Assembly (NCBI RefSeq): GCF_007829955.1
Contig: NZ_VIWX01000003.1
Coordinates: forward strand, 434,001-498,000
DNA length: 64,000 bases
Origin: Saccharopolyspora dendranthemae
GTDB lineage: Bacteria > Actinomycetota > Actinomycetes > Mycobacteriales > Pseudonocardiaceae
Reading direction: 5' to 3'
The position numbers and the translations under genes are program-made. The notes beneath the pieces are model-generated. The model was not told the origin of the DNA, searched no databases, and worked only from the letters and a program-made list of their open reading frames with translations. Below are positions 1-64,000 of the stretch, piece by piece; within the stretch, counting starts at the first letter, position 1; the number at the start of each line of letters is the position of its first letter.

Positions 1-46
1 CGTCGTCATTGACCTCGGGTTTTACAGCTCCGTGGTCGCTTTGCGG

Positions 47-173
47 GGCGGTGCGGGTAGCGGAACCTGAGCGGCTCTCTGGCTCCGGGATCCGCGACTT
101 GAGTATGAGTGGATACGCGGCGCTGCGGCTGTCCTCACCAGAGAGCCGCTCAGAACCCGCGGCGGTGCCGGTT
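47..173. repeat. Family-1 structured repeat, copy 1 (covarying long-stem element)
   Basis: A 16-bp perfect inverted repeat, CTGAGCGGCTCTCTGG (67-82) and its complement (138-153), encloses a 55-nt loop. The loop holds a small GTAT...ATAC hairpin (about 103-116). Conserved flanks GGCGGTGC (47-54 and 161-168) surround it, and GCGGGT (53-58) can pair with ACCCGC (155-160). Copies at 26752-26873 and 47379-47498 share flanks and much of the loop, but each has a different stem sequence that is still perfectly self-complementary. No credible protein is encoded. It may be a structured RNA, a 3'-end element or a small mobile palindrome. Confidence 0.8.
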
Positions 174-193
174 GCTTGCTCGGGGTACTGAGA

Positions 194-272
194 AAGCACC
201 TTCGGTGCTTGCCTGACGTGGGTTGGTCGCCGGGTGGCGAGCAACCGGCTTCGCCGGTTGCTCGGGGCTTTT
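194..272 (+). terminator. Two UUC-loop hairpins, the second terminator-like
   Basis: AAGCACC-TTC-GGTGCTT (194-210) is followed by a 12-bp stem CGAGCAACCGGC-TTC-GCCGGTTGCTCG (238-264) that leads into GGGGCTTTT. This looks like an intrinsic terminator for a gene to the left of the window. The same two hairpin types, joined by a CTGACGTGGGTTG-like spacer, recur in swapped order after family-1 copy 2 (26899-26966), so they belong to a larger composite repeat. Confidence 0.55.
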
Positions 273-294
273 GTACCGCTGAGTGGGCCAATCG

Positions 295-322
295 TTGGAG
301 TGTCGGACCCGCTTGCTAGCCT
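295..322 (+). promoter_or_regulatory. Putative SigA-type promoter of the rpsF operon
   Basis: TTGGAG (295-300) and TAGCCT (317-322) are spaced by 16 nt, about 80 nt before the rpsF start. This is the only reasonable -35/-10 pair seen between the upstream repeat and the ribosome-binding site. It is inferred from pattern alone. Confidence 0.4.
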
Positions 323-353
323 TGCTGGGTTCGTTGACGCGAACGACCCTCCT

Positions 354-372
354 GCCACGGAAAGTCCGTGGC
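354..372 (+). promoter_or_regulatory. Hairpin in the rpsF leader
   Basis: GCCACGGA (354-361) and TCCGTGGC (365-372) form an 8-bp stem with a 3-nt loop, 11 nt before the AGGAGG ribosome-binding site. In several bacteria the S6:S18 complex represses its own operon through a leader hairpin, and this one could play that part. I cannot confirm the bound motif, so autoregulation is inference. Confidence 0.35.
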
Positions 373-401
373 CGTGAGTCCACAGGAGGTGAATGGTCTT
401 C

Positions 402-743
402 ATGCGTCACTATGAGCTCATGGTCATCCTGGACCCGAGCCAGGACGAGCGCACCGTCGCTCCGTCCTTGGAGAACTTCCTCAACGTCGTCCGCAACGAC
501 GGTGGCACCGTCGAGAAGGTCGATGTCTGGGGCCGTCGTCGGCTGTCCTTCGAGATCAACAAGAACTCCGAGGGCATCTACGTCGTCCTGGACCTCAACG
601 CTGAGCCGGCCACCGTCAAGGAGATGGACCGTCAGCTGAACCTCAACGAGTCGATCCTGCGGACCAAGGTCCAGCGGAAGATCGTTGAGCCCCGCAAGGT
701 CGCGCGCGCCGCCAAGGCCCGTGCCGCCAAGGCGTCTGCCTGA
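402..743 (+). CDS. rpsF: 30S ribosomal protein S6
   Basis: S6 is a small-subunit protein that pairs with S18 on the platform of the 30S subunit. The 113-residue product starts [12 protein letters not shown], the usual S6 opening, and ends in a basic Ala/Lys-rich tail. I chose ATG 402 over the in-frame ATG 393: family members begin at MRxYE, and the AGGAGG at 384-389 is only 3 nt from 393. It opens the rpsF-ssb-rpsR-rplI cluster, the standard bacterial arrangement that makes both S6 and its partner S18. Confidence 0.97.
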
Positions 744-787
744 TCCAGGTCCGTACCCGCTAACGACCAGACTGGAGTCCCCAGGTC

Positions 788-1279
788 ATGGCTGGTGAAA
801 CGGTAATCACGGTGGTCGGCAACCTGACCGCCGATCCGGAGCTGCGCTTCACCCCGTCCGGTGCTGCGGTCGCGAACTTCACGATCGCGTCCACGCCGCG
901 GACCTTCGACCGCCAGAGCGGCGAGTGGAAGGACGGCGAAGCGCTGTTCTTGCGCTGCAACATCTGGCGGCAGGCTGCGGAGAACGTGGCCGAGACGCTG
1001 ACCCGGGGCATGCGGGTGATCGCACAGGGTCGGTTGCGCCAGCGGTCCTTCGAGACCAAGGAAGGCGAGAAGCGCACGGTCGTCGAGCTCGAGGTCGATG
1101 ACATCGGCCCGGCGCTGCGCTACGCCACCGCCAAGGTCAACAAGGTCAGCCGCGGTGGCGGTGGCGGCGGTTTCGGCGGCGGCAGCAGCGCCCCGTCCGG
1201 TCCGCCTGCCGACGACCCGTGGGGTTCGGCCCCGCCGGCGGGATCCGGTGGCGGCTTCAGCGACGAACCGCCGTTCTGA
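788..1279 (+). CDS. ssb: Single-stranded DNA-binding protein
   Basis: SSB coats single-stranded DNA during replication, recombination and repair. The 163-residue product has an N-terminal OB fold (about residues 1-110, opening [13 protein letters not shown]), a glycine-rich disordered linker ([11 protein letters not shown], about 121-135) and the acidic tip DEPPF that recruits partner proteins. Its place between rpsF and rpsR is typical of actinobacteria and marks it as the housekeeping SSB rather than a competence or phage paralogue. Confidence 0.97.
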
Positions 1280-1330
1280 CGCTTCGTCGCAGCTAACGCT
1301 TAGGAAGTTTTTCGTTCAGGAGGAAGACCC

Positions 1331-1567
1331 ATGGCCAAGGCGCCTGTGCGCAAGCCGAAGAAGAAGGTCTGCGTGTTCTGCAAGGACAAGGCCACGCTGA
1401 TTGACTACAAGGACACGACGCTGCTGCGGAAGTACATCTCCGACCGCGGCAAGATCCGTGCCCGCCGGGTTACCGGCAACTGCAGCCAGCACCAGCGCGA
1501 CGTCGCCATCGCGGTGAAGAACGCGCGTGAGATGGCTCTGCTGCCCTACACCTCGACTGCTCGCTGA
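1331..1567 (+). CDS. rpsR: 30S ribosomal protein S18, zinc-binding type
   Basis: S18 binds S6 on the 30S platform. The product is 78 residues. Cys14 and Cys17 (CVFC) with Cys51 and His54 (CSQH) form a zinc-ribbon-like set, so this is the Cys-containing (C+) form; many actinobacteria also carry a zinc-free paralogue expressed under zinc limitation, not seen in this window. A strong AGGAGG lies just before ATG 1331. Only 21 nt separate it from rplI, consistent with co-transcription. Confidence 0.96.
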
Positions 1568-1588
1568 TCAAGAGAAAGGAATCACGTC

Positions 1589-2041
1589 GTGAAGATCATC
1601 CTCACTGCTGACGTGTCCGGTCTCGGCGAGTCCGGCGACATCGTCGAGGTCAAGGACGGTTACGCGCGGAACTACCTGCTGCCCCGCAACGTGGCCATCG
1701 TGGCCACCAAGGGTGCGCAGAAGCAGGTGGAGACCATCCGCCGCGTCCAGGAGAACCGCCGCGTGCGGAACCTGGAGCACGCCCACGAGCTCAAGCAGCA
1801 GCTGCAGAACCTGGACGCGGTCACGCTGACCGCCAAGGTCTCCCCGCAGGGCAAGCTGTTCGGCTCGATCACCAGCGGCGACGTCGTCGCGGCTGTTCGC
1901 AAGGCCGGTGGCCCGAACATCGACAAGCGTTCGGTCTCGCTGCGCGGCCACATCAAGTCGCTGGGCAAGCACATCGTCGATGTGCAGCTGCACCCTGACG
2001 TGACGGCCAACGTCAACGTCCAGGTCACCGGCGACAAGTGA
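1589..2041 (+). CDS. rplI: 50S ribosomal protein L9
   Basis: L9 binds 23S rRNA near the L1 stalk and helps keep the reading frame. The 150-residue product starts at GTG 1589 after an AGAAAGGA-type site. The N-terminal rRNA-binding domain (MKIILTADVSGLGESGDIVEVK, given here in part as KIILTADVSGLGESG) is followed by the long central helix (about 45-75) and the C-terminal domain. It is the last gene of the ribosomal/ssb operon; a 12-bp hairpin follows. Confidence 0.97.
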   Translation: MKIILTADVSGLGESGDIVEVKDGYARNYLLPRNVAIVATKGAQKQVETIRRVQENRRVRNLEHAHELKQQLQNLDAVTLTAKVSPQGKLFGSITSGDVVAAVRKAGGPNIDKRSVSLRGHIKSLGKHIVDVQLHPDVTANVNVQVTGDK

Positions 2042-2065
2042 CCCGGTAGTACCGGACTTCTCACA

Positions 2066-2113
2066 ACGGCATCGCCCGCTCCGGCATTCGTGTGACGGGG
2101 TGGGCGATGCCGT
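2066..2113 (+). terminator. Hairpin after rplI
   Basis: ACGGCATCGCCC (2066-2077) pairs with GGGCGATGCCGT (2102-2113) across a 24-nt loop, starting 24 nt after the rplI stop. There is no clear U-run, as is common for actinobacterial terminators. It would separate the ribosomal operon from dnaB. Confidence 0.6.
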
Positions 2114-2205
2114 GTCCCGGCCGCGCACTGGCGGTCACGATGATCTCTCGCTGATCACGCACCGCTGTTGATTGCGACACGCCGATGGTGGCGACACGCC
2201 GGGAG

Positions 2206-2370
2206 TTTTCCACGGATTTCTTCCACAGCTTATCCGCAGGCTCTGAACTGGGGTTTCTAGTCGATCAAGGCTACTTGTCCCCAAGTTGTCCCCAGTGGCC
2301 CGAAACGCTGTCCGGAGTTATCCCCACCTCGGATCAAGCTATCCACAGGTTGTCCCGAGGTTTATCCACA
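2206..2370 (+). promoter_or_regulatory. Cluster of DnaA-box-like 9-mers upstream of dnaB
   Basis: Nine 9-mers match TTRTCCACA at 7-9 positions, all on the + strand within 165 bp: TTTTCCACG (2206), TCTTCCACA (2219), TTATCCGCA (2230), TTGTCCCCA (2275 and 2286), TTATCCCCA (2318), CTATCCACA (2339), TTGTCCCGA (2350) and the perfect TTATCCACA (2362). The non-coding gap between rplI and dnaB (2042-2535) holds this array and no credible gene. Likely roles are DnaA control of dnaB transcription, DnaA titration, or an accessory helicase-loading site. The main oriC is less likely because dnaA and dnaN are not nearby. Confidence 0.75.
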
Positions 2371-2535
2371 ACTTGAGTTGCCTGCTCTATGCGGGCGATC
2401 TAACTTCGCGCGCGGACGCCCATGCCTACGGTGAGTCTCAGTACGCACGTGGCGTGGACGCGGGAGGACTAGAAGGTTCGGCCACGTGGGTTGCACGGGC
2501 GAGAAGGCTGCTGGCGGAGGAGGTGACGGGGTCCG

Positions 2536-3933
2536 GTGACGGTTCCCGACGATCGGGAGGACGACCCGTACTTCACCGACAGCGGTGGAGCCCCTGGCGC
2601 TGCGAGCACGTTCGAGCGCCAGCCCCCGCAGGATCTGGCGGCCGAGCAGTCCGTGCTCGGCGGCATGATGCTGAGCAAGGACGCGATCGCCGACGTGGTC
2701 GAGGCGCTGAGTCCGAGCGACTTCTACCGGCCCGCGCACCAGGCGATCTACGACTGCGTCCTGGACCTCTACGGCCGTGGTGAACCGGCCGACGCGATCA
2801 CGGTCTCCGCCGAGCTGGAGCGCCGCCAGGAACTGGTCAAGGTCGGCGGTGCTCCCTACCTGCACACGCTGATCTCCACGGTTCCCACGGCCGCGAACGC
2901 CGGCTACTACGCGGAGATCGTCTCGGAGAAGGCGATCCTGCGCCGCCTGGTGGAGGCGGGCACCCGCATCGTGCAGCTGGGCTACCACGGCTCGGAGGGC
3001 GCGGCGATCGAAGAGGTCGTGGACCGCGCACAGGCGTCGATCTACGACGTCACCGAGCGCAAGGCCAGCGAGGACTACCACGCCCTGGAGGAGCTCCTCC
3101 AGCCCACGATGGACGAGATCGACGCGATCGCGTCCCGGGGCGGCGAGTCCCAGGGCATCCCCACCGGCTTCGCGGACCTCGACGCCTTGACCAACGGCCT
3201 CCACGCAGGCCAGATGATCATCGTCGCGGCGAGGCCAGGTGTGGGCAAGAGCACACTAGGACTGGATTTTGCCAGGTCAGCGTCCGTGAAGCACGGCATG
3301 GCGAGCGTCATCTTCTCGCTGGAGATGGGGCGCACGGAGATCGTGATGCGCATGCTCTCCGCCGAGGCGCGCATCCGCTTGGGCGACATGCGCGGTGGCC
3401 GCATGACCGACGACGACTGGACCCGGCTGGCCCGCCGGATGAGCGAGATCAGCGAAGCGCCGATCTACGTCGACGACTCGCCGAACCTGACGATGATGGA
3501 GATCCGCGCGAAGGCCCGGCGTCTCAAGCAGCGTCACGACATCCAGCTCATCGTCGTGGACTACATGCAGCTGATGACCTCGGGCAAGCGCGTCGAGTCC
3601 CGTCAGCAGGAGGTCTCGGAGTTCTCCCGAAACCTCAAGCTGCTGGCCAAGGAGCTCGAAGTGCCGCTGGTCGCGATCTCCCAGCTCAACCGAGGTCCGG
3701 AACAGCGAACGGACAAGAAGCCGCAGCTCTCCGACCTGCGCGAATCCGGTTCGCTGGAGCAGGACGCGGACATGGTGATCCTGATCCACCGCCCCGACGC
3801 CTTCGAACGCGATGACCCGCGCATGGGCGAGGCGGACCTGATGGTCGCCAAGCACCGTGCCGGCCCCACGGCCACGATCACGGTCGCCCACCAGCTCCAC
3901 TACAGCCGTTTCGTCGACATGGCCCAGGAGTAG
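2536..3933 (+). CDS. dnaB: Replicative DNA helicase DnaB
   Basis: DnaB is the hexameric helicase that unwinds DNA at the replication fork. The 465-residue product has the N-terminal collar domain (about 30-130, DLAAEQSVLGGMM), a RecA-type core with Walker A ARPGVGKST (about 231-239), Walker B LIVVDYMQLM (about 338-347) and DLRESGSLEQDADM further on. It starts at GTG 2536 after GGAGGAGGTGA. The length is that of an uninterrupted DnaB; the inteins common in actinobacterial dnaB are absent. The array of DnaA boxes 165-330 nt upstream suggests DnaA-linked control. Confidence 0.96.
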   Translation: MTVPDDREDDPYFTDSGGAPGAASTFERQPPQDLAAEQSVLGGMMLSKDAIADVVEALSPSDFYRPAHQAIYDCVLDLYGRGEPADAITVSAELERRQELVKVGGAPYLHTLISTVPTAANAGYYAEIVSEKAILRRLVEAGTRIVQLGYHGSEGAAIEEVVDRAQASIYDVTERKASEDYHALEELLQPTMDEIDAIASRGGESQGIPTGFADLDALTNGLHAGQMIIVAARPGVGKSTLGLDFARSASVKHGMASVIFSLEMGRTEIVMRMLSAEARIRLGDMRGGRMTDDDWTRLARRMSEISEAPIYVDDSPNLTMMEIRAKARRLKQRHDIQLIVVDYMQLMTSGKRVESRQQEVSEFSRNLKLLAKELEVPLVAISQLNRGPEQRTDKKPQLSDLRESGSLEQDADMVILIHRPDAFERDDPRMGEADLMVAKHRAGPTATITVAHQLHYSRFVDMAQE

Positions 3934-3973
3934 TCACCGGCCAGTGGGTTCTCGAAGTGGGGCAGCGTGAGCA

Positions 3974-4702
3974 CTACCTGACCGTCAAACCCCCGTCGAC
4001 CTGCAGCACTGTGCCGGTCACCCAGCGGGCGTCGTCTGAGGCGAGGTAGACGGCGGCTTCGGCCACGTCCTCGGGTTCGCCGATCCGCTGGGCCGGATAC
4101 GCGTCGTGGACGTAGTGCTCGTATTCCGCTCGCTGGTCCGCAGTCATCTGCGCGAGATGCGCGCGTTCGAACGTCGGCGTGTGGATTGAGCCGGGTGCGA
4201 TGGCGTTGACTCGGACGTGCGGAGCGAGCTCGTTGGCCAGCGCCTTGGTGAGCGAGTTGAGCGAGCCGCGGGTGGCCGAATAGACCGAGGACGGGCGGCC
4301 GGCGACCATTTTGTCCGCCCAGTAGCTGGAGATGTTCACGATCGCGGTCAGCCGCTCGTGCAACAGCTGAGTCAGCAGCACCGGCACGCGCAGGTTGAGG
4401 TGCACCATCGCGTCGAACTGGGACTTGGTGAGTTCGGCCAGCGGCGGCATCTGCGCGAGGCCGACGTTGTTCACGAGCACGTCGACGTCCAGGGATTCGA
4501 CAGCGGTGACGAGTGCGTCCTCGTCGTTGAGGTCGACGGCGACGGTGCGCGTGTTCGTCAACGTCAAGGCGTCGAGCTTCTGCCTGTCGCGGGCGAGGAC
4601 CACGAGGTTCGCCCCCTCTCGCGCGAACGCAGTGGCGATGGCAAGGCCAATTCCCTCACTGCCGCCGGTGATCAACGCGGTCTTTCCGGTCAGACGATCC
4701 AT
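3974..4702 (-). CDS. SDR-family oxidoreductase with an altered active site
   Basis: A 242-residue classical short-chain dehydrogenase/reductase: nucleotide-binding GGSEGIG near the N-terminus, NNVG in the middle, a Ser-Tyr region, and C-terminal APGSIHTP. The catalytic YxxxK motif reads YSATR, so the conserved lysine is an arginine; either activity is reduced or Arg substitutes. It lies divergent to a TetR gene whose start is covered by a 14-bp inverted repeat, so that regulator may control it. The substrate cannot be told from sequence. Confidence 0.85.
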   Translation of the reverse strand: MDRLTGKTALITGGSEGIGLAIATAFAREGANLVVLARDRQKLDALTLTNTRTVAVDLNDEDALVTAVESLDVDVLVNNVGLAQMPPLAELTKSQFDAMVHLNLRVPVLLTQLLHERLTAIVNISSYWADKMVAGRPSSVYSATRGSLNSLTKALANELAPHVRVNAIAPGSIHTPTFERAHLAQMTADQRAEYEHYVHDAYPAQRIGEPEDVAEAAVYLASDDARWVTGTVLQVDGGLTVR

Positions 4703-4884
4703 CGGGTCTCCAAGTCGGCCAGCTGGCGGGCACGGGCGGCGACGACCTGTCGAACCTGCACAGGGTGTTCCCTGGATTTCCGGCTGATCGGCACCACTTC
4801 GTCCCTGGGCGTCGAGGCCGCTCGCGCTAGCGCCGCGCCGGGGCCGCCGGACGCACCGGTGAGCAGCCGCACCCGTCTTCTCAT
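4690..4884 (-). pseudogene. Possible remnant of a Rossmann-fold protein
   Basis: A 64-residue frame beginning MRRRVRLLTGASGGPGAAL resembles the N-terminal nucleotide-binding turn of an extended or NmrA-type SDR, then quickly loses similarity. Its end overlaps the start of the downstream SDR gene by 13 nt in another frame. It could be the decayed stub of a second dehydrogenase or a chance frame. Low confidence. Confidence 0.3.
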
Positions 4885-4892
4885 GCGGTCGA

Positions 4893-4923
4893 CGCTAGAC
4901 GGAGAACCATTCTCCGTCTAGCG
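4893..4923. promoter_or_regulatory. Palindromic operator before the TetR gene
   Basis: CGCTAGACGGAGAA (4893-4906) and its exact complement (4910-4923) are separated by 3 nt and end 8 nt before the TetR start. A 14-bp dyad in the divergent gap between a TetR gene and an SDR is the usual form of a TetR operator. Confidence 0.7.
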
Positions 4924-4931
4924 TGAAGTGC

Positions 4932-5531
4932 ATGGCAGGACTGCGGGCGGACGCCCGGCGAAGTGAGGTGGCACTGGTCGCGGCGGCGCGGGAGGCCATC
5001 GCGGAAGTCGGACTTGAGGTGTCGACCAACGAGATCGTCAAACGGGCCAGTGTCGGTCCGGGCACGTTCTACCGGCGCTTCCCGTCCCGGCAGGCGTTGC
5101 TCGAGACGATCCTGCTGGAGGTCATCGGCGAACTGGAGGACGAGGCGCGGGCTGCGCTCGAGGATCCCGATCCGGGTCGGGGTTTCGCCGCGCTGTTGCG
5201 GGCGTTCACGCTGTCCCAGGTGGAGAACAAGGGGCTGTCGGACGCGCTGACCGCGCAGGGCGGGAGTCTCGAGGCCGACCAGGCGCGCGAACGATTGCGC
5301 GATCTCGTTCGCCGGGCGACTGAACGAGCACAACAGGCCGGTGCCGTGCGCCCGGACCTGTCATGGACCGATGTGCCGTTCCTCGCCACCGCCGCAGCCG
5401 GGATGACGCAGAACTGTCTGGACCTCCACGCCGGCACCGGCCAGCGAGACCGGGTGCTCGCCATCCTTCTCGCCGGAACCGCGAAGTCCGGGCCCGAACT
5501 CCCCGGGAAACCCGCCACCTTCACAGAGTGA
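4932..5531 (+). CDS. TetR-family transcriptional regulator
   Basis: A 199-residue repressor-type protein: N-terminal TetR helix-turn-helix (TNEIVKRASVGPGTFYRRFPS, about residues 34-54, given here in part as RASVGPGTFYRRFPS) and an all-helical ligand domain. I chose ATG 4932 over GTG 4923 because the GTG lies in the last bases of the operator. It probably represses itself and the divergent SDR gene. The ligand is unknown. Confidence 0.88.
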   Translation: MAGLRADARRSEVALVAAAREAIAEVGLEVSTNEIVKRASVGPGTFYRRFPSRQALLETILLEVIGELEDEARAALEDPDPGRGFAALLRAFTLSQVENKGLSDALTAQGGSLEADQARERLRDLVRRATERAQQAGAVRPDLSWTDVPFLATAAAGMTQNCLDLHAGTGQRDRVLAILLAGTAKSGPELPGKPATFTE

Positions 5532-5623
5532 CGGAAGAGGTTCCCGTCCGGCCCGATTCAGCGCCGTGTCTGGGGATGTGCAGAATCGCGCGCTCCTCCC
5601 CGGACGAGGCTGTCGCGTGGCCC

Positions 5624-5752
5624 GGGACGAGATGGGAACTGGGCACTTTCTACGAACGTCTCGGGTGGAAGGAGATCGGCCGGTGGCCGGGCGCGCTCCG
5701 ACTCTCCCCCGATGACACGCGCGACGAGATCCTGATGTTCCTCGAACTCTGA
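5624..5752 (+). pseudogene. Truncated GNAT acetyltransferase (C-terminal fragment)
   Basis: About 42 residues containing FYERLGWKEIGRWPGALRL and ending MFLEL match the C-terminal end of GNAT-family N-acetyltransferases (motif B and last strands). The acetyl-CoA-binding motif A expected upstream is absent; the preceding DNA is the end of the TetR gene and unrelated sequence. It looks like a decayed gene left after deletion. A second GNAT stub lies at 11474-11728. Confidence 0.65.
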
Positions 5753-5778
5753 TCTCGGGCACGCGCGGGAATCGGGGA

Positions 5779-6423
5779 TCAGCGCGTCGTGTCGGCGATG
5801 AGGACGGCTGCCAGTGCTCCGTAAACCGTAGCCGCGAAGCGCTCGAGGAGCTTTCGGACGTTGTCTCGTTCGAGCACTCGGGTGCGGAACGTGCCTGCGG
5901 CGAAGCCGATTGCGAGATCCACGGCGAGGCCGAGGATTTGCAGCAGCAAGCCGAGCATCAGCAATTGGAGGACCGGATTTCCAGTCGCCTCGCCGAGGAA
6001 CTGCGGGAGGAACGCCGTGAAGAAGAGCATGATCTTCGGGTTGGAGATGTTCACGATGAAGCCCCGGCGGAACACCCCGGTGTGTTGCGCGGTGGTCACC
6101 TCCAAGGGCTCACCGCTGCTCCGCCAGGTCGTCCAGGCGAGATAGGCGAGATAGGCGGCGCCGATCAGCTGGATCGTGTCGATGACTCCGGGTGCTGTGG
6201 CGAGGAACGCGCCGAGACCGAGCGCGGTGAGCACCACGTAGACGCTGACTCCGGCGGTGATGCCCACAGCTGCGCGCGCCGCTCCGGTCCGACCGTCGCG
6301 GAGCCCGGTGGCGACCATGAACGCCATGTCGGGTCCGGGTGCGAGCAGCAGGACGAGGACGGCAGCGACGAACGGGGGCAGGACGCTCACGTCGATCCAG
6401 GCATCACTGGCATTCACGGTCAC
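5779..6423 (-). CDS. LysE/RhtB-family amino-acid exporter
   Basis: A 214-residue inner-membrane protein with about six hydrophobic segments and the family signature APGPDMAF near residues 28-35, plus NPKIMLFF in the middle. LysE/RhtB proteins export basic or neutral amino acids. It is convergent with the GNAT stub and points the same way as the SRPBCC gene upstream. The substrate is unknown. Confidence 0.88.
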   Translation of the reverse strand: MTVNASDAWIDVSVLPPFVAAVLVLLLAPGPDMAFMVATGLRDGRTGAARAAVGITAGVSVYVVLTALGLGAFLATAPGVIDTIQLIGAAYLAYLAWTTWRSSGEPLEVTTAQHTGVFRRGFIVNISNPKIMLFFTAFLPQFLGEATGNPVLQLLMLGLLLQILGLAVDLAIGFAAGTFRTRVLERDNVRKLLERFAATVYGALAAVLIADTTR

Positions 6424-6454
6424 GCAGGCTACTCGGCGGGGAACCAGCGGGCGG

Positions 6455-6907
6455 TCAGGTTTCGGCGTGGTTGGCGAGGTTGTCCAGTGAGGACCTGAGG
6501 TTCTCCGGCGTGGTGGCGCGGGCGCGGACCAGGCGCTTCTCGTCCTTCAGCTGGGACCAGTCGTAGGTGTGGGTGACCAGGGTGCGCCCCTCGCCGATCG
6601 GTTCCAGCTCCCAGCGCCAGAGGTGACCGGCGGGGGGTTGACCGGCGTCCGAGGGGAGCCAGGCGATCAGGCGTCCTTCTTCGAACTCCACGACGCGGTT
6701 CTCCCGGATGCCTCCGTTGGTGAGCGTCATGGTGAACACCTCGCCGGTGGCGCGGACGCGCTGACCTGCCGGGGCCTGGGAGAGGTTGTTGTTGCCGTCC
6801 CAGTGCGGCTGGTGCGACGGATCGGCGATCAGGTCGAAGATCCGCTCGGCGTCGGCGGCGATCTCGCGTTGACTGCTCACGGTGTAGTCGTTCACGGCAT
6901 GATTCAA
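6455..6907 (-). CDS. SRPBCC-family protein
   Basis: A 150-residue START/polyketide-cyclase-like fold, opening with SSQREIAADAERIFDLIADP, the first strand and helix of the family, and a Trp/Leu-rich hydrophobic pocket (WRWELEPIGEG). Such proteins bind small hydrophobic ligands; many are annotated as cyclases/dehydrases without proof. It lies 31 nt from the LysE gene, so the two may be co-transcribed. No substrate can be assigned. Confidence 0.8.
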   Translation of the reverse strand: MNHAVNDYTVSSQREIAADAERIFDLIADPSHQPHWDGNNNLSQAPAGQRVRATGEVFTMTLTNGGIRENRVVEFEEGRLIAWLPSDAGQPPAGHLWRWELEPIGEGRTLVTHTYDWSQLKDEKRLVRARATTPENLRSSLDNLANHAET

Positions 6908-6934
6908 GCAGCCGATCTGCGCGGCCGGAAGCCG

Positions 6935-7495
6935 TCAGCTGTGGGCGTAGAGGTCGCGGATGAGGCAGACCTCGGACATGTGGTGGATCAGTTCGCGGTG
7001 GATGTGCAGGACGAGCTCGGCCAAGGGGGCGTCGGGGTAGGGCTCCTTGTCGCCGACCGGTTCGCGGAGCTGGGCTTCGCTGAGGCCGCTGACTCCCGTG
7101 AGCCAGACGTCGAGCTGGGATTCGAGCTGGTGGAGCGCGGTGGCGGCATCGCCCGCGTACTCCCAGGAGTCGTAGTCGGTTTCCGGGGCGCCGAAGTGCG
7201 CGGCGTTGCGCATGGCGAGCACGCCGACGATGACGTGCCCGAGCCGCCAGGCGATGGTGGTGAACGGTGCCGGGTCCGGTGCGGGGAAGCCGTAGTCGAT
7301 CGTGAGGTCGCCGGCCCCTGCCTGGATCTGCGCGTTCGAGGTGCCGCGCGGCCGGACGCTCCAGCTGTTCGGGACCGGCGACCAGAAGTACTCCTCATCG
7401 GTGAGTCCTTCGATGCGCGGCCGGATCAGGTTGGTCCAGTGCCACTCCCACTGCTCGCGCAGAGCCTGGGGCCAGTTGAATTCCTTCGCGTCCAT
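6935..7495 (-). CDS. DinB-superfamily protein
   Basis: A 186-residue helical-bundle protein. The His-rich positions WRLGHVIVG and HIHRELIHH are the metal-binding helices of the DinB/YfiT superfamily, which includes mycothiol-dependent enzymes in actinobacteria. I chose ATG 7495 (MDAKEFNWPQ) because upstream in-frame residues have no family similarity. It reads in the same direction as the SRPBCC and LysE genes. A thiol-transferase or detoxification role is a family-level inference. Confidence 0.8.
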   Translation of the reverse strand: MDAKEFNWPQALREQWEWHWTNLIRPRIEGLTDEEYFWSPVPNSWSVRPRGTSNAQIQAGAGDLTIDYGFPAPDPAPFTTIAWRLGHVIVGVLAMRNAAHFGAPETDYDSWEYAGDAATALHQLESQLDVWLTGVSGLSEAQLREPVGDKEPYPDAPLAELVLHIHRELIHHMSEVCLIRDLYAHS

Positions 7496-7863
7496 GTTCG
7501 CCAGCCTGGCACCTGCGGCGGACAACGGCAGCCGTTCGGGCGGTGACCGACCGCGATCGTCGAAGTTGCCGGTGCCGAGCACGCGGATTTCAATGGAAAT
7601 CATCCAGTCGATTTCCGCGGGAATCGGCGGACGAAGTGACTGGTCCTCAGTAGACGTGATTACTACTCGTGCGTGAAGCACGTTGGGGCGTCCCCGGTTT
7701 GGGTGACACGGGGTTCACCGCGGGTAGTGCAGTAGCGTGTGTCGCACCGGTGTGGCGGGTACGTCGATCGGGTCCAGAACTCGCGGGAAACCGTTGGCGC
7801 GCAGAAGGTTTCTCGTGCTCAATCCCAGCTGAACCGACATCCCAACAGGAGAGTTGAGGAACG
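7496..7863. other. Non-coding divergent gap
   Basis: A gap of 368 nt between the divergent DinB gene and the SSI-type inhibitor gene. It contains a weak hairpin CGTGC-GTGAA-GCACG (7668-7682) and, just before the inhibitor, AGGAGAGTTGAGGA as a ribosome-binding region. I see no credible gene or clear -35/-10 pair. Confidence 0.5.
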
Positions 7864-8259
7864 GTGTTTGCGAAACTGACTCGCCGAGTGCTTCTCGCAT
7901 CGGCCATCATCGCCGGAACCGCCATCGTCCCCGGGGTCGCCAGCGCGGCGCCCGCCGAGAGCACGATGCGCCTGACAGTCCAGGGCCAGGACATCACCGC
8001 CACCCAGTTCGGTGAGCTCAAGTGTCACCCGGCCGGGGGCACGCACCAGCACGCCGCGAAGGCCTGCGAGGAGCTGGAGAAGGTCAACGGCGACTTCACC
8101 GCCATGCAGGCGAACGTCTCGAAGGTCTGCACCATGCAGTACCAGCCCGTCACCGCGAAGATCGAGGGCAAGTGGCGCGGCAAGGAGATCAACTACACGC
8201 AGACGTTCTCCAACAGCTGCACGATGCAGGTCAAGACCGGCGTCGTCTTCGAACTCTGA
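7864..8259 (+). CDS. Secreted subtilisin-inhibitor-like (SSI family) protein
   Basis: A 131-residue precursor with a signal peptide (basic MFAKLTRR, hydrophobic core, cleavage near VASA|AP, residue 29). The mature part carries SSI hallmarks: CHPAGGTH...AC (first disulfide), VCTMQYQPV (reactive-site loop), GKWRGK and FSNSC (second disulfide). By alignment with Streptomyces SSI, where P1-P1' is Met-Val in CPMVYDPV, the P1-P1' pair here is Met-Gln. Family members inhibit extracellular subtilisin-like or transglutaminase-activating proteases. GTG start after GGAGAGTTGAGG. Confidence 0.9.
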   Translation: MFAKLTRRVLLASAIIAGTAIVPGVASAAPAESTMRLTVQGQDITATQFGELKCHPAGGTHQHAAKACEELEKVNGDFTAMQANVSKVCTMQYQPVTAKIEGKWRGKEINYTQTFSNSCTMQVKTGVVFEL

Positions 8260-8264
8260 GGTCC

Positions 8265-8300
8265 CTGCTCGGCGGGCTCGCGCGAGAGCCCGCCGAGCAG
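8265..8300. terminator. Bidirectional hairpin between convergent genes
   Basis: CTGCTCGGCGGGCTC (8265-8279) pairs perfectly with GAGCCCGCCGAGCAG (8286-8300) around a 6-nt loop, lying in the 45-nt gap between the SSI gene and the convergent methyltransferase gene. Confidence 0.75.
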
Positions 8301-8304
8301 TGCT

Positions 8305-8958
8305 CTAACGGGTGAAGGTCGCGAGCCAGGAGCGCACGTCCGGGTTCGCCGGGAGCGGCTCCTGCTCGATCCGCTTCGGCTGCAGGCCGCCGGTGGCGAA
8401 GGCATCGATCTCGCTGCGGGTCAGCGGCCACGGCGGGCCGTCCACCTCGTCGCCCTCGGCGCGGATTCCCGAGATCACCAGCAGCTCCCCGCCCGGCGCG
8501 ACCATCGCCGAGACCCGCTCGGTCGCCTCCGCGCGCAACGACAGCGGCATCGACTGCACCGTGATCGACTCCATCACCAGGTCGAAACCGCCGATCCACG
8601 CCGCGGGCGGATCGAGCAGATCAGCCGTCACGTAGTCGACGGTGGAACCGGCGTGGCGCGCGCGAGCGTCGCGGATCGCGGTCTCGGAGATGTCGAACGC
8701 CGTGGTCCGGAATCCCAGGGAAGCGAGGTACTCGGCGTCCCGCCCGTACCCGCACCCGACCACCAGCGCGGAGCGCCCGGAGCCGTCCACATCTCGTCCC
8801 CACCCGGGCAGCAGTCCGTGCGGCGCCTCCAGATCCCAAGGCACCACGGCACTTCCGCCGGAAGCGGCCGCGTAGAGCGGCTCGAACCAGCCCGTGGGCT
8901 CGCCTCGGGACAGCGCCTCCCCGGCGAACCTGCTGGCGTCGGCGTCCTTCGGATCCAT
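8305..8958 (-). CDS. Class I SAM-dependent methyltransferase
   Basis: A 217-residue Rossmann-fold methyltransferase: motif I VVGCGYGRDAEYL, acidic strand-2 end AFDISETAI, and FDLVMESITVQ for motif IV. The opening segment (EPTGWFEPLYA) resembles thiopurine-methyltransferase-like proteins. I chose ATG 8958 (MDPKDADAS), which follows GTGGGGGAACG, over the in-frame ATG 8982. It is divergent from the MBL hydrolase gene. The substrate is unknown. Confidence 0.85.
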   Translation of the reverse strand: MDPKDADASRFAGEALSRGEPTGWFEPLYAAASGGSAVVPWDLEAPHGLLPGWGRDVDGSGRSALVVGCGYGRDAEYLASLGFRTTAFDISETAIRDARARHAGSTVDYVTADLLDPPAAWIGGFDLVMESITVQSMPLSLRAEATERVSAMVAPGGELLVISGIRAEGDEVDGPPWPLTRSEIDAFATGGLQPKRIEQEPLPANPDVRSWLATFTR

Positions 8959-9038
8959 CGTTCCCCCACTTTCCGCGAACATCAGAACCGCAACATCGTC
9001 CCAGACACGTCCACCGAAATACGGGCATCCTGGAGGGC

Positions 9039-9782
9039 ATGCGAACCGTCACCGTGCTCGGCAGCTGCGCGGCCTTCCCGGAGCCGGGCAGGGCCTGCAG
9101 CGGGTTCGCGTTGGACTGGAACGGCTTTCGGGTGGTCCTCGACCTGGGCTACGCAACGCTGCCGAGGCTCCTCGATCACTGGCCGGACGGCCGCGTCGAC
9201 GCCGTGGTGATCACCCACGAGCACCCGGATCACTGCATCGACCTGCACGGGCTGTTCCGGGCGAGGTTCTACGGCGGCGGAGCGAAGCTGCCGTTGTACT
9301 GCCCGCCCGGAGTGCTCGACCGGCTCGCGGGGCTGGAACCCGACGTCGACCTGCGAGCGGTCTTCGACGAGCAGCCGCTTCCCGGGGCCTACCGGGTCGG
9401 GCCGTTCGAACTGACCGGTCTCGACCTGCCGCACTTCGTGCCCAACGCGGGAATCCGGTTGCAGGACGGCGACTTCGCGGTGGCCTACACCGGTGACACC
9501 GGGCCGGACCCGAGCCTCGCCGAACTGGGCCGAGACGCCGACCTGTTCATCGTCGAGGCCACCGAACGTCCAGGTGAGACAGATCTTCCGCAACGCAACC
9601 TGCTGACCGCGGCAGAAGCCGGGAGGTGGGCCGAGCTCGCGCACGCGAAAAGGCTGATGCTCACCCACTTCTGGCCGGGCAACGACCGCGGGACAGCCGT
9701 GGCCGCAGCACGATCGCAGTTCGGCGGAGAAGTGCTCGCGGCAGAGGAAGGCCTCGCGGTCCCGATCGGTGTCGATCAGTAG
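9039..9782 (+). CDS. MBL-fold metallohydrolase (RNase Z/phosphodiesterase-like)
   Basis: A 247-residue metallo-beta-lactamase fold. The metal site is THEHPDHC (HxHxDH, about residues 59-66), a distal His in LPHFVPN, Asp in YTGDTG and the last His in LTHFWPG. The opening VTVLGSCAAFPEPGRACSG is typical of actinobacterial RNase Z-like or cyclic-nucleotide phosphodiesterase-like members. Without the RNase Z exosite arm a tRNA-processing role is doubtful. It starts 80 nt from the divergent methyltransferase gene. Confidence 0.85.
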   Translation: MRTVTVLGSCAAFPEPGRACSGFALDWNGFRVVLDLGYATLPRLLDHWPDGRVDAVVITHEHPDHCIDLHGLFRARFYGGGAKLPLYCPPGVLDRLAGLEPDVDLRAVFDEQPLPGAYRVGPFELTGLDLPHFVPNAGIRLQDGDFAVAYTGDTGPDPSLAELGRDADLFIVEATERPGETDLPQRNLLTAAEAGRWAELAHAKRLMLTHFWPGNDRGTAVAAARSQFGGEVLAAEEGLAVPIGVDQ

Positions 9783-10000
9783 GCGCGGCCGGAACCCGCC
9801 CGGCGTGCGCGACGGTCAGCTCCGGGAGGGCATCAGGTGGCGACTGAGCGGTCGTGCTGTCTGACGAGCGCTGGTCTGTCCGAGTGACGCCGAACCCAAG
9901 GTTCCCACAAAGATCGACACGTCGTGTGATCCTTTGACACCTCGAACTCCAACACGAGTTGAGTCACGTGTTGCCCGACGACATCCTTTGTGGAGTGATG

Positions 10001-10381
10001 ATGCGTTCCAGTCTTGCTGCCCTGCTCGCCGCCGGTGCCCTACTCGCGCTTTCCGGCTCGGCACAAGCAGGCGAGACGGCCGAAGGCGTCCAGCCGAAGC
10101 GAAACAATCCCATCTGCGCGAACGATCAGTACGGGACCGCTGCCATTCGCGCTGAGCCGACGACGGGGAGCGCCGCGCTCGGCGCTGTGAACCTCGATTG
10201 CAAGCTCGCTTCCAACCCCGAGGTCACGATCTACGCGACGAACGAGGTCGTTGTCGGCGGGACGTACGACTGCGGCGACGGCGTCGTCGGCTCTCGCTGG
10301 GTGCACGTGTACGACAGCGCCGATCACCCCACCGCGTTCGCGTGGGTTGCGCGGGAGTGCAGTCACAACCTCCGGCCCTGA
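10001..10381 (+). CDS. Small secreted Cys-rich protein, possibly SH3-like
   Basis: A 126-residue precursor with a signal peptide (MRSSLAALLAAGALLALSGSAQAGE, here cited as MRSSLAALLAAG...AQA|GE). The mature part has four cysteines (PICAND, LDCKL, YDCGD, ECSH), enough for two disulfides, and a small all-beta pattern like bacterial SH3 domains that bind cell wall. I chose ATG 10001 of a tandem ATGATG, 5 nt after GGAG. No enzyme motif is seen. Confidence 0.65.
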   Translation: MRSSLAALLAAGALLALSGSAQAGETAEGVQPKRNNPICANDQYGTAAIRAEPTTGSAALGAVNLDCKLASNPEVTIYATNEVVVGGTYDCGDGVVGSRWVHVYDSADHPTAFAWVARECSHNLRP

Positions 10382-10390
10382 TCTGACGCG

Positions 10391-10428
10391 ACGAGTGGTG
10401 GCTCGGCGCAATGCGGGCCACTACTCGT
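10391..10428. terminator. Hairpin between convergent genes
   Basis: ACGAGTGGTGGC (10391-10402) pairs with GCCACTACTCGT (10417-10428) with one G-T pair and a 14-nt loop, between the secreted-protein gene and the convergent OsmC gene. Confidence 0.6.
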
Positions 10429-10480
10429 TCGCCGGCGGCGTGCTCGCATTTCCCGAGGCGTTCCTCGGAACCTGGTGTGG

Positions 10481-10954
10481 TCAGAGCACCTGGGCGTGAG
10501 GCTCGTGGTGGATGGGGAAGTTCACCGATCGGGCGATGAAGCAGACCTCGTGGATCTTCCCGTGCAGCGCGTTCGCCGTCTCGATCATCGAGGTGTCGGT
10601 GACGGTCACCTGGGGGCGGAGCGTGACCTCGGTGAGCTGGCCACCGCCTCCGCGCTCGTCCATGGTCATCACGCCGTGGGCGTCGTCGGAGTAGTCGACG
10701 ACGATGACCCCGGCGTTCGCGGACAGGTGCAGGAACCAGAGCATGTGGCACTGGGCGACCGTCGCGACCAGCAGCTCCTCCGGGTTCCAGCGGGCCGGGT
10801 CGCCCCGGAACGCGGGGTCGGCGGAGGCGGCGATCGGTTGCTTCCCGCCGGCCAGGATCTCGTGCGCTCGGCTGAAGGTCCGGTAGGTGTCGGTCCCGGT
10901 CCCGAGGTTGCCGGTCCAGTCGATCGAAACGTCGTACCCGTGCGATTCCGCCAT
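10481..10954 (-). CDS. OsmC-family peroxiredoxin-like protein
   Basis: A 157-residue OsmC/Ohr-fold protein. Both conserved cysteines are present: VAQCHMLWFLH (about residue 77) and HEVCFIARS (about 138). In OsmC/Ohr the pair reduces organic hydroperoxides using thiols, dihydrolipoamide or mycothiol-linked systems. It lies on the minus strand, divergent from the GtrA gene. The split between OsmC and Ohr subtypes cannot be made with certainty here. Confidence 0.88.
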   Translation of the reverse strand: MAESHGYDVSIDWTGNLGTGTDTYRTFSRAHEILAGGKQPIAASADPAFRGDPARWNPEELLVATVAQCHMLWFLHLSANAGVIVVDYSDDAHGVMTMDERGGGGQLTEVTLRPQVTVTDTSMIETANALHGKIHEVCFIARSVNFPIHHEPHAQVL

Positions 10955-11052
10955 GCGGCGAGTCTAGGCAGCGGTCCGGGCGGAAGGCGCTGATGCGAGC
11001 TGCGACGGCGCTGCTACGGTCGCTCCGTTCGAGCTGTGACCTGGGGGGACGA

Positions 11053-11475
11053 GTGGTTTCCAACGCAGCGGACGCGCCTCGGGAGACGAACCGCGCGGGG
11101 TTCTTCTCGCAGGCCTTCCGGTTCGGGATCGTCGGCCTCGGCGGGGCGGTCGTCGACTTCAGCAGTCTTCAGCTGATCCTCGTGCTCGGCGTCGTGCCGG
11201 AGCTGGCGCGCGTGCTGAGCTTCAGCATCGGCAGCACCGCCGTCTACCTGGTGAACCGCCGCTGGACCTTCACCTCGCGCCGCAACTCGCGCGAGGTGAT
11301 CACCCTGGCGATCGTGCTGGCGGTGACGTTCGCGCTGGTCGGCGTGGTCAACGCGCTGTCGCTGCAGCTGCTCCCGGAACCCGTCTGGCGGATCACCCTG
11401 GCCTGGGCGATTTCTCAAGCCGTGGGGACGGCGTTCAACTTCCTGGCCCAGCGAACTTTCGTCTTCCGCGGATGA
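11053..11475 (+). CDS. GtrA-family membrane protein
   Basis: A 140-residue protein with four predicted membrane helices and family landmarks FRFGIVGLGGAVVDF, LVNRRWTF and FLAQRTFVF. GtrA/DPMS-like proteins are thought to help flip lipid-linked sugars for cell-wall or glycan synthesis. I chose GTG 11053, which follows GGGGGGACGA, over an upstream in-frame ATG at 10993. A truncated GNAT frame begins at its stop codon. Confidence 0.85.
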   Translation: MVSNAADAPRETNRAGFFSQAFRFGIVGLGGAVVDFSSLQLILVLGVVPELARVLSFSIGSTAVYLVNRRWTFTSRRNSREVITLAIVLAVTFALVGVVNALSLQLLPEPVWRITLAWAISQAVGTAFNFLAQRTFVFRG

Positions 11476-11728
11476 GCTGAGCGCTCTCCACCTCGGCGCG
11501 GAGGAGGCGGTCTCCGCCGCCTTCGACGACAACGTCGCGTCCCACGCGGTGTCCACCAAGCTCGGCTACCAACCCGACGGCTACCAGCGCCGGGCCGTCA
11601 GAGGCCGGCTGACCATCGAGCGGCGGCTGCGCCTGGATCGCGCGCAGTGGGAGCGCCACCGCACCGTCCAGGTCGAGGTCGAAGGCCTCGCCCCCTGCCT
11701 ACCGCTGATGGGGCTCGGCTCCGGGTGA
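11474..11728 (+). pseudogene. Truncated GNAT acetyltransferase (C-terminal 84 residues)
   Basis: Reading from GAG 11474 to TGA 11726-11728 gives 84 residues with LGAEEAVSAAFDDNVASHAVS, VSTKLGYQPDG, RRLRLDRAQWERH and a GLAPCLPLMGL end, the C-terminal half of a GNAT acetyltransferase (motifs A/B onward). No start codon or N-terminal half is present: the frame abuts the gtrA stop. It looks like a gene whose 5' half was removed when the gtrA segment was joined. Confidence 0.7.
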
Positions 11729-11750
11729 CCCGCGAGAAATGCCGAAAAAG

Positions 11751-11791
11751 AAAGACCCAGGTGAGGCGGAATGCCTCTGACCTGGGTCTTT
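11751..11791 (-). terminator. Intrinsic terminator of tRNA-Gly
   Basis: AAAGACCCAGGTGAGGC (11751-11767) pairs with GCCTC...ACCTGGGTCTTT (11773-11791), with one internal bulge. On the minus strand the stem is followed by TTTCTTTTTC, a good U-run, so it terminates the tRNA transcript. Confidence 0.8.
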
Positions 11792-11800
11792 GCTCTGAAG

Positions 11801-11871
11801 AGCGGATGACGGGAATCGAACCCGCGTTCTCAGCTTGGGAAGCTGATGTTCTACCATTGAACTACATCCGC
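11801..11871 (-). tRNA. tRNA-Gly (anticodon CCC)
   Basis: The minus strand folds as a 71-nt tRNA: acceptor GCGGATG/CATCCGC, D-arm TTCAATGGTAGAA, anticodon stem TCAGC/GCTGA with loop TTCCCAA giving anticodon CCC, and T-arm GCGGGTTCGATTCCCGT. The discriminator base is U, as in bacterial tRNA-Gly. CCA is not encoded. I recall a tRNA-Gly near dcd in Mycobacterium as well. Confidence 0.95.
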
Positions 11872-11974
11872 ATCGCCGCAACGACTGTCGTTGAAAGCCG
11901 ACTGCCGTTCGACGCTGCGTAGATTAGCACGGTGGGCGATCAAGATCGACTCAGGCTCCCGATACCCTTGTGGT

Positions 11975-12556
11975 GTGCTGCTGAGTGATCGGGACCTGCG
12001 TAAAGAGCTGGACGAGGGACGTCTCGAACTGGATCCGTTCGACTCGTCGATGATCCAGCCGTCGAGCATCGACGTGCGGCTGGACCGCTACTTCCGGGTC
12101 TTCGACAACACCCGGTACACCCACATCGACCCGTCGAAGCAGCAGGACGAGCTGACGTCGCTCGTCGAGGCCGCTGAGGACGAGCCGTTCGTGCTGCACC
12201 CGGGCGAGTTCGTGCTCGGCTCGACCTACGAGTCGGTGAAGCTGCCCGACGATCTGGCGAGCCGGTTGGAGGGCAAGTCGTCGCTGGGCCGGTTGGGTCT
12301 GCTGACGCACTCCACCGCCGGGTTCATCGACCCGGGCTTCAACGGGCACATCACGCTGGAGCTGTCCAACGTCGCGAACCTGCCGATCACCCTCTGGCCG
12401 GGCATGAAGATCGGGCAGCTGTGCCTGCTGCGCCTGTCGAGCCCCGCGGACTTCCCGTACGGCTCGAAGCAGGCGGGTTCGCGCTACCAGGGGCAGCGCG
12501 GCCCGACGCCGTCTCGCGCGCACCTCAACTTCCAGGTCACCGACACCCGCCGCTGA
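11975..12556 (+). CDS. dcd: dCTP deaminase
   Basis: Converts dCTP to dUTP, or directly to dUMP in the bifunctional actinobacterial form, supplying dTMP synthesis. The 193-residue product begins [12 protein letters not shown] at GTG 11975; upstream in-frame codons lack family similarity. Conserved features: SSIDVRLD, the active-site stretch [17 protein letters not shown], and the C-terminal [12 protein letters not shown]. The length and the HSTAG motif fit the trimeric dCTP deaminase family. Confidence 0.95.
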
Positions 12557-12908
12557 GCCGTGGGCGCCGGCACCCGCCGCTGAGCCGTGGCCCGGTTGGG
12601 TGGTTCTGTCGCCCGCTCCCAGTTTTAGTCCAAACCGAGCCATGATCATGTCCGAAATGTCTGCTCAGTTATGACTAAAACTGGGAGAGGGTGCGGTGCG
12701 GGGTCGGGCGGTGACTGGGTGCGTTCCCAGGGAATGTGACGTTTTGCCAGGTAAGGGTTGTTGCCTGGGGGTTTGAGCCGGGGTGAAACAAATCACCCTG
12801 AATCGAGCAAGGCAAGTACGGGGTTCAGAACTTACGATCCCCTGCGCCCGGCGCTCTGGAACGATCCCGCAACGGGGCGGATCGGCGTGTGGGCAAGCGG
12901 GAGATTCG
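12557..12908. other. Non-coding gap with a tandem duplication and repeat copy A
   Basis: A 352-nt gap between dcd and the sugar transporter. It holds a short direct duplication right at the dcd end (CACCCGCCGCTGAGCCGTGG, about 12546-12565, repeated at about 12572-12591), family-2 palindrome A (12616-12687), and the transporter leader with GGGAGA (12899-12904). No further gene is supported. Confidence 0.6.
12616..12687. repeat. Family-2 palindromic repeat, copy A
   Basis: A 72-nt element with inverted ends CTCCCAGTTTTAGTC (12616-12630) and its exact complement (12673-12687). The interior CAAACCGAGCCATGATCATG...CGAAATGTC is shared with copies B and C. This is the one copy not placed between convergent genes: it lies between dcd and a co-directional transporter gene. 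Confidence 0.9.
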
Positions 12909-14318
12909 ATGTCCGCATTGCAGTCGCGTGCCCAGAGCGGAGGCGCCAAGCACCTCGGGCACGTGGTGATGATCGCCGGGGCTGCGGCTCTCGGCGGCTT
13001 CTTGTTCGGCTACGACACCTCGGTGATCAACGGTGGTGTCGACGCGATCCAGGAGCACTTCGGCGTCGGTTCGGCGCTGACCGGACTGACCGTGTCCTCG
13101 GCGCTGCTGGGTTCGGCCGTCGGTGCCGGCATCGCCGGTGGCCTGGCCGACCGGATCGGCCGGATCCGGGTCATGCAGCTGGCCGCGGTGCTGTTCATCA
13201 TCAGCGCCATCGGGTCGGCCGTTCCCTTCGCGATCTGGGACCTGGCGATCTGGCGCGTGGTCGGCGGTATCGCCATCGGCATCGCCTCGGTGATCGCCCC
13301 TGCCTACATCGCCGAAGTGGCTCCGGCCGAGTACCGGGGCAGGCTCGCCTCGTTGCAGCAGTTGGCGATCGTGCTGGGCATCGCCCTTTCTCAGCTGGTC
13401 AACTACGCCCTCGCGGCGTTCGCGGGCGGCAGCGCGTCCGGGATGCTCGGGCCGATCCAGGCCTGGCAGTGGATGCTGGGCGTGGCCGCGGTCCCGGCCG
13501 TGGTCTACCTCGTGGTCGCTTCGGCGATCCCGGAGTCGCCGCGTTACCTGGTGGCCGCGGGCAAGATCGACCAGGCGCGGGACGTGCTGGCCAAGATCGA
13601 GTCGGGTGACGCCGACGCCAAGATCGCCGAGATCCAGGAAGCCCTGGGCGGCGAGCGCAAGCCCCGGCTCAGCGACCTGCGCGGCAAGGTCGGCCTGCTG
13701 CCGATCGTGTGGGTCGGCATGGCCATCGCCGCGCTGCAGCAGTTCGTCGGCATCAACGTGATCTTCTACTACTCGTCGTCGCTGTGGCACTCCGTCGGCA
13801 TCGACGAGGAGAGCTCGCTTCTGCTGAGCCTGTTCACCTCGATCGTGAACATCATCGGCACGCTCGTGGCCATCGCGCTGGTCGACAAGATCGGCCGCAA
13901 GCCGCTGCTGGTGATCGGCTCGGTCGGCATGACCGTGTCGCTGGCGGTGACCGGCTGGGCGTTCAGCTTCGCGCAGGTCGTCGGCGAGGACGCGGTGCTG
14001 CCGCCCCAGTGGGGCGTCGTCGCGCTGATCTCGGCGAGCGCGTTCGTGCTGTTCTTCGCCGCCTCCTGGGGCGTCGTGATGTGGGTGCTGCTGGGCGAGA
14101 TGTTCCCGGCTCGCATCCGCGCCGCCGCGCTGGCCCTGGGCACGGCGACGAACTGGATCGCGAACTGGCTGGTGACGGTGAGCTTCCCGAGCATGCGGGA
14201 CTGGAACCTGCCGGTCACGTACTTCATCTACGCGGCGTTCGCGGCGCTGTCGGTGGTGTTCGTGGTCAAGTACCTGAAGGAGACCAACGGCCGCTCCCTG
14301 GAGGAGATGGGCAGCTGA
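12909..14318 (+). CDS. MFS sugar porter
   Basis: A 469-residue major-facilitator protein of the sugar-porter subfamily with 12 predicted helices. Signatures: GFLFGYDTSVINGG in helix 1, ADRIGR and KIGRKP loops, PESPRYL before the central loop and QQFVGINVIFYYSS in helix 7. It probably imports a hexose or pentose with protons, in the XylE/GalP manner. I chose ATG 12909, 4 nt after GGGAGA; an in-frame ATG at 12783 has no family similarity after it. Confidence 0.92.
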   Translation: MSALQSRAQSGGAKHLGHVVMIAGAAALGGFLFGYDTSVINGGVDAIQEHFGVGSALTGLTVSSALLGSAVGAGIAGGLADRIGRIRVMQLAAVLFIISAIGSAVPFAIWDLAIWRVVGGIAIGIASVIAPAYIAEVAPAEYRGRLASLQQLAIVLGIALSQLVNYALAAFAGGSASGMLGPIQAWQWMLGVAAVPAVVYLVVASAIPESPRYLVAAGKIDQARDVLAKIESGDADAKIAEIQEALGGERKPRLSDLRGKVGLLPIVWVGMAIAALQQFVGINVIFYYSSSLWHSVGIDEESSLLLSLFTSIVNIIGTLVAIALVDKIGRKPLLVIGSVGMTVSLAVTGWAFSFAQVVGEDAVLPPQWGVVALISASAFVLFFAASWGVVMWVLLGEMFPARIRAAALALGTATNWIANWLVTVSFPSMRDWNLPVTYFIYAAFAALSVVFVVKYLKETNGRSLEEMGS

Positions 14319-14330
14319 TCCCCTTCCCCG

Positions 14331-14369
14331 GATCGAGGGCGTCCCCGGCGCAGGGGGACGCCCTCGATC
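14331..14369. terminator. Bidirectional hairpin after the sugar porter gene
   Basis: GATCGAGGGCGTCCCC (14331-14346) pairs perfectly with GGGGACGCCCTCGATC (14354-14369), between the transporter gene and a convergent small gene. Confidence 0.75.
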
Positions 14370-14373
14370 GCGT

Positions 14374-14583
14374 CTAGGGGAAGTACAGCGCGAGGTCGAA
14401 GATCCGGCCGAAGCGCTCGTCGGCGCTCTCGGCGGTGTCGAAGACCGCGAACTGGCTGATGCCGTCCTCCAGCCAGTAGAGGACCGCTCTGCCGTCCAGC
14501 TCCATCCCCCAGATCTGGACGTTGCCCGGGTCGGGTGTTCCGTCGATGTTCTTCTCGGCCAAGCCGAAGAGCCTCGGTGTCAT
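14374..14583 (-). CDS. Small hypothetical protein next to an HTH regulator
   Basis: A 69-residue soluble protein (73 if it starts at ATG 14595), starting MTPRLFGLAEKN, with a Trp/Asp-rich core (IWGMELDGRAVLYW) and no known domain. It is divergent from the HTH/DUF5753 regulator gene and its start lies at the edge of that gene's operator region (14601-14651), so the two are probably co-regulated. Function unknown. Confidence 0.55.
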   Translation of the reverse strand: MTPRLFGLAEKNIDGTPDPGNVQIWGMELDGRAVLYWLEDGISQFAVFDTAESADERFGRIFDLALYFP

Positions 14584-14600
14584 GGCGTGGAGCATCCGGG

Positions 14601-14651
14601 CGGGATCACCCCACCGGGATCACCGCAATCGGGAATCCCGATCCCGGGATC
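14601..14651. promoter_or_regulatory. Operator-like repeats before the HTH/DUF397 module
   Basis: Two direct repeats CGGGATCACC (14601-14610 and 14615-14624), then palindromes CGGGAATCCCG (14630-14640) and GATCCCGGGATC (14640-14651), end 11 nt before the regulator start. The density of GGGATC-type words suggests autoregulation by the adjacent HTH protein. Confidence 0.5.
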
Positions 14652-14662
14652 CCGCTGCGATC

Positions 14663-15499
14663 ATGGAAATCGTGCGCACCAGCCCCACGTTCCGGCGACG
14701 TCGGCTCGCGCGGCGGATCCGGCGGTTGCGCGAGAGCGCGGGGATCACGCAGGAGCATGCCGCCGCCTCGCTCGACATGTCGACAAGTGCTCTCAGCCGC
14801 AAGGAGACCGGCGAGGTCGGCACGTCCGTGCACGAGGTGCGCTCGATGATGGACCTCTACGACGTCTACGACCCGGGCCTGGTCGATCTGGCCAGGTCAG
14901 CGAAGGCGAAGCCGTGGTGGCACGCGTACGGCATTACCAGTCGCGGGTATTACGACTTGGAAGAAGAGGCTGTTTCGGTCCGCGATTGGCAGCCGTCGTT
15001 CGTGCCGGGATTGCTCCAGACCGAGGACTACGCGCGCGGAGTGTTCGAGGGCGTGAGCGTGCTGGAAGCCGAGGAGATCGACAGAGCGGTGGCCGCGCGG
15101 ATGCGCCGGCGGCATCGTCTGCACGATTCGGACGCTCCGCTGCACCTCTCGGCGCTGGTCGATGAGTCAGTGCTGCGGCGACCGGTAGGTGGGCCCGCGG
15201 TGATGCGCGGGCAGCTCGTCGCGCTCCTGGGATTCATCGACCTCCCGACCGTGGAGCTGCGTGTCTTGCCCGTGGTGGCAGGTGCTCATCGCGGGTTGGA
15301 GGGCTCGTTCACCTTGCTCAGCTATGCGGACGTGGACGAGGACGACGTCCTCTTCCTGGAGCACGCGGCCGGTTCGCTGCACATCGACAAGCCAGATGCT
15401 GTCTCGACGGCGGCCTCGACCTTCGAGCAGATGCGGGTCAGCGCCTTGAACGACGAGGATTCGGCCGCGCTCATCAGTCGGCTAGTGTCCGACTGCTAA
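14663..15499 (+). CDS. XRE-type HTH regulator with DUF5753
   Basis: A 278-residue protein: Cro/CI helix-turn-helix (about 10-65, ITQEHAAASLDMSTSALSRKE, here in part as AAASLDMSTSALSRKE) followed by a DUF5753 effector domain (about 90-270, QPSFVPGLLQTEDYAR). This architecture, always paired with a small DUF397 protein, is expanded in filamentous actinomycetes and linked to development and antibiotic control (WhiJ-like). ATG 14663 precedes the conserved RRRRLARRIRRLRE. The DUF397 gene follows 21 nt later. Confidence 0.92.
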   Translation: MEIVRTSPTFRRRRLARRIRRLRESAGITQEHAAASLDMSTSALSRKETGEVGTSVHEVRSMMDLYDVYDPGLVDLARSAKAKPWWHAYGITSRGYYDLEEEAVSVRDWQPSFVPGLLQTEDYARGVFEGVSVLEAEEIDRAVAARMRRRHRLHDSDAPLHLSALVDESVLRRPVGGPAVMRGQLVALLGFIDLPTVELRVLPVVAGAHRGLEGSFTLLSYADVDEDDVLFLEHAAGSLHIDKPDAVSTAASTFEQMRVSALNDEDSAALISRLVSDC

Positions 15500-15520
15500 C
15501 ACGAGTGAAGGCGCGGAACC

Positions 15521-15709
15521 ATGGATCTTTCGGATGCCCAGTGGCGCAAGAGCAGTCGTAGCGGCGGCGGTGGCGATGGGAACTGCGTTGAAGTCGCGTT
15601 CGTCAGCGAAGCCGTGGCGGTGCGGGATTCCAAGGACCCGGACGGCCCGGCGCTGGCGTTCCCCGCTGATTCCTGGCGGCGGTTCCTGAGCTCCCTCACC
15701 GGCCGCTGA
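15521..15709 (+). CDS. DUF397 protein
   Basis: A 62-residue DUF397 protein: WRKSSRSGGGGDGNCVEVA, then VAVRDSKDPDGPAL and a C-terminal SWRRFL. These proteins are encoded right after an HTH/DUF5753 regulator and are thought to bind and modulate it; a toxin-antitoxin-like role has been proposed for the pair. Here the genes are 21 nt apart in the same direction. A perfect 48-nt palindrome overlaps its stop. Confidence 0.93.
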   Translation: MDLSDAQWRKSSRSGGGGDGNCVEVAFVSEAVAVRDSKDPDGPALAFPADSWRRFLSSLTGR

Positions 15710-15756
15710 ACGCGAAGAAGGGCACCTCCCGCGCGGGAGGTGCCCTTCTTCGCGTT
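15709..15756. terminator. Perfect palindrome between DUF397 and etfD
   Basis: A 24-bp arm beginning AACGCGAAGAAGGGCACC (15709 on) is followed at once by its exact complement, ending at 15756. It serves the convergent DUF397 and etfD genes and should terminate in both directions. Confidence 0.85.
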
Positions 15757-15765
15757 TCAGACCGA

Positions 15766-17994
15766 TCAGCTGCTGGCGGGCTCCGCCTCAGCTGCGTCGT
15801 CCTGCTTGCCATCGCCGCGCTTGACGGCGTTGAGCAGGAGCTGGGCGACGTCGAGGACCTCGACGGACTCGTCGGCGGCCTGCTCGCTCTTCCGGGTCGT
15901 GACGCCGTCGGAGAGCATCACCTTGCAGAACGGGCAGCCCGTGGCGATCTTCGAGGGGGCGGTGCCCAGGGCCTCGTCGACGCGCTCCAGGTTGATCCGC
16001 TTGCCGATGCGCTCCTCCATCCACATGCGGGCGCCGCCGGCACCGCAGCACATGGAGCGCTCCTGGTGCCGCGGCATCTCGCGGAAGGTCGCGCCCGCGG
16101 CGCCGACCAGGTCGCGCGGCGGCGTGTAGACCTTGTTGTGCCGTCCCAGGAAGCAGGGGTCGTGGTAGGTCACGTCCTCGGCGACCGGGGCGACCGGGGT
16201 CAGGCGCTTCTCGCGGACCAGCTTGTTCAGCAGCTGGGTGTGGTGCACGACCTCGTAGTCGCCGCCGAGCTCGGAGTACTCGTTGGCGAGGCTGTTGAAG
16301 CAGTGCGCGCAGGTCGCGACGATCTTGCGCTTGCCCGGCTCGCGGCCCTCGAAGACTCCGTTGAGGACCTCGACGTTCTGCTGGGCCATCATCTGGAAGA
16401 TGAACTCGTTGCCCGCGCGGCGAGCGGGGTCACCGGTGCAGGTCTCCTCCGGGCCCAGCACCTTGTACTTCACGCCCGCCATGTGCAGCAGCTCGGCGAC
16501 GGCCTGGGTGGTCTTCTTCGCGCGGTCCTCGAAGGCACCGGCGCAGCCGACCCAGAACAGGTACTCGTCGTCGTCGGCGAGCTCACCGTCGAAGACCGGG
16601 ACCTCGAAGTCCAGGTCCTCGGTCCAGGCCAGCCGGTCCTTGGCGTTCTGGCCCCACGGGTTGCCCTTGTTCTCCAGGTTCTTGAACATCCCGCCGAGCT
16701 CGGTCGGGAAGTTCGACTCGATCATGACCTGGTAGCGGCGCATGTCGACGATGTGGTCGACGTGCTCGATGTCGACCGGGCACTGCTCGACGCAGGCACC
16801 GCAGGAGGTGCAGGACCACAGCACCTCGGGGTCGATGACGCCCATCTCCTCCGGGCCGCCGACCAGCGGGCGCTCGGCCTCGGCCAGCGCCAGCGCGTTG
16901 ATCCCGGCCAGCTTCTCCTCGGCGCCGTCACCGGTGATGCCGACCTCGTCGCCTGCCATGTCCTTGCTGCCACCGGCCAGCAGGTACGGGGCCTTCGCGT
17001 AGGCGTGGTCCCGCAGCTGGGTGATCATCATCTTCGGCGACAGCGGCTTGCCGGTGTTCCAGGCGGGGCACTGCGACTGGCAACGACCGCACTCGGTGCA
17101 GGTCGTGAAGTCCAGCCAGCCCTTCCAGGAGAAGTCCTCGATCTTGCCGGCGCCGAACACGTCCTCGTCCGGGTCGGCCTCCTCGAAGTCCAGCGGCTTG
17201 CCGCCCGACATCATCGGCTTGACCGCGCCCAGGGCGACGTCGCCGTCGTCCTCGCGCTTGAAGTAGATGTTGAAGAACGCGGAGAAGCGGTGCCAGGCCA
17301 CACCCATCGTCATGGTGCGGGCGACGACGATCAGCCAGATGGTGGCGCTCATCAGCTTGATGAAGGCGAACACCGAGACCAGGTTCTCGCTGGCGGGCAG
17401 CAGCTGCCCGATCGGGCCCGAGGCGAACTCGGCCCACAGCGGCATCTCGTGCACGCCCAGCGCGGCCTTGGCGGCGCGGACACCGATGATGCCGATGCCC
17501 TCGACGAGCACCACGGCCTCGATGAAGTAGGCCCACTTGAAGTTGGAGCCCTGGAAGCGCGAGACGCGCCCGGCCTTGCGCGGGTGGTTGGCCTGGCGGA
17601 TCGCCATCAGCACCAGGATGCCGACGATCGTGCCGACGCCCAGGAACTCCATCACGAAGTGGAAGATCGCCAGGTCGTCGAGGATCGGCCAGCCCCAGGT
17701 GGGGACGAAGACCTCGCCGTAGGCCTCGAACAGGGCAAGGGAGCCGAGCAGGAAGCCCCACATGACCAGCCAGTGCCACACACCGACGTTGCGGAACTTG
17801 TTCATCCGGGTGTGCGCGGCGAACTCCTTGACCAGCGTGGCCAGACGCGCGAGAGCCGGAGCGTTCCGGGTGCCGTCGGGTTGCCCGAGGCGGATGATCC
17901 GCACGAATCGGGCGATGGTCATGGCGAACATGCTCCACGCGACGACGCCGAGCGCGACTGAGATCGCGCCAAGCGTGATCTGCACAGCACCCAT
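15766..17994 (-). CDS. etfD: Membrane Fe-S oxidoreductase, EtfD-like (Rv0338c family)
   Basis: A 742-residue membrane protein. The N-terminal part (about 1-255) has several helices like NarI cytochrome-b subunits; two 4Fe-4S motifs follow, CTECGRCQSQCP (about 299) and CTSCGACVEQCP (about 395), then two CCG domains (about 475-585 and 615-705), the second with CFLGRHN, CCGAGG and CPFC. Mycobacterial Rv0338c (EtfD) takes electrons from the electron-transfer flavoprotein of fatty-acid beta-oxidation and passes them to quinone. A 16-bp palindrome lies 51 nt upstream. The first CCG domain has a single Cys (ETCTG) where two are usual. Confidence 0.88.
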   Translation of the reverse strand: MGAVQITLGAISVALGVVAWSMFAMTIARFVRIIRLGQPDGTRNAPALARLATLVKEFAAHTRMNKFRNVGVWHWLVMWGFLLGSLALFEAYGEVFVPTWGWPILDDLAIFHFVMEFLGVGTIVGILVLMAIRQANHPRKAGRVSRFQGSNFKWAYFIEAVVLVEGIGIIGVRAAKAALGVHEMPLWAEFASGPIGQLLPASENLVSVFAFIKLMSATIWLIVVARTMTMGVAWHRFSAFFNIYFKREDDGDVALGAVKPMMSGGKPLDFEEADPDEDVFGAGKIEDFSWKGWLDFTTCTECGRCQSQCPAWNTGKPLSPKMMITQLRDHAYAKAPYLLAGGSKDMAGDEVGITGDGAEEKLAGINALALAEAERPLVGGPEEMGVIDPEVLWSCTSCGACVEQCPVDIEHVDHIVDMRRYQVMIESNFPTELGGMFKNLENKGNPWGQNAKDRLAWTEDLDFEVPVFDGELADDDEYLFWVGCAGAFEDRAKKTTQAVAELLHMAGVKYKVLGPEETCTGDPARRAGNEFIFQMMAQQNVEVLNGVFEGREPGKRKIVATCAHCFNSLANEYSELGGDYEVVHHTQLLNKLVREKRLTPVAPVAEDVTYHDPCFLGRHNKVYTPPRDLVGAAGATFREMPRHQERSMCCGAGGARMWMEERIGKRINLERVDEALGTAPSKIATGCPFCKVMLSDGVTTRKSEQAADESVEVLDVAQLLLNAVKRGDGKQDDAAEAEPASS

Positions 17995-18371
17995 GCTCGT
18001 GGCCTCCTGTTTCGGGGGTTGTCCGTTTGGGGAGCGTACGCCCTGTTACCCGCTGGTAACCACGGGGGCCTGGGCGCGAATTTCGGGAACAGTCGGTGAT
18101 TCTGCGAGACCCCGGGTCGAAAAACTACTTGGGCATTCGTTCAGGTTTCTGCTATTTTCGCTGCAGCGGCGACCGGAGCGCGGTCATCCGGGGTGCCGGG
18201 TGTTTCTGGAGTTGTCGCTGTTGAACGCCCGGGGCGACCAGGGGCGCGATCGCGGTTCCACCACCGCGGCGGTGCCGATCAAGGCAAACTGATGAGACGA
18301 TGTGCGATTTTCGCCACGTCATTGATCGGGTGAACGTGACGGCCGGTCAATCGACACCTGGGGGTGAGGGC
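17995..18371. other. Divergent gap between etfD and the DUF1707 gene
   Basis: A 377-nt gap. It contains the GTTACC-type palindrome (18045-18060) and a long stretch with no stable hairpin. A possible ribosome-binding run GGGGGTGAGGG lies at 18360-18370. No further gene is supported. Confidence 0.5.
18045..18060. promoter_or_regulatory. Palindromic operator upstream of etfD
   Basis: GTTACCCGCTGGTAAC is a dyad of 6-bp arms with a 4-nt centre, 51 nt before the etfD start. Operators of this form are bound by TetR-family regulators in actinobacterial lipid catabolism. The link to a beta-oxidation regulator is inference from the gene it precedes. Confidence 0.45.
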
Positions 18372-18788
18372 ATGGTCGAGCCGAACGACGGGGGCATGCG
18401 GGCGTCCGACTCCGACCGCGACGAGGTCGCCGGGCGGCTGCGAGCCGGGCTGGACGAGGGACGTCTGACCGTCACCGAGTACGACGAGCGGCTCCAGCGC
18501 GCCTACGCGGCGGCCACGCTCGGCGAGCTGCGGCCGCTGACCAGCGATCTCCCCGTTCCCCAGCCGTCCGCCGAGGTCGTCGCCCGCGACGAGCACAAGG
18601 CGAAGGTGTCCAAGGAGTGGCGGGATTGGGCGGGCGGAGCGGTCGTCATGATCGCGATCTGGGGTGTGACCTCGGCCGTGTCCGGTGACCTCAAGTTCTT
18701 CTGGCCGGCGATCCCGATCGTCATCTGGGCGGCCTTCTCCGTGGCCATGACGATCGAAGGTCCGGGCAAGAGGCACGACGACGACTGA
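18372..18788 (+). CDS. DUF1707 membrane protein
   Basis: A 138-residue protein: an N-terminal DUF1707 domain (about 10-60: MRASDSDRDEVAGRLRAGL cited as RASDSDRDEVAGRL, then GRLTVTEYDERL), a short linker, and two membrane helices near the C-terminus (about 85-130). The domain is small and helical, common in actinobacteria and of unknown function, possibly DNA- or protein-binding at the membrane. ATG 18372 follows GGGGGTGAGGG. The strand direction matches the SMR gene that follows. Confidence 0.85.
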   Translation: MVEPNDGGMRASDSDRDEVAGRLRAGLDEGRLTVTEYDERLQRAYAAATLGELRPLTSDLPVPQPSAEVVARDEHKAKVSKEWRDWAGGAVVMIAIWGVTSAVSGDLKFFWPAIPIVIWAAFSVAMTIEGPGKRHDDD

Positions 18789-18864
18789 CCCCCGCTCTCC
18801 CGGGGCGGGGCACCCGTGCGTTCAAGAAGTTGGGCGATCGCCCATGTTTCTCGGAGGAGGGTCC

Positions 18865-19188
18865 GTGGCGTACCTGCTGCTGGTGCTGGCCATTTGCAGC
18901 GAAGTCGTGGGGACGGTGTCGCTGAAGCTGTCCGAAGGCTTCAGCAAGCTCGTCCCGTCGGTGGCGGTCGTGATCGGGTACGCGATCGCGTTCACCGCCA
19001 TGAGCGCCGTGCTGAAGCTCGGACTGCCCGTCGGCGTCGTCTACGCGATCTGGGCGGGAGCGGGGGTCGCGCTGGTGGCCATCATCGGCGTGGTCTTCTT
19101 GGGCGAGTCCATCACTGCGGTGCAGGTCGCCGGCATCGCGTTGATCATCGGAGGTGTCATCGCACTGGAACTGGGAGGCGCGCATTGA
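18865..19188 (+). CDS. SMR-family multidrug efflux protein
   Basis: A 107-residue protein with four helices, the EmrE type: the essential membrane glutamate is in AICSEVVGTV (helix 1), with WAGAGVALVA and a C-terminal GVIALELG. SMR dimers export cationic drugs using protons. I chose GTG 18865 over ATG 18844 because the ribosome-binding site GGAGGAGGG lies between them and the resulting length is normal for the family. It overlaps the start of the TetR gene, so the two are translationally coupled. Confidence 0.92.
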   Translation: MAYLLLVLAICSEVVGTVSLKLSEGFSKLVPSVAVVIGYAIAFTAMSAVLKLGLPVGVVYAIWAGAGVALVAIIGVVFLGESITAVQVAGIALIIGGVIALELGGAH

Positions 19189-19778
19189 CGGAGGTGACCG
19201 ACGGACGGCGGCTCAAGGGCGAACGCCGCCGCCGCGCGATCGTGGACGCGGCCCTGCGGATCGTGGCCCGCGAGGGCGTCGGCGCGGTCACGCACCGCAA
19301 CGTCGCACGTGAGGCGGGCGTCCCGCCGGCGTCGATCGCGTACTACTTCGACGGCATCGACGACCTGCTGGTCGCCAGCCTCCTGGACAGCTGCAACGGG
19401 CTCGTCGAGCAGATCATGGCCGTGCGCGAGGAGGTCACCGACAACGCCCAGTGGCCGCGCGCCGTCGCCGAACTGCTCGTCCGCATGATCCGGGATCACC
19501 GCGAGCGCACGCTCGGCGAGTACGAGCTCTACCTGCTCGCCGCTCGCAGGCCCGCGCTGCGCCCCGCCGCTCGTCGCTGGATCGAGCTCATCCGGGGCAG
19601 CATCAACAACGGCCAGGGCGGCGACGACCCGGTCATCACCGCCTTCATCGCGGGCATGGACGGACTCCTCCTCCAGGCCCTCATCGCCGACGAATCCCCC
19701 GAGGTCGACGACCTCGAACCGGTGCTCCGCTTCCTCATGCACCCGTACGACTACCTCGGCGCCCAGCCCTCGGCCTGA
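19185..19778 (+). CDS. TetR-family regulator coupled to the SMR pump
   Basis: A 197-residue TetR protein with N-terminal helix-turn-helix (THRNVAREAGVPPASIAYYF) and a TetR_C ligand domain. It starts at TTG 19185, overlapping the SMR stop (TTGA), with GGGAGG six nt before; GTG 19194 is an alternative. Tight coupling to an efflux gene suggests it senses a pump substrate. Similar in layout to the TetR at 59886. Confidence 0.85.
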   Translation: MTEVTDGRRLKGERRRRAIVDAALRIVAREGVGAVTHRNVAREAGVPPASIAYYFDGIDDLLVASLLDSCNGLVEQIMAVREEVTDNAQWPRAVAELLVRMIRDHRERTLGEYELYLLAARRPALRPAARRWIELIRGSINNGQGGDDPVITAFIAGMDGLLLQALIADESPEVDDLEPVLRFLMHPYDYLGAQPSA

Positions 19779-19881
19779 AGTCCGGGCCCCGGCCCGGGGG
19801 ATCTTCCGGCGTGTCGGCTGGGTCACGCGGCAGCTGCTTCGGGAACTGATCCTGCTGGTCAGGCGTTGTCCTGGCAGAAAG

Positions 19882-19902
19882 CTTGAGCGGCACTTGCTCA
19901 AC
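19882..19902. promoter_or_regulatory. HAIR site 1 (HspR) at dnaK
   Basis: CTTGAGC-N7-GCTCAAC matches the HAIR consensus CTTGAGT-N7-ACTCAAG, the binding site of HspR. It lies just upstream of the dnaK -35. Confidence 0.85.
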
Positions 19903-19907
19903 CCCGT

Positions 19908-19937
19908 TTGACGGTGCGCAAGTGTTCTGGGTAAAAC
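19908..19937 (+). promoter_or_regulatory. dnaK operon promoter
   Basis: TTGACG (19908-19913) and TAAAAC (19932-19937), spaced 18 nt, lie between the two HAIR sites. HspR bound at both would sandwich the polymerase. Confidence 0.6.
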
Positions 19938-19957
19938 TTGAGCGAGCAAGGCTCAAG
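19937..19957. promoter_or_regulatory. HAIR site 2 (HspR) at dnaK
   Basis: CTTGAGC-N7-GCTCAAG is a perfect dyad of the HAIR form, overlapping the -10 end. A lone half-site CTTGAGC follows at 19972-19978. Confidence 0.92.
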
Positions 19958-20006
19958 AGATCGAAGCGGCTCTTGAGCGCACTGACTAGGTACTGGAGGA
20001 ACACCC

Positions 20007-21890
20007 ATGGCGCGAGCGGTCGGCATCGACCTGGGGACGACCAACTCCGTCGTTTCCGTCCTGGAGGGCGGTGAAGCGACGGTGATCGCCAACTCCGAGG
20101 GCTCGCGGACCACGCCGTCCATCGTGGCCTTCGCGAAGAACGGCGAGATCCTCACCGGTCAGCCCGCGAAGAACCAGGCGGTCACCAACGTTGACCGCAC
20201 CATCCGGTCGGTCAAGCGCCACATGGGCACCGACTGGAAGGTCGGCATCGACGAGAAGGACTACACGCCGCAGGAGATCTCCGCGCGGGTCCTGATGAAG
20301 CTCAAGCGCGATGCCGAGGCCTACCTGGGCGAAGAGGTGACCGACGCGGTCATCACCGTCCCCGCCTACTTCGAGGACGCGCAGCGGCAGGCCACCAAGG
20401 AAGCCGGCCAGATCGCCGGGCTCGACGTGCTGCGGATCGTCAACGAGCCGACCGCGGCAGCGCTGGCCTACGGCCTGGACAAGGGCGAGTCCGACCAGAC
20501 GATCCTGGTCTTCGACCTCGGTGGCGGCACCTTCGACGTGTCGCTGCTGGAGATCGGCGAGGGCGTCGTCGAGGTCCGCGCCACCTCCGGTGACAACCAC
20601 CTCGGTGGCGACGACTGGGACGAGCGCATCGTCGAGTGGCTGGTCGAGAAGTTCAAGTCGTCCAACGGGATCGACCTGACCAAGGACCGCATGGCCATGC
20701 AGCGGATCAAGGAAGCCGCGGAGAAGGCCAAGATCGAGCTGTCCTCCTCGTCGACCGCGGGCATCAACCTGCCCTACATCACCGTCGACGGTGACAAGAA
20801 CCCGCTGTTCCTGGACGAGACGCTGTCCCGCGCCGAGTTCCAGCGGATCACCTCCGACCTGCTCGAGCGCTGCCGCAAGCCGTTCGAGGCCGTCATCCGC
20901 GACGCGGGCATCAAGCTCTCCGAGATGGACCACGTCGTGCTCGTCGGTGGTTCCACCCGCATGCCCGCCGTGTCCGAGCTGGTCAAGGACCTGACCGGCG
21001 GCCGCGAGGCGAACAAGGGCGTCAACCCGGACGAGGTCGTCGCGGTCGGCGCCAGCCTGCAGGCCGGTGTGCTGCGCGGTGAGGTCAAGGACGTCCTGCT
21101 GCTCGACGTCACCCCGCTGTCCCTGGGCATCGAGACCAAGGGCGGCATCATGACCAAGCTGATCGAGCGCAACACCACGATCCCGACCAAGCGCTCCGAG
21201 ACCTTCACGACCGCGGACGACAACCAGCCGTCGGTGCAGATCCAGGTCTTCCAGGGCGAGCGCGAGATCGCCGCGCACAACAAGAAGCTCGGCATGTTCG
21301 AGCTGACCGGCCTGCCGCCGGCGCCGCGCGGTGTGCCGCAGATCGAGGTCGCCTTCGACATCGACGCCAACGGCATCGTGCACGTCTCCGCCAAGGACCA
21401 CGGCACCGGCAAGGAGCAGTCGATGACGATCACCGGCGGCTCCGCGCTGCCGAAGGACGACATCGAGCGCATGGTCTCCGACGCCGAGGCCCACGCCGAG
21501 GAGGACAAGAAGCGTCGCGAGGAGGCCGAGGCCCGCAACCAGGCCGAGACGCTGGTCTACCAGACCGAGAAGGTCCTCAAGGAGAACGACGAGAAGCTGC
21601 CCGAGGAGACCAAGACCAAGGTCCAGGGCGCGATCGACGAGGTCAACGAGGCGCTCAAGGGCGAGGACGTCGACGCCATCTCCGGCGCCGTGGAGAAGCT
21701 CGCCACCGAGTCGCAGGCGCTGGGCCAGGCCCTCTACGCCGACGCCGGTGCCGACGCCGCGGGTGCCGCGGGTGCGGGTGCTGGTGACGCCGCTGGTGAG
21801 GCCGGTGCCGGTTCCGCCAGCTCGTCGGCCAAGGACGACGACGTCGTGGACGCCGAGATCGTCGACGACGAGGACGAGAAGAAGAAGTGA
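20007..21890 (+). CDS. dnaK: Hsp70 chaperone DnaK
   Basis: The ATP-driven chaperone that binds exposed hydrophobic segments of unfolded proteins. The 627-residue product has the nucleotide site GIDLGTTNS (6-14), [11 protein letters not shown] (about 170), the interdomain linker [14 protein letters not shown] (about 361-374), a substrate-binding domain, a helical lid and an Ala/Gly-rich tail ending DDEDEKKK. It heads a dnaK-grpE-dnaJ-hspR operon and is preceded by two HAIR operators. GrpE starts at the overlapping GTGA. Confidence 0.99.
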
Positions 21891-22615
21891 CTTCGGACAG
21901 GCCCGAAATGTCGCGCAACGAAGGCGAGGAGCAGGAGCCGGTGGTCGTCCGGGATCGGCGTCGCATCGATCCCGAGACGGGCGAGCGCCGGACCCCTGCT
22001 CCGAGCGGAGACGAGGCTCAGGTGTCCGAAAGCATCTCCGGAACTCTCGACGACGAGGTCGTCCAGGCCGACGAGTCGGCGGACCAGCCCGCTGCGGACG
22101 GTTCCGCTGAGAAAGGCGAGCCCACCGGTCTGCAGAAGCAGGTCGACGAGCTCACCGCCGACCTCAAGCGGGTCACCGCGGAGTACGCGAACTACCGCAA
22201 GCGCGTCGAGCGCGACCGCGAGTCGGTGATCGCGGCGGCGAAGGCGTCCGTCGCCGGTGACCTGCTGACCGTGCTCGACGACCTGGAGCGGGCCGAAGCG
22301 CACGGCGACCTCAACGGTGCGTTCAAGGCGGTCGCCGACAAGCTCGTCGGCACGCTGAGCTCCGCGGGCCTGGAGGGCTTCGGTGCCGAGGGCGACGAGT
22401 TCGACCCGTCGGTCCACGAAGCCGTCCAGCACACCACCTCGCCGGAGGTCTCGGGGCCCACGGTCACCACCGTGATGCGCCGCGGCTACCGGTTCGGCGA
22501 GCGGGTGCTGCGCCCGGCCATGGTCGCGGTGACCGACTACGAGGCCGACGACACGGCTGCGGGCGCCGCGCCCGAGTCCGGGGCGGAGTCCGCCGAGTCC
22601 ACCGAACAAGAGTGA
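21887..22615 (+). CDS. grpE: Nucleotide exchange factor GrpE
   Basis: GrpE releases ADP from DnaK. The 242-residue product has an acidic low-complexity N-terminus with [12 protein letters not shown], the long dimer helix (about 80-135: [20 protein letters not shown]) and the beta-domain ending [16 protein letters not shown]. It starts at GTG 21887, overlapping the dnaK stop; mycobacterial GrpE has a comparable N-terminal extension, which supports this start. Confidence 0.97.
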
Positions 22616-22640
22616 TCAGGAGCGGGAGGGGGAGCGTCCG

Positions 22641-23849
22641 GTGAGTGCCAGGGAATGGCTCGACAAGGATTTCTACGCTGAGCTGGGCGTCTCCTCCGAT
22701 GCTTCGTCCGAGGACATCAAGAAGGCGTACCGGAAGCTGGCGCGGGAGAACCACCCCGACGCCAACCCCGGCAACGCCCAAGCCGAGTCGAAGTTCAAGG
22801 CGGTCTCCGAGGCCTACGGAGTGCTGTCCGACCCCGACAAGCGCAAGCAGTACGACGAGGCCCGGCGGCTCTTCGGAGCCGGCGGGCTCGGCGGTGCGGG
22901 CGGTGGTTTCGGGGGCCCGGGCGGCGGCTTCGGCGGTCCCGGTGGTGCCGGCGGCGGCTTCGACCTCGGCGATCTCTTCGGCGGACAGCAGGGGGCCGGT
23001 GGCCTGGGCGACCTGTTCGGCGGGTTGTTCGGCAACCGGCGACCCGGCGGCGGTGCCGGTGCGGGCGCCGGCCCGAGCACGGCCAGTCGGCCGCGGCGCG
23101 GAGCCGACGTCGAGACCGAGGTGCGCATCGACTTCTACGAGGCGGTGCGCGGAGCAACGGTCCCGCTGCGGCTGTCCAGCCCGGCGACCTGCCAGACCTG
23201 CCGGGGTTCGGGCGCCAAGCCCGGCACCCGCCCGCGCGGCTGCTCGACCTGCGGTGGATCCGGCCTGGTCACCCGCAACCAGGGTGCGTTCGCGTTCAGC
23301 GAGCCGTGCCCGGACTGCCGGGGACGCGGTCAGATCATCGACACCCCGTGCGAGGACTGCTCGGGCGAGGGGATCAGCAGCCGCACCCGGACGCTGACCG
23401 TGCGCATCCCGCCAGGGGTGGAGGACGGGCAGCGGATCCGGCTGGCCGGACAGGGCGAACCGGGGCGGCAGGGCGCCACCGCGGGCGATCTGTTCGTCGT
23501 GGTGCACGTCGGCGGCAACAAGGTGTTCGGACGATCCGGTGATGATCTGACGATCACGGTGCCGGTCACCTTCCCGGAGCTCGCGCTGGGCACTACGTTG
23601 ACCGTGCCGACCCTGGACGGGAAGGTCTCGCTGAAGGTTCCCGCCGGAACCAGCAGCGGACGGACCTTCCGGGTGCGTGGCAAGGGCGTGGGCAGGAAGG
23701 CCGGTGGCAACGGGGATCTCCTGGTGACGCTGCAGGTCGCGGTGCCGTCGAAGCTCGACGACAAAGCGACCGAGGCGCTCGCCGAGTACGCCGAGGCCAC
23801 GGCTGACCACGACCCGCGCAGCGAGCTGAACGAGTTGCTCGGGAGGTAA
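22641..23849 (+). CDS. dnaJ: Co-chaperone DnaJ
   Basis: DnaJ delivers substrates to DnaK and stimulates its ATPase. The 402-residue product has a J-domain with HPD (about 39-41), a long Gly/Phe-rich region (about 75-155), four zinc-binding CxxCxGxG repeats (about 184-244: [32 protein letters not shown]) and C-terminal substrate-binding domains. It is the complete type-I form and the DnaJ of the HspR-linked operon. GTG start. Confidence 0.98.
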
Positions 23850-23851
23850 GC

Positions 23852-24322
23852 ATGGCCGGCCGCATGACGGGTCCTGGGGGGATCGGACCGGAGATGGGAT
23901 TCGCGTTCCCACCCGGTTCCAACGAGGACACCCCGATGTTCGTGATCTCGGTGGCCGCGCAGCTGTCCGGTCTGCACGCGCAGACGCTGCGCAGCTACGA
24001 CCGACTCGGACTGGTCTCACCCGGACGCACCGCGGCCGGCGGCCGACGCTACTCGCTGCGCGACATCGCGCTGCTGCGCGAGGTCCAGCGCCTCTCCCAG
24101 GAGGAGGGCGTCAACCTCGCGGGGATCAAGCGCATCATCGACCTGGAGAACCAGGTCGACGCGCTGCAGGCCAAGGTCCAGGAGCTCACGGAAGAGGTCT
24201 CCGCGGCCTACGCGGCGGCCGATTCAGCGGCAGCCCAGATCCACGCCTCCTACCGCAGGGACCTGGTCCCGGTGCGTCAGGAAACCGCGCTGGTCGTCTG
24301 GAAGCCCAACCGCAAGCGGTAG
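23852..24322 (+). CDS. hspR: Heat-shock repressor HspR
   Basis: A 156-residue MerR-type repressor that binds HAIR sites and uses DnaK as co-repressor, giving feedback on free chaperone. The winged helix-turn-helix starts at about residue 43 (HAQTLRSYDRLGLVSP), followed by a coiled-coil (about 105-130). ATG 23852 comes 2 nt after the dnaJ stop and after GGGAGGTAA; the first 30 residues are an N-terminal extension and ATG 23894 or 23936 could be used. It should control dnaK and clpB in this window. Confidence 0.95.
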   Translation: MAGRMTGPGGIGPEMGFAFPPGSNEDTPMFVISVAAQLSGLHAQTLRSYDRLGLVSPGRTAAGGRRYSLRDIALLREVQRLSQEEGVNLAGIKRIIDLENQVDALQAKVQELTEEVSAAYAAADSAAAQIHASYRRDLVPVRQETALVVWKPNRKR

Positions 24323-24336
24323 AACGAGCGAACGAG

Positions 24337-24373
24337 AAGAAGGGCGTCTCCCCTGCTGGGAGGCGCCCTTCTT
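24337..24373. terminator. Terminator of the dnaK operon
   Basis: AAGAAGGGCGTCTCCC (24337-24352) pairs with GGGAGGCGCCCTTCTT (24358-24373), with one G-T pair and a 5-nt loop. It is immediately followed by family-2 repeat B. Confidence 0.8.
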
Positions 24374-24381
24374 GCGTGCGG

Positions 24382-24449
24382 CCCAGTTTTAGTCCAAACC
24401 GAGCCATGATCATGTCCGAAATGTCGGCTCAGTTTGGACTAAAACTGGG
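24382..24449. repeat. Family-2 palindromic repeat, copy B
   Basis: CCCAGTTTTAGTCCAAAC (24382-24399) pairs without mismatch with 24432-24449 (18 bp). The interior CATGATCATG and CGAAATGTC are shared with A and C. It lies between the convergent hspR and flavohaemoglobin genes, right after the operon terminator. Confidence 0.92.
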
Positions 24450-24504
24450 ACCTGGTGCGGCGCACCGCCACGCAACGCGATTGTGCGAGCGCCCTGGAAC
24501 CGGG

Positions 24505-25677
24505 TCAGTCCAGGGTGAACGGGTCGTAGCGGATGCGGTCGAGGGCCGTGCCCGCTACCAGCATCTTCGAGACCGTCGCGCGGATCATGGCCGGGGAGCC
24601 GGAGACGAGGACGTCCCAGTCCTCCCAGGCGCCGTAGCGGGAGACGACGTCGGCGATGGTGCCGTGCTCGACGCCGTCGACGTCCGGGTCGTTCTCCAGC
24701 ACCGCCGTGATCGTCAGCCACGGGTTGTGCATGGCGATGCGCCGGAGGTTCTCCAGGTCGTAGAGGTCGTCGCGGGTGCGACCGCCGTAGAAGAGCTGCA
24801 CGCGCGGGTTCTCGCCGTACTGGGCGAGGTCGTCGATGATCGCGCGCAGCGGCGTGATGCCGGTGCCGCCGGCGATCATCAGGATGTCCGGCGAGTTCTC
24901 CCGGTCGACGGTCAACCGGCCCATCGGCGAACCGATCCGCCACTGGTCACCCGGCTTGGCGTGGCCCACGAGCGCACGGCTGACCCACCCGGAGTCCACG
25001 GCGCGGACGTGGAACTCCATCACGCCGTCTTCGCTGGGCGCGTTCGCCGGCGAGAGGTAGCGCCACATCCGGGGCCGCTGCGGGACCTCGACGCTGACGT
25101 ACTGGCCGGGCAGGTAGGGCACCGGGTGGTCCGTCTGCACGCGGATCACGGCGAGCTCCCAGCTCAGCCGCTCGTGGTGCAGGACCTGGCCGGTGTACCA
25201 GGCGGGACCGTCGTCGGCGGCCGCCGCCTCGGTCATCGCCGAAGCCATGACCGTGTAGGCCTCCGCCCAGGCGCGTTCGACCTGGTCGGTCCAGGCGTCG
25301 CCGGCGTAGCGCTTGATGGCCGCGAGCAGAGCGGTGCCGACCGCCTCGTAGTGCTGGGTGATGACACCGAACTTCCGGTGGTCGCGCCCGAGCTGCTGCA
25401 GGAACGGCAGCAGCTCGTCGGGCTTGTCGACCATCTGGATGAAGTGCACGAGCGCCCGAAGCAGGCGGCTGCGCTGCACCTCCATGTTGGCGGCGAACAG
25501 CTCGCGGGTGTGCGGCGCGATGCTGAACAGGGTTCCGTAGAAGAACTTCGCCACCTCGTCGGAGTGCGGTTCGACCACCGCGTAGCTCTCGCGGATGAGT
25601 CGAACCATCTTGCTCACACCGGAGTTGGACGGCTCGTTGTTCGGGGGTGGACCGGGGCTCAGTACGGCGTTCGTCAT
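24505..25677 (-). CDS. Type II flavohaemoglobin-like oxidoreductase
   Basis: A 390-residue fusion of an N-terminal globin domain (about 20-150; proximal His probably in VITQHYEAVG) and a ferredoxin-NADP reductase-like domain with FAD-binding RYLSPANAP, GSPMGRL and NAD-binding IAGGTGITPLRAI. Flavohaemoglobins detoxify nitric oxide; the actinobacterial type II group, represented by Rv0385 beside clpB in M. tuberculosis, differs and has been linked to D-lactate/quinone redox. I chose ATG 25677; a TTG at 25731 is also in frame. It is divergent from a flavin-dependent PPOX gene. Confidence 0.86.
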   Translation of the reverse strand: MTNAVLSPGPPPNNEPSNSGVSKMVRLIRESYAVVEPHSDEVAKFFYGTLFSIAPHTRELFAANMEVQRSRLLRALVHFIQMVDKPDELLPFLQQLGRDHRKFGVITQHYEAVGTALLAAIKRYAGDAWTDQVERAWAEAYTVMASAMTEAAAADDGPAWYTGQVLHHERLSWELAVIRVQTDHPVPYLPGQYVSVEVPQRPRMWRYLSPANAPSEDGVMEFHVRAVDSGWVSRALVGHAKPGDQWRIGSPMGRLTVDRENSPDILMIAGGTGITPLRAIIDDLAQYGENPRVQLFYGGRTRDDLYDLENLRRIAMHNPWLTITAVLENDPDVDGVEHGTIADVVSRYGAWEDWDVLVSGSPAMIRATVSKMLVAGTALDRIRYDPFTLD

Positions 25678-25959
25678 CGTTTCGGGCGCAGTCTTCTCCA
25701 CGTTGGCGGCAGGCACCTGGGTGAGGCGCAACCGCTACCTGCAAACGTCCCCCGACATCAGGAGCGACCCTAACCCCTGATCGGAGGCACGTCTGCCTTG
25801 ATGGCACTTTCGAGTGCTTTGCAACTACTTCACGTAGATAATCCATCAATCGGTCGGGGGAAAGCTAGTGGGGAAGCTGTGACCGGACGGGTTGACGTGA
25901 CACTGTGGTTCGCCGTGACCCCCGATCACAGCAATCCGGCAGGCGTGGCCTCCGCGGCC

Positions 25960-26676
25960 ATGCTGGACCTCGAGTTATCCGACACCGTCCCGACCCCCGT
26001 CCCGATGCCCACCCGCTACCCCGAGCCGCAGCTCACCGACCCGTTCGAGCAGGAAACCCCGACCCTGCCCGGATCCGCGGGTGAGCACCTGCTCCAGAGC
26101 GCCTACGGCAGCCAGAAGCGGGCCCGCCGCTTCTACGACGACCAGGTGCTCGACCGGCTCAACGACGAGATGAAGCAGTTCATCGGCCGCATGGAGCTCG
26201 CCTTCGTCGCCACCTCCGACTCCCGAGGCGAGTGCGACTCCAGCCTGCGAGCAGGGCCGCCCGGATTCATCGAAGTCCTCGACGACCAGCACGTCTGCTA
26301 CCCCGAGTACCGGGGCAACGGAGTGCTCGCCAGCCTCGGCAACATCAGCGAGAACCCGCACGTCGGCATCTTGCTGGTCGACTTCGTCACCGACCTGATC
26401 GGCCTGCACATCAACGGCAAGGCCCGCATCGTCGAGGACGCCGACCTGCGCGGCATCTACCCCGCGCTGCCCTCCCAGTTCGACCGCGGCCGCACGCCCG
26501 AGCGGTGGGTGGTCGTCCAGGTCGAGGAGGCCTACATCCACTGCCGCAAGCACATCCCCCGGATGATGCCGGTCCTGCGAGAGCGGACCTGGGGGACGGA
26601 TGACGTCAAGCGCAAGGGTGGGGACTACTTCGGAGCCAAGGGCACACCTCGCCCGTGGCACGAAGTTTCTGCGTAA
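25960..26676 (+). CDS. PPOX-family flavin-binding protein
   Basis: About 238 residues with a split-barrel PPOX (pyridoxamine-phosphate-oxidase-like) fold: VATSDSRGECDSSLRAG, GNGVLASLGNISENPHVGIL and the C-terminal AYIHCRKHIPRM. Members bind FMN, F420 or haem and act on small redox substrates. The true start is unclear: ATG 25960 and GTG 25879 (after GGGGAAG) are both plausible. It is divergent from the flavohaemoglobin gene, suggesting a shared stress or redox role. A family-1 repeat follows. Confidence 0.78.
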   Translation: MLDLELSDTVPTPVPMPTRYPEPQLTDPFEQETPTLPGSAGEHLLQSAYGSQKRARRFYDDQVLDRLNDEMKQFIGRMELAFVATSDSRGECDSSLRAGPPGFIEVLDDQHVCYPEYRGNGVLASLGNISENPHVGILLVDFVTDLIGLHINGKARIVEDADLRGIYPALPSQFDRGRTPERWVVVQVEEAYIHCRKHIPRMMPVLRERTWGTDDVKRKGGDYFGAKGTPRPWHEVSA

Positions 26677-26703
26677 TCCCTGAGTACGGCTCTGGGGCCG
26701 CTT

Positions 26704-26719
26704 GGCGGTGCGGGTGGCG
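26704..26719. repeat. Fragment of a family-1 repeat
   Basis: GGCGGTGCGGGTGGCG repeats the left flank of family-1 copies (GGCGGTGCGGGTAGCG) with one change, but no stem or right half follows. It lies 48 nt before full copy 2, as if a second copy had been truncated. Confidence 0.55.
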
Positions 26720-26751
26720 TCTACTGAAACTACTCAGTGGTCTTGCTGCTG

Positions 26752-26878
26752 GGCGGTGCCGGATGCGGAACCTCAGACGCCTTCTGGGTCCGGGATCCGA
26801 GACTTGAGTATGAACGGATACGCGGCGCTACGGCTGTCCTCCCCAGAAGGCGTCTGAGAACCCGCGGCGGTGCCGGTT
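26752..26878. repeat. Family-1 structured repeat, copy 2
   Basis: A 17-bp perfect stem CTCAGACGCCTTCTGGG (26772-26788) pairs with 26842-26858 around a 53-nt loop. Flanks GGCGGTGC occur at 26752-26759 and 26866-26873. The loop shares CCGGGATCCG, CTTGAGTATGA and GGATACGCGGCGCT with copy 1, while the stem differs from copy 1 at several paired positions with both arms changed together. Confidence 0.85.
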
Positions 26879-26898
26879 GCTCAGGTGGGGCACTGAGA

Positions 26899-26966
26899 AA
26901 CCGGCTTCGCCGGTTGGCTGACGTGGGTTGCTCTGGTGGGGCAGTGAGGAAGCACCTTCGGCGCTT
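26899..26966. repeat. UUC-loop hairpins after family-1 copy 2
   Basis: AACCGGC-TTC-GCCGGTT (26899-26915) and AAGCACC-TTC-GGCGCTT (26950-26966, one mismatch) match the two hairpins after copy 1 in reversed order, with the shared spacer CTGACGTGGGTTG. The rest of the gap to 27112 is T/G-rich and encodes nothing convincing. Confidence 0.7.
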
Positions 26967-27112
26967 GCCTGGCGTGGGTTGGTTTGTTGGGTTCTTCTGC
27001 TGGTTCTTGGTGTTGTTCTGCTGTTGGGTTGACTGATGTCCGGGCTGGTGCTCTCGGGGTTCGTCTTGCTCCCTAGAGTGGGGCGAAACGGTCGCGAGGT
27101 GCGGGGAGTGAC

Positions 27113-27577
27113 GTGAGCGAGCAGGACGGCGAGATCGCTGAGGACCCCGCGCGCCGCGAAGCGGCCGAGGAGATCGAACGCGAGCTGGTGATGATGTTCC
27201 GCAACGCGCGGAACCTCTCCACCCACGTCGCCGCGCTGGTGCACCCCGACCTCGACCCGGCGTCGTACACGATGCTGCTGATGGTCGCCAACGAAGGCCC
27301 GCTGCGGGGCATGGACCTGGCCGGCCGCACCGGCCTGGACAAGTCCACGGTCTCCCGGCAGATCGCCACCCTCGTCGACCTGGGACTGCTGGAGCGCGCC
27401 CCGGACCCCGACGACGGCCGCGCCCGCCGGATCCAGCTCTCCGACCTGGGGCAGGAGCGCCTGGAACGCGTGCGCGCCGAACGGCGCAAGCACCTCCACG
27501 GCCAGTTCGCCAGCTGGAGCACCCAGGACCTCGCGGATCTCGCGCGCCTGCTGGGCAAGCTCAACGAGACCAGCTGA
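27113..27577 (+). CDS. MarR-family regulator
   Basis: A 154-residue winged-helix protein: dimer helices at both ends, recognition region MDLAGRTGLDKSTVSRQIA (about 65-83) and wing DPDDGRARR. The GTG start follows GGGGAGTGAC. MarR proteins usually repress efflux or stress genes and respond to phenolics or oxidants. It lies 121 nt before a second MarR gene and may be a separate transcription unit; no operator is evident in its own leader. Confidence 0.86.
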   Translation: MSEQDGEIAEDPARREAAEEIERELVMMFRNARNLSTHVAALVHPDLDPASYTMLLMVANEGPLRGMDLAGRTGLDKSTVSRQIATLVDLGLLERAPDPDDGRARRIQLSDLGQERLERVRAERRKHLHGQFASWSTQDLADLARLLGKLNETS

Positions 27578-27637
27578 AACATCACTGATCAGGCAAAACG
27601 GCCAAAATCGGCCGTGGTGCGAGTCACCCGAATATCA

Positions 27638-27681
27638 GTTGCGTGCTGCAACCAAGTGGTCCTATGGTTGCCTTGAGCAAC
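27638..27681. promoter_or_regulatory. Twin operators of the MarR-MFS-YceI operon
   Basis: GTTGC-N5-GCAAC occurs twice, at 27638-27652 and 27667-27681, centre to centre 29 bp (about three helix turns), ending 17 nt before the MarR start. Two phased dyads of this size are what a MarR dimer pair would bind. Confidence 0.75.
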
Positions 27682-27698
27682 TAAAAGGATGGGCTCGC

Positions 27699-28190
27699 AT
27701 GGGACCGACACCAGAGACCTGCGGTGAGCTGCTCCGCCCACTCCGCGCCTTGATGGGCCTCAAGCAGGTCGCGCTGCAACGGGGGTTGCAGCTCTCCGAC
27801 CAAGTGCCCTACGCGGCGGCCGGACTGCTCACCGAGCTCGTGCACCGCGGCGAATGCCGGGTCTCCGACCTGGCGCACCACCGCATCGTCGATGCGTCCG
27901 TGGTGAGCCGGCAGGTGAACCAGCTCGAACAAGCCGGACTGATCACGCGCCGGCCAGATCCCGCGGACCGCCGCGTCTCGCTGCTGCGGACCACCGAGGT
28001 CGGCGATCAGGTCGTGGCCGACCTGGAGCAGAAGAAGGCGGAGTGGATCGGCGAAGCGCTCGGCGACTGGGAGGACACCCAGGTCCGCGAACTGGCCCGG
28101 TTGCTCGGCGACGCGATGTCGGACATCCGCCGCCACACGATCGAAGACGGAGATCACGCAGACTCCGGAATGAGGGAAGGAACTCGATGA
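27699..28190 (+). CDS. MarR-family regulator of the MFS-YceI operon
   Basis: A 163-residue MarR protein with recognition segment VSDLAHHRIVDASVVSRQV and wing DPADRRVS. ATG 27699 follows AAAGGATGG; an in-frame ATG at 27639 lies inside the operator. Its stop overlaps the MFS start (ATGA), so pump and regulator are coupled. It likely represses its own operon through the twin GTTGC-N5-GCAAC dyads and is released by a pump substrate. Confidence 0.9.
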   Translation: MGPTPETCGELLRPLRALMGLKQVALQRGLQLSDQVPYAAAGLLTELVHRGECRVSDLAHHRIVDASVVSRQVNQLEQAGLITRRPDPADRRVSLLRTTEVGDQVVADLEQKKAEWIGEALGDWEDTQVRELARLLGDAMSDIRRHTIEDGDHADSGMREGTR

Positions 28191-30703
28191 CCAGCTCGAC
28201 GGAGACGGCGCCCAAGGTGTCGACTCAACCGAGCGCGCCGCACGAGCCGGCCCAGGACCAGGCGATGTCGCACCGCCAGATCCTGGAGGCCATGTCGGGC
28301 CTGATGTTGGCGCTGTTGGTCGCCATCCTCAGCTCGACCATCGTGTCCAATGCGCTGCCGAGGATCATCGCCGACCTGCACGGAACCCAGGGGCAGTACA
28401 CCTGGGTCGTCACGGCGATGCTGCTGACCTCCACGGCCTCCACCCCGCTCTGGGGCAAGCTCTCCGACCTGTTCAGCAAGAAGCTGCTGTACCAGATCGC
28501 GATCACCATCTTCACCGTCGGCTCGGTGGCCGGCGGGTTCGCGCAGTCGATGGAGACCCTGATCGGTTTCCGCGCGCTGCAGGGCATCGGCATGGGCGGT
28601 CTGCAGGCGCTGATCCAGGTCGTGATCGCGGCGATGGTCCCGCCGCGCGAGCGCGGTCGCTACAGCGGCTACATCGGCGCCACCTTCGCGGTGGCCACCG
28701 TCAGCGGCCCGCTGGTCGGCGGCGTCATCGTCGACACCCCGTGGCTGGGATGGCGCTGGTGCTTCTGGGTCACCGTGCCGATCGCCGTCATCGCCTTCAT
28801 CGTGCTCGGCCGGGTGCTCAAGCTGCCGGTGATCAAGCGCGACGTGAAGATCGACTGGTTCGGCGCGCTGTTCCTGGTCGGCGGCGTCTCGCTGCTGCTG
28901 ATCTGGGTCTCGCTGGCCGGCAAGAACTTCGACTGGCTCTCGCCGGAGACCGGCTACTTCGTCGGCGGCGGCATAGTCGCGCTGATCATCGCGGTCATCA
29001 TCGAGTCCAAGCACAGCGAGCCGATCGTGCCGCTGAAGATGTTCCGCAACCCCACGGTCACGATGGCCACCCTCGGCACCGTCGCGGTCGGCACCGCCAT
29101 GTTCGGCGGCGCGGTGTTCCTGGGGCAGTACTTCCAGATCGCGCGCAGCTTCAGCCCCACCACCGCGGGCCTGATGACGCTGCCGATGGTCGGCGGCCTG
29201 TTCATCTCGTCCACGGTCAGCGGTCAGGTCATCTCCCGGTACACCGGCAAGACCAAACCGTTCCTCGTGGGCGGCTCGATCGTGATGATCATTGCGATGG
29301 GGCTACTGAGCACCGTCAATCACGAAACGAACCTGGTGCTCATGGGGGTCTTCCTCTTCCTGATGGGCACCGGAGTGGGCATGCTCATGCAGAACCTGGT
29401 GCTGGCGGTGCAGAACGCCACCAGCGCCAAGGACATGGGCTCGACGACCTCCGTCGTCACCTTCTTCCGCACCTTGGGAGGTTCGGCTGGTGTGTCGGTG
29501 CTAGGAGCTGTGCTGGCCACCCGCGTTCAGGACTACATCATGGAAGGCCTGGCGAAGATCCCCGGCGCGGCCCAGGCCGCGGCCGCAGGTGGCGGTACCG
29601 GATCACTGGACGTGGGACACCTTCCCGGGCCGATCCAGACCATCGTCCGCGCGGCGTACGGGGATGCCATCGGCGACATCTTCCTCATCTCGGCGTGCAT
29701 CTCCGTGGTCACCTTCGTCGCGGTGCTGTTCATCCGCGAGAAGCCCTTGCGGACGACGATCGAGAGCAACGAGGAAAGGGAGACGGCTTCAGTGGCCGCA
29801 GAAGAAGAGGGCCGGGAGAACGGCAGGCACAACGGCGCGCACGTGAACTCCGCGCAGGCCAGCCCGTGGACCGAGCCGTCGATCCCGTCGTTCGCCTCCA
29901 ACGGGGCGGCGCTGACCGGCCGGTTCATGGACGGTCACGAGCAGGCTCAGCGCGTCGTGCACGGGGTCGTCCACGACTCCATCGGCACCCCGGTCTCGGG
30001 CGTGGTGCTGACGCTCACCGACGCCAACGGGCGCCAGGTGGAGAGGGCTCGCACTGACAACGACGGCGCGTTCCACTTCAGCGTCGACAACGGCGGGACC
30101 TACGTGCTGATCGCCTCCGGCGGCAGCTACCAGCCGACCGCGTCGATGGTGGTCGTCTCCGACCGCCCGGTGCGGCACGACGTGCAGCTGCTGGGCGCAG
30201 GTGAGCTCAGCGGCCTGGTGCACGTCGGCGGAGTCGGCGTCCCCGGCGCGATGGCGGTGCTCACCGACGTGCGCGGTGAGGTCGTGGCCACCAACGCCAC
30301 CGACGCCGACGGCGACTACGGCTTCTCCGACCTCGTCGGCGGCTCCTACGCCCTGACGGTCACCGCCGACGGATACCGCCCGGTGGCCCACCCGATCGTG
30401 GTCACCGACGGGGAGCGGGTGCGGCTCGACGTCGCGCTGCAGACCGGCGCGCAGCTCAGCGGCGTGATCCGGTCGGCCAACCTCGGCGTGCCCGTGCCGG
30501 ACGCGCGAGTGACGTTGCTGGACGGATCGGGCGCGGTGGTCGCCGCGGGCACCACCGACATCGACGGCAACTACCACTTCACCGACCTGCCCGACGGCGA
30601 GTACACGGTGATCGCCAGCGGCTACCCGCCGGTCGCGGGTTCGCTGCGGCTGACGGGCCAGGAGACGTCGCACGACGTCGACCTGGGCTACCCCGAAGGC
30701 TGA
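28187..30703 (+). CDS. DHA2 MFS exporter with three C-terminal Ig-like domains
   Basis: An 838-residue fusion. Residues about 25-530 are a DHA2-type (14-helix) drug exporter with motif A GKLSDLFSKK and motif C-like AVATVSGPLVGG. After a linker come three carboxypeptidase-regulatory-like beta domains (about 588-670, 671-754 and 755-838), each with a GxxVxxA/GxxV...T/TDxDGxYxF pattern such as TDADGDYGF and TDIDGNYHF. DHA2 proteins have a cytoplasmic C-terminus, so the tail would face the cytosol, unusual for this domain type. The next gene encodes a YceI protein with the same domain at its N-terminus. Confidence 0.9.
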   Translation: MTSSTETAPKVSTQPSAPHEPAQDQAMSHRQILEAMSGLMLALLVAILSSTIVSNALPRIIADLHGTQGQYTWVVTAMLLTSTASTPLWGKLSDLFSKKLLYQIAITIFTVGSVAGGFAQSMETLIGFRALQGIGMGGLQALIQVVIAAMVPPRERGRYSGYIGATFAVATVSGPLVGGVIVDTPWLGWRWCFWVTVPIAVIAFIVLGRVLKLPVIKRDVKIDWFGALFLVGGVSLLLIWVSLAGKNFDWLSPETGYFVGGGIVALIIAVIIESKHSEPIVPLKMFRNPTVTMATLGTVAVGTAMFGGAVFLGQYFQIARSFSPTTAGLMTLPMVGGLFISSTVSGQVISRYTGKTKPFLVGGSIVMIIAMGLLSTVNHETNLVLMGVFLFLMGTGVGMLMQNLVLAVQNATSAKDMGSTTSVVTFFRTLGGSAGVSVLGAVLATRVQDYIMEGLAKIPGAAQAAAAGGGTGSLDVGHLPGPIQTIVRAAYGDAIGDIFLISACISVVTFVAVLFIREKPLRTTIESNEERETASVAAEEEGRENGRHNGAHVNSAQASPWTEPSIPSFASNGAALTGRFMDGHEQAQRVVHGVVHDSIGTPVSGVVLTLTDANGRQVERARTDNDGAFHFSVDNGGTYVLIASGGSYQPTASMVVVSDRPVRHDVQLLGAGELSGLVHVGGVGVPGAMAVLTDVRGEVVATNATDADGDYGFSDLVGGSYALTVTADGYRPVAHPIVVTDGERVRLDVALQTGAQLSGVIRSANLGVPVPDARVTLLDGSGAVVAAGTTDIDGNYHFTDLPDGEYTVIASGYPPVAGSLRLTGQETSHDVDLGYPEG

Positions 30704-30819
30704 TCGCGCTCGCACCACCCGTAGGTCACGGTCGCGCTGCGGCGGGCGGGAACGACTGGACGTCGGCCCGCCCGCCGAGCAAGATCATGACCAGCTCTGC
30801 TTCAAAGGAGTGTTCTCAG

Positions 30820-31686
30820 ATGGATCTCGGCCAACCGCAGGCCGCGGCTGACAACGGCCAGACCGGGTCAGCTCGGGGCTCTGGAGCGGTGACCGCGTCG
30901 GTGCGCGGCAGCGACGGATGGCCGGTGCCGGAGGCGGTGCTCACCGTCATCGACGGTGGCGGTGCGCAGGTCGCGCGGGCGCAGGGCGACGCGCAGGGCT
31001 CGGTGGTGGTCACCGGCCTCCCCGCGGGCGCCTACACCGCGATCGTCACCGCCATCGGTCACGAGCCCGTCGCCCGCACCACCCTGGTGCACGAGGGCGC
31101 CACGGCCGGCCTCGGCGACGTGGAGGTCCGCCGCGTCGGCGGCGCGGACCTGCCCGCGCCCGGGCTGTGGCGGATCGACCCGATCCACTCCTCGATCCAG
31201 GTCACCGCCAAGCACCTGGGGCTGAGCAGCATCCACGGCCGCTTCAACGAGTTCTCCGGCGAGGTGCGGATCGGCAACCCGATCGAGAACTCGCTGGTCG
31301 AAGCTCGCATCACGGCCGACACGATCGATACCGGCAACACCATGCGCGACGACCACCTGCGCTCCGGGGACTTCCTCAACGTCGATGAGCACCCGGAGAT
31401 CAGCTTCCGCTCCACCGGGCTTCGCCCGCGCGGGGGTGACAAGTGGGACCTGGCGGGTGAGCTCACCATGCTCGGCGTCAGCAAGCCGGTCATGCTGGAC
31501 ACCCGGTTCGACGGCGTCGGCGCCGACATGTGGGGCGGCACCCGCGCTTCGGCGTCGGCGGTCGCGCAGCTCCGCCGCGACGACTTCGCGGTCCGCTTCA
31601 GCCAGTCGCTCAAGAGCGGCATCGCGGCCGTCGGAACCACACTCCGCGTGCAGATCGACATCCAGGCGGTGCACGAGGAGGGATGA
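30820..31686 (+). CDS. YceI lipocalin-like protein with an Ig-like domain
   Basis: A 288-residue protein: a carboxypeptidase-regulatory-like domain (about 25-105: VPEAVLTVIDGGG, GLPAGAYTAIV) and then a YceI domain (about 116-288: WRIDPIHSSIQVTAKHL, GRFNEFSGEV, MRDDHLRSGDFL). YceI proteins bind long isoprenoid or other lipids in a beta-barrel. There is no signal peptide, so it is probably cytoplasmic. ATG 30820 follows AAAGGAG by 9 nt; ATG 30787 is in frame but lacks that site. Likely works with the upstream pump. Confidence 0.9.
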   Translation: MDLGQPQAAADNGQTGSARGSGAVTASVRGSDGWPVPEAVLTVIDGGGAQVARAQGDAQGSVVVTGLPAGAYTAIVTAIGHEPVARTTLVHEGATAGLGDVEVRRVGGADLPAPGLWRIDPIHSSIQVTAKHLGLSSIHGRFNEFSGEVRIGNPIENSLVEARITADTIDTGNTMRDDHLRSGDFLNVDEHPEISFRSTGLRPRGGDKWDLAGELTMLGVSKPVMLDTRFDGVGADMWGGTRASASAVAQLRRDDFAVRFSQSLKSGIAAVGTTLRVQIDIQAVHEEG

Positions 31687-31730
31687 GCGAGGAGCGGTCT
31701 GCTGTGGCTGGCTCGACCGCTCCACGAAGG

Positions 31731-31767
31731 AGGAGCCGTGCGCACGTCGGGGGTGCGCACGGCTCCT
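31731..31767. terminator. Bidirectional hairpin after the YceI gene
   Basis: AGGAGCCGTGCGCAC (31731-31745) pairs perfectly with GTGCGCACGGCTCCT (31753-31767), between the YceI gene and the convergent symporter gene. Confidence 0.8.
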
Positions 31768-31784
31768 TCGCGTTCGGTCCGGGA

Positions 31785-33362
31785 TCAGACTCCGGACTTC
31801 TCGTCGACCTTGCGCACCTCGCCGGAGCGGATCTTGGCCTTGTAGGCGGCCAGCTCCTTCTTGACCACCGGGATCATGATGTAGAGCCCGATGATGTTGA
31901 ACAGGGCGAGCAGGAACAGGACGGCGTCGGTGAAGTCCATGACGCTGCCCAGGCTCAGCACCGAACCGATGACCACGAACAGGCAGAACACCACGTTGTA
32001 GAGGTTGCGGCTCACCGAGTTGTTGCCGAACAGGAACAGCCACGCGCGCTGGCCGTAGTAGCCCCAGGTGATGATCGTGGAGATGGCGAAGAGCACGACC
32101 GCCACGGTCAGCACGTACGGGAACCAGGGCAGGACGCTGGCGAACGCCTCGGAGGTCACCGTGACGCCGTCCGGCTCCTCACCGCCGGCCAGCACCGCCT
32201 TCTGCCCCTCGACCCACAGCTGCGGCTGCGCGATGACGATGGTCAGCGCGGTCATGGTGCAGATGATGACGGTGTCGATGAAGGGCTCCAGCAGCGCGAC
32301 CAGGCCCTCGGTGGCGGGGTGCTGGGTGCGGACCGCGGAGTGCGCGATCGGCGCCGAGCCGATACCGGCCTCGTTGGAGAACGCGGCGCGCTGGAAGCCG
32401 ACGATCAGCACACCGATGAGACCGCCGAAGCCGGCCTCCGGGGTGAACGCGCCCTGGACGATCGTGACCACCGCGTCCGGCACCGCGGTGATGTTGACGC
32501 CGATGACCGTCAGCGAGGCCAGGACGTAGATGATCGCCATCGCCGGGACCAGCTTGCTGGTCACCGCGCCGATGGACTTGATGCCGCCGACCACGACCGA
32601 GCCGACGATGATCGCCAGGACGATGCCGAAGATCAGCGCGGCACCGTCCGAGCCGAGCAGGCCGTCATCGCCACCGGTGATGTCGCGCACCTGGGCGAAG
32701 GTCTGGTTGGCCTGGAACATGTTGCCGCCGCCGATGCCGAAGGCCAGGATCATGATCGCCGCCAGCACGGCGAGCACCTTGCCCAGACCGCGGCCGAAGG
32801 CGTTGGGGATCTGCTCGGCGAGGCCCTTGCGCAGGTAGTGCATCGGACCGCCGTGCACCACGCCGTTCGAGTCGATCTCGCGGTACTTCACGCCGAGGGT
32901 GCACTCGACGAACTTGGTCGCCATGCCGAGCAGACCGCAGAGGATCATCCAGAAGGTCGCACCGGCGCCACCAACCGTCACGGCGACACCGACACCGGCG
33001 ATGTTGCCGAGACCGACGGTTCCGGACAACGCCGAGGCCAGCGCTTGGAAGTGGTTGATCTCGCCCGGTTCGTCCTTGCTGGTGTACTTGCCGCGCACCA
33101 GGTCGACGGCGAGCTTGAAGTTCCGGATCTGGACGAAGCCGAAGGCCAGCGTGAACACCGTCGCGGCGATCACCAGCCAGGCCACGATCCACGGGAAGGT
33201 CACGCCTAGGACGGTGATCTCGCCGAACACGAACCCGGAGAAACCCTCCGAGATCGGCGTGAAGACGTTGTTGATGGTGTCCTCGATGCGGGCGAGTGGG
33301 CCGGCGTCGGCCGCGAGGATGAGTTCGCCATCCGGTGGCGGTGCCGCCAAGGTGTATGTCAT
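31785..33362 (-). CDS. Sodium:alanine symporter (AGCS family)
   Basis: A 525-residue membrane protein with about 11-12 helices and AGCS signatures GTVGLGNIAGVGVAVTVGG (about 105-123) and ACSNEAGIGSAP-like FSNEAGIGSAPIAHS. AGCS transporters import alanine or glycine with sodium. The last 25 residues are charged (EVRKVDEKSG). It is divergent from clpB; the HAIR site at 33491 lies nearer clpB. Confidence 0.92.
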   Translation of the reverse strand: MTYTLAAPPPDGELILAADAGPLARIEDTINNVFTPISEGFSGFVFGEITVLGVTFPWIVAWLVIAATVFTLAFGFVQIRNFKLAVDLVRGKYTSKDEPGEINHFQALASALSGTVGLGNIAGVGVAVTVGGAGATFWMILCGLLGMATKFVECTLGVKYREIDSNGVVHGGPMHYLRKGLAEQIPNAFGRGLGKVLAVLAAIMILAFGIGGGNMFQANQTFAQVRDITGGDDGLLGSDGAALIFGIVLAIIVGSVVVGGIKSIGAVTSKLVPAMAIIYVLASLTVIGVNITAVPDAVVTIVQGAFTPEAGFGGLIGVLIVGFQRAAFSNEAGIGSAPIAHSAVRTQHPATEGLVALLEPFIDTVIICTMTALTIVIAQPQLWVEGQKAVLAGGEEPDGVTVTSEAFASVLPWFPYVLTVAVVLFAISTIITWGYYGQRAWLFLFGNNSVSRNLYNVVFCLFVVIGSVLSLGSVMDFTDAVLFLLALFNIIGLYIMIPVVKKELAAYKAKIRSGEVRKVDEKSGV

Positions 33363-33490
33363 GGCGCATCAGCCAAGCGAGTGACGTGATCCAAAGCAAG
33401 TACGTAGCGTAACAATATGTCGACTTTTCGCCCGATTGGTCGCACCTTTCGCTGACACGTCGTGAAAAACGAAAAATCGCGCGAACGAGG

Positions 33491-33511
33491 CTTGAGCGGA
33501 ACCGGCTCAAC
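33491..33511. promoter_or_regulatory. HAIR site (HspR) at clpB
   Basis: CTTGAGC-N7-GCTCAAC, identical in its arms to HAIR site 1 of dnaK, lies 76 nt before the clpB start. This puts clpB in the HspR regulon, as known for other actinobacteria. Confidence 0.9.
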
Positions 33512-33586
33512 TTTTGTTACGTTGGACGTGTGGAGTCTGGCGCCGACAAGTGGGATGACCAGGCGCAAAACCGGCAGAGGTGAGGA

Positions 33587-36172
<2,586 letters not shown>

Positions 36173-36200
36173 CGACACGCGCGCGAGTCGACGACGACCT

Positions 36201-36284
36201 GGGCAAATCCCAGTTTTAGTCCAAACCGAGCCATGATCATGTCCGAAATGTCGGCTCAGTTATGACTAAAACTGGGATTTGCCC
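36201..36284. repeat. Family-2 palindromic repeat, copy C (extended stem)
   Basis: The 13-bp ends CCCAGTTTTAGTC are extended outward by 8 further base pairs (GGGCAAAT with ATTTGCCC), giving a 21-bp perfect stem (36201-36221 with 36264-36284). The extension is absent from copies B and D. It looks as though the element sits inside an older terminator hairpin, between convergent clpB and MFS genes. Confidence 0.92.
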
Positions 36285-36291
36285 GGGAGGT

Positions 36292-37497
36292 TCAGCGACG
36301 GTAGGTGGACATCGCGGCGAGGGCGGCGAAGAGCGCGGCTGCGGCGGTGAAGACGAGCGCCGCTGTGGTCAGGCTGGTGACCGTGCTGATGTAGCCGAGC
36401 ACGACGGCGGGGACCGTGGCGGAGAGGTAGGCGACGACGTAGATCATCGCCGCGGTGCCCGCCCGCTGGTGCGGCGCTGCCAGTCCGGTGAGCATCCGGA
36501 AGGCACCCATGAACATCAGCCCCCAGCCGATGCCGAGCACGGCGGCGGCCGCGAAGAACAGGTCGGCGTGACTGGAGACGACCGCGGCCGCGACCCCGGC
36601 GAGCGCGATGATCATCAGCGCCGCGCCGACGCGCACCGCCCGCGCGGCGGGCCAGCGCGCCAGCAGCAGCTGGGTGAGCCCGCCGACACCCGCCAGCACC
36701 GCCACCGGCAGTCCGCTGATCAGGCTCGGGTTGTCGTGCACCATGCCCTTGGCCACCGACGGGGCCAGCGACATGAACATCCCGCCGACGGTCCACGAGG
36801 CCAGCACCATGGTCGACATCAGCGCGAACCGGCCGCCCTGCCCGGCGGGCACGACGGGCCTGCGGGGCCGCAGCGCCTCGCGCAGCGAGCTGATCTCCAG
36901 CACCGGTTCCGGCATCGCCAGCACGAGCGGGACCGCCACCGCGAAACCGAACGCGAGCAGCAGGTACGTGGTCACCATCGGTCCCGGGGCGAACTGCACC
37001 AGGACACCGGACAGCAGCGACCCGCCTGCCATGCCGAGCGCGGCGGCGACGCCGTTGAGCAGCGAACCCCTGCTGGTCCCCGGCCGCTGGAAGTCCAGCA
37101 GCGCACCGCTGATCGCGCTCGTCGCCGCACCGGTCGCCAAGCCCTGCAGGACGCGACCGGCGAACAGCCAGCCGACCCCGGACGCCAGCGCCAGCACCAG
37201 CACCGCGGCGATCTCCACGAGCAGCGCGCCCACCAGCACCGGGCGCCGCCCGATGTGGTCCGACAGCGATCCGCACAGCAGCAGCGCCACCAGGATCGCC
37301 ACCGAGTAGGAGGCGAAGACCTCCGTCAGCACGGTGTTGGTGAAGCCCCATCGCTGCTGGTAGAGCGAGTACATCGGGGACGGCGCGGTGGAGGCCATCA
37401 GGAACAGGGCGTAGACGGCACCGATGAGCCAGAACGAGCCGGAACGTGAAAGTCCTCGCTCGCGCTGGAGGCGGGGGCGAACCAGTTCGGTCGTCAT
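36292..37497 (-). CDS. MFS transporter (DHA1-like)
   Basis: A 401-residue 12-helix transporter. Motif A is GSLSDHIGRRPVL, with LFAGRVLQGLATGAA in helix 4. It starts at ATG 37497 after AGAGGAACCCC. It is divergent from a TetR gene across 94 nt containing a GCGGAA-N7-TTCCGC dyad, the classic arrangement of a drug exporter and its repressor. The substrate is unknown. Confidence 0.9.
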   Translation of the reverse strand: MTTELVRPRLQRERGLSRSGSFWLIGAVYALFLMASTAPSPMYSLYQQRWGFTNTVLTEVFASYSVAILVALLLCGSLSDHIGRRPVLVGALLVEIAAVLVLALASGVGWLFAGRVLQGLATGAATSAISGALLDFQRPGTSRGSLLNGVAAALGMAGGSLLSGVLVQFAPGPMVTTYLLLAFGFAVAVPLVLAMPEPVLEISSLREALRPRRPVVPAGQGGRFALMSTMVLASWTVGGMFMSLAPSVAKGMVHDNPSLISGLPVAVLAGVGGLTQLLLARWPAARAVRVGAALMIIALAGVAAAVVSSHADLFFAAAAVLGIGWGLMFMGAFRMLTGLAAPHQRAGTAAMIYVVAYLSATVPAVVLGYISTVTSLTTAALVFTAAAALFAALAAMSTYRR

Positions 37498-37553
37498 GGG
37501 GTTCCTCTGCGCTCGATCGGGTCCGATGGGCTCCGGAGAACGACAACCTCTTA

Positions 37554-37572
37554 GCGGAACGAACCATTCCGC
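37554..37572. promoter_or_regulatory. Operator between MFS and TetR genes
   Basis: GCGGAA-N7-TTCCGC lies 20 nt before the TetR start in the divergent gap. It is a small dyad, probably bound by the adjacent TetR protein to control both genes. Confidence 0.55.
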
Positions 37573-37591
37573 GCGGCGTAGCCTTGTGGCT

Positions 37592-38212
37592 ATGGCCACA
37601 GCAGCGATCGGGCGCGACGACGCGGTCATCCGAGCCGCGCGAGAGGTGTTCGCCGAGCACGGGATGTCGGCCCCGATCACCGAGGTCGCCCAGCGCGCCG
37701 GGGTCGGCGTGGCCAGCATCTACCGCCGCTACCCGAGCAAGAACGAACTCGTCGAGCAGGTGCGCATCGCCGCGTTCCGCCTGGTGATCGCCGAAGCGGA
37801 GGCGGCACGCGCCGAGGAAGGTGATCCGTGGCGGGCGCTGAGCCGGTTCATGCACCGCTGCATGCGGGAGGGCTCGGGCATCGGCACCGTGCTGCCGCAG
37901 CTGGAGCAGCGGTACGCCTTCTCGGCCGAGTTCCGCGGCCTGCAGCAGCAGGTCGCGGAACTGATCGAAGTCCTCGTCGAGGACGCCCAGCGCGCCGGTG
38001 AGCTCCGCTCCGACGTCGACTGGACCGACATCCTGCTGCTGTTCAAGCACCTCAACCCGTCGCTGCCGACCAGCGAATCGCGACGTGCCGAACTGCGCAC
38101 CCGCTACCTCGGCCTCGTCCTGGAAGGGCTGCGATCGGAAGGGGCGGCGCTGCGCGGTCCCGCTCCCGGCGCCGCCGAGTGGCGCGCGTTGTGCGACAAC
38201 CGCGCCGAGTGA
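37592..38212 (+). CDS. TetR-family regulator
   Basis: A 206-residue TetR protein: helix-turn-helix ITEVAQRAGVGVASIYRRYPS (cited in part as AQRAGVGVASIYRRYPS, about residues 32-48) and a helical ligand domain. Start ATG 37592; longer in-frame starts run through the operator. Likely repressor of the divergent MFS gene. Confidence 0.88.
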   Translation: MATAAIGRDDAVIRAAREVFAEHGMSAPITEVAQRAGVGVASIYRRYPSKNELVEQVRIAAFRLVIAEAEAARAEEGDPWRALSRFMHRCMREGSGIGTVLPQLEQRYAFSAEFRGLQQQVAELIEVLVEDAQRAGELRSDVDWTDILLLFKHLNPSLPTSESRRAELRTRYLGLVLEGLRSEGAALRGPAPGAAEWRALCDNRAE

Positions 38213-38321
38213 TCTCGCCGCGATCCGGTTTTCGCACGTCAAGGTCAACCGAACGAGCGGTTCGCATTCGGATGCCCAGGTGATCTTCGAGTTCCGCGAT
38301 GTTCGGACTACCCTGCCCCGT

Positions 38322-39020
38322 GTGGGCATACCTGCGTGGCTCTGGTTCCTCGTCGCCGTCGTCGCGATCGTCGCCGGCGTGGCGCTGCTGATCTCCAACC
38401 GGTCGCAGCGCACGTCGAACAACCGGGAGCGGCGCCGCTGGGCGGCGCTGCGCGGTTGGCAGTTCGCCGAAGTCGACCGCGTCCTGCCGACGCGGTGGGA
38501 GCGCGGCGTGCTCGCCCAGTACGGGACGAGCAGCGCGACCGACGTCGTCGCCGGCTCGACGTTCACCGCTGACGGGCGTCGTCAGGTCTACGTGCTGGAC
38601 CTGGAGGCCGGCGGCAAGAACGTCGCGGTCCTGGTGGGCGTCCGCTGCCGCCGCACCACACCGGCGACCATCGAGCTGTGGCTCCCGGACGTGCCGGTCC
38701 CCCAGGACACCGGGCTGGACCTGCTGGGCCCGGTCGGTTCGCGCTACGCCTTCGTCACCGAGGTCGCGGCGGCCCGCCCGCTGGTCACCGCCGACCTGGT
38801 CGACGCCACCGAGGAGATCGGCCAGGACGTCACCGTGGTGTGGCTGGAGAACGACTGGGTGCTGGCCGCGATGCACCCCGCCGACGCGGACCCGGCACGC
38901 CTGGAACGCCTGCTGCGCGACCTCGGCGATCTCGCCGACCTCGTCGACCCGTTCGACAGCGATCCCAACGAGGCGAAGGCGCAGGACGAGGCCGAGGAGC
39001 CCTCCGAGCACATCCAGTAG
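38322..39020 (+). CDS. Membrane-anchored hypothetical protein
   Basis: A 232-residue protein with one N-terminal membrane helix (about 5-25, LWFLVAVVAIVAGVALLI) and a soluble domain; the C-terminus is acidic (DEAEEPSEHIQ). A conserved secreted protein (Rv0383c) is encoded between clpB and pyrE in M. tuberculosis; the position matches, but I cannot confirm homology. It starts at GTG 38322. No catalytic motif is seen. Confidence 0.7.
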   Translation: MGIPAWLWFLVAVVAIVAGVALLISNRSQRTSNNRERRRWAALRGWQFAEVDRVLPTRWERGVLAQYGTSSATDVVAGSTFTADGRRQVYVLDLEAGGKNVAVLVGVRCRRTTPATIELWLPDVPVPQDTGLDLLGPVGSRYAFVTEVAAARPLVTADLVDATEEIGQDVTVVWLENDWVLAAMHPADADPARLERLLRDLGDLADLVDPFDSDPNEAKAQDEAEEPSEHIQ

Positions 39021-39074
39021 GAGCCTGGTCACCACGCGTCCCGCTCCGCTGACGAGACCGGGTAGGTTCGGCTC

Positions 39075-39848
39075 ATGCCTACCGCACTCGTCACCGGTGC
39101 CACCGCGGGCATCGGCCGCGCCTACTCCCGTCGGCTGGCCGCCGAGGGCCACGACATGGTCCTGGTCGCGCGTGACGCCGAACGGCTCGAAGAGCTCGCG
39201 GACCGACTGCAGACCAGGCACAACGTGCGGGTCGAGGTCCTGGCCGCCGACCTGTCCGACGCAGCGCAGCGCGCCGCCGTCGCGAAGCGCCTCGCGGATC
39301 CGGCCAAGCCGGTCGACGTGCTGATCAACAACGCCGGGTTCGGCACCAACGGCGCGTTCTGGGACCTGACGCCCGACGTGCTGCAGCGGCAGCTGGACGT
39401 CAACGTCGCGGCCGTGCTGGAGCTGACCCACGCGGCGGTCGGGGCGATGCGCGAGCGCGGGCGAGGCGACGTGGTCAACGTGGCCAGCGTGGCCGGCTTC
39501 TTCACCGTCTCCGGCTCCACCTACGCCGCCACCAAGGCCTACGTGATCGCGCTCTCCGAGGGGCTGGCGACGTCGCTGACCGGCACCGGCGTGCGGGTCA
39601 TGGCGCTGTGCCCCGGCTTCACCCAGACCGAGTTCCACGAGCGCGCGGGCCTGGAGATGAGCAAGCTGCCGCGCGCGTTCTGGCTGCAGGCCGACCAGGT
39701 GGTGCACGAATCGCTCGCCGATCTGCGCGCGGGCAAACCGGTGTCGGTCCCGGGCGCCCAGTACAAGGCGCTCGTCGCGGTCGGGCGGCTGCTCCCGAAG
39801 AAGCTGCAGCGCATGGTGGTCACCCGCACCGTCCCCGGCCGGACCTGA
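39075..39848 (+). CDS. SDR-family oxidoreductase
   Basis: A 257-residue classical SDR with nucleotide-binding GATAGIGRA, NNAGFGTNG, the full catalytic YAATK and PGFTQTEFHERAG afterwards. The pattern resembles actinobacterial DltE/ketoreductase-like members acting on acyl or steroid substrates. It lies 18 nt before pyrE in the same direction, probably co-transcribed, although a link to pyrimidine synthesis is not expected. Confidence 0.87.
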   Translation: MPTALVTGATAGIGRAYSRRLAAEGHDMVLVARDAERLEELADRLQTRHNVRVEVLAADLSDAAQRAAVAKRLADPAKPVDVLINNAGFGTNGAFWDLTPDVLQRQLDVNVAAVLELTHAAVGAMRERGRGDVVNVASVAGFFTVSGSTYAATKAYVIALSEGLATSLTGTGVRVMALCPGFTQTEFHERAGLEMSKLPRAFWLQADQVVHESLADLRAGKPVSVPGAQYKALVAVGRLLPKKLQRMVVTRTVPGRT

Positions 39849-39866
39849 GAACTATCCTCAAGCCTC

Positions 39867-40409
39867 GTGGTGAACGAGAAGCAGCGCTCCGAACTGGCCC
39901 GTCTGGTCAAGGAACTCGCGGTGGTGCACGGCAAGGTGACGTTGTCCTCCGGCAAGGAGGCCGACTACTACGTGGACCTGCGCCGGGCGACCCTGCAGCA
40001 CCAGGCGGCCCCGCTGATCGGGAGTCTGCTCCGGCAGATCACCGCTGACTGGGACTACACCGCCGTCGGCGGCCTCACCCTGGGCGCCGACCCGGTCGCC
40101 GCCGCCATGATGCACGCCGACGGACCCGGCCTGGACTGCTTCGTCGTGCGCAAGGCCGCGAAGGCCCACGGGATGCAGCGCCAGATCGAAGGACCGGACG
40201 TCACCGGCAGACGGGTGCTGGCGGTGGAGGACACCTCGACCACCGGGGGCAGCGTGCTCACCGCCGTCGAGGCGCTGCGCGAAGGCGGTGCCGAGGTGGT
40301 CGGTGTGGCGACCGTCGTCGACCGGGACACCGGTGCGCGCGAGGCGATCGAGGAAGCGGGCCTGCCCTACCGCACTCTGCTGGGGCTGTCCGACCTCGGA
40401 CTGGCGTGA
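39867..40409 (+). CDS. pyrE: Orotate phosphoribosyltransferase
   Basis: Transfers phosphoribose from PRPP to orotate, giving OMP in pyrimidine synthesis. The 180-residue product has the PRPP loop VLAVEDTSTTGGS (about 117-129), GGLTLGADPVAAA, and an N-terminal substrate region LSSGKEADYYVDLR. The GTG start (39867; GTG 39870 is also possible) follows the SDR gene by 18 nt. It overlaps the next gene by 4 nt (GTGA). Confidence 0.96.
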   Translation: MVNEKQRSELARLVKELAVVHGKVTLSSGKEADYYVDLRRATLQHQAAPLIGSLLRQITADWDYTAVGGLTLGADPVAAAMMHADGPGLDCFVVRKAAKAHGMQRQIEGPDVTGRRVLAVEDTSTTGGSVLTAVEALREGGAEVVGVATVVDRDTGAREAIEEAGLPYRTLLGLSDLGLA

Positions 40410-41050
40410 GCGAGGACGTCGGGCCCACCGAGTGGGGCACCAGCGTCGGCGTCGGGCCGTGGGAGGGCGCCTGGCCGGACGATGAGCGCTACGACCCGGA
40501 GCTGCTGGAGCACGGCGATCGGCGCAACGTCGTCGACCACTACCGCTACTGGAAGCGCGAGGCGGTCGTGGCCGACCTCGACCGCAGGCGGCACGAGTTC
40601 CACGTGGCCATCGAGAACTTCCAGCACGACCACAACATCGGCACCGTGGTGCGCACCGCCAACGCGTTCCTGGCCAGAGCCGTGCACATCGTGGGCCGTC
40701 GCCGGTGGAACCGGCGCGGTGCGATGGTCACCGACCGGTACCAGCACGTCCACCACCACCCGGACGTCGAGTCGCTGAGCGCGTGGGCGCGGGACGAGGG
40801 GCTGGCCGTGGTGGCGGTGGACAACGCACCGGGCGCGATCCCGGTGGAGCGTGCCGAGCTGCCGCGCCGCTGCGTGCTGCTGTTCGGGCAGGAGGGGCCG
40901 GGCCTGCACGAGGAGTCCCGCCGCGAGGCGGACCTGGTCGTGTCCATCGCCCAGTTCGGCTCCACCCGCTCGATCAACGCGGGCGTCGCCGCAGGCGTCG
41001 TCATGCACACCTGGATCCAGCAACACGCCGACCTCACCCAGTCCTGGTGA
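40406..41050 (+). CDS. TrmH/SpoU-family RNA 2'-O-methyltransferase
   Basis: A 214-residue SPOUT methyltransferase. Family motifs: NFQHDHNIGTVVRTANAF (motif 1), LFGQEGPGL (motif 2) and GSTRSINAGVAAGVVMH (motif 3, the knot). These enzymes methylate ribose in tRNA or rRNA. It is coupled to pyrE by a GTGA overlap; I recall a similar gene beside pyrE in mycobacteria (Rv0380c). The exact target nucleotide is unknown. Confidence 0.9.
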   Translation: MSEDVGPTEWGTSVGVGPWEGAWPDDERYDPELLEHGDRRNVVDHYRYWKREAVVADLDRRRHEFHVAIENFQHDHNIGTVVRTANAFLARAVHIVGRRRWNRRGAMVTDRYQHVHHHPDVESLSAWARDEGLAVVAVDNAPGAIPVERAELPRRCVLLFGQEGPGLHEESRREADLVVSIAQFGSTRSINAGVAAGVVMHTWIQQHADLTQSW

Positions 41051-41057
41051 GGCAGTC

Positions 41058-41125
41058 CCCAGTTTTAGTCCTAACTGAGCGGACATTTCGGGCGCGAAGG
41101 GTCCTCGGTTTGGACTAAAACTGGG
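41058..41125. repeat. Family-2 palindromic repeat, copy D (inverted)
   Basis: Ends CCCAGTTTTAGTC (41058-41070) and complement (41113-41125). The interior matches copies A-C only when read on the minus strand (CAAACCGAG...CGAAATGTC-C-GCTCAG), so this copy is inverted and has a different centre. It lies between convergent trmH-like and dedA genes. Confidence 0.9.
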
Positions 41126-41136
41126 ATTTCACGCGA

Positions 41137-41171
41137 AAGAGCCGGGCATCCTCGTGGGGTGCCCGGCTCTT
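41137..41171. terminator. Hairpin between convergent genes
   Basis: AAGAGCCGGGCA (41137-41148) pairs perfectly with TGCCCGGCTCTT (41160-41171), immediately after repeat D and before the dedA stop. Confidence 0.8.
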
Positions 41172-41184
41172 CTGGAAGGGTGCG

Positions 41185-41865
41185 TCAGGCTGCTTCGCGG
41201 GCCTTCTCGCGGCGTCCCTTGATGTACTCGATGATGATCGGGACGATCGAGATCACGACGATGATGATCGCCATCGACTCGATGTTGTTCCGGATCCACG
41301 GGATGTTGCCCAGGAAGAACCCGAGCAGCGTCATGCTCAGCGTCCAGGCCACGCCGCCGATGGCCGAGAAGCTGAAGAACTTCTTCTGGTCCATCTGACC
41401 GATGCCGGCCACGGCCGTGATGAACGTGCGGACGATCGGCACGAAGCGGGCCAGGATGATCGCGCGTGCGCCGTACTTCTCGAAGAAGGCGTGCGTCTTG
41501 TCCACGTGCTCGCGCTTGAACAGCTTCGAGTCGGGTTTGTTGAACATCGCCGGGCCGACCTTGCGCCCGATCCAGTACCCGGTCACGTTCCCGACGAACG
41601 CGCACACCGCGAGCAGCACGCAGACCAGCCAGATCGGCGTGTTGATCGAACCGGTGGCGACGAACAGGCCGGTCACGAACAGCAGCGAGTCACCCGGCAG
41701 GAAGAACCCGATGAGCAGGCCGCACTCGGCGAAGATGATCAGGCAGACGCCGATCAGCGCGAACGGGCCCAGACCAGAGACGATGTTCTCCGGATTCAGC
41801 CAATCCGGAAGCAGAGCGAGCGCGGGCTGTGCCGCGGCGGCGAATTCGGTCGTCACGCTTGCCAA
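41185..41865 (-). CDS. DedA-family membrane protein
   Basis: A 226-residue DedA/SNARE-associated protein with about five helices, FAECGLLIGFFLPGDSLLF near the start and GRFVPIVRTF-like LARFVPIVRTFITAVAGIG in the centre, the arginine motif of the family. DedA proteins flip lipids such as undecaprenyl phosphate or affect membrane homeostasis. A DedA gene also lies by fba in M. tuberculosis (Rv0364). It is convergent with the trmH-like gene and repeat D. Confidence 0.92.
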   Translation of the reverse strand: MASVTTEFAAAAQPALALLPDWLNPENIVSGLGPFALIGVCLIIFAECGLLIGFFLPGDSLLFVTGLFVATGSINTPIWLVCVLLAVCAFVGNVTGYWIGRKVGPAMFNKPDSKLFKREHVDKTHAFFEKYGARAIILARFVPIVRTFITAVAGIGQMDQKKFFSFSAIGGVAWTLSMTLLGFFLGNIPWIRNNIESMAIIIVVISIVPIIIEYIKGRREKAREAA

Positions 41866-41935
41866 CGGTACCGTGACGCCGGTGTGCCCGGACTTCGGGA
41901 GAGCAATCGGACATCAACCCAGCGCACACCTGTGA

Positions 41936-42121
41936 TCACCCGATGGGGTAGACGATCGTGATGCTCGCCGCGATGAGTCCGGCCAGAAGTCCCAGAACGA
42001 TCACGAAGAGCAGCGCCGGCACGGGATTCGGACGTCGCGCGCGCTGCGACGACGAGGGACTGCCGCTCGCCCGCGCCCGCAGTGCGGCGGACAGCGTGTC
42101 CTCGGTATCCCGGCCGGTCAT
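41936..42121 (-). CDS. Small single-span membrane protein
   Basis: A 61-residue protein with a polar, basic N-terminus (GSPSSSQRARRPNPVP) and one C-terminal membrane helix (LLFVIVLGLLAGLIAASITIV). It sits between dedA and nagA on the same strand. The hydrophobic segment and start are clear but no family is recognised. Confidence 0.6.
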   Translation of the reverse strand: MTGRDTEDTLSAALRARASGSPSSSQRARRPNPVPALLFVIVLGLLAGLIAASITIVYPIG

Positions 42122-42177
42122 CCCCCGACCCTAACCAGGCGTCGGCAACAATCACCGGAAATCGGTGAACCGCCAGG

Positions 42178-43323
42178 TCAGGCGGGCGAGGTGAGCCACT
42201 GGCCGCGTTGCATGACGCCCTGCAGGTCCAGGTCGTCGCCGAGCACCACCAGGTCCGCGTCCGCTCCCTCGCGGATCTCGCCCACGTCGGTCAGACCGAG
42301 CCGCCGAGCCGGGTTGGTCGCGGTGGCCGCGACGGCGGCGGGCACGGACAGGCCGCAGTCGCGCACCAGGTTGCGGAAGGCCGCGTCCATGGTCAGCGTG
42401 CTGCCCGCCAGCGATCCGTCGGCCAGCCGCGGCTCGCCGTCGACGACGGTCACCGGCAACGCGCCCAGCTCGTAGGTGCCGTCCCCTGCTCCGGTGGCGC
42501 TGATGGCGTCGGTGACCAGGATCGTGCGGTCCGCGCCGGCGTGGGTCGCGGCCAGCCGCGCCACCGTCGGGTGCAGGTGCACGAGGTCGCAGATCAGCTC
42601 GACGCTGACCCGCTCGTCGTCGAGCAGCGCGCCGACGGGTCCTGGTTCGCGGTGGTGCAGCGGGCGCATGCCGTTGAACAGGTGGGTCGCCACGGTCGCG
42701 CCCGCGTCGACGGCCTCCAGGACCTGCTCGGCGACGGCGTCGGTGTGCCCGACGGCTGCGATCGCGCCTCCGTCGACGAGCTGCCGGACCGCCTCCACCG
42801 AGCCGGGGAGCTCCGGGGCGAGGGTGACCATCCGGACCGTGCCGCGGCCGGCGTCGAGCAGCTGGCGCACGTCGTCGGGCTCGGGCGAGCGGAGCGCCTC
42901 GGGTGCGTGCGCGCCGCAGCGGGCGTGCGAGAGGAACGGTCCTTCGAGGTGAACACCGGCGACGATGCCCGAGGCGGTCAGCTCGGCCAGGGTGGCGATC
43001 TGCTTGACCAGTTCCGGGATCGGCGCGGACACCAGGCTGGCCAGCATCGTCGTGGTGCCGTGCGCCCGGTGGTGGGCCACCGCCGTCTCGGTCTGCTCGG
43101 GTTCGAGCGAGGTGAACGAGCCCCCGCCGCCACCGTGGCAGTGGACGTCGACGAAGCCGGGCACCAGCCACCGCCCGGAGAGCTCGATCGCCGGGCCTTG
43201 TGGGACGGCGCCGTCGCCGACGGCGGCGATCTTGCCCGCGGACACCCGCACCCAGCCCGGTCGTGCGACTCCGCCCGGGGTGACGACTCGCGCGCCGGTG
43301 AGGATCAGTTCGGCAGTGTTCAC
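42178..43323 (-). CDS. nagA: N-acetylglucosamine-6-phosphate deacetylase
   Basis: Removes acetate from GlcNAc-6-P in amino-sugar breakdown and wall recycling. The 381-residue amidohydrolase has the metal-binding opening VPGFVDVHCHGGGGG (about 56-70), HLEGPFLS, GHTDA, HLFNGMRPLHHREPG and VTDAISATG with its catalytic Asp. A DasR-like site lies 29 nt before the start codon. The usual partner nagB is not in this window. Confidence 0.95.
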   Translation of the reverse strand: MNTAELILTGARVVTPGGVARPGWVRVSAGKIAAVGDGAVPQGPAIELSGRWLVPGFVDVHCHGGGGGSFTSLEPEQTETAVAHHRAHGTTTMLASLVSAPIPELVKQIATLAELTASGIVAGVHLEGPFLSHARCGAHAPEALRSPEPDDVRQLLDAGRGTVRMVTLAPELPGSVEAVRQLVDGGAIAAVGHTDAVAEQVLEAVDAGATVATHLFNGMRPLHHREPGPVGALLDDERVSVELICDLVHLHPTVARLAATHAGADRTILVTDAISATGAGDGTYELGALPVTVVDGEPRLADGSLAGSTLTMDAAFRNLVRDCGLSVPAAVAATATNPARRLGLTDVGEIREGADADLVVLGDDLDLQGVMQRGQWLTSPA

Positions 43324-43351
43324 ACCTACGATCCTCCGCCACGCGCGAGCA

Positions 43352-43365
43352 TTGGTCTACACCAA
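43352..43365. promoter_or_regulatory. DasR-type operator (dre) upstream of nagA
   Basis: TTGGTCTACACCAA closely matches the dre consensus TGGTCTAGACCA bound by GntR-family DasR, which senses glucosamine-6-phosphate and controls GlcNAc genes in streptomycetes and Saccharopolyspora. The position before nagA fits. Confidence 0.8.
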
Positions 43366-43430
43366 AATCGGTGTTGTGCGGCTCATCCGCAACTTCTCAC
43401 CCCGTCGCGGCAGCACCGCGCGGTTTCGGG

Positions 43431-44000
43431 TCAGCCGCCGATGTGCTTCTGCAACGCCTCCAGCGCGCGGCTGGCGGTCGACTTGACCGTCCCCTTGGAA
43501 ACCCCCGTGGACTCGGCGATCTCCGCTTCCGACAGGTTCCCGTAGTAGCGCAGCACCAGCACCTCGCGCTGCCTGCGCGGCAGCTTGCCCAGCGCGTCGA
43601 CGACCGCCTGGTGCTCGGCGGTGAGCATCGCCAGCGACTCCGCGGAGCGCGCGTTGGCCTGGTGCGGCGGTTGGTACTCGCGGGCGGTCTTGCGCCGTCG
43701 CAGCATCGAGCGGGAACCGTTGACGACCGCCGTGCGCAGGTAGGCGATCGCGGCGTTGGCGTCGCGCAGCCCGGACCAGTTCCGGTACAGCCCGGTGAAG
43801 GCCTCCTGGACCACGTCCTCGGCGCTGCTGATGTCGTCCACCAGCAGGATCGCCAGCCGGACCATGCGCATCCGCTGCTGCTTGTAGATGTCCTCCAGGG
43901 ACAGCGGTTGCTGGGTCTCCCGGTGGACGCCGTCCAGCTTCCGCAGCGTGCCGAAGGTCTTCTCGACGCTGCGCTCGATCCCTTCCGATTCACCGCCCAT
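43431..44000 (-). CDS. ECF sigma factor, SigE-like family
   Basis: A 189-residue ECF-type sigma factor: region 2 (about 38-100, LLVDDISSAEDVVQEAF) and region 4 (about 125-180, LPRRQREVLVLRYYGNLSEAEIAEST, cited as RREVLVLRYY-type, with VSKGTVKSTASRAL). It matches the actinobacterial SigE-70 group. No anti-sigma gene is adjacent: the neighbours are nagA and a YciI gene, so its control is not clear. Confidence 0.87.
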   Translation of the reverse strand: MGGESEGIERSVEKTFGTLRKLDGVHRETQQPLSLEDIYKQQRMRMVRLAILLVDDISSAEDVVQEAFTGLYRNWSGLRDANAAIAYLRTAVVNGSRSMLRRRKTAREYQPPHQANARSAESLAMLTAEHQAVVDALGKLPRRQREVLVLRYYGNLSEAEIAESTGVSKGTVKSTASRALEALQKHIGG

Positions 44001-44093
44001 GATCCGAGAACCTACCGGGCGAGGATGGGGGCGCGTGCCGGGTTCGGGTTAGCGTCGGTGCTGATCGTTGAAAACGCCACCACGGAGGCACAC

Positions 44094-44372
44094 ATGGCGA
44101 GGTTCGTCGTCGAGCTGGTCTACGGCCCGGACGAGGACAAGCGGCTGGAAGTCCGGCCGGAGCACCGCGAGTACTCGAAGGGCTTGGCGGCGAAGGGCAC
44201 GCTGCTGGCCGGTGGCCCCTACACCGACGGCGCGGGCGCGCAGATCGTCTACGAGGTGGCCGACGAGACCGAGCTGCGGGAGATCCTCGCGGCCGACCCG
44301 TACGCGAAGGCGGGAGTGCTGGCCTCGACCACCATCCGCCAGTGGGAGATCGTCACCGGCGCGTGGCTGTAG
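44094..44372 (+). CDS. YciI-like protein
   Basis: A 92-residue ferredoxin-like dimer protein of the YciI/YCII family with His-Asp type residues (RPEHREYSKGL) and the conserved GGPYTDGAGA, DPYAKAGV. The family includes a chlorodienelactone-type hydrolase and many uncharacterised members. ATG 44094 follows ACGGAGGC. It is divergent from the ECF sigma gene. Confidence 0.82.
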   Translation: MARFVVELVYGPDEDKRLEVRPEHREYSKGLAAKGTLLAGGPYTDGAGAQIVYEVADETELREILAADPYAKAGVLASTTIRQWEIVTGAWL

Positions 44373-44577
44373 AAGCGGGCGCTCGGTCGTGTGAGTATGT
44401 GCACAGGATCGTTTTCTGAATCCTTGCACCAACTTTTCAAAACAACACCGCTGGGGCACTGTGACGCGCGAAAGAGTGGTACCTGCCCCGCCGCGCCGCC
44501 AACGGTGCGCAGGGGTTTCTAGGATGCTGCGCGATCTCGTGTCTTCACGACCGAACTCCATCTGAGGAGGATGACCG

Positions 44578-45612
<1,035 letters not shown>

Positions 45613-45633
45613 TCCTCCGGTTCCGCTAGCAAC

Positions 45634-45674
45634 GACGATGGTCCGTCCGCCCGGTGGGTGGACGGACCATCGTC
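45634..45674 (+). terminator. Terminator of fba
   Basis: GACGATGGTCCGTCC (45634-45648) pairs perfectly with GGACGGACCATCGTC (45660-45674), an 11-nt loop, 22 nt after the fba stop. Confidence 0.8.
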
Positions 45675-45703
45675 ATCGCAGCTCCTAGTGCGAGGATTGG
45701 GTC

Positions 45704-46114
45704 ATGACGAGGAATCTGTTGGAGCCGCCGGAGACGCTGCTGCCGGAGAGCCCGGAGGCGCAGGGTGCCCTGGACGCAGGCACCGACCCCGCTGAGGTCG
45801 CGGCGCAGCACCCGGCGTTCAGCGCCGCCTGGGCGACGCTCGCCGAGAACGCCCTGGGCAGGGACGAGCACATCGCCGCCTACGCGTACGCGCGCACCGG
45901 CTACCACCGCGGCCTGGACGCCCTGCGCCGCGCGGGCTGGAAGGGCTTCGGACCGGTCCCGTGGCGCCACGAGCCCAACCGCGGCGTCCTCCGCTCGGTC
46001 GCGGCCCTGGCCAAGGCCGCCCGCGCCATCGGCGAGACCGAGGAGTTCGACCGCTGCCGCCAGCTCCTGGAGGACAGCGACCCGGCCTCCCTCGAGGCCA
46101 CCGATCTCGCCTGA
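45704..46114 (+). CDS. DUF3151 protein
   Basis: A 136-residue helical protein of the actinobacterial DUF3151 family: NLLEPPETLLP at the start, AYAYARTGYHRGLDALRRAGWKG (cited as ARTGYHRGLDALRR) in the centre and GVLRSVAALAKAARAIGE. Function unknown. The same family is encoded by fba in M. tuberculosis (Rv0360c), so its place just after fba supports synteny. Confidence 0.87.
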   Translation: MTRNLLEPPETLLPESPEAQGALDAGTDPAEVAAQHPAFSAAWATLAENALGRDEHIAAYAYARTGYHRGLDALRRAGWKGFGPVPWRHEPNRGVLRSVAALAKAARAIGETEEFDRCRQLLEDSDPASLEATDLA

Positions 46115-46260
46115 CCCACCCGCTCGACCTCGGGGTTCACCCCCGGCCTCGCCGCCGGGGCCCGACAACCGCAGGCATCGCCCGCGCGATCCGGCGGTTG
46201 TCGAGTCACTCGGTGGTGGGGTCGGGGCGTGCGGGTTCTTCTGTGGCGGAGGATGGGGTC

Positions 46261-47349
46261 GTGCACCGCTTGCGTGAGGAGTTGAGCCGGAGGCTGCGCC
46301 GGCTGCTGCGCTCCGGAACCCCGATCGTGCAGTGCGCGGTGGCGGCCGGGCTGGCCTGGTTCCTCGCGCACGACATCGTTGGCCACGTCGCGCCGTTCTT
46401 CGCCCCGATCGCCGCGGTGATCTCGCTGGGCGTCTCGCTCGGGCAGCGGATGCGACGGGCCCTGGAACTGGTCGTCGGAGTGAGCATCGGCATCGGGGTC
46501 GGCGACGTGCTGATCTCGGTGATCGGCACCGGTGCCTGGCAGATCGCGCTGGTCGTGGCGCTGGCGATGTCCACAGCGGTGCTGCTGGACAGCGGCGGCG
46601 TGATCGTGCTGCAGGCGGCGTCCTCATCGGTTCTGGTCGCGACCCTGCTGCCGCCGGCGACGAGTGGTGGGCCGACCCGGATGATCGACGCCGCCGTCGG
46701 CGGGCTCGTCGGCTTCGTCGTGGCCGCGCTGCTGCCCGCCAACCCGCTCGCCGTCGCCCATCGACACGGGCGCGTGGTGCTCGGCGCGCTCACCGACGCG
46801 CTGCGCGGGATCGCGACCGCCATCGCGCACCAGGACGTGTCGATGGCCTCGGACGTGCTGGCCGACGCGCGCAAGAGCCAGAAGGCCGTCGAGGAGTTCC
46901 GCACCGCGCTGGAGGGCGGGGCCGAGATCGCCAGGTTCGCGCCGATCCGCTGGCGCAGGCGCCGCGACCTCGACCGCTACGAAACCGCGTCCACGCCGAT
47001 CGATCGCGCGCTGCGCAACACCCGCGTGCTGGCCCGGCGGGCGCTGGCCGCGCTGCGCGACGGTGAACCCGTGCCGCGGCCGCTGCCCGGGATGCTGGAG
47101 GAGCTCGCGGGCACCGTCGTGCTGCTGCGCGACGAGCTGGCCAGCGGCAAGGATCCGCTGCAGGCCAGGGAAGCCGCCCGCTCGGTCGCCACGAAGTCCA
47201 CAGTGGAGCTCCTCGGCGAAGGTGACTTCTCGATGCAGGTCGTGGTGCTGCAGGTCCGCTCGATCGCGGTCGATCTGCTGCAGGCGTCAGGCCTCACCCG
47301 CGCCGAGGCCGTCGCGGTCCTACCGCCGCTGCACCCGGCAGAGGACTAG
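46261..47349 (+). CDS. FUSC/aromatic-acid-exporter-like membrane protein
   Basis: A 362-residue protein with five or six N-terminal membrane segments (about 15-165) and a helical soluble C-terminal domain. The first part (GVSLGQRMRRALELVVGVSIG, cited as LGQRMRRALELVVG) matches the FUSC/ArAE exporter fold. Such proteins are thought to extrude aromatic acids or similar compounds. I chose GTG 46261, which follows GGAGGATGGGG; the frame runs open further upstream. A family-1 repeat follows the stop. Confidence 0.8.
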   Translation: MHRLREELSRRLRRLLRSGTPIVQCAVAAGLAWFLAHDIVGHVAPFFAPIAAVISLGVSLGQRMRRALELVVGVSIGIGVGDVLISVIGTGAWQIALVVALAMSTAVLLDSGGVIVLQAASSSVLVATLLPPATSGGPTRMIDAAVGGLVGFVVAALLPANPLAVAHRHGRVVLGALTDALRGIATAIAHQDVSMASDVLADARKSQKAVEEFRTALEGGAEIARFAPIRWRRRRDLDRYETASTPIDRALRNTRVLARRALAALRDGEPVPRPLPGMLEELAGTVVLLRDELASGKDPLQAREAARSVATKSTVELLGEGDFSMQVVVLQVRSIAVDLLQASGLTRAEAVAVLPPLHPAED

Positions 47350-47378
47350 CTAGGAAGTGTTGATGAATTGCTTTGCGT

Positions 47379-47498
47379 GGCGGTGCGGGTAGCGGAACCT
47401 GATCGCCTTCGTGGACTCCGTGCGCCGCTCCTGATGTATGCCAATACACGGCGTCCCGGCGTACTCGCCACGAAGGCGATCAGAACCCGCGGCGGTGC
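47379..47498. repeat. Family-1 structured repeat, copy 3
   Basis: A 16-bp perfect stem CTGATCGCCTTCGTGG (47399-47414) with 47468-47483, loop 53 nt with a GTAT-GCCA-ATAC hairpin (about 47436-47447), and outer pairing GCGGGT (47385-47390) with ACCCGC (47485-47490). The loop sequence has diverged most among the copies. It lies between convergent FUSC and hypothetical genes. Confidence 0.85.
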
Positions 47499-47583
47499 CA
47501 GCTGAGTCCCACACCTGAGGCAGCGGCTCCCGTCGCGTTCCGCAACACGGCTTCCGAGGGTCCGGCGGGCGCCGGAAGGCGGA

Positions 47584-47826
47584 CTACGGCCGGTTCAGCA
47601 CCGCGGCGAGCGACGCGTGCAGCGGTTCGTGGTCGCGCGGGTCGTGCAGCGCGCAGTCGGCGGCCGAGAGCCGGTACCACTCCTCGGCGCCGGAGTAGCG
47701 GATCCACACCCGCACGGTGCCGTCCTCGCACGCGGTCGCCAGTTCCAGGTCACCGGTGATCACGCCGACCTCGTCGGTCATCACCCCGCCAGGCGGTGCG
47801 GTCAGCGTCGTGCGCAAGTCGCCCAT
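47584..47826 (-). CDS. Small hypothetical protein
   Basis: An 80-residue soluble protein starting MGDLRTTLTAPP, with DLELATACEDGTVRVWIRYSGAEEWYR (cited as ATACEDGTVRVWIRY) that reads like a beta-sheet domain. No family is recognised. I chose ATG 47826; ATG 47871 is in frame. It shares its divergence with nothing: the next gene on this strand is the secreted HNH nuclease. Confidence 0.5.
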   Translation of the reverse strand: MGDLRTTLTAPPGGVMTDEVGVITGDLELATACEDGTVRVWIRYSGAEEWYRLSAADCALHDPRDHEPLHASLAAVLNRP

Positions 47827-47854
47827 GCCCGCAGTATGCCTTCCCCCGCAACGA

Positions 47855-47890
47855 AGAACGGGCATCTCCACGCCGGGAGACGCCCGTTCT
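47855..47890. terminator. Terminator between HNH nuclease and hypothetical gene
   Basis: AGAACGGGC (47855-47863) pairs with GCCCGTTCT (47882-47890) with further inner pairs (TCTCC/GGGAGA). It ends 12 nt before the stop of the minus-strand nuclease gene and should terminate it. Confidence 0.65.
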
Positions 47891-47902
47891 CGCAGGAACC
47901 CG

Positions 47903-48535
47903 TCAGCAGCCGTCGAGGGCCGTCTGCAGGGCGCCCTTCTCGGCTTCGGTGACGGTCAGCTCGTACTTGTGCTTGCTGCCGACCCACATCGAGGCGTAGG
48001 TGCAGTGGTAGTCGGCGGCCGGCGGCATCCAGGTCTCCGGGGTCTGGTCGCCCTTCTCCTGGTTGACGTTGTCGGTGACCGCGATGAGCTGCGGTCCCTC
48101 CAGGTCGTTGGCGAAGGCCTGGCGCTGCTCCTGCGTCCACTCGGCGGCACCGGAGCGCCACGCGGCGGCCAGCGGCACGACGTGGTCGATGTCCAGGTCG
48201 GAGGGCTGGGTCCAGGTCTCGCCGTCGTAGGTGCTCAACCAGCTGCCCGAGGTCGGGTAGCAGTCGGAGCCGACCTCGACGTCGTCGCCGTCCCGCTTGA
48301 GAACCGCTTCACGGGTGCTGCAGCCGTCCGAACCTTCGTTCCAGTGCGGGAACTTCTCCCGGTCGTAGCCGTCCATCGAGCCCTCGGCGGCGACGGTCAG
48401 CTCACCGAGCTGGGTCTTGGCGGTGGCCGGGTCGGGGATTCCCGGCGGCTCGGCGCCTGCCGGCACGGCCAGTCCGAGCCCGATCAGTCCGGCCAGCGGC
48501 AGCGCGGCGAGGGTGGTGCGCAACGAACGTGTCAT
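47903..48535 (-). CDS. Secreted HNH endonuclease (DUF1524-like)
   Basis: A 210-residue precursor with signal peptide (MTRSLRTTLAALPLAGLIG..., cleavage near AGAEP). The mature part has the GmrSD/DUF1524-type HNH motif LDIDHVVPLAAAW (about 115-127), downstream NVNQEKGDQTP and a C-terminal KYELTVTEAE. Cysteines in STREAVL-CYPTSG contexts suggest disulfides. Secreted members are non-specific or nutrient-scavenging nucleases in actinomycetes. ATG 48535 follows GCGGAGGAAGCC. Confidence 0.88.
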   Translation of the reverse strand: MTRSLRTTLAALPLAGLIGLGLAVPAGAEPPGIPDPATAKTQLGELTVAAEGSMDGYDREKFPHWNEGSDGCSTREAVLKRDGDDVEVGSDCYPTSGSWLSTYDGETWTQPSDLDIDHVVPLAAAWRSGAAEWTQEQRQAFANDLEGPQLIAVTDNVNQEKGDQTPETWMPPAADYHCTYASMWVGSKHKYELTVTEAEKGALQTALDGC

Positions 48536-48688
48536 GGCTTCCTCCGCGGTGGGCTTGATCGCGTGCTTGAGAACGACGATTGCCCACGCGGGTGGCCGAT
48601 TCAATGCCGCGGAGTGGCCGGAAGGTGACATGGCGTGAAGTCGCCACCGATAGAGGTAGGTGAAATGTGAATTCCACACACTCGGTGA

Positions 48689-50780
<2,092 letters not shown>

Positions 50781-50795
50781 CCCGTGCGAAAGAGG

Positions 50796-50903
50796 GGGAA
50801 GTTCTCATGAGAACTTCCCTCACCCCACGGGTACGGAAGTTCCCGTGAGAACTCCCACCACTCACGAGGGTGGAAGTTTTCATGAGAACTTCCCTCACCG
50901 GTT
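50796..50903. repeat. Family-3 palindrome cluster
   Basis: A perfect 24-nt palindrome on GAAGTTCTCATGAGAACTTC (50796-50819) is followed by a weaker copy near 50835-50857 (GGAAGTTCCCGTGAGAACTCC-like), and by GGAAGTTTTCATGAGAACTTCC (about 50872-50893). They lie between convergent purA and antiporter genes, and the last reaches the antiporter's 3' end. Confidence 0.82.
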
Positions 50904-52508
50904 CCGCCAGGAGCCTTCCAAGGCCGCTTCCTGCAGGTCGAGCTCGCGGAGAACGCGGCGCAGCACCTCGTCGTCGAGGTTGCCCGCGTCGCGTTCGTCC
51001 GCGATCGCCGAGCGCTGCACCTCGATGATGTCGCGCCGCAGTTCGGAGAACGTCCTCGTCGAGGTGTCGGCGCGCTCGGCAGGGGTGCGCCCCACCTGCT
51101 CGGCGGCGGCCAGGCCCTGGTGCTCGACCAGGTCCCGGATCCGGGAGACCATCCGGTCCAGGGCGGGGCGCTCGCACCCGGCTTCCGCCGGCGTCAGCCC
51201 GTCCAGGTAGGCCAGAGCCGCGTTCGTGGCGGTCCTGCGCGCCTCGGCCTCCGCTTGGTCGTCGCTGCGCGCCTCCTCCGGGTCGGTGACCCCCAGGAGG
51301 CGGATCAGCGGCGGCAGCGTGGTGCCCTGCAGCAGGATCGTGCCGACGGTGACCAGTGCGGCGACGAACTGGATGACCTCGCGGCCGGGCAGCGGAGCGC
51401 CGCTCTCCGTCGTGAACGGGATGGCGCCCGCCGCCGCCAGGGTCACCACGCCGCGCATCCCCGCCCAGCCGAGCACCGTCGTGCGCCGCCACCTGCTGCC
51501 GGGTCGCAGTGCACTCGCGAGCAGGTGGGACACGCCGGGCAGGTAGTTCGAGGCGAACATCCACAGCACCCGGAACGCGATCGCGGACAGCAGGATCAGC
51601 AGGGTGGCCAGCAGGATCCCGCCCGCCGGTCGGCCGGAGTCCAGCACCTCGGAGACCACCGACTTCAGCTGCAGGCCGATGTAGGCGAACACCAGGCTCT
51701 CCAGCAGCAGGTTGATCGCCGCCCACACGGTGTGCTCCTGCAGCCGTCCCGCAGCGCGCGCCCGGGGCAGGTTGTGGCCCACGTACAGGCCGGCGGTGAC
51801 GACCGCGAGCACTCCCGAGCCGTTGAGCTCCTCGGCGGTCAGGTAGGCGATGAACGGGACGAGCACGCCCAGCAGCGTCGCGACCTGCACGTCCGGGATG
51901 TGCTGACGGGCCAGCTGGGCGAGCATCCCGAAGCCCAGGCCCAGCACGACCCCGACCACCACGGCCAGCGCGAACACCCAGATGCCCTGGCCGAGCGTCG
52001 GGGTGGTGCCCGCCGCGGCGGTGACCGCCATCCGGTAGATCGTCAGCGCCGCCGCGTCGTTGATCAGGCTCTCGCCGCCCAGCACCGTCATCACCCGGCG
52101 CGGCAGCTTGAGCTGGCGCCCGATCGCCGCCGCCGTCACCGCGTCCGGCGGTGCGATCACCGCGCCGAGCACGATCGCCGAGGCCAGCGGCAGGTCCGGG
52201 ATCAGCATGAACGCGATCCAGCCCAGCACGAACGAGGTGGCGATCACCTGCAGCACGCCGTGGTGCACGATCGGGCGGATCCGGGCCCGGAAGTTGGTGA
52301 ACGAGCTGTCCAGCGCCGCCGCGTACAGCAGCGGTGGCAGCACGACGGTCAGCAGCAGTTCCGGCTCGATGCGCAGCTCGTCGAGCCCGGGCACCAGCGA
52401 CACGGCCATCCCGACCGCCACCAGCAGCAGCGGCGCCGCGATCTCCCGGCTCCGCGCCAAGGCCGTGACCAGCAGCGCCCCGATCAGAACCAGGATCAGC
52501 TGAACCAC
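50895..52508 (-). CDS. CPA1-family Na+/H+ antiporter
   Basis: A 537-residue protein with 11-12 helices and the CPA1 ion-site region APPDAVTAAAIGR and GGESLINDAAALT (ND motif). A cytoplasmic C-terminal region of about 130 residues follows, rich in Arg/Glu. It exports sodium or potassium in exchange for protons. The start is GTG 52508. It is convergent with purA. Confidence 0.93.
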   Translation of the reverse strand: MVQLILVLIGALLVTALARSREIAAPLLLVAVGMAVSLVPGLDELRIEPELLLTVVLPPLLYAAALDSSFTNFRARIRPIVHHGVLQVIATSFVLGWIAFMLIPDLPLASAIVLGAVIAPPDAVTAAAIGRQLKLPRRVMTVLGGESLINDAAALTIYRMAVTAAAGTTPTLGQGIWVFALAVVVGVVLGLGFGMLAQLARQHIPDVQVATLLGVLVPFIAYLTAEELNGSGVLAVVTAGLYVGHNLPRARAAGRLQEHTVWAAINLLLESLVFAYIGLQLKSVVSEVLDSGRPAGGILLATLLILLSAIAFRVLWMFASNYLPGVSHLLASALRPGSRWRRTTVLGWAGMRGVVTLAAAGAIPFTTESGAPLPGREVIQFVAALVTVGTILLQGTTLPPLIRLLGVTDPEEARSDDQAEAEARRTATNAALAYLDGLTPAEAGCERPALDRMVSRIRDLVEHQGLAAAEQVGRTPAERADTSTRTFSELRRDIIEVQRSAIADERDAGNLDDEVLRRVLRELDLQEAALEGSWRNR

Positions 52509-52633
52509 TCCGCACCTCCGTCCACGGTGGACACCTTAGGTGCGCAGCGGCGCCATCACCGGGAACGAAGGGTCTCCCCGACGCGCCCACCAGAACCCGG
52601 GTCTCCCTTGAGGTCCGGTGCGGGGAGAGCGGA

Positions 52634-53740
52634 TCAGCGCTGGTCGCGGGCGGTGATGGCGAGGTCCGGCATGTCGCTGAAGACGCCGTCCACGCCCTGG
52701 TCGTACAGCGCGTGGAAGTAGCCGAGGACGTCGCCCCACTGCGCCGGGTCCTGCGAGGACCGGAAGTCGGCGGGCAGGAAGGTGTTCTCCGCGCGAACCG
52801 TGTAGGGGACGACCTTCAAGCCCGCCGCGTGGGCGTCGGCGACGACCGCCGTCGGTCCGGTGAGGTGGTCGCTCTCGTCGACCGGCAGGATCACCTGGTT
52901 GTCGGGGCCGATCACGTCCGCGTAGGTCGCGATCTCCTTCAAGCCCTCCGGCGTGACCAGGTCGGCGTAGGTGCGCGGATCGCCGGCCTCGATGAAGTCC
53001 TGCGGCGCTCCGCTGTTGCTGATCAGCTGCACCAGCTCCACCCGCAGCTGCTCGCGCAGCTCCTTGAGGTTGCCGACCTCGAAGGACTGCACGACGACCT
53101 TCGCGCCCCGCTCGTTGAGGCCGTCGGCGTCCAGCGCCTCGACCACGCCGGGCTCCAGCGGGTGGCCGATCTTGCGGAAGTAGCTGGGGTGCTTGGTCTC
53201 CGGCGCGACGCCGATCTCGCGGCCGAGCTCCTTCGACAGCCGCTCCCGCAGGTCCAGGACCTCCTGGAACGTCGGCACCTCGAAGAGGCCGTCGTAGACC
53301 GTGTTGTGCTGGCGGACGTCCGGGATGCGCTCCTTCGCGCGCAGCGTCTTGAGCTCGGCGAGCGTGAAGTCCTCGGTGAACCAGCCGGTCATCTCGGTGC
53401 CGTCGATGACCTTGGTGGCCTTGCGAGAGGCGAACTCCGGGTGCTCGGCGACGTCGGTGGTGCCGCCGATCTCGTTCTCGTGCCGAGCGACCAGCGCGCC
53501 GTCCTTCGTGGGAACCAGGTCCGGCTCGATGTAGTCGGCGCCCATCCGCGCGGCCAGCTCGTAGGAGGCGAGCGTGTGCTCCGGGCGGTAGCCGGAAGCG
53601 CCGCGGTGACCGAACACCTCGACCCGCTCGGTGTCCGGGGCCGGTGCGGCGGCCGCGGAATCCGGCCCGGCCGAGGTGATCACCCCGAGCGCGGCGGTGC
53701 CCGCAACGGACAAAGCGATCAACCGTCCCCGAATCGTCAT
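52634..53740 (-). CDS. glpQ: Secreted glycerophosphodiester phosphodiesterase
   Basis: A 368-residue precursor: signal peptide (MTIRGRLIALSVAG..., cleavage near AAA-APA, about residue 32) and a GDPD TIM-barrel with FGHRGASGYRPEHTLASY (about 43-60), EPDLVPTKDGALVARHE and late VDGVFSDMPD. It releases glycerol-3-phosphate from glycerophosphodiesters outside the membrane. The length fits the GlpQ type. It is on the same strand as the antiporter, 125 nt away. Confidence 0.93.
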   Translation of the reverse strand: MTIRGRLIALSVAGTAALGVITSAGPDSAAAAPAPDTERVEVFGHRGASGYRPEHTLASYELAARMGADYIEPDLVPTKDGALVARHENEIGGTTDVAEHPEFASRKATKVIDGTEMTGWFTEDFTLAELKTLRAKERIPDVRQHNTVYDGLFEVPTFQEVLDLRERLSKELGREIGVAPETKHPSYFRKIGHPLEPGVVEALDADGLNERGAKVVVQSFEVGNLKELREQLRVELVQLISNSGAPQDFIEAGDPRTYADLVTPEGLKEIATYADVIGPDNQVILPVDESDHLTGPTAVVADAHAAGLKVVPYTVRAENTFLPADFRSSQDPAQWGDVLGYFHALYDQGVDGVFSDMPDLAITARDQR

Positions 53741-53925
53741 GTCATCTCCCTGCTGTGACTGTGGCGGGTTCACCCAACTCCCCGCAACCGACGTCCGGGG
53801 CACGCGGGTGCGTCGCGCGGCCGACCGCCGGGTGAACGCCGCGCGACCTGGGATGCGCCATGTGGCGGAACCAGTTGCCGGGGGCAGCGATCGCGTGGCC
53901 CACCGCACGCTCTACGCTGCGTTTT

Positions 53926-55188
53926 GTGCGAATCCTCGTGATCGGTGGCGGCGGTCGAGAGCACGCGATCGTGTTGGCGCTGTCCCATGATCCGTCCGTG
54001 ACGGCACTCGCCTGCGCGCCCGGCAACGCCGGTACCGCTGCGCTCGCCGAGTCCTACGGCGTCGACGTCGCCAAGCCCGACGAGGTGGCCGGGCTGGCCA
54101 CCCGCTGGCAGGCCGACCTGGTCGTCTTCGGTCCGGAAACACCGCTGGTCGCGGGTGCCTCCGACGCCGTGCGCGCGGCGGGAATCCCGTGCTTCGGCCC
54201 GTCCAAGGCGGCAGCTCGGATCGAGGGCTCCAAGGCCTTCGCGAAGGACGTCATGGTCACCGCGGGCGTGCCGACCGCACGCAGCGAGATCGTGGACAAC
54301 CCCGCCAAGCTCGACGCCGCGCTGGCCGGTTTCGGCCCGACCTGGGTGGTCAAGGACGACGGCCTCGCCGCGGGCAAGGGCGTGCTGGTGACCGGCGACT
54401 TCGACGCGGCCCGCGCGCATGCGATGAAGCTGCTCGATGGCGGCCACCCGGTGCTGCTGGAGTCCTTCCTGGACGGTCCGGAAGCCTCGCTGTTCTGCTT
54501 GGTCGACGGCACCACCGTCGTTCCTCTGCTGCCCGCGCAGGACTTCAAGCGGGTCGGCGACGAGGACGCGGGCCCGAACACCGGCGGCATGGGTGCCTAC
54601 GCCCCGCTGCCGTGGGCCCCGGACGGCCTGGTCGACGAGGTGGTCCGCGCGGTCGTGCAGCCCACCGTCGACGAGCTCGATCGGCGCGGCACGCCGTTCT
54701 CCGGACTGCTCTACGCGGGACTGGCGCTGACCTCGAACGGCCCGCAGGTCATCGAGTTCAACTGCCGGTTCGGCGACCCCGAGACCCAGGCCGTTCTCGC
54801 CCTGCTGCACACGCCGCTGGCCCGGCTGTTCGACGCCGTGGCGCGCGAGCAGCTCGCCGACCAGCCCGCGCTGGAGTGGGAGGAGGGCTCGGCGGTGACC
54901 GTCGTGCTGGCCGCCGAGGGCTACCCCGGCCGACCGCGCGTCGACGACGTCATCCAGGGCTCCGACCTGCAAGGCGTGCTGCACTCCGGCACGCGCCGCC
55001 GCGAGGACGGTGCCGTGATGTCCGCGGGCGGACGCGTCCTGTCGGTGGTGGCGACCGGCTCCGACCTGGGCGCGGCCCGCGACGAGGTCTACCAGCGCGT
55101 CGACCGGGTGCACCTGCCCGGCGCGCACTGGCGCACCGACATCGCCCGCCGCGCGGTCGACGGCGAGATCAGCGTCCCGAAGTCCTGA
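53926..55188 (+). CDS. purD: Phosphoribosylamine-glycine ligase
   Basis: Joins glycine to phosphoribosylamine in purine synthesis. The 420-residue ATP-grasp enzyme has [12 protein letters not shown] at the N-terminus, [15 protein letters not shown] (ATP-binding), [22 protein letters not shown]. The GTG start is only about 8 nt after a TACGCT box (53913-53918), so the message may be leaderless or nearly so. It is divergent from the GDPD gene. Confidence 0.97.
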
Positions 55189-55267
55189 CCGCGCCGCCTT
55201 CGTGACCGAGCGCTGACGCCTCGGCCGACGATGGAGGCGAGACGGCCGGTCTGGCACGCTGCACCGC

Positions 55268-56431
55268 ATGGTGCCGAATGCTGCGCTCGCCGTCGCGACG
55301 CGAGCCGATGTTGCTCCGTTCCAGGTCATGGAGGTCCTGTCCGCCGCTGCGCAGCGGCAGCGGGAACTCGGTGACGTCGTGTCGCTGGCCGCGGGACAGC
55401 CCTCCACACCCGCTCCGAAGGCCGTGCGGGAAGCCGCCGCGAGAGCGTTGGAGGGCAACGCCCTCGGTTACACGGAGCAGCTGGGGATCCTGGAGCTGCG
55501 GGAAGGCATCGCAGGCCACTACGAGAAGGCCCACGGCCACTCGGTGCCGGTGGACGAGGTCGTGGTCACCACGGGTGCCTCGGGTGCGTTCCTGCTGGCG
55601 TTCCTCAGCGCGTTCGACGCCGGTGACCGGGTGGCCCTGGCCAGCCCCGGCTACCCCGCCTACCGCAACATCCTGTCCGCGCTGGGCTGCGAGGTCGTGG
55701 AGCTGCCCTGCGACGCCTCCACCCGGTTCCAGCCGACCGTCGAGATGCTGGAGGCGCTCGACGAACCCGTGCGCGGGCTCATCGTCGCCAGCCCGGCGAA
55801 CCCCACCGGCACCGTGCTGTCCCGCGACGAGCTCGCGAGGCTCGCCGGCTGGTGCGAGGACAACGGGGTCCAGCTGATCAGCGACGAGATCTACCACGGG
55901 CTCAGCTACGGCGAGCCGCTGCACACCGCGCGGGAGTTCTCCGCCGAGGCGATCGTGGTCAACAGCTTCTCCAAGTTCTGGTCGATGACCGGCTGGCGGC
56001 TCGGCTGGATGCTGGTGCCGCCGCGCCTGCTGCGCGCCGTCGACTCGCTGACCGGCAACTTCACGCTCTGCCCACCTGCGCTCTCGCAGCAGGCGGCGGT
56101 CGCGGCGTTCTCCCCGGAGGCCTACGACGAGGTCGAGGGGCACGTCGAGCGCTACCGGCAGAACCGGACGTTGCTGCTCGACGGCCTGGCGGACGCGGGC
56201 ATCACCGACGTCGCCCCGGCCGACGGCGCGTTCTACGCCTGGGTGGACATCAGCGATCGCACCGACGACGCGGCGTCGTTCTGCCGCCGCCTCCTCGACG
56301 ACACCGGAGTCGCGCTCGTCCCCGGCGTCGACTTCGACCCGAGCCGGGGCCACCACTACCTCCGCCTCTCCTTCGCCGGCGACCCCGGCGACATCACCGA
56401 GGCGGTCCAGCGGCTGAGGGCCTGGCTGTAG
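55268..56431 (+). CDS. Class I aminotransferase
   Basis: A 387-residue PLP enzyme of fold type I. The pyridoxal lysine is Lys236 in NSFSKFWSMTGWR; further motifs are TTGASGAF (phosphate loop), ASPANPTG, ISDEIYHGL and the C-terminal RLSFAG. It most resembles aspartate/DAP-type aminotransferases. It follows purD by 79 nt and may be co-transcribed. The amino-acid substrate is not fixed by sequence. Confidence 0.92.
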   Translation: MVPNAALAVATRADVAPFQVMEVLSAAAQRQRELGDVVSLAAGQPSTPAPKAVREAAARALEGNALGYTEQLGILELREGIAGHYEKAHGHSVPVDEVVVTTGASGAFLLAFLSAFDAGDRVALASPGYPAYRNILSALGCEVVELPCDASTRFQPTVEMLEALDEPVRGLIVASPANPTGTVLSRDELARLAGWCEDNGVQLISDEIYHGLSYGEPLHTAREFSAEAIVVNSFSKFWSMTGWRLGWMLVPPRLLRAVDSLTGNFTLCPPALSQQAAVAAFSPEAYDEVEGHVERYRQNRTLLLDGLADAGITDVAPADGAFYAWVDISDRTDDAASFCRRLLDDTGVALVPGVDFDPSRGHHYLRLSFAGDPGDITEAVQRLRAWL

Positions 56432-56547
56432 GTGGGGCTCAGGGGCACCCTGATGTTTCCCGGAACCGGGCCTTCGGCCCGCTGATCTGCGCGTTCCTTC
56501 TGGCACGCTGGACGTGCGGGACGCTCCGCGGTGAAGAGGTGGTCGCG

Positions 56548-56712
56548 ATGTTGTGGAAGGTGATCGGCGGTCTGCTGGTCCTGTGGCTTGTGGTCTCCGT
56601 CGCCGGAGTGCTGATCAAGGGCCTGTTCTGGTTGGCCGTGATCGGCGGGCTCCTGTTCGTCGCCACAGCTGCTCTCGGCTGGGCCAAGGACAAAAAGGAG
56701 ATCAAGTCCTAG
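56548..56712 (+). CDS. Small two-span membrane protein
   Basis: A 54-residue protein with two membrane segments (LLVLWLVVSVAGVLIKG and FWLAVIGGLLFVATAALG) and a basic end KDKKEIKS. ATG 56548 follows GAGGTGG. Similar small proteins are widespread and functionally unknown in actinomycetes. A 46-nt palindrome begins 4 nt after its stop. Confidence 0.7.
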   Translation: MLWKVIGGLLVLWLVVSVAGVLIKGLFWLAVIGGLLFVATAALGWAKDKKEIKS

Positions 56713-56715
56713 GCG

Positions 56716-56761
56716 GTGGGTGGGTGGGGAAGTTTTCATGAAAACTTCCCCACCCACCCAC
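56716..56761. repeat. Family-3 palindrome, 46-nt perfect copy
   Basis: Two 23-nt arms with no loop, centred on AGTTTTCATGAAAACT and flanked by GTGGGTGGGTGGGG and its complement. A partial third arm CGACTTCCCCCAC follows at about 56766-56778. It lies between convergent small membrane protein and HAD genes. Confidence 0.88.
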
Positions 56762-56802
56762 ATGACGACTTCCCCCACACGAGGAGGAAGGGCCTTCGGT
56801 GG

Positions 56803-57399
56803 TCAGGCGGCGAGCTGTTCTTGGATGACGGTTCGGGCGCGGGATGCTGAGCTCCAGAGCTCGGCGTGCAGGCCCGCTTCGCGCGCGCCCTCGATGTTCT
56901 CCGCGCGGTCGTCGAAGAACAGGCACTCCGAGGGCTTCGCGCCGAGGGTGTCGAGCAGGATCCGCCAGATCTCCGGGTCCGGTTTGGTGACGCGCAGGTC
57001 GCCGGAGAACAGCAGGTGCTGGAAGAAGCGCGCCCACGGCTTGCTCTCGCCCGCGCGGGCGAACGTCGTGGACGCGTTGGACAACAGCGCCAGCGGGACG
57101 CCGCGCCGGTGCAGGTCTTCCAGCAGAGCCAGCGAATCCGGTTCGGTGGACATCCAGCCGTCGACGTCGACGCTGGTGAGGCGCTGGACCAGCGAGTCGT
57201 CGACCTCGCGGCCGAGCCGTCCGGCCACGGCCCGCCAGTACTCGGTGTCGGAGGCCCCCGCGTCGTAGTCGCGCCGGTCGGCCCAGTAGGCCTTCTCGAA
57301 CTCCGCCGCGTCGGTCTCCAGCAGGGCGGCCATCTCGGGCAGCGCCCTGATGCGGCGGCTGATGACCTCGCCGTAGTCGAAGACGATCCAACGCAGCAC
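56803..57399 (-). CDS. HAD-superfamily phosphatase
   Basis: A 198-residue HAD hydrolase: motif I VFDYGEV (nucleophile Asp), a helical cap, motif II LLSNAS, motif III Lys in VTKPDPEIW, and motif IV FFDDRAENIEGA. The pattern suits the HAD-IA/haloacid group. It is 22 nt from the threonine-aldolase gene on the same strand. The substrate is unknown. Confidence 0.88.
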   Translation of the reverse strand: MLRWIVFDYGEVISRRIRALPEMAALLETDAAEFEKAYWADRRDYDAGASDTEYWRAVAGRLGREVDDSLVQRLTSVDVDGWMSTEPDSLALLEDLHRRGVPLALLSNASTTFARAGESKPWARFFQHLLFSGDLRVTKPDPEIWRILLDTLGAKPSECLFFDDRAENIEGAREAGLHAELWSSASRARTVIQEQLAA

Positions 57400-57421
57400 T
57401 GCGACCTCCGCTCCCGGTGCG

Positions 57422-58444
57422 CTAGATCCCGGCCTGGCCGATCCGGCGCAACGCTTCTTCCACGTCCGACTTGCTCACGTCCCGGTGCGTGACGAACCGG
57501 ACCTGACCGTTCATGGGAACCGCCAGGACACCCACCGAACGCAGCCGCTGCAACGTCAGCTGCACGTCCGGAACCGCCGCCAGCAGCATGTTCGTCTGCG
57601 GAGCCGTCACCTGCCAGCCCCGCTCGGTGAGGCCGTCGGCGAGCACCCGGGCGTTGTCGTGATCGTCCCCGAGCGCGTCGACGCGGTCCAGCGCGACCAG
57701 GCCGGCCGCGGCCAGCACGCCGCCCTGGCGGACGCCGCCGCCGAGCATCTTGCGGATCCGCCGCCCGGCCTTGATGAACTCCGCCTCTCCCGCGAGGATC
57801 GATCCGACCGGTGCGCCGAGCGCCTTGCTCAGGCACACCTGGACGCTGTCCACGCCGACGGTCAGCGCCGCGGGCGGCACGCCGAGCGCGACCGAGGCGT
57901 TCCACAGGCGCGCGCCGTCGAGGTGGACCTTGAGCCCGAGTTCCTTCGCCGCTGCCGCCAACCGCGCGTGCTCGTGCGGCGGAACCACCGCACCACCTGC
58001 GCCGTTGTGCGTGTTCTCCAGGCACAGCAGGGTGGTGTGCAGGGAGTCGTAGGCCAGGCTCAGGTGGGCCTGCGAGCGCACCGACTCGGCGCTGGGCCTG
58101 CCCGGCCCTGCGTCCCACTCCAGCGGGTCCGGCATGCCGCCGGCCAGCCATGCCGCCGATCCGAGCTCGTGGTTGAGCACGTGCGCCCCGCGCGGTGCGA
58201 GGAACCGGTCGCCGCGCTGGAGGTGCAGCATCAGCGCGATCAGGTTGCCCATCGTGCCGCTCGGCACCCACAGCGCGGACGCGGTGCCCAGCAACTGGGC
58301 CACCCGCTCCTCGAGCGCGCGCATGGTGGGATCGTGGTCGAGCACGTCATCGCCGACTTCGGCGGCGGCCATCGCGGCGAGCATCTGCTCGTCGGGGCGG
58401 GTCACCGTGTCGGAGCGGAGGTCGATGGGCGCCGGAGTGGTCAC
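57422..58444 (-). CDS. Threonine aldolase-like PLP enzyme
   Basis: A 340-residue beta-eliminating-lyase family enzyme, opening IDLRSDTVTRPD, with HLDGARLWNASVA and the PLP lysine in CLSKALGAPVGS. It matches L-threonine aldolases that cleave threonine to glycine and acetaldehyde. GTG or ATG start at 58444. It is divergent from the sigma-factor gene at 58612. Confidence 0.9.
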   Translation of the reverse strand: MTTPAPIDLRSDTVTRPDEQMLAAMAAAEVGDDVLDHDPTMRALEERVAQLLGTASALWVPSGTMGNLIALMLHLQRGDRFLAPRGAHVLNHELGSAAWLAGGMPDPLEWDAGPGRPSAESVRSQAHLSLAYDSLHTTLLCLENTHNGAGGAVVPPHEHARLAAAAKELGLKVHLDGARLWNASVALGVPPAALTVGVDSVQVCLSKALGAPVGSILAGEAEFIKAGRRIRKMLGGGVRQGGVLAAAGLVALDRVDALGDDHDNARVLADGLTERGWQVTAPQTNMLLAAVPDVQLTLQRLRSVGVLAVPMNGQVRFVTHRDVSKSDVEEALRRIGQAGI

Positions 58445-58611
58445 GAACAGATCACATCACACCTGCACGGGGTTGAGGCAATGGCCCGGTGGAACGTGAT
58501 CTCGCCGCTGCGGTATCAATCACAGGTGGATCGGCTCGAAACAGCGTGCAACGGTTCGGGCACGCGATCCCGTCATAGCAGTGCAGGCAACGAACGAGCG
58601 GAGAGTTCCGC

Positions 58612-59127
58612 GTGGACCAGCGCGAAGAGCAGGAGTTCGCGGAGTACTTCGTGGCTCGGCGGGAGGCGGTGCGTCGGATGGCGTACATGATGTGCGGTGA
58701 TTGGCACCGCGCGGACGATCTCGCCCAGACCGCGTTCATCAACCTGCACCGCCACTGGCGGAAGGTACGGGACAAGGGCGCCCTGGACGCCTACGTGCGC
58801 CGGACCCTGACCCGAGCGGTGATCGACGAGTCGAGGCGGCCCTGGCGACGGGAGAGGGCCGCCGAGACCCTGCCGGACAGTCCGGTCGACGACCCGGACG
58901 TGGATGACTCGGTGTCCACCAGGCAGACGCTCATCGCGGGGTTGCGCAAGGTGCCGCCGAAGCAGCGCGCCGTGCTGGTCCTCCGCTTCCTGGAAGGGCT
59001 GGACGTGTCGGGAGTCGCTGCGGTGATGCGGTGCAGCGAAGGAACCGTGAAGAGCCAGTGCGCCCGGGGGCTGGCGACGTTGCGAGAGGCGCTGGGCGAC
59101 GAGCTCGGGGATCTGAGGTCCGCGTGA
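58612..59127 (+). CDS. ECF sigma factor, SigE-like family
   Basis: A 171-residue ECF sigma factor of the actinobacterial SigE-70 group: region 2 (AYMMCGDWHRADDLAQTAF) and region 4 (LRKVPPKQRAVLVLRFLEG, CSEGTVKSQCARGLATLR). It starts at GTG 58612. It is followed at 12 nt by a gene encoding a membrane protein likely to be its anti-sigma partner. A second paralogue lies at 43431. Confidence 0.88.
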   Translation: MDQREEQEFAEYFVARREAVRRMAYMMCGDWHRADDLAQTAFINLHRHWRKVRDKGALDAYVRRTLTRAVIDESRRPWRRERAAETLPDSPVDDPDVDDSVSTRQTLIAGLRKVPPKQRAVLVLRFLEGLDVSGVAAVMRCSEGTVKSQCARGLATLREALGDELGDLRSA

Positions 59128-59139
59128 AGGGGGTGCGGG

Positions 59140-59796
59140 TTGGACGAGCGCAAGCTCGAAGAGCTTTTCCGTGACTCGGTGCGAGCCGTTCCGCCGGCGT
59201 CGTTCGACGAAGGTGACGTCTCGACGGCGTCGCGGAGGATCACGGCCCGGCGCCGGATGACGGCGACGGCCGGGGGGACCGTCGTCGCGGCGGCGGTGCT
59301 GGTCGGCGGTATCGGCGTGGGAGCCGGCTGGTTCTCGCCGTCGAGCGACACGGTGGCGAGCCCGCCACCGGCGGTGCCGCTGACGGCGGCACCGGGCCCG
59401 CGGATCGAGTCCACCGGTGGCACACCGCGCTCGACGGGCTGCCAGCCCGATGCGGCGGTGGTCGCGGCGGTCGCGAGCGCGCTCCCGGAGGCCGGCAGCT
59501 CCACGCCGACCTCGGTGCGCAGCTGCCCGACCGGCGCCAAGGCAGCGGCCTTCTCGCTGCGCGACGGCGCGACGGCGGGCCGGGTGACCGTGGTGATCAG
59601 CCCGGCGGGCGCGGCCCAGGCGGGCCAGTCGACACCGGGTGACGTGCAGCGTCCCGACGGCGCCCAGCAGTCGGTGCGCAAGGCGCGCAGCGGCAAGCTC
59701 GTGGTGGTGCTCAGCGAGCCGGAGAGCGGTTCGCCCGGCGCTCCGTTCGTCTCTCGCGTGGCCAACGTCGCGGGAGACCTCGCCACCCGGTTCTGA
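59140..59796 (+). CDS. Putative anti-sigma membrane protein
   Basis: A 218-residue protein with an N-terminal cytoplasmic segment (about 1-45, DERKLEELFRDSVRAVPP), one membrane helix (about 45-65) and an extracytoplasmic, Pro/Ala-rich region with CQPDA and SCPTG. The layout and position 12 nt after an ECF sigma gene fit a transmembrane anti-sigma factor, though no HXXXCXXC zinc motif is present. TTG 59140 follows AAGGGGG. Confidence 0.68.
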   Translation: MDERKLEELFRDSVRAVPPASFDEGDVSTASRRITARRRMTATAGGTVVAAAVLVGGIGVGAGWFSPSSDTVASPPPAVPLTAAPGPRIESTGGTPRSTGCQPDAAVVAAVASALPEAGSSTPTSVRSCPTGAKAAAFSLRDGATAGRVTVVISPAGAAQAGQSTPGDVQRPDGAQQSVRKARSGKLVVVLSEPESGSPGAPFVSRVANVAGDLATRF

Positions 59797-59885
59797 CCGG
59801 TGAAGCCCTGGTCGATCGCGCCGCGGGATCCGGTCCGCAGCGGCGATCAACGGGATCTTCCGGACACGGCATAGGATCGCGGGTC

Positions 59886-60470
59886 ATGACAGCGGCCAGC
59901 ACACCCAAGGGCGAGCGGCGGCGGCAGGCGTTGGTGACGGCTGCGGCGCAGCTGCTCGTCGAGGGCGGTTTCGACGCGGTGCGGCACCGCGCCGTGGCCG
60001 AACGCGCAGGACTTCCGCTGGCGTCGACCACCTACTACTTCTCCTCGCTGGAAGACCTGATCAGCGCGGCGGTGGAGCACAACGCCAGGGAGGAGCTCAC
60101 CGCCGGGCGCGCCCGCCTCGCCGACCTGTCCGAGCAGCCGCGCAGCACCGAAGCGGTGATCGAGCTGCTGCTGGACCTGCTGCTCGGCGTCGACTCCCGG
60201 CACGGCGGTGTCGAGCCGGTGCTGCTGCGCTACGAGCGGCTGGTCGGTTCGCCTCGCCGCCCGTACCTGGCCCCGCTGATGCGGGAGATGGCGGTCGAGC
60301 TGCAGAAGCTCCTCGCGGAGATCTTCTCCCGCAGCGGCATGGACCTCGACTCGGAGCAGCTGACCGATCTGGTCGCGCTGGTCGACGGAGCGGTGGTCAA
60401 CGCGTTGATCGAGTCCGACCCCGATCCGCGCGCGGCTGCCCGTCGAACCTTGCGGAAGTGGCTTTCCTGA
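59886..60470 (+). CDS. TetR-family regulator
   Basis: A 194-residue TetR protein with helix-turn-helix RHRAVAERAGLPLASTTYYFSS (about 38-55, cited as AERAGLPLASTTYYF) and a TetR_C domain like the regulator at 19185. It starts at ATG 59886. No palindrome is obvious next to it; the neighbouring ABC exporter, convergent and about 450 nt away, is a possible target. Confidence 0.87.
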   Translation: MTAASTPKGERRRQALVTAAAQLLVEGGFDAVRHRAVAERAGLPLASTTYYFSSLEDLISAAVEHNAREELTAGRARLADLSEQPRSTEAVIELLLDLLLGVDSRHGGVEPVLLRYERLVGSPRRPYLAPLMREMAVELQKLLAEIFSRSGMDLDSEQLTDLVALVDGAVVNALIESDPDPRAAARRTLRKWLS

Positions 60471-60525
60471 TTCGCGTGCAAGAACGCATGACGGTCATCT
60501 GGCGAACCGAGAGCGTTCTTTCACA

Positions 60526-60792
60526 TTAAAAGTCCCAATTGGTTTCCGCGTAATTGTTTTCCTCGGCGATTCCCTCGCACGCTGGGCACTTTCTTGAGAC
60601 TTTCTTCGTCAGCGGATCGCGTCCCAGAGGGGTTGACTGCGGAATCTTGATCTGAACGTCGCAGAGCGCCGCTACGCATTGCCCGGCATATACCGCCCCT
60701 GGTCGCATGGTCGTCGCGTGGCGTTCCACCTGACCTGTGCCCACGATCCAGAACACGTCCTGCCGATCCTCGGCGAACCTGGTGATGTTCAT
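60526..60792 (-). CDS. Small Cys-rich protein, possible zinc ribbon
   Basis: An 88-residue protein (MNITRFAEDRQDVFW...). It has RHATTM, GQCVAALCDV and RKCPAC with four cysteines and a nearby His, a pattern suggesting a zinc-binding knuckle. The region (about 60471-60900) is richer in A/T than its neighbours, suggesting recent transfer. I chose ATG 60792 after GGGAGCGG; a longer frame begins at ATG 60873. Confidence 0.55.
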   Translation of the reverse strand: MNITRFAEDRQDVFWIVGTGQVERHATTMRPGAVYAGQCVAALCDVQIKIPQSTPLGRDPLTKKVSRKCPACEGIAEENNYAETNWDF

Positions 60793-60919
60793 CCGCTCCC
60801 GTTCCTGTGCACAGCCGCGAATGCGTCGGCCAACGATAAGTTCGCGCCGTTGTATTAGTCCAGAATCCCACACCTGATCGAGCGGAAATGGGGATTTCGC
60901 CGAACAAGCGATTGACGAT

Positions 60920-62662
60920 TCACCCGTGATCGAGGTGAGCCGCCCGGTACAGGCGTGCGTAAGAACCGCCGGAAGCCATCAACTCGTCGTGCGCGCCCAG
61001 CTCCACGATTCGGCCCTCGGACATCACCGCGATCCGCTCGGCCGCGCGCGCCGTGTGCAGGCGGTGCGCGATGGCGATCACCGTGCGTCCGGCCAGCAAC
61101 GTCGCCAACGCGCCTTCCAGGTCGCGGGAGGTCGTGTTGTCGAGCAGTGACGTCGCCTCGTCCAGCACGACGGTGTGCGGGTCGACGAGCAGGACGCGGG
61201 CCAGCGCCAGCTGCTGCGCGCGGGCCGCGGGGACCGCGACTCCACCTGCGCCCAAGATCGTGTCCAGGCCCTCGTCGAGCCCGCGCACCCAGTCCAGCAG
61301 ACCGACCGACTTGAGCGCGTCGAGCAGTTCCTCGTCACCGGTCTCCCGGTCCAGGAGCCCGAGGTTGTCGCGCAGCGAGCACGCGAAGACGTGCTGCTCC
61401 TGGGTCAGCAGCACCACCTCGCGGCGCAGCGACTCGGTCGGCATCGCCGAGACCTCGACGCCGCCGACGGACACCGATCCCGAGCTGGGACGTCCGGTCC
61501 CGGCGATCAGCCGGCCCAGCGTGGACTTGCCCGCGCCGGACGGGCCGACGATCGCCAGGCGCTGTCCCTCGGGCACGACCAGGTCGATGCCGTGCAGCAC
61601 CTCCCGCTCGGGCCGGTAGGCGAACCGCAGGTCGCGGACCACGAGATCGCGCGAGTCGGCAGGCGCGGCGGGGTGGCGCGGCTCGTCGAGCGGAACCTGC
61701 GAGACGCCCAGGACCCGCTGCAGCGCGGTACCGCCCACCTGCAGCTCTTCGAGCCACATGAACAGCTCGTCCAAGGGCGCCGACAACGACTGGGCGTAGA
61801 GCACGACCGCGACGATCGTGCCCAGCTGAGCCGCACCGGAGCCGTGCGCCCAGCCCGCGATGAGCAGGATCGCGGCCACCGGCAGCACGTAGGACAGCTC
61901 GAGGCACGGCAACCACACCGTCAGCAGCGAGCGGTGCCGCTGCTCGGCGTCGACCGCGCGGCCCAGGAGGTGCTCGTTGCGCGCGGTTCGCCGGCCGCCC
62001 AGCCGCAGCGCGGCGATGGTGCGCGCGCCTTCGACCGACTCGTGCGTGCCCGCCTGCACGTCCGACCAGCGCTCCATGAGTCGCTGCACCACCGGCAGCG
62101 AACGCGGGTAGTACCAGCGGGTGCTGAGCACCAGCAACGGCACCGCCACGAGCATTCCGCAGGCCAGCAGCGGTGAGGCCAGCAGCATCGCGCCCGCGGT
62201 GAGCCCGATCGAGATCAGCGCGGCCGAGATCTCCGGCAGAGCGTTGCGGACCGTGTGGTCGAGCCGGTCGATGTCCGTGGTGGCCCTGCTGAGCAGGTCG
62301 CCGGTGCCCGCCGACTCCACCGTGCCCAGCGGCAGGGCCAGCGCGTGCTCGACCATCTCCTCGCGCGCCTTGAGCAGCAGCTCCTCGCCGAGCAGCATCG
62401 CGCGCAGCCGCGCGGCGCGGGCCAGCAGCGCCTGGGTGATCAGGACGAGCAGGAAGAACCCGGCCAGCAGGTCGACCCGGTCGACCGAAGTCCCGGCCTG
62501 CACGGATTCGACCAGCACGCCGAGCAGCTGGGGGCCGATCAGCCCGACCGCGGTGGCCAGCACGTAGAGGGCGGTGGTGGACAGGAACCGGCCCCGGCAG
62601 GTGCGCAGGACCTCGCGCAGCCAGCCGCGCAGCGCGGCGGCGTCGGCGAGCGGCAGCTTCAC
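60920..62662 (-). CDS. ABC exporter subunit with intact ATP-binding site and degenerate signature
   Basis: A 580-residue fused exporter: six membrane helices (about 1-315) and a nucleotide-binding domain (about 340-580). Walker A is intact (GPSGAGKST), as are Walker B LDEATS with the catalytic Glu and the switch His (IAHRLH). The signature LSGGQ is replaced by VPAAR in [19 protein letters not shown]. It begins at GTG 62662, overlapping the stop of the partner gene by 4 nt. It pairs with the next gene as a heterodimer. Confidence 0.92.
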
Positions 62663-64000
62663 GGTTCCTCCACCTGGACGTGCCGGTCGGCCACGGCCTC
62701 CCACAGCGGGCTCTGGCTGAGCACGACCGTGGTCCGCCCGGCCCGCAGCGCGCGCACCCGCTCGGTGATCCGCTCCTCGGTGTGCGCGTCGACCGCCGAG
62801 GTCGGGTCGTCGAGGACCAGCACGTCGGCGTCGGTGCTCAGCGCGCGGGCCAGCAGCAGCCGCTGCCGTTGACCACCGGAGAGCAGCCGGGCGCGCTCGT
62901 CGAGCAACCCGTCCGGCGGCAGCGCGGCGAGCACGTCCTCGGCGTCGGCGGCGCGCACGACGGTCGCGAAGTCGACCTCGGTGCCCAGGTCGATGGCCTC
63001 CCGCGCGCTTCCGGCGAACAGGAGGTCCTGGTTGTGCGCGAGCACGACGCGGCGGTGCCGCTCGTCCGGATCGACGTCGGGCAGCCGCACCCCGCCGGCC
63101 AGCGACGACCCGGCCAGCCGCTCGGCGACGGCTTCGCCGCGGTGCCCGGCGTCGATCACCACCAGCTCCCCGGCAGGAACCTCGACGTCGTCGCCGACCA
63201 GACCCAACGGGCCCGCCGGGAGCGGGAGCGGGTTCACCGGTGGCGCGGGATCGACCTCGACCTGCTGCAGGGCGGCGGCGCGCCCGGCGGCGATGCGCGC
63301 CGAGGCGAACGCGTAGGCGGTCTCCGTCGCGGTGCGCACCGGGATCACCAGGAACGCCGAAACCCCGTAGAACGTCACCAGTTCTCCGACGGTGATCGAT
63401 CCGGCCAGGGCCATCCGGGCGCCCAGCCAGGTCACCAGGACCGTCACCAGCCCGGGCAGCAGCACCTCCGCGCCGCTGAGCCAGGCGTCAATCCGGCCGG
63501 TCGCGATGCCGGCTTCCCGGACCTGTCGTCCGGTCGCGGCGAAGCGCGAGAAGAACCGCCGCTCGCCGCCGATGCCGCGCAGGATGCGCAGGCCGGAGAC
63601 GATGTCGGCCGCTTGAGCACCGAGCTTTCCCAGCTCGTCGCGCTGGATCTCCTCGCGCCGGTGCAGCGGTCGCAGCAGCGGCCCGATGCCGAGCATCGCG
63701 AGCGGCACACCGATCAGAACCACCAGCGCCAGCGGCGGCGAGATCCACAGCAGCAGCGCGACGGCTGCGACGAAGGCGAGCAGCGAACCGAAGGCGCGGC
63801 CGAGGGTTTCGAAGAGGTCGCCGATCTTGAACACGTCCGAGGCGCTCATCGTGACCACCTCACCCGCCTTGACCTCGCGGGTCAGCGTGCCGCCGAGGCG
63901 GATCACCTGCCGCAGCACGATGCGCTGGGCGCTCGCCGTGCCGTGGATCCACAGCGTGTGAGCCGCCCAGTTCAGCGCGGCGGCGGCCACCATCTGCAGT
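62659..64000 (-). CDS. ABC exporter partner subunit, 5' end beyond the window
   Basis: The visible part has membrane segments and a nucleotide-binding domain. Walker A is lost (DAGHRGEAV in place of GxxGxGKS/T), Walker B is LDDPTS with Asp for the catalytic Glu, and the switch His is Gln (LSQSP). The signature [16 protein letters not shown] is intact. The first helix and start codon lie past position 64000, and the segment is truncated by the window. Together with the 60920 subunit it would form one good and one wholly degenerate ATP site. Confidence 0.9.

Follow-up and report, generated by a model that had tools for sequence, protein, structure and literature searches.

Why should dnaB, which encodes the replicative helicase, be preceded by a dense cluster of sequences resembling binding sites for the initiator DnaA? 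Nine such sequences lie just upstream of dnaB in the stretch of DNA analyzed here (the window: 64,000 nt, C3:434001-498000 of a 6.41-Mb genome in eight contigs). An initial annotation of this sequence offered three possibilities: that the boxes tie helicase supply to DnaA, that they titrate DnaA, or that they form an extra DnaA-loading site. The first of these is best supported: with a probability of about three in four, the array serves to place the dnaB promoter under the control of DnaA, and dnaB is most likely activated through it.

The genome is taken as that of a Saccharopolyspora: among the best 80 of at least 590 matches, the closest named DnaB is that of Saccharopolyspora subtropica (91% identical). 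By Pfam, the genes at the left end of the window are rpsF, ssb, rplI, and dnaB, with rpsR placed between ssb and rplI by inspection; the boxes sit inside the 494-bp rplI-dnaB gap (Table 1). A DnaA domain match is found at C3:299881-300366 on the minus strand, and the dnaN-dnaA gap, with 19 box-like matches at up to two mismatches (C3:298371-298826), is evidently oriC. Some 138 kb of the same contig separate it from the dnaB array.

Sequence and density of the boxes

A recount with TTRTCCACA, allowing up to two mismatches, gives nine matches spanning exactly 2206-2370, as first annotated. All are on the forward strand: one is perfect, five have one mismatch, and three have two, so that the imperfect boxes match at seven or eight of nine positions. 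With the strict sequence TTATCCACA as query there are eight, TTGTCCCGA at 2350 then having three mismatches.

TABLE 1. Features of the rplI-dnaB region, in window coordinates. Mismatches are to TTRTCCACA; a box was counted as kept if it had no more than two mismatches at the aligned position, in an alignment of the rplI-dnaB gap from 22 Saccharopolyspora genomes (the window's and 21 others).
Feature	Position	Strand	Sequence	Remarks
rplI, ribosomal protein L9, upstream neighbor	1589-2041	+		ORF list; Pfam Ribosomal_L9_N and L9_C
First tandem repeat	2175-2183	+	CGACACGCC	Contains GACAC; identical in 18/22 genus members
Second tandem repeat	2192-2200	+	CGACACGCC	17 bp after first; identical in 16/22 genus members
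DnaA box 1	2206-2214	+	TTTTCCACG	2 mismatches; no more than 2 in 18/21 other genus members
DnaA box 2	2219-2227	+	TCTTCCACA	2 mismatches; kept in 21/21 other genus members
DnaA box 3	2230-2238	+	TTATCCGCA	1 mismatch; kept in only 4/21, unconserved in genus
DnaA box 4	2275-2283	+	TTGTCCCCA	1 mismatch; kept in 21/21, each with 1 mismatch
DnaA box 5	2286-2294	+	TTGTCCCCA	1 mismatch; 11 bp after box 4; kept in 21/21
DnaA box 6	2318-2326	+	TTATCCCCA	1 mismatch; kept in 21/21
DnaA box 7	2339-2347	+	CTATCCACA	1 mismatch; kept in 21/21
DnaA box 8	2350-2358	+	TTGTCCCGA	2 mismatches; kept in 19/21
DnaA box 9	2362-2370	+	TTATCCACA	Perfect; closest to promoter-like pair; kept in 20/21, perfect TTRTCCACA in 16
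Promoter-like pair (inferred)	2378-2406	+	TTGCCT-17 bp-TAACTT	Starts 7 bp after box 9; TTGCCT 2378-2383, TAACTT 2401-2406
Ribosome-binding-site-like sequence	2516-2523	+	GGAGGAGG	Identical in 21/22 genus members
dnaB, replicative DNA helicase	2536-3933	+		ORF list; Pfam DnaB and DnaB_C

The expectation that such a density would rarely arise by chance was borne out. Among 5000 first-order Markov sequences, from a model trained on the array's own 165 bp and with only the forward strand counted, the mean was 0.56 matches and the maximum five; none reached nine. No 165-bp stretch in the rest of the window has more than four. Equal density elsewhere, which had been named as evidence against the idea, is found within 400 kb of contig around oriC only in the oriC region itself, where the densest 165-bp window also has nine matches. 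Counting only matches with at most one mismatch over the same 400 kb, the array is joint top with six, tied with a cluster at C3:236927. The stricter pattern TTRTCCNCA occurs 95 times in the 6.41 Mb, five of them here within 141 bp; the same pattern written backwards occurs 60 times.

Two further dense clusters were seen on this contig, at C3:236927-237038 (L002) and 269930-270035 (L004), ~61 and 28 kb from oriC. They have eight and five matches respectively, three perfect in each; judging from translations, the first is near sensor-kinase-like and transporter-like genes and the second near oxidoreductase-like genes. These two are possible titration sites.

Conservation, orientation, and phasing

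The upstream regions of 162 dnaB loci, minus the duplicates L154, L155, and L022 (the same as L120), were compared, using as criterion at least four forward boxes within 600 bp. Relatives were drawn from the best 80 of at least 590 matches; the order is represented by loci from 30 of 60 matching genomes (the window's own included), the class search by 30 of 99, and the class level by three of four genomes. The boxes are conserved, the check that the initial annotation had proposed: in related genomes, which are not independent samples, four or more are found in 22/22 Saccharopolyspora, 5/5 other members of the family, 23/24 loci of the same order, 3/3 class-level loci, 35/35 Streptomyces, and 37/39 other named actinomycete loci (37/44 when five displaced dnaB copies, discussed below, are included). 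The misses, one in the order (L141) and two among the named loci (L053 and L087), have three forward boxes each. Outside the class, the figure is only 3/25, in a set that includes two loci (L167 and L182) with little or no upstream DNA. Within the genus, eight of the nine boxes are retained in 18-21 of the 21 other members.

Control motifs do much less well. In the genus, family, order, class-level, Streptomyces, named, and outside sets, in that order, the reversed motif reaches four copies in 0, 0, 2, 0, 0, 2, and 1 loci; the complement motif in 0, 0, 0, 0, 0, 3, and 1; and reverse-strand boxes in 1, 0, 5, 1, 1, 3, and 2. The first 600 bp of the dnaB coding sequence average 0.00 forward matches with at most one mismatch in every set within the class; at up to two mismatches, the average is 0.05 in the genus and 1.51 in Streptomyces, vs. 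6.51 upstream of dnaB in the latter.

Orientation is strongly biased. At no more than one mismatch, 467 of 531 boxes within the class sets face dnaB; forward:reverse counts are 113:0 (genus), 22:0 (family), 63:6 (order), 10:6 (class level), 129:15 (other named loci), and 130:37 (Streptomyces). When up to two mismatches are allowed, a locus of the genus has on average 9.3 forward and 2.1 reverse boxes.

The spacing is also regular. With one representative for each of 20 genera, the gaps between successive forward boxes are mostly 11-12, 21-24, 31-34, 42-45, or 53-56 bp, with off-pattern values including 13, 20, 35, 40, 60, and 76 bp; a step of 11 bp leaves 2 bp between adjacent 9-bp boxes. For the 86 gaps of 9-60 bp, the best period is 11.0 bp, with a coherence of 0.82. 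In 2000 random box placements, a null that ignores relatedness and was scanned at 20 periods vs. 80 for the data (both including 11.0), the maximum coherence was 0.44, and none reached 0.82. Since the boxes are mostly in steps of ~11 bp, DnaA molecules bound to them would lie on one face of the helix. In Escherichia coli oriC, oriented arrays of low-affinity boxes guide DnaA oligomers, with a preference for DnaA-ATP (PMC4285127); by analogy, guided oligomers of this type may also form at the dnaB array.

A generic scan of 1900-2700 for E. coli-type sigma-70 promoters and terminators gave no match; the promoter proposed here comes from comparison across genera. The hexamer pair in Table 1 is well conserved in the genus: the first is TTGCCT in 18/22 genomes and the second TAGCTT in 21/22, with TAACTT in the window's genome. 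In 14 of the 20 genera, a pair of the form TTG-N16-19-TANNNT begins within 40 bp of the last box, and the other six gave none by the same rule; shuffled sequences averaged 0.19, with two at most, and the reverse strand of the same stretches gave none. In seven genera (the window's included), 7 bp separate the last box from the first hexamer; the distance is 18-19 bp in five, 5 bp in Streptomyces, and 32 bp in one, the gaps of 18-19 bp amounting to one further box step. The putative promoter would adjoin the boxes.

A mechanism can be outlined from these features. DnaA would bind mostly sub-consensus boxes, all facing dnaB, in an array that ends just upstream of the promoter-like element and in phase with it. 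Around initiation, when DnaA (probably DnaA-ATP) should be plentiful, bound molecules could assemble into a cooperative head-to-tail complex, which would most likely stimulate RNA polymerase and so raise the supply of helicase. That supply may be tied to DnaA, as the initial annotation suggested, is well supported by boxes that are conserved, oriented, and phased to a promoter-like element. The idea gains further from the fact that they follow dnaB rather than a chromosomal position, and from published DnaA occupancy in mycobacteria (PMC7738170).

Linkage to dnaB, known DnaA sites, and alternatives

In Streptomyces, rplI and dnaB are ~2 kb apart. Over 35 such gaps, 167 of 168 boxes with at most one mismatch, on either strand, are in the last 600 bp before dnaB; the remaining one is mid-gap, and the first 500 bp after rplI have none. 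Where dnaB is displaced or paralogous, at least four boxes are found in none of six loci, a class defined only once their lack of boxes had been noticed. A search for further dnaB genes in five genomes with a boxless one revealed another full copy in four; these other copies have 4-6 forward boxes and a pair of CRACACGCC repeats (described below), while the displaced copies have 0-1 boxes and no pair. In the fifth genome, a MAG (L055), only the boxless copy was found. Among the displaced loci, L124 is a 27%-identical second match in a genome whose main dnaB copy has boxes, and L040 is the Pseudonocardia dioxanivorans plasmid pPSED02 record, a second dnaB without the array. The second copies at L040, L038, L056, and L081 are 70-81% identical to the N-terminal part of the window's DnaB.

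The boxes were also considered as a mark of the rplI end, or of the locus as such; the Streptomyces gaps and the displaced dnaB copies speak against this.

The presence of DnaA upstream of dnaB is already known from Mycobacterium tuberculosis and M. smegmatis, and the array is probably a further case. Five DnaA-bound regions were mapped in M. tuberculosis by IDAP-seq, one of them upstream of dnaB (in the Rv0057 region), and homologs of the five were found in M. smegmatis by ChIP-seq (PMC7738170). In the I282T DnaA mutant, the dnaB promoter is bound less and dnaB is under-expressed (PMC7738170); this evidence for activation comes from one mutant allele. The mycobacterial site is in the same place as the Saccharopolyspora array, with binding measured in the one case and predicted in the other; class-wide conservation, box orientation, 11-bp phasing, and CRACACGCC repeats were not found in its description (PMC7738170). 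More distantly, in another phylum, dnaB of Caulobacter crescentus has predicted upstream DnaA boxes and DnaA-dependent expression, being counted as a member of the DnaA regulon (reviewed in PMC8203912). A search of open-licence papers, in which absence means little, yielded no description of the class-wide, promoter-phased layout or of the neighboring tandem CRACACGCC.

Counterparts of four of the five mycobacterial regions were looked at in the present genome, and boxes were found at all four: the oriC-like region, a stretch immediately before the point where dnaA likely starts (C3:301310-301342), the crgA gap, and dnaB. The third of these has two DnaA boxes, at C3:284523-284544 (L005), between crgA and a gene for a bacterial PH-domain protein. 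Taking Rv0011c to be crgA, this gap probably corresponds to the Rv0010c-Rv0011c DnaA region of M. tuberculosis.

The array could conceivably serve instead as a titration site, delaying re-initiation, with dnaB as a mere neighbor. A cluster of DnaA boxes reportedly regulates replication in Streptomyces, and the D78 cluster of S. coelicolor is such a titration site, with dense boxes outside oriC; one of the clusters D78 and H24 may lie near dnaB. The open-licence literature, where absence means little, gave no paper naming D78 and H24 together with DnaA and Streptomyces. The array shares its density outside oriC with datA of E. coli (PMC5835720), is on the same contig as oriC, ~138 kb away, and has company in the other box clusters within ~62 kb of oriC. 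Unlike datA and D78, it is tied to the promoter of one gene by orientation, phase, and linkage. A sink for DnaA needs neither uniform orientation toward dnaB nor phasing with a promoter, and should not follow dnaB across broken synteny, as the Streptomyces array does; the displaced dnaB copies without an array point the same way. By the criterion adopted here, that a titration site should have a position and orientation independent of its neighbor gene, the array behaves differently, following dnaB and mostly facing it. Titration may occur as a side effect; as the array's main role it is unlikely, leaving the link to dnaB, the orientation, and the phasing unexplained.

If DnaA does act on the dnaB promoter, it might repress it, so that helicase would be made in a pulse only at low DnaA levels. 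There are precedents: E. coli dnaA is fully repressed by DnaA-ATP, and reports of DnaA autoregulation exist for S. lividans and slow-growing mycobacteria (PMC8203912). A filament next to a promoter can, moreover, exclude RNA polymerase. Repression is given slightly less credence even than titration, as every box precedes the promoter-like element, placed as activator sites would be, and in M. tuberculosis less DnaA binding goes with less dnaB expression (PMC7738170). Activation, with the boxes as an upstream DnaA-binding region, is accordingly the preferred form of DnaA control.

That the boxes form an auxiliary origin, or a DnaA-dependent helicase-loading site beside dnaB, is very improbable. 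A DnaA filament could start on nine boxes that all face one way, but the rplI-dnaB gap was found to have no AT-rich unwinding element, its best 30 bp being 60% AT vs. 77% in the dnaN-dnaA gap, the site of an ordinary oriC-like region.

Possible further inputs to dnaB, and outlook

Directly upstream of the DnaA boxes are two tandem CGACACGCC repeats. A CRACACGCC pair is found in the same place at many Pseudonocardiaceae, Mycobacterium, Nocardia, and Rhodococcus loci, with its units 26-28 bp apart, the spacing of most other genera that have it; in most Saccharopolyspora the distance is 17 bp, shorter by about one helical turn. Among 61 genomes from the order, there are 33 matches to CRACACGCC-N8-20-CGACACGCC and 13 to its backwards version. 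In the 12 genomes of two families, f1 (the window's) and f8, 12 of 16 matches are at dnaB, one per genome; in the remaining 49 genomes, none of 17 is, the positions of matches and dnaB having been compared by eye. From the named loci, f1 would be the Pseudonocardiaceae and f8 the Mycobacterium/Nocardia group. Two further Saccharopolyspora genomes have no exact match to the pair. Among the matches away from dnaB, a CGACACGCC pair in genome G055, at L198:2206-2239 on the minus strand, is upstream of genes whose translations read as nrdH and nrdE, with ACACTAGGTGTAGTGT nearby; the latter resembles an NrdR box.

Both repeats contain GACAC, the core motif of WhiA in Streptomyces (PMC3781837). WhiA is a candidate for a regulator acting through the pair, but no more than that, given how common GACAC is in genomes of this kind. 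The main texts of PMC3781837 and PMC4850268 do not contain the word dnaB, and no paper combining WhiA, GACAC, and dnaB was found in the open-licence literature, in which absence means little.

Many relatives also have close matches to the LexA-box-like sequence TCGAAC-N4-GTTCGA between the promoter and the dnaB start. They are ~10-240 bp upstream of dnaB at L026, L029-L031, L036, L045, L047-L052, L125-L132, and others. The window has no such box at up to three mismatches, and the 21 other Saccharopolyspora have only two poor matches. In M. tuberculosis, dnaB is named among promoters regulated by an SOS box (PMC8151990).

It is tempting to see in all this an ancestral switch for helicase supply, with the tandem CRACACGCC as an added input in two families and a LexA box in many lineages, but this broader picture is tentative, and rather less likely to be right than wrong. 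If it is true, most of the class Actinomycetes would have a mostly unidirectional, 11-bp-phased array in register with the dnaB promoter, on which an oriC-like DnaA filament doubles as a transcription activator. The CRACACGCC pair would be a nearly dnaB-specific second input, possibly for WhiA or a WhiA/WhiB complex, in the Pseudonocardiaceae and the Mycobacterium/Nocardia group.

DnaA is better known for initiating replication than for regulating transcription. A conserved array with a geometry evident from sequence offers a simple system for asking whether a DnaA filament on double-stranded boxes activates transcription, and whether levels of initiator and helicase are coupled in actinomycetes; the CRACACGCC pair is a specific and testable lead to a second regulator of dnaB. 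The array agrees with the mycobacterial data that place DnaA at dnaB, and leads one to expect the same site in Streptomyces, Nocardia, Amycolatopsis, and others.
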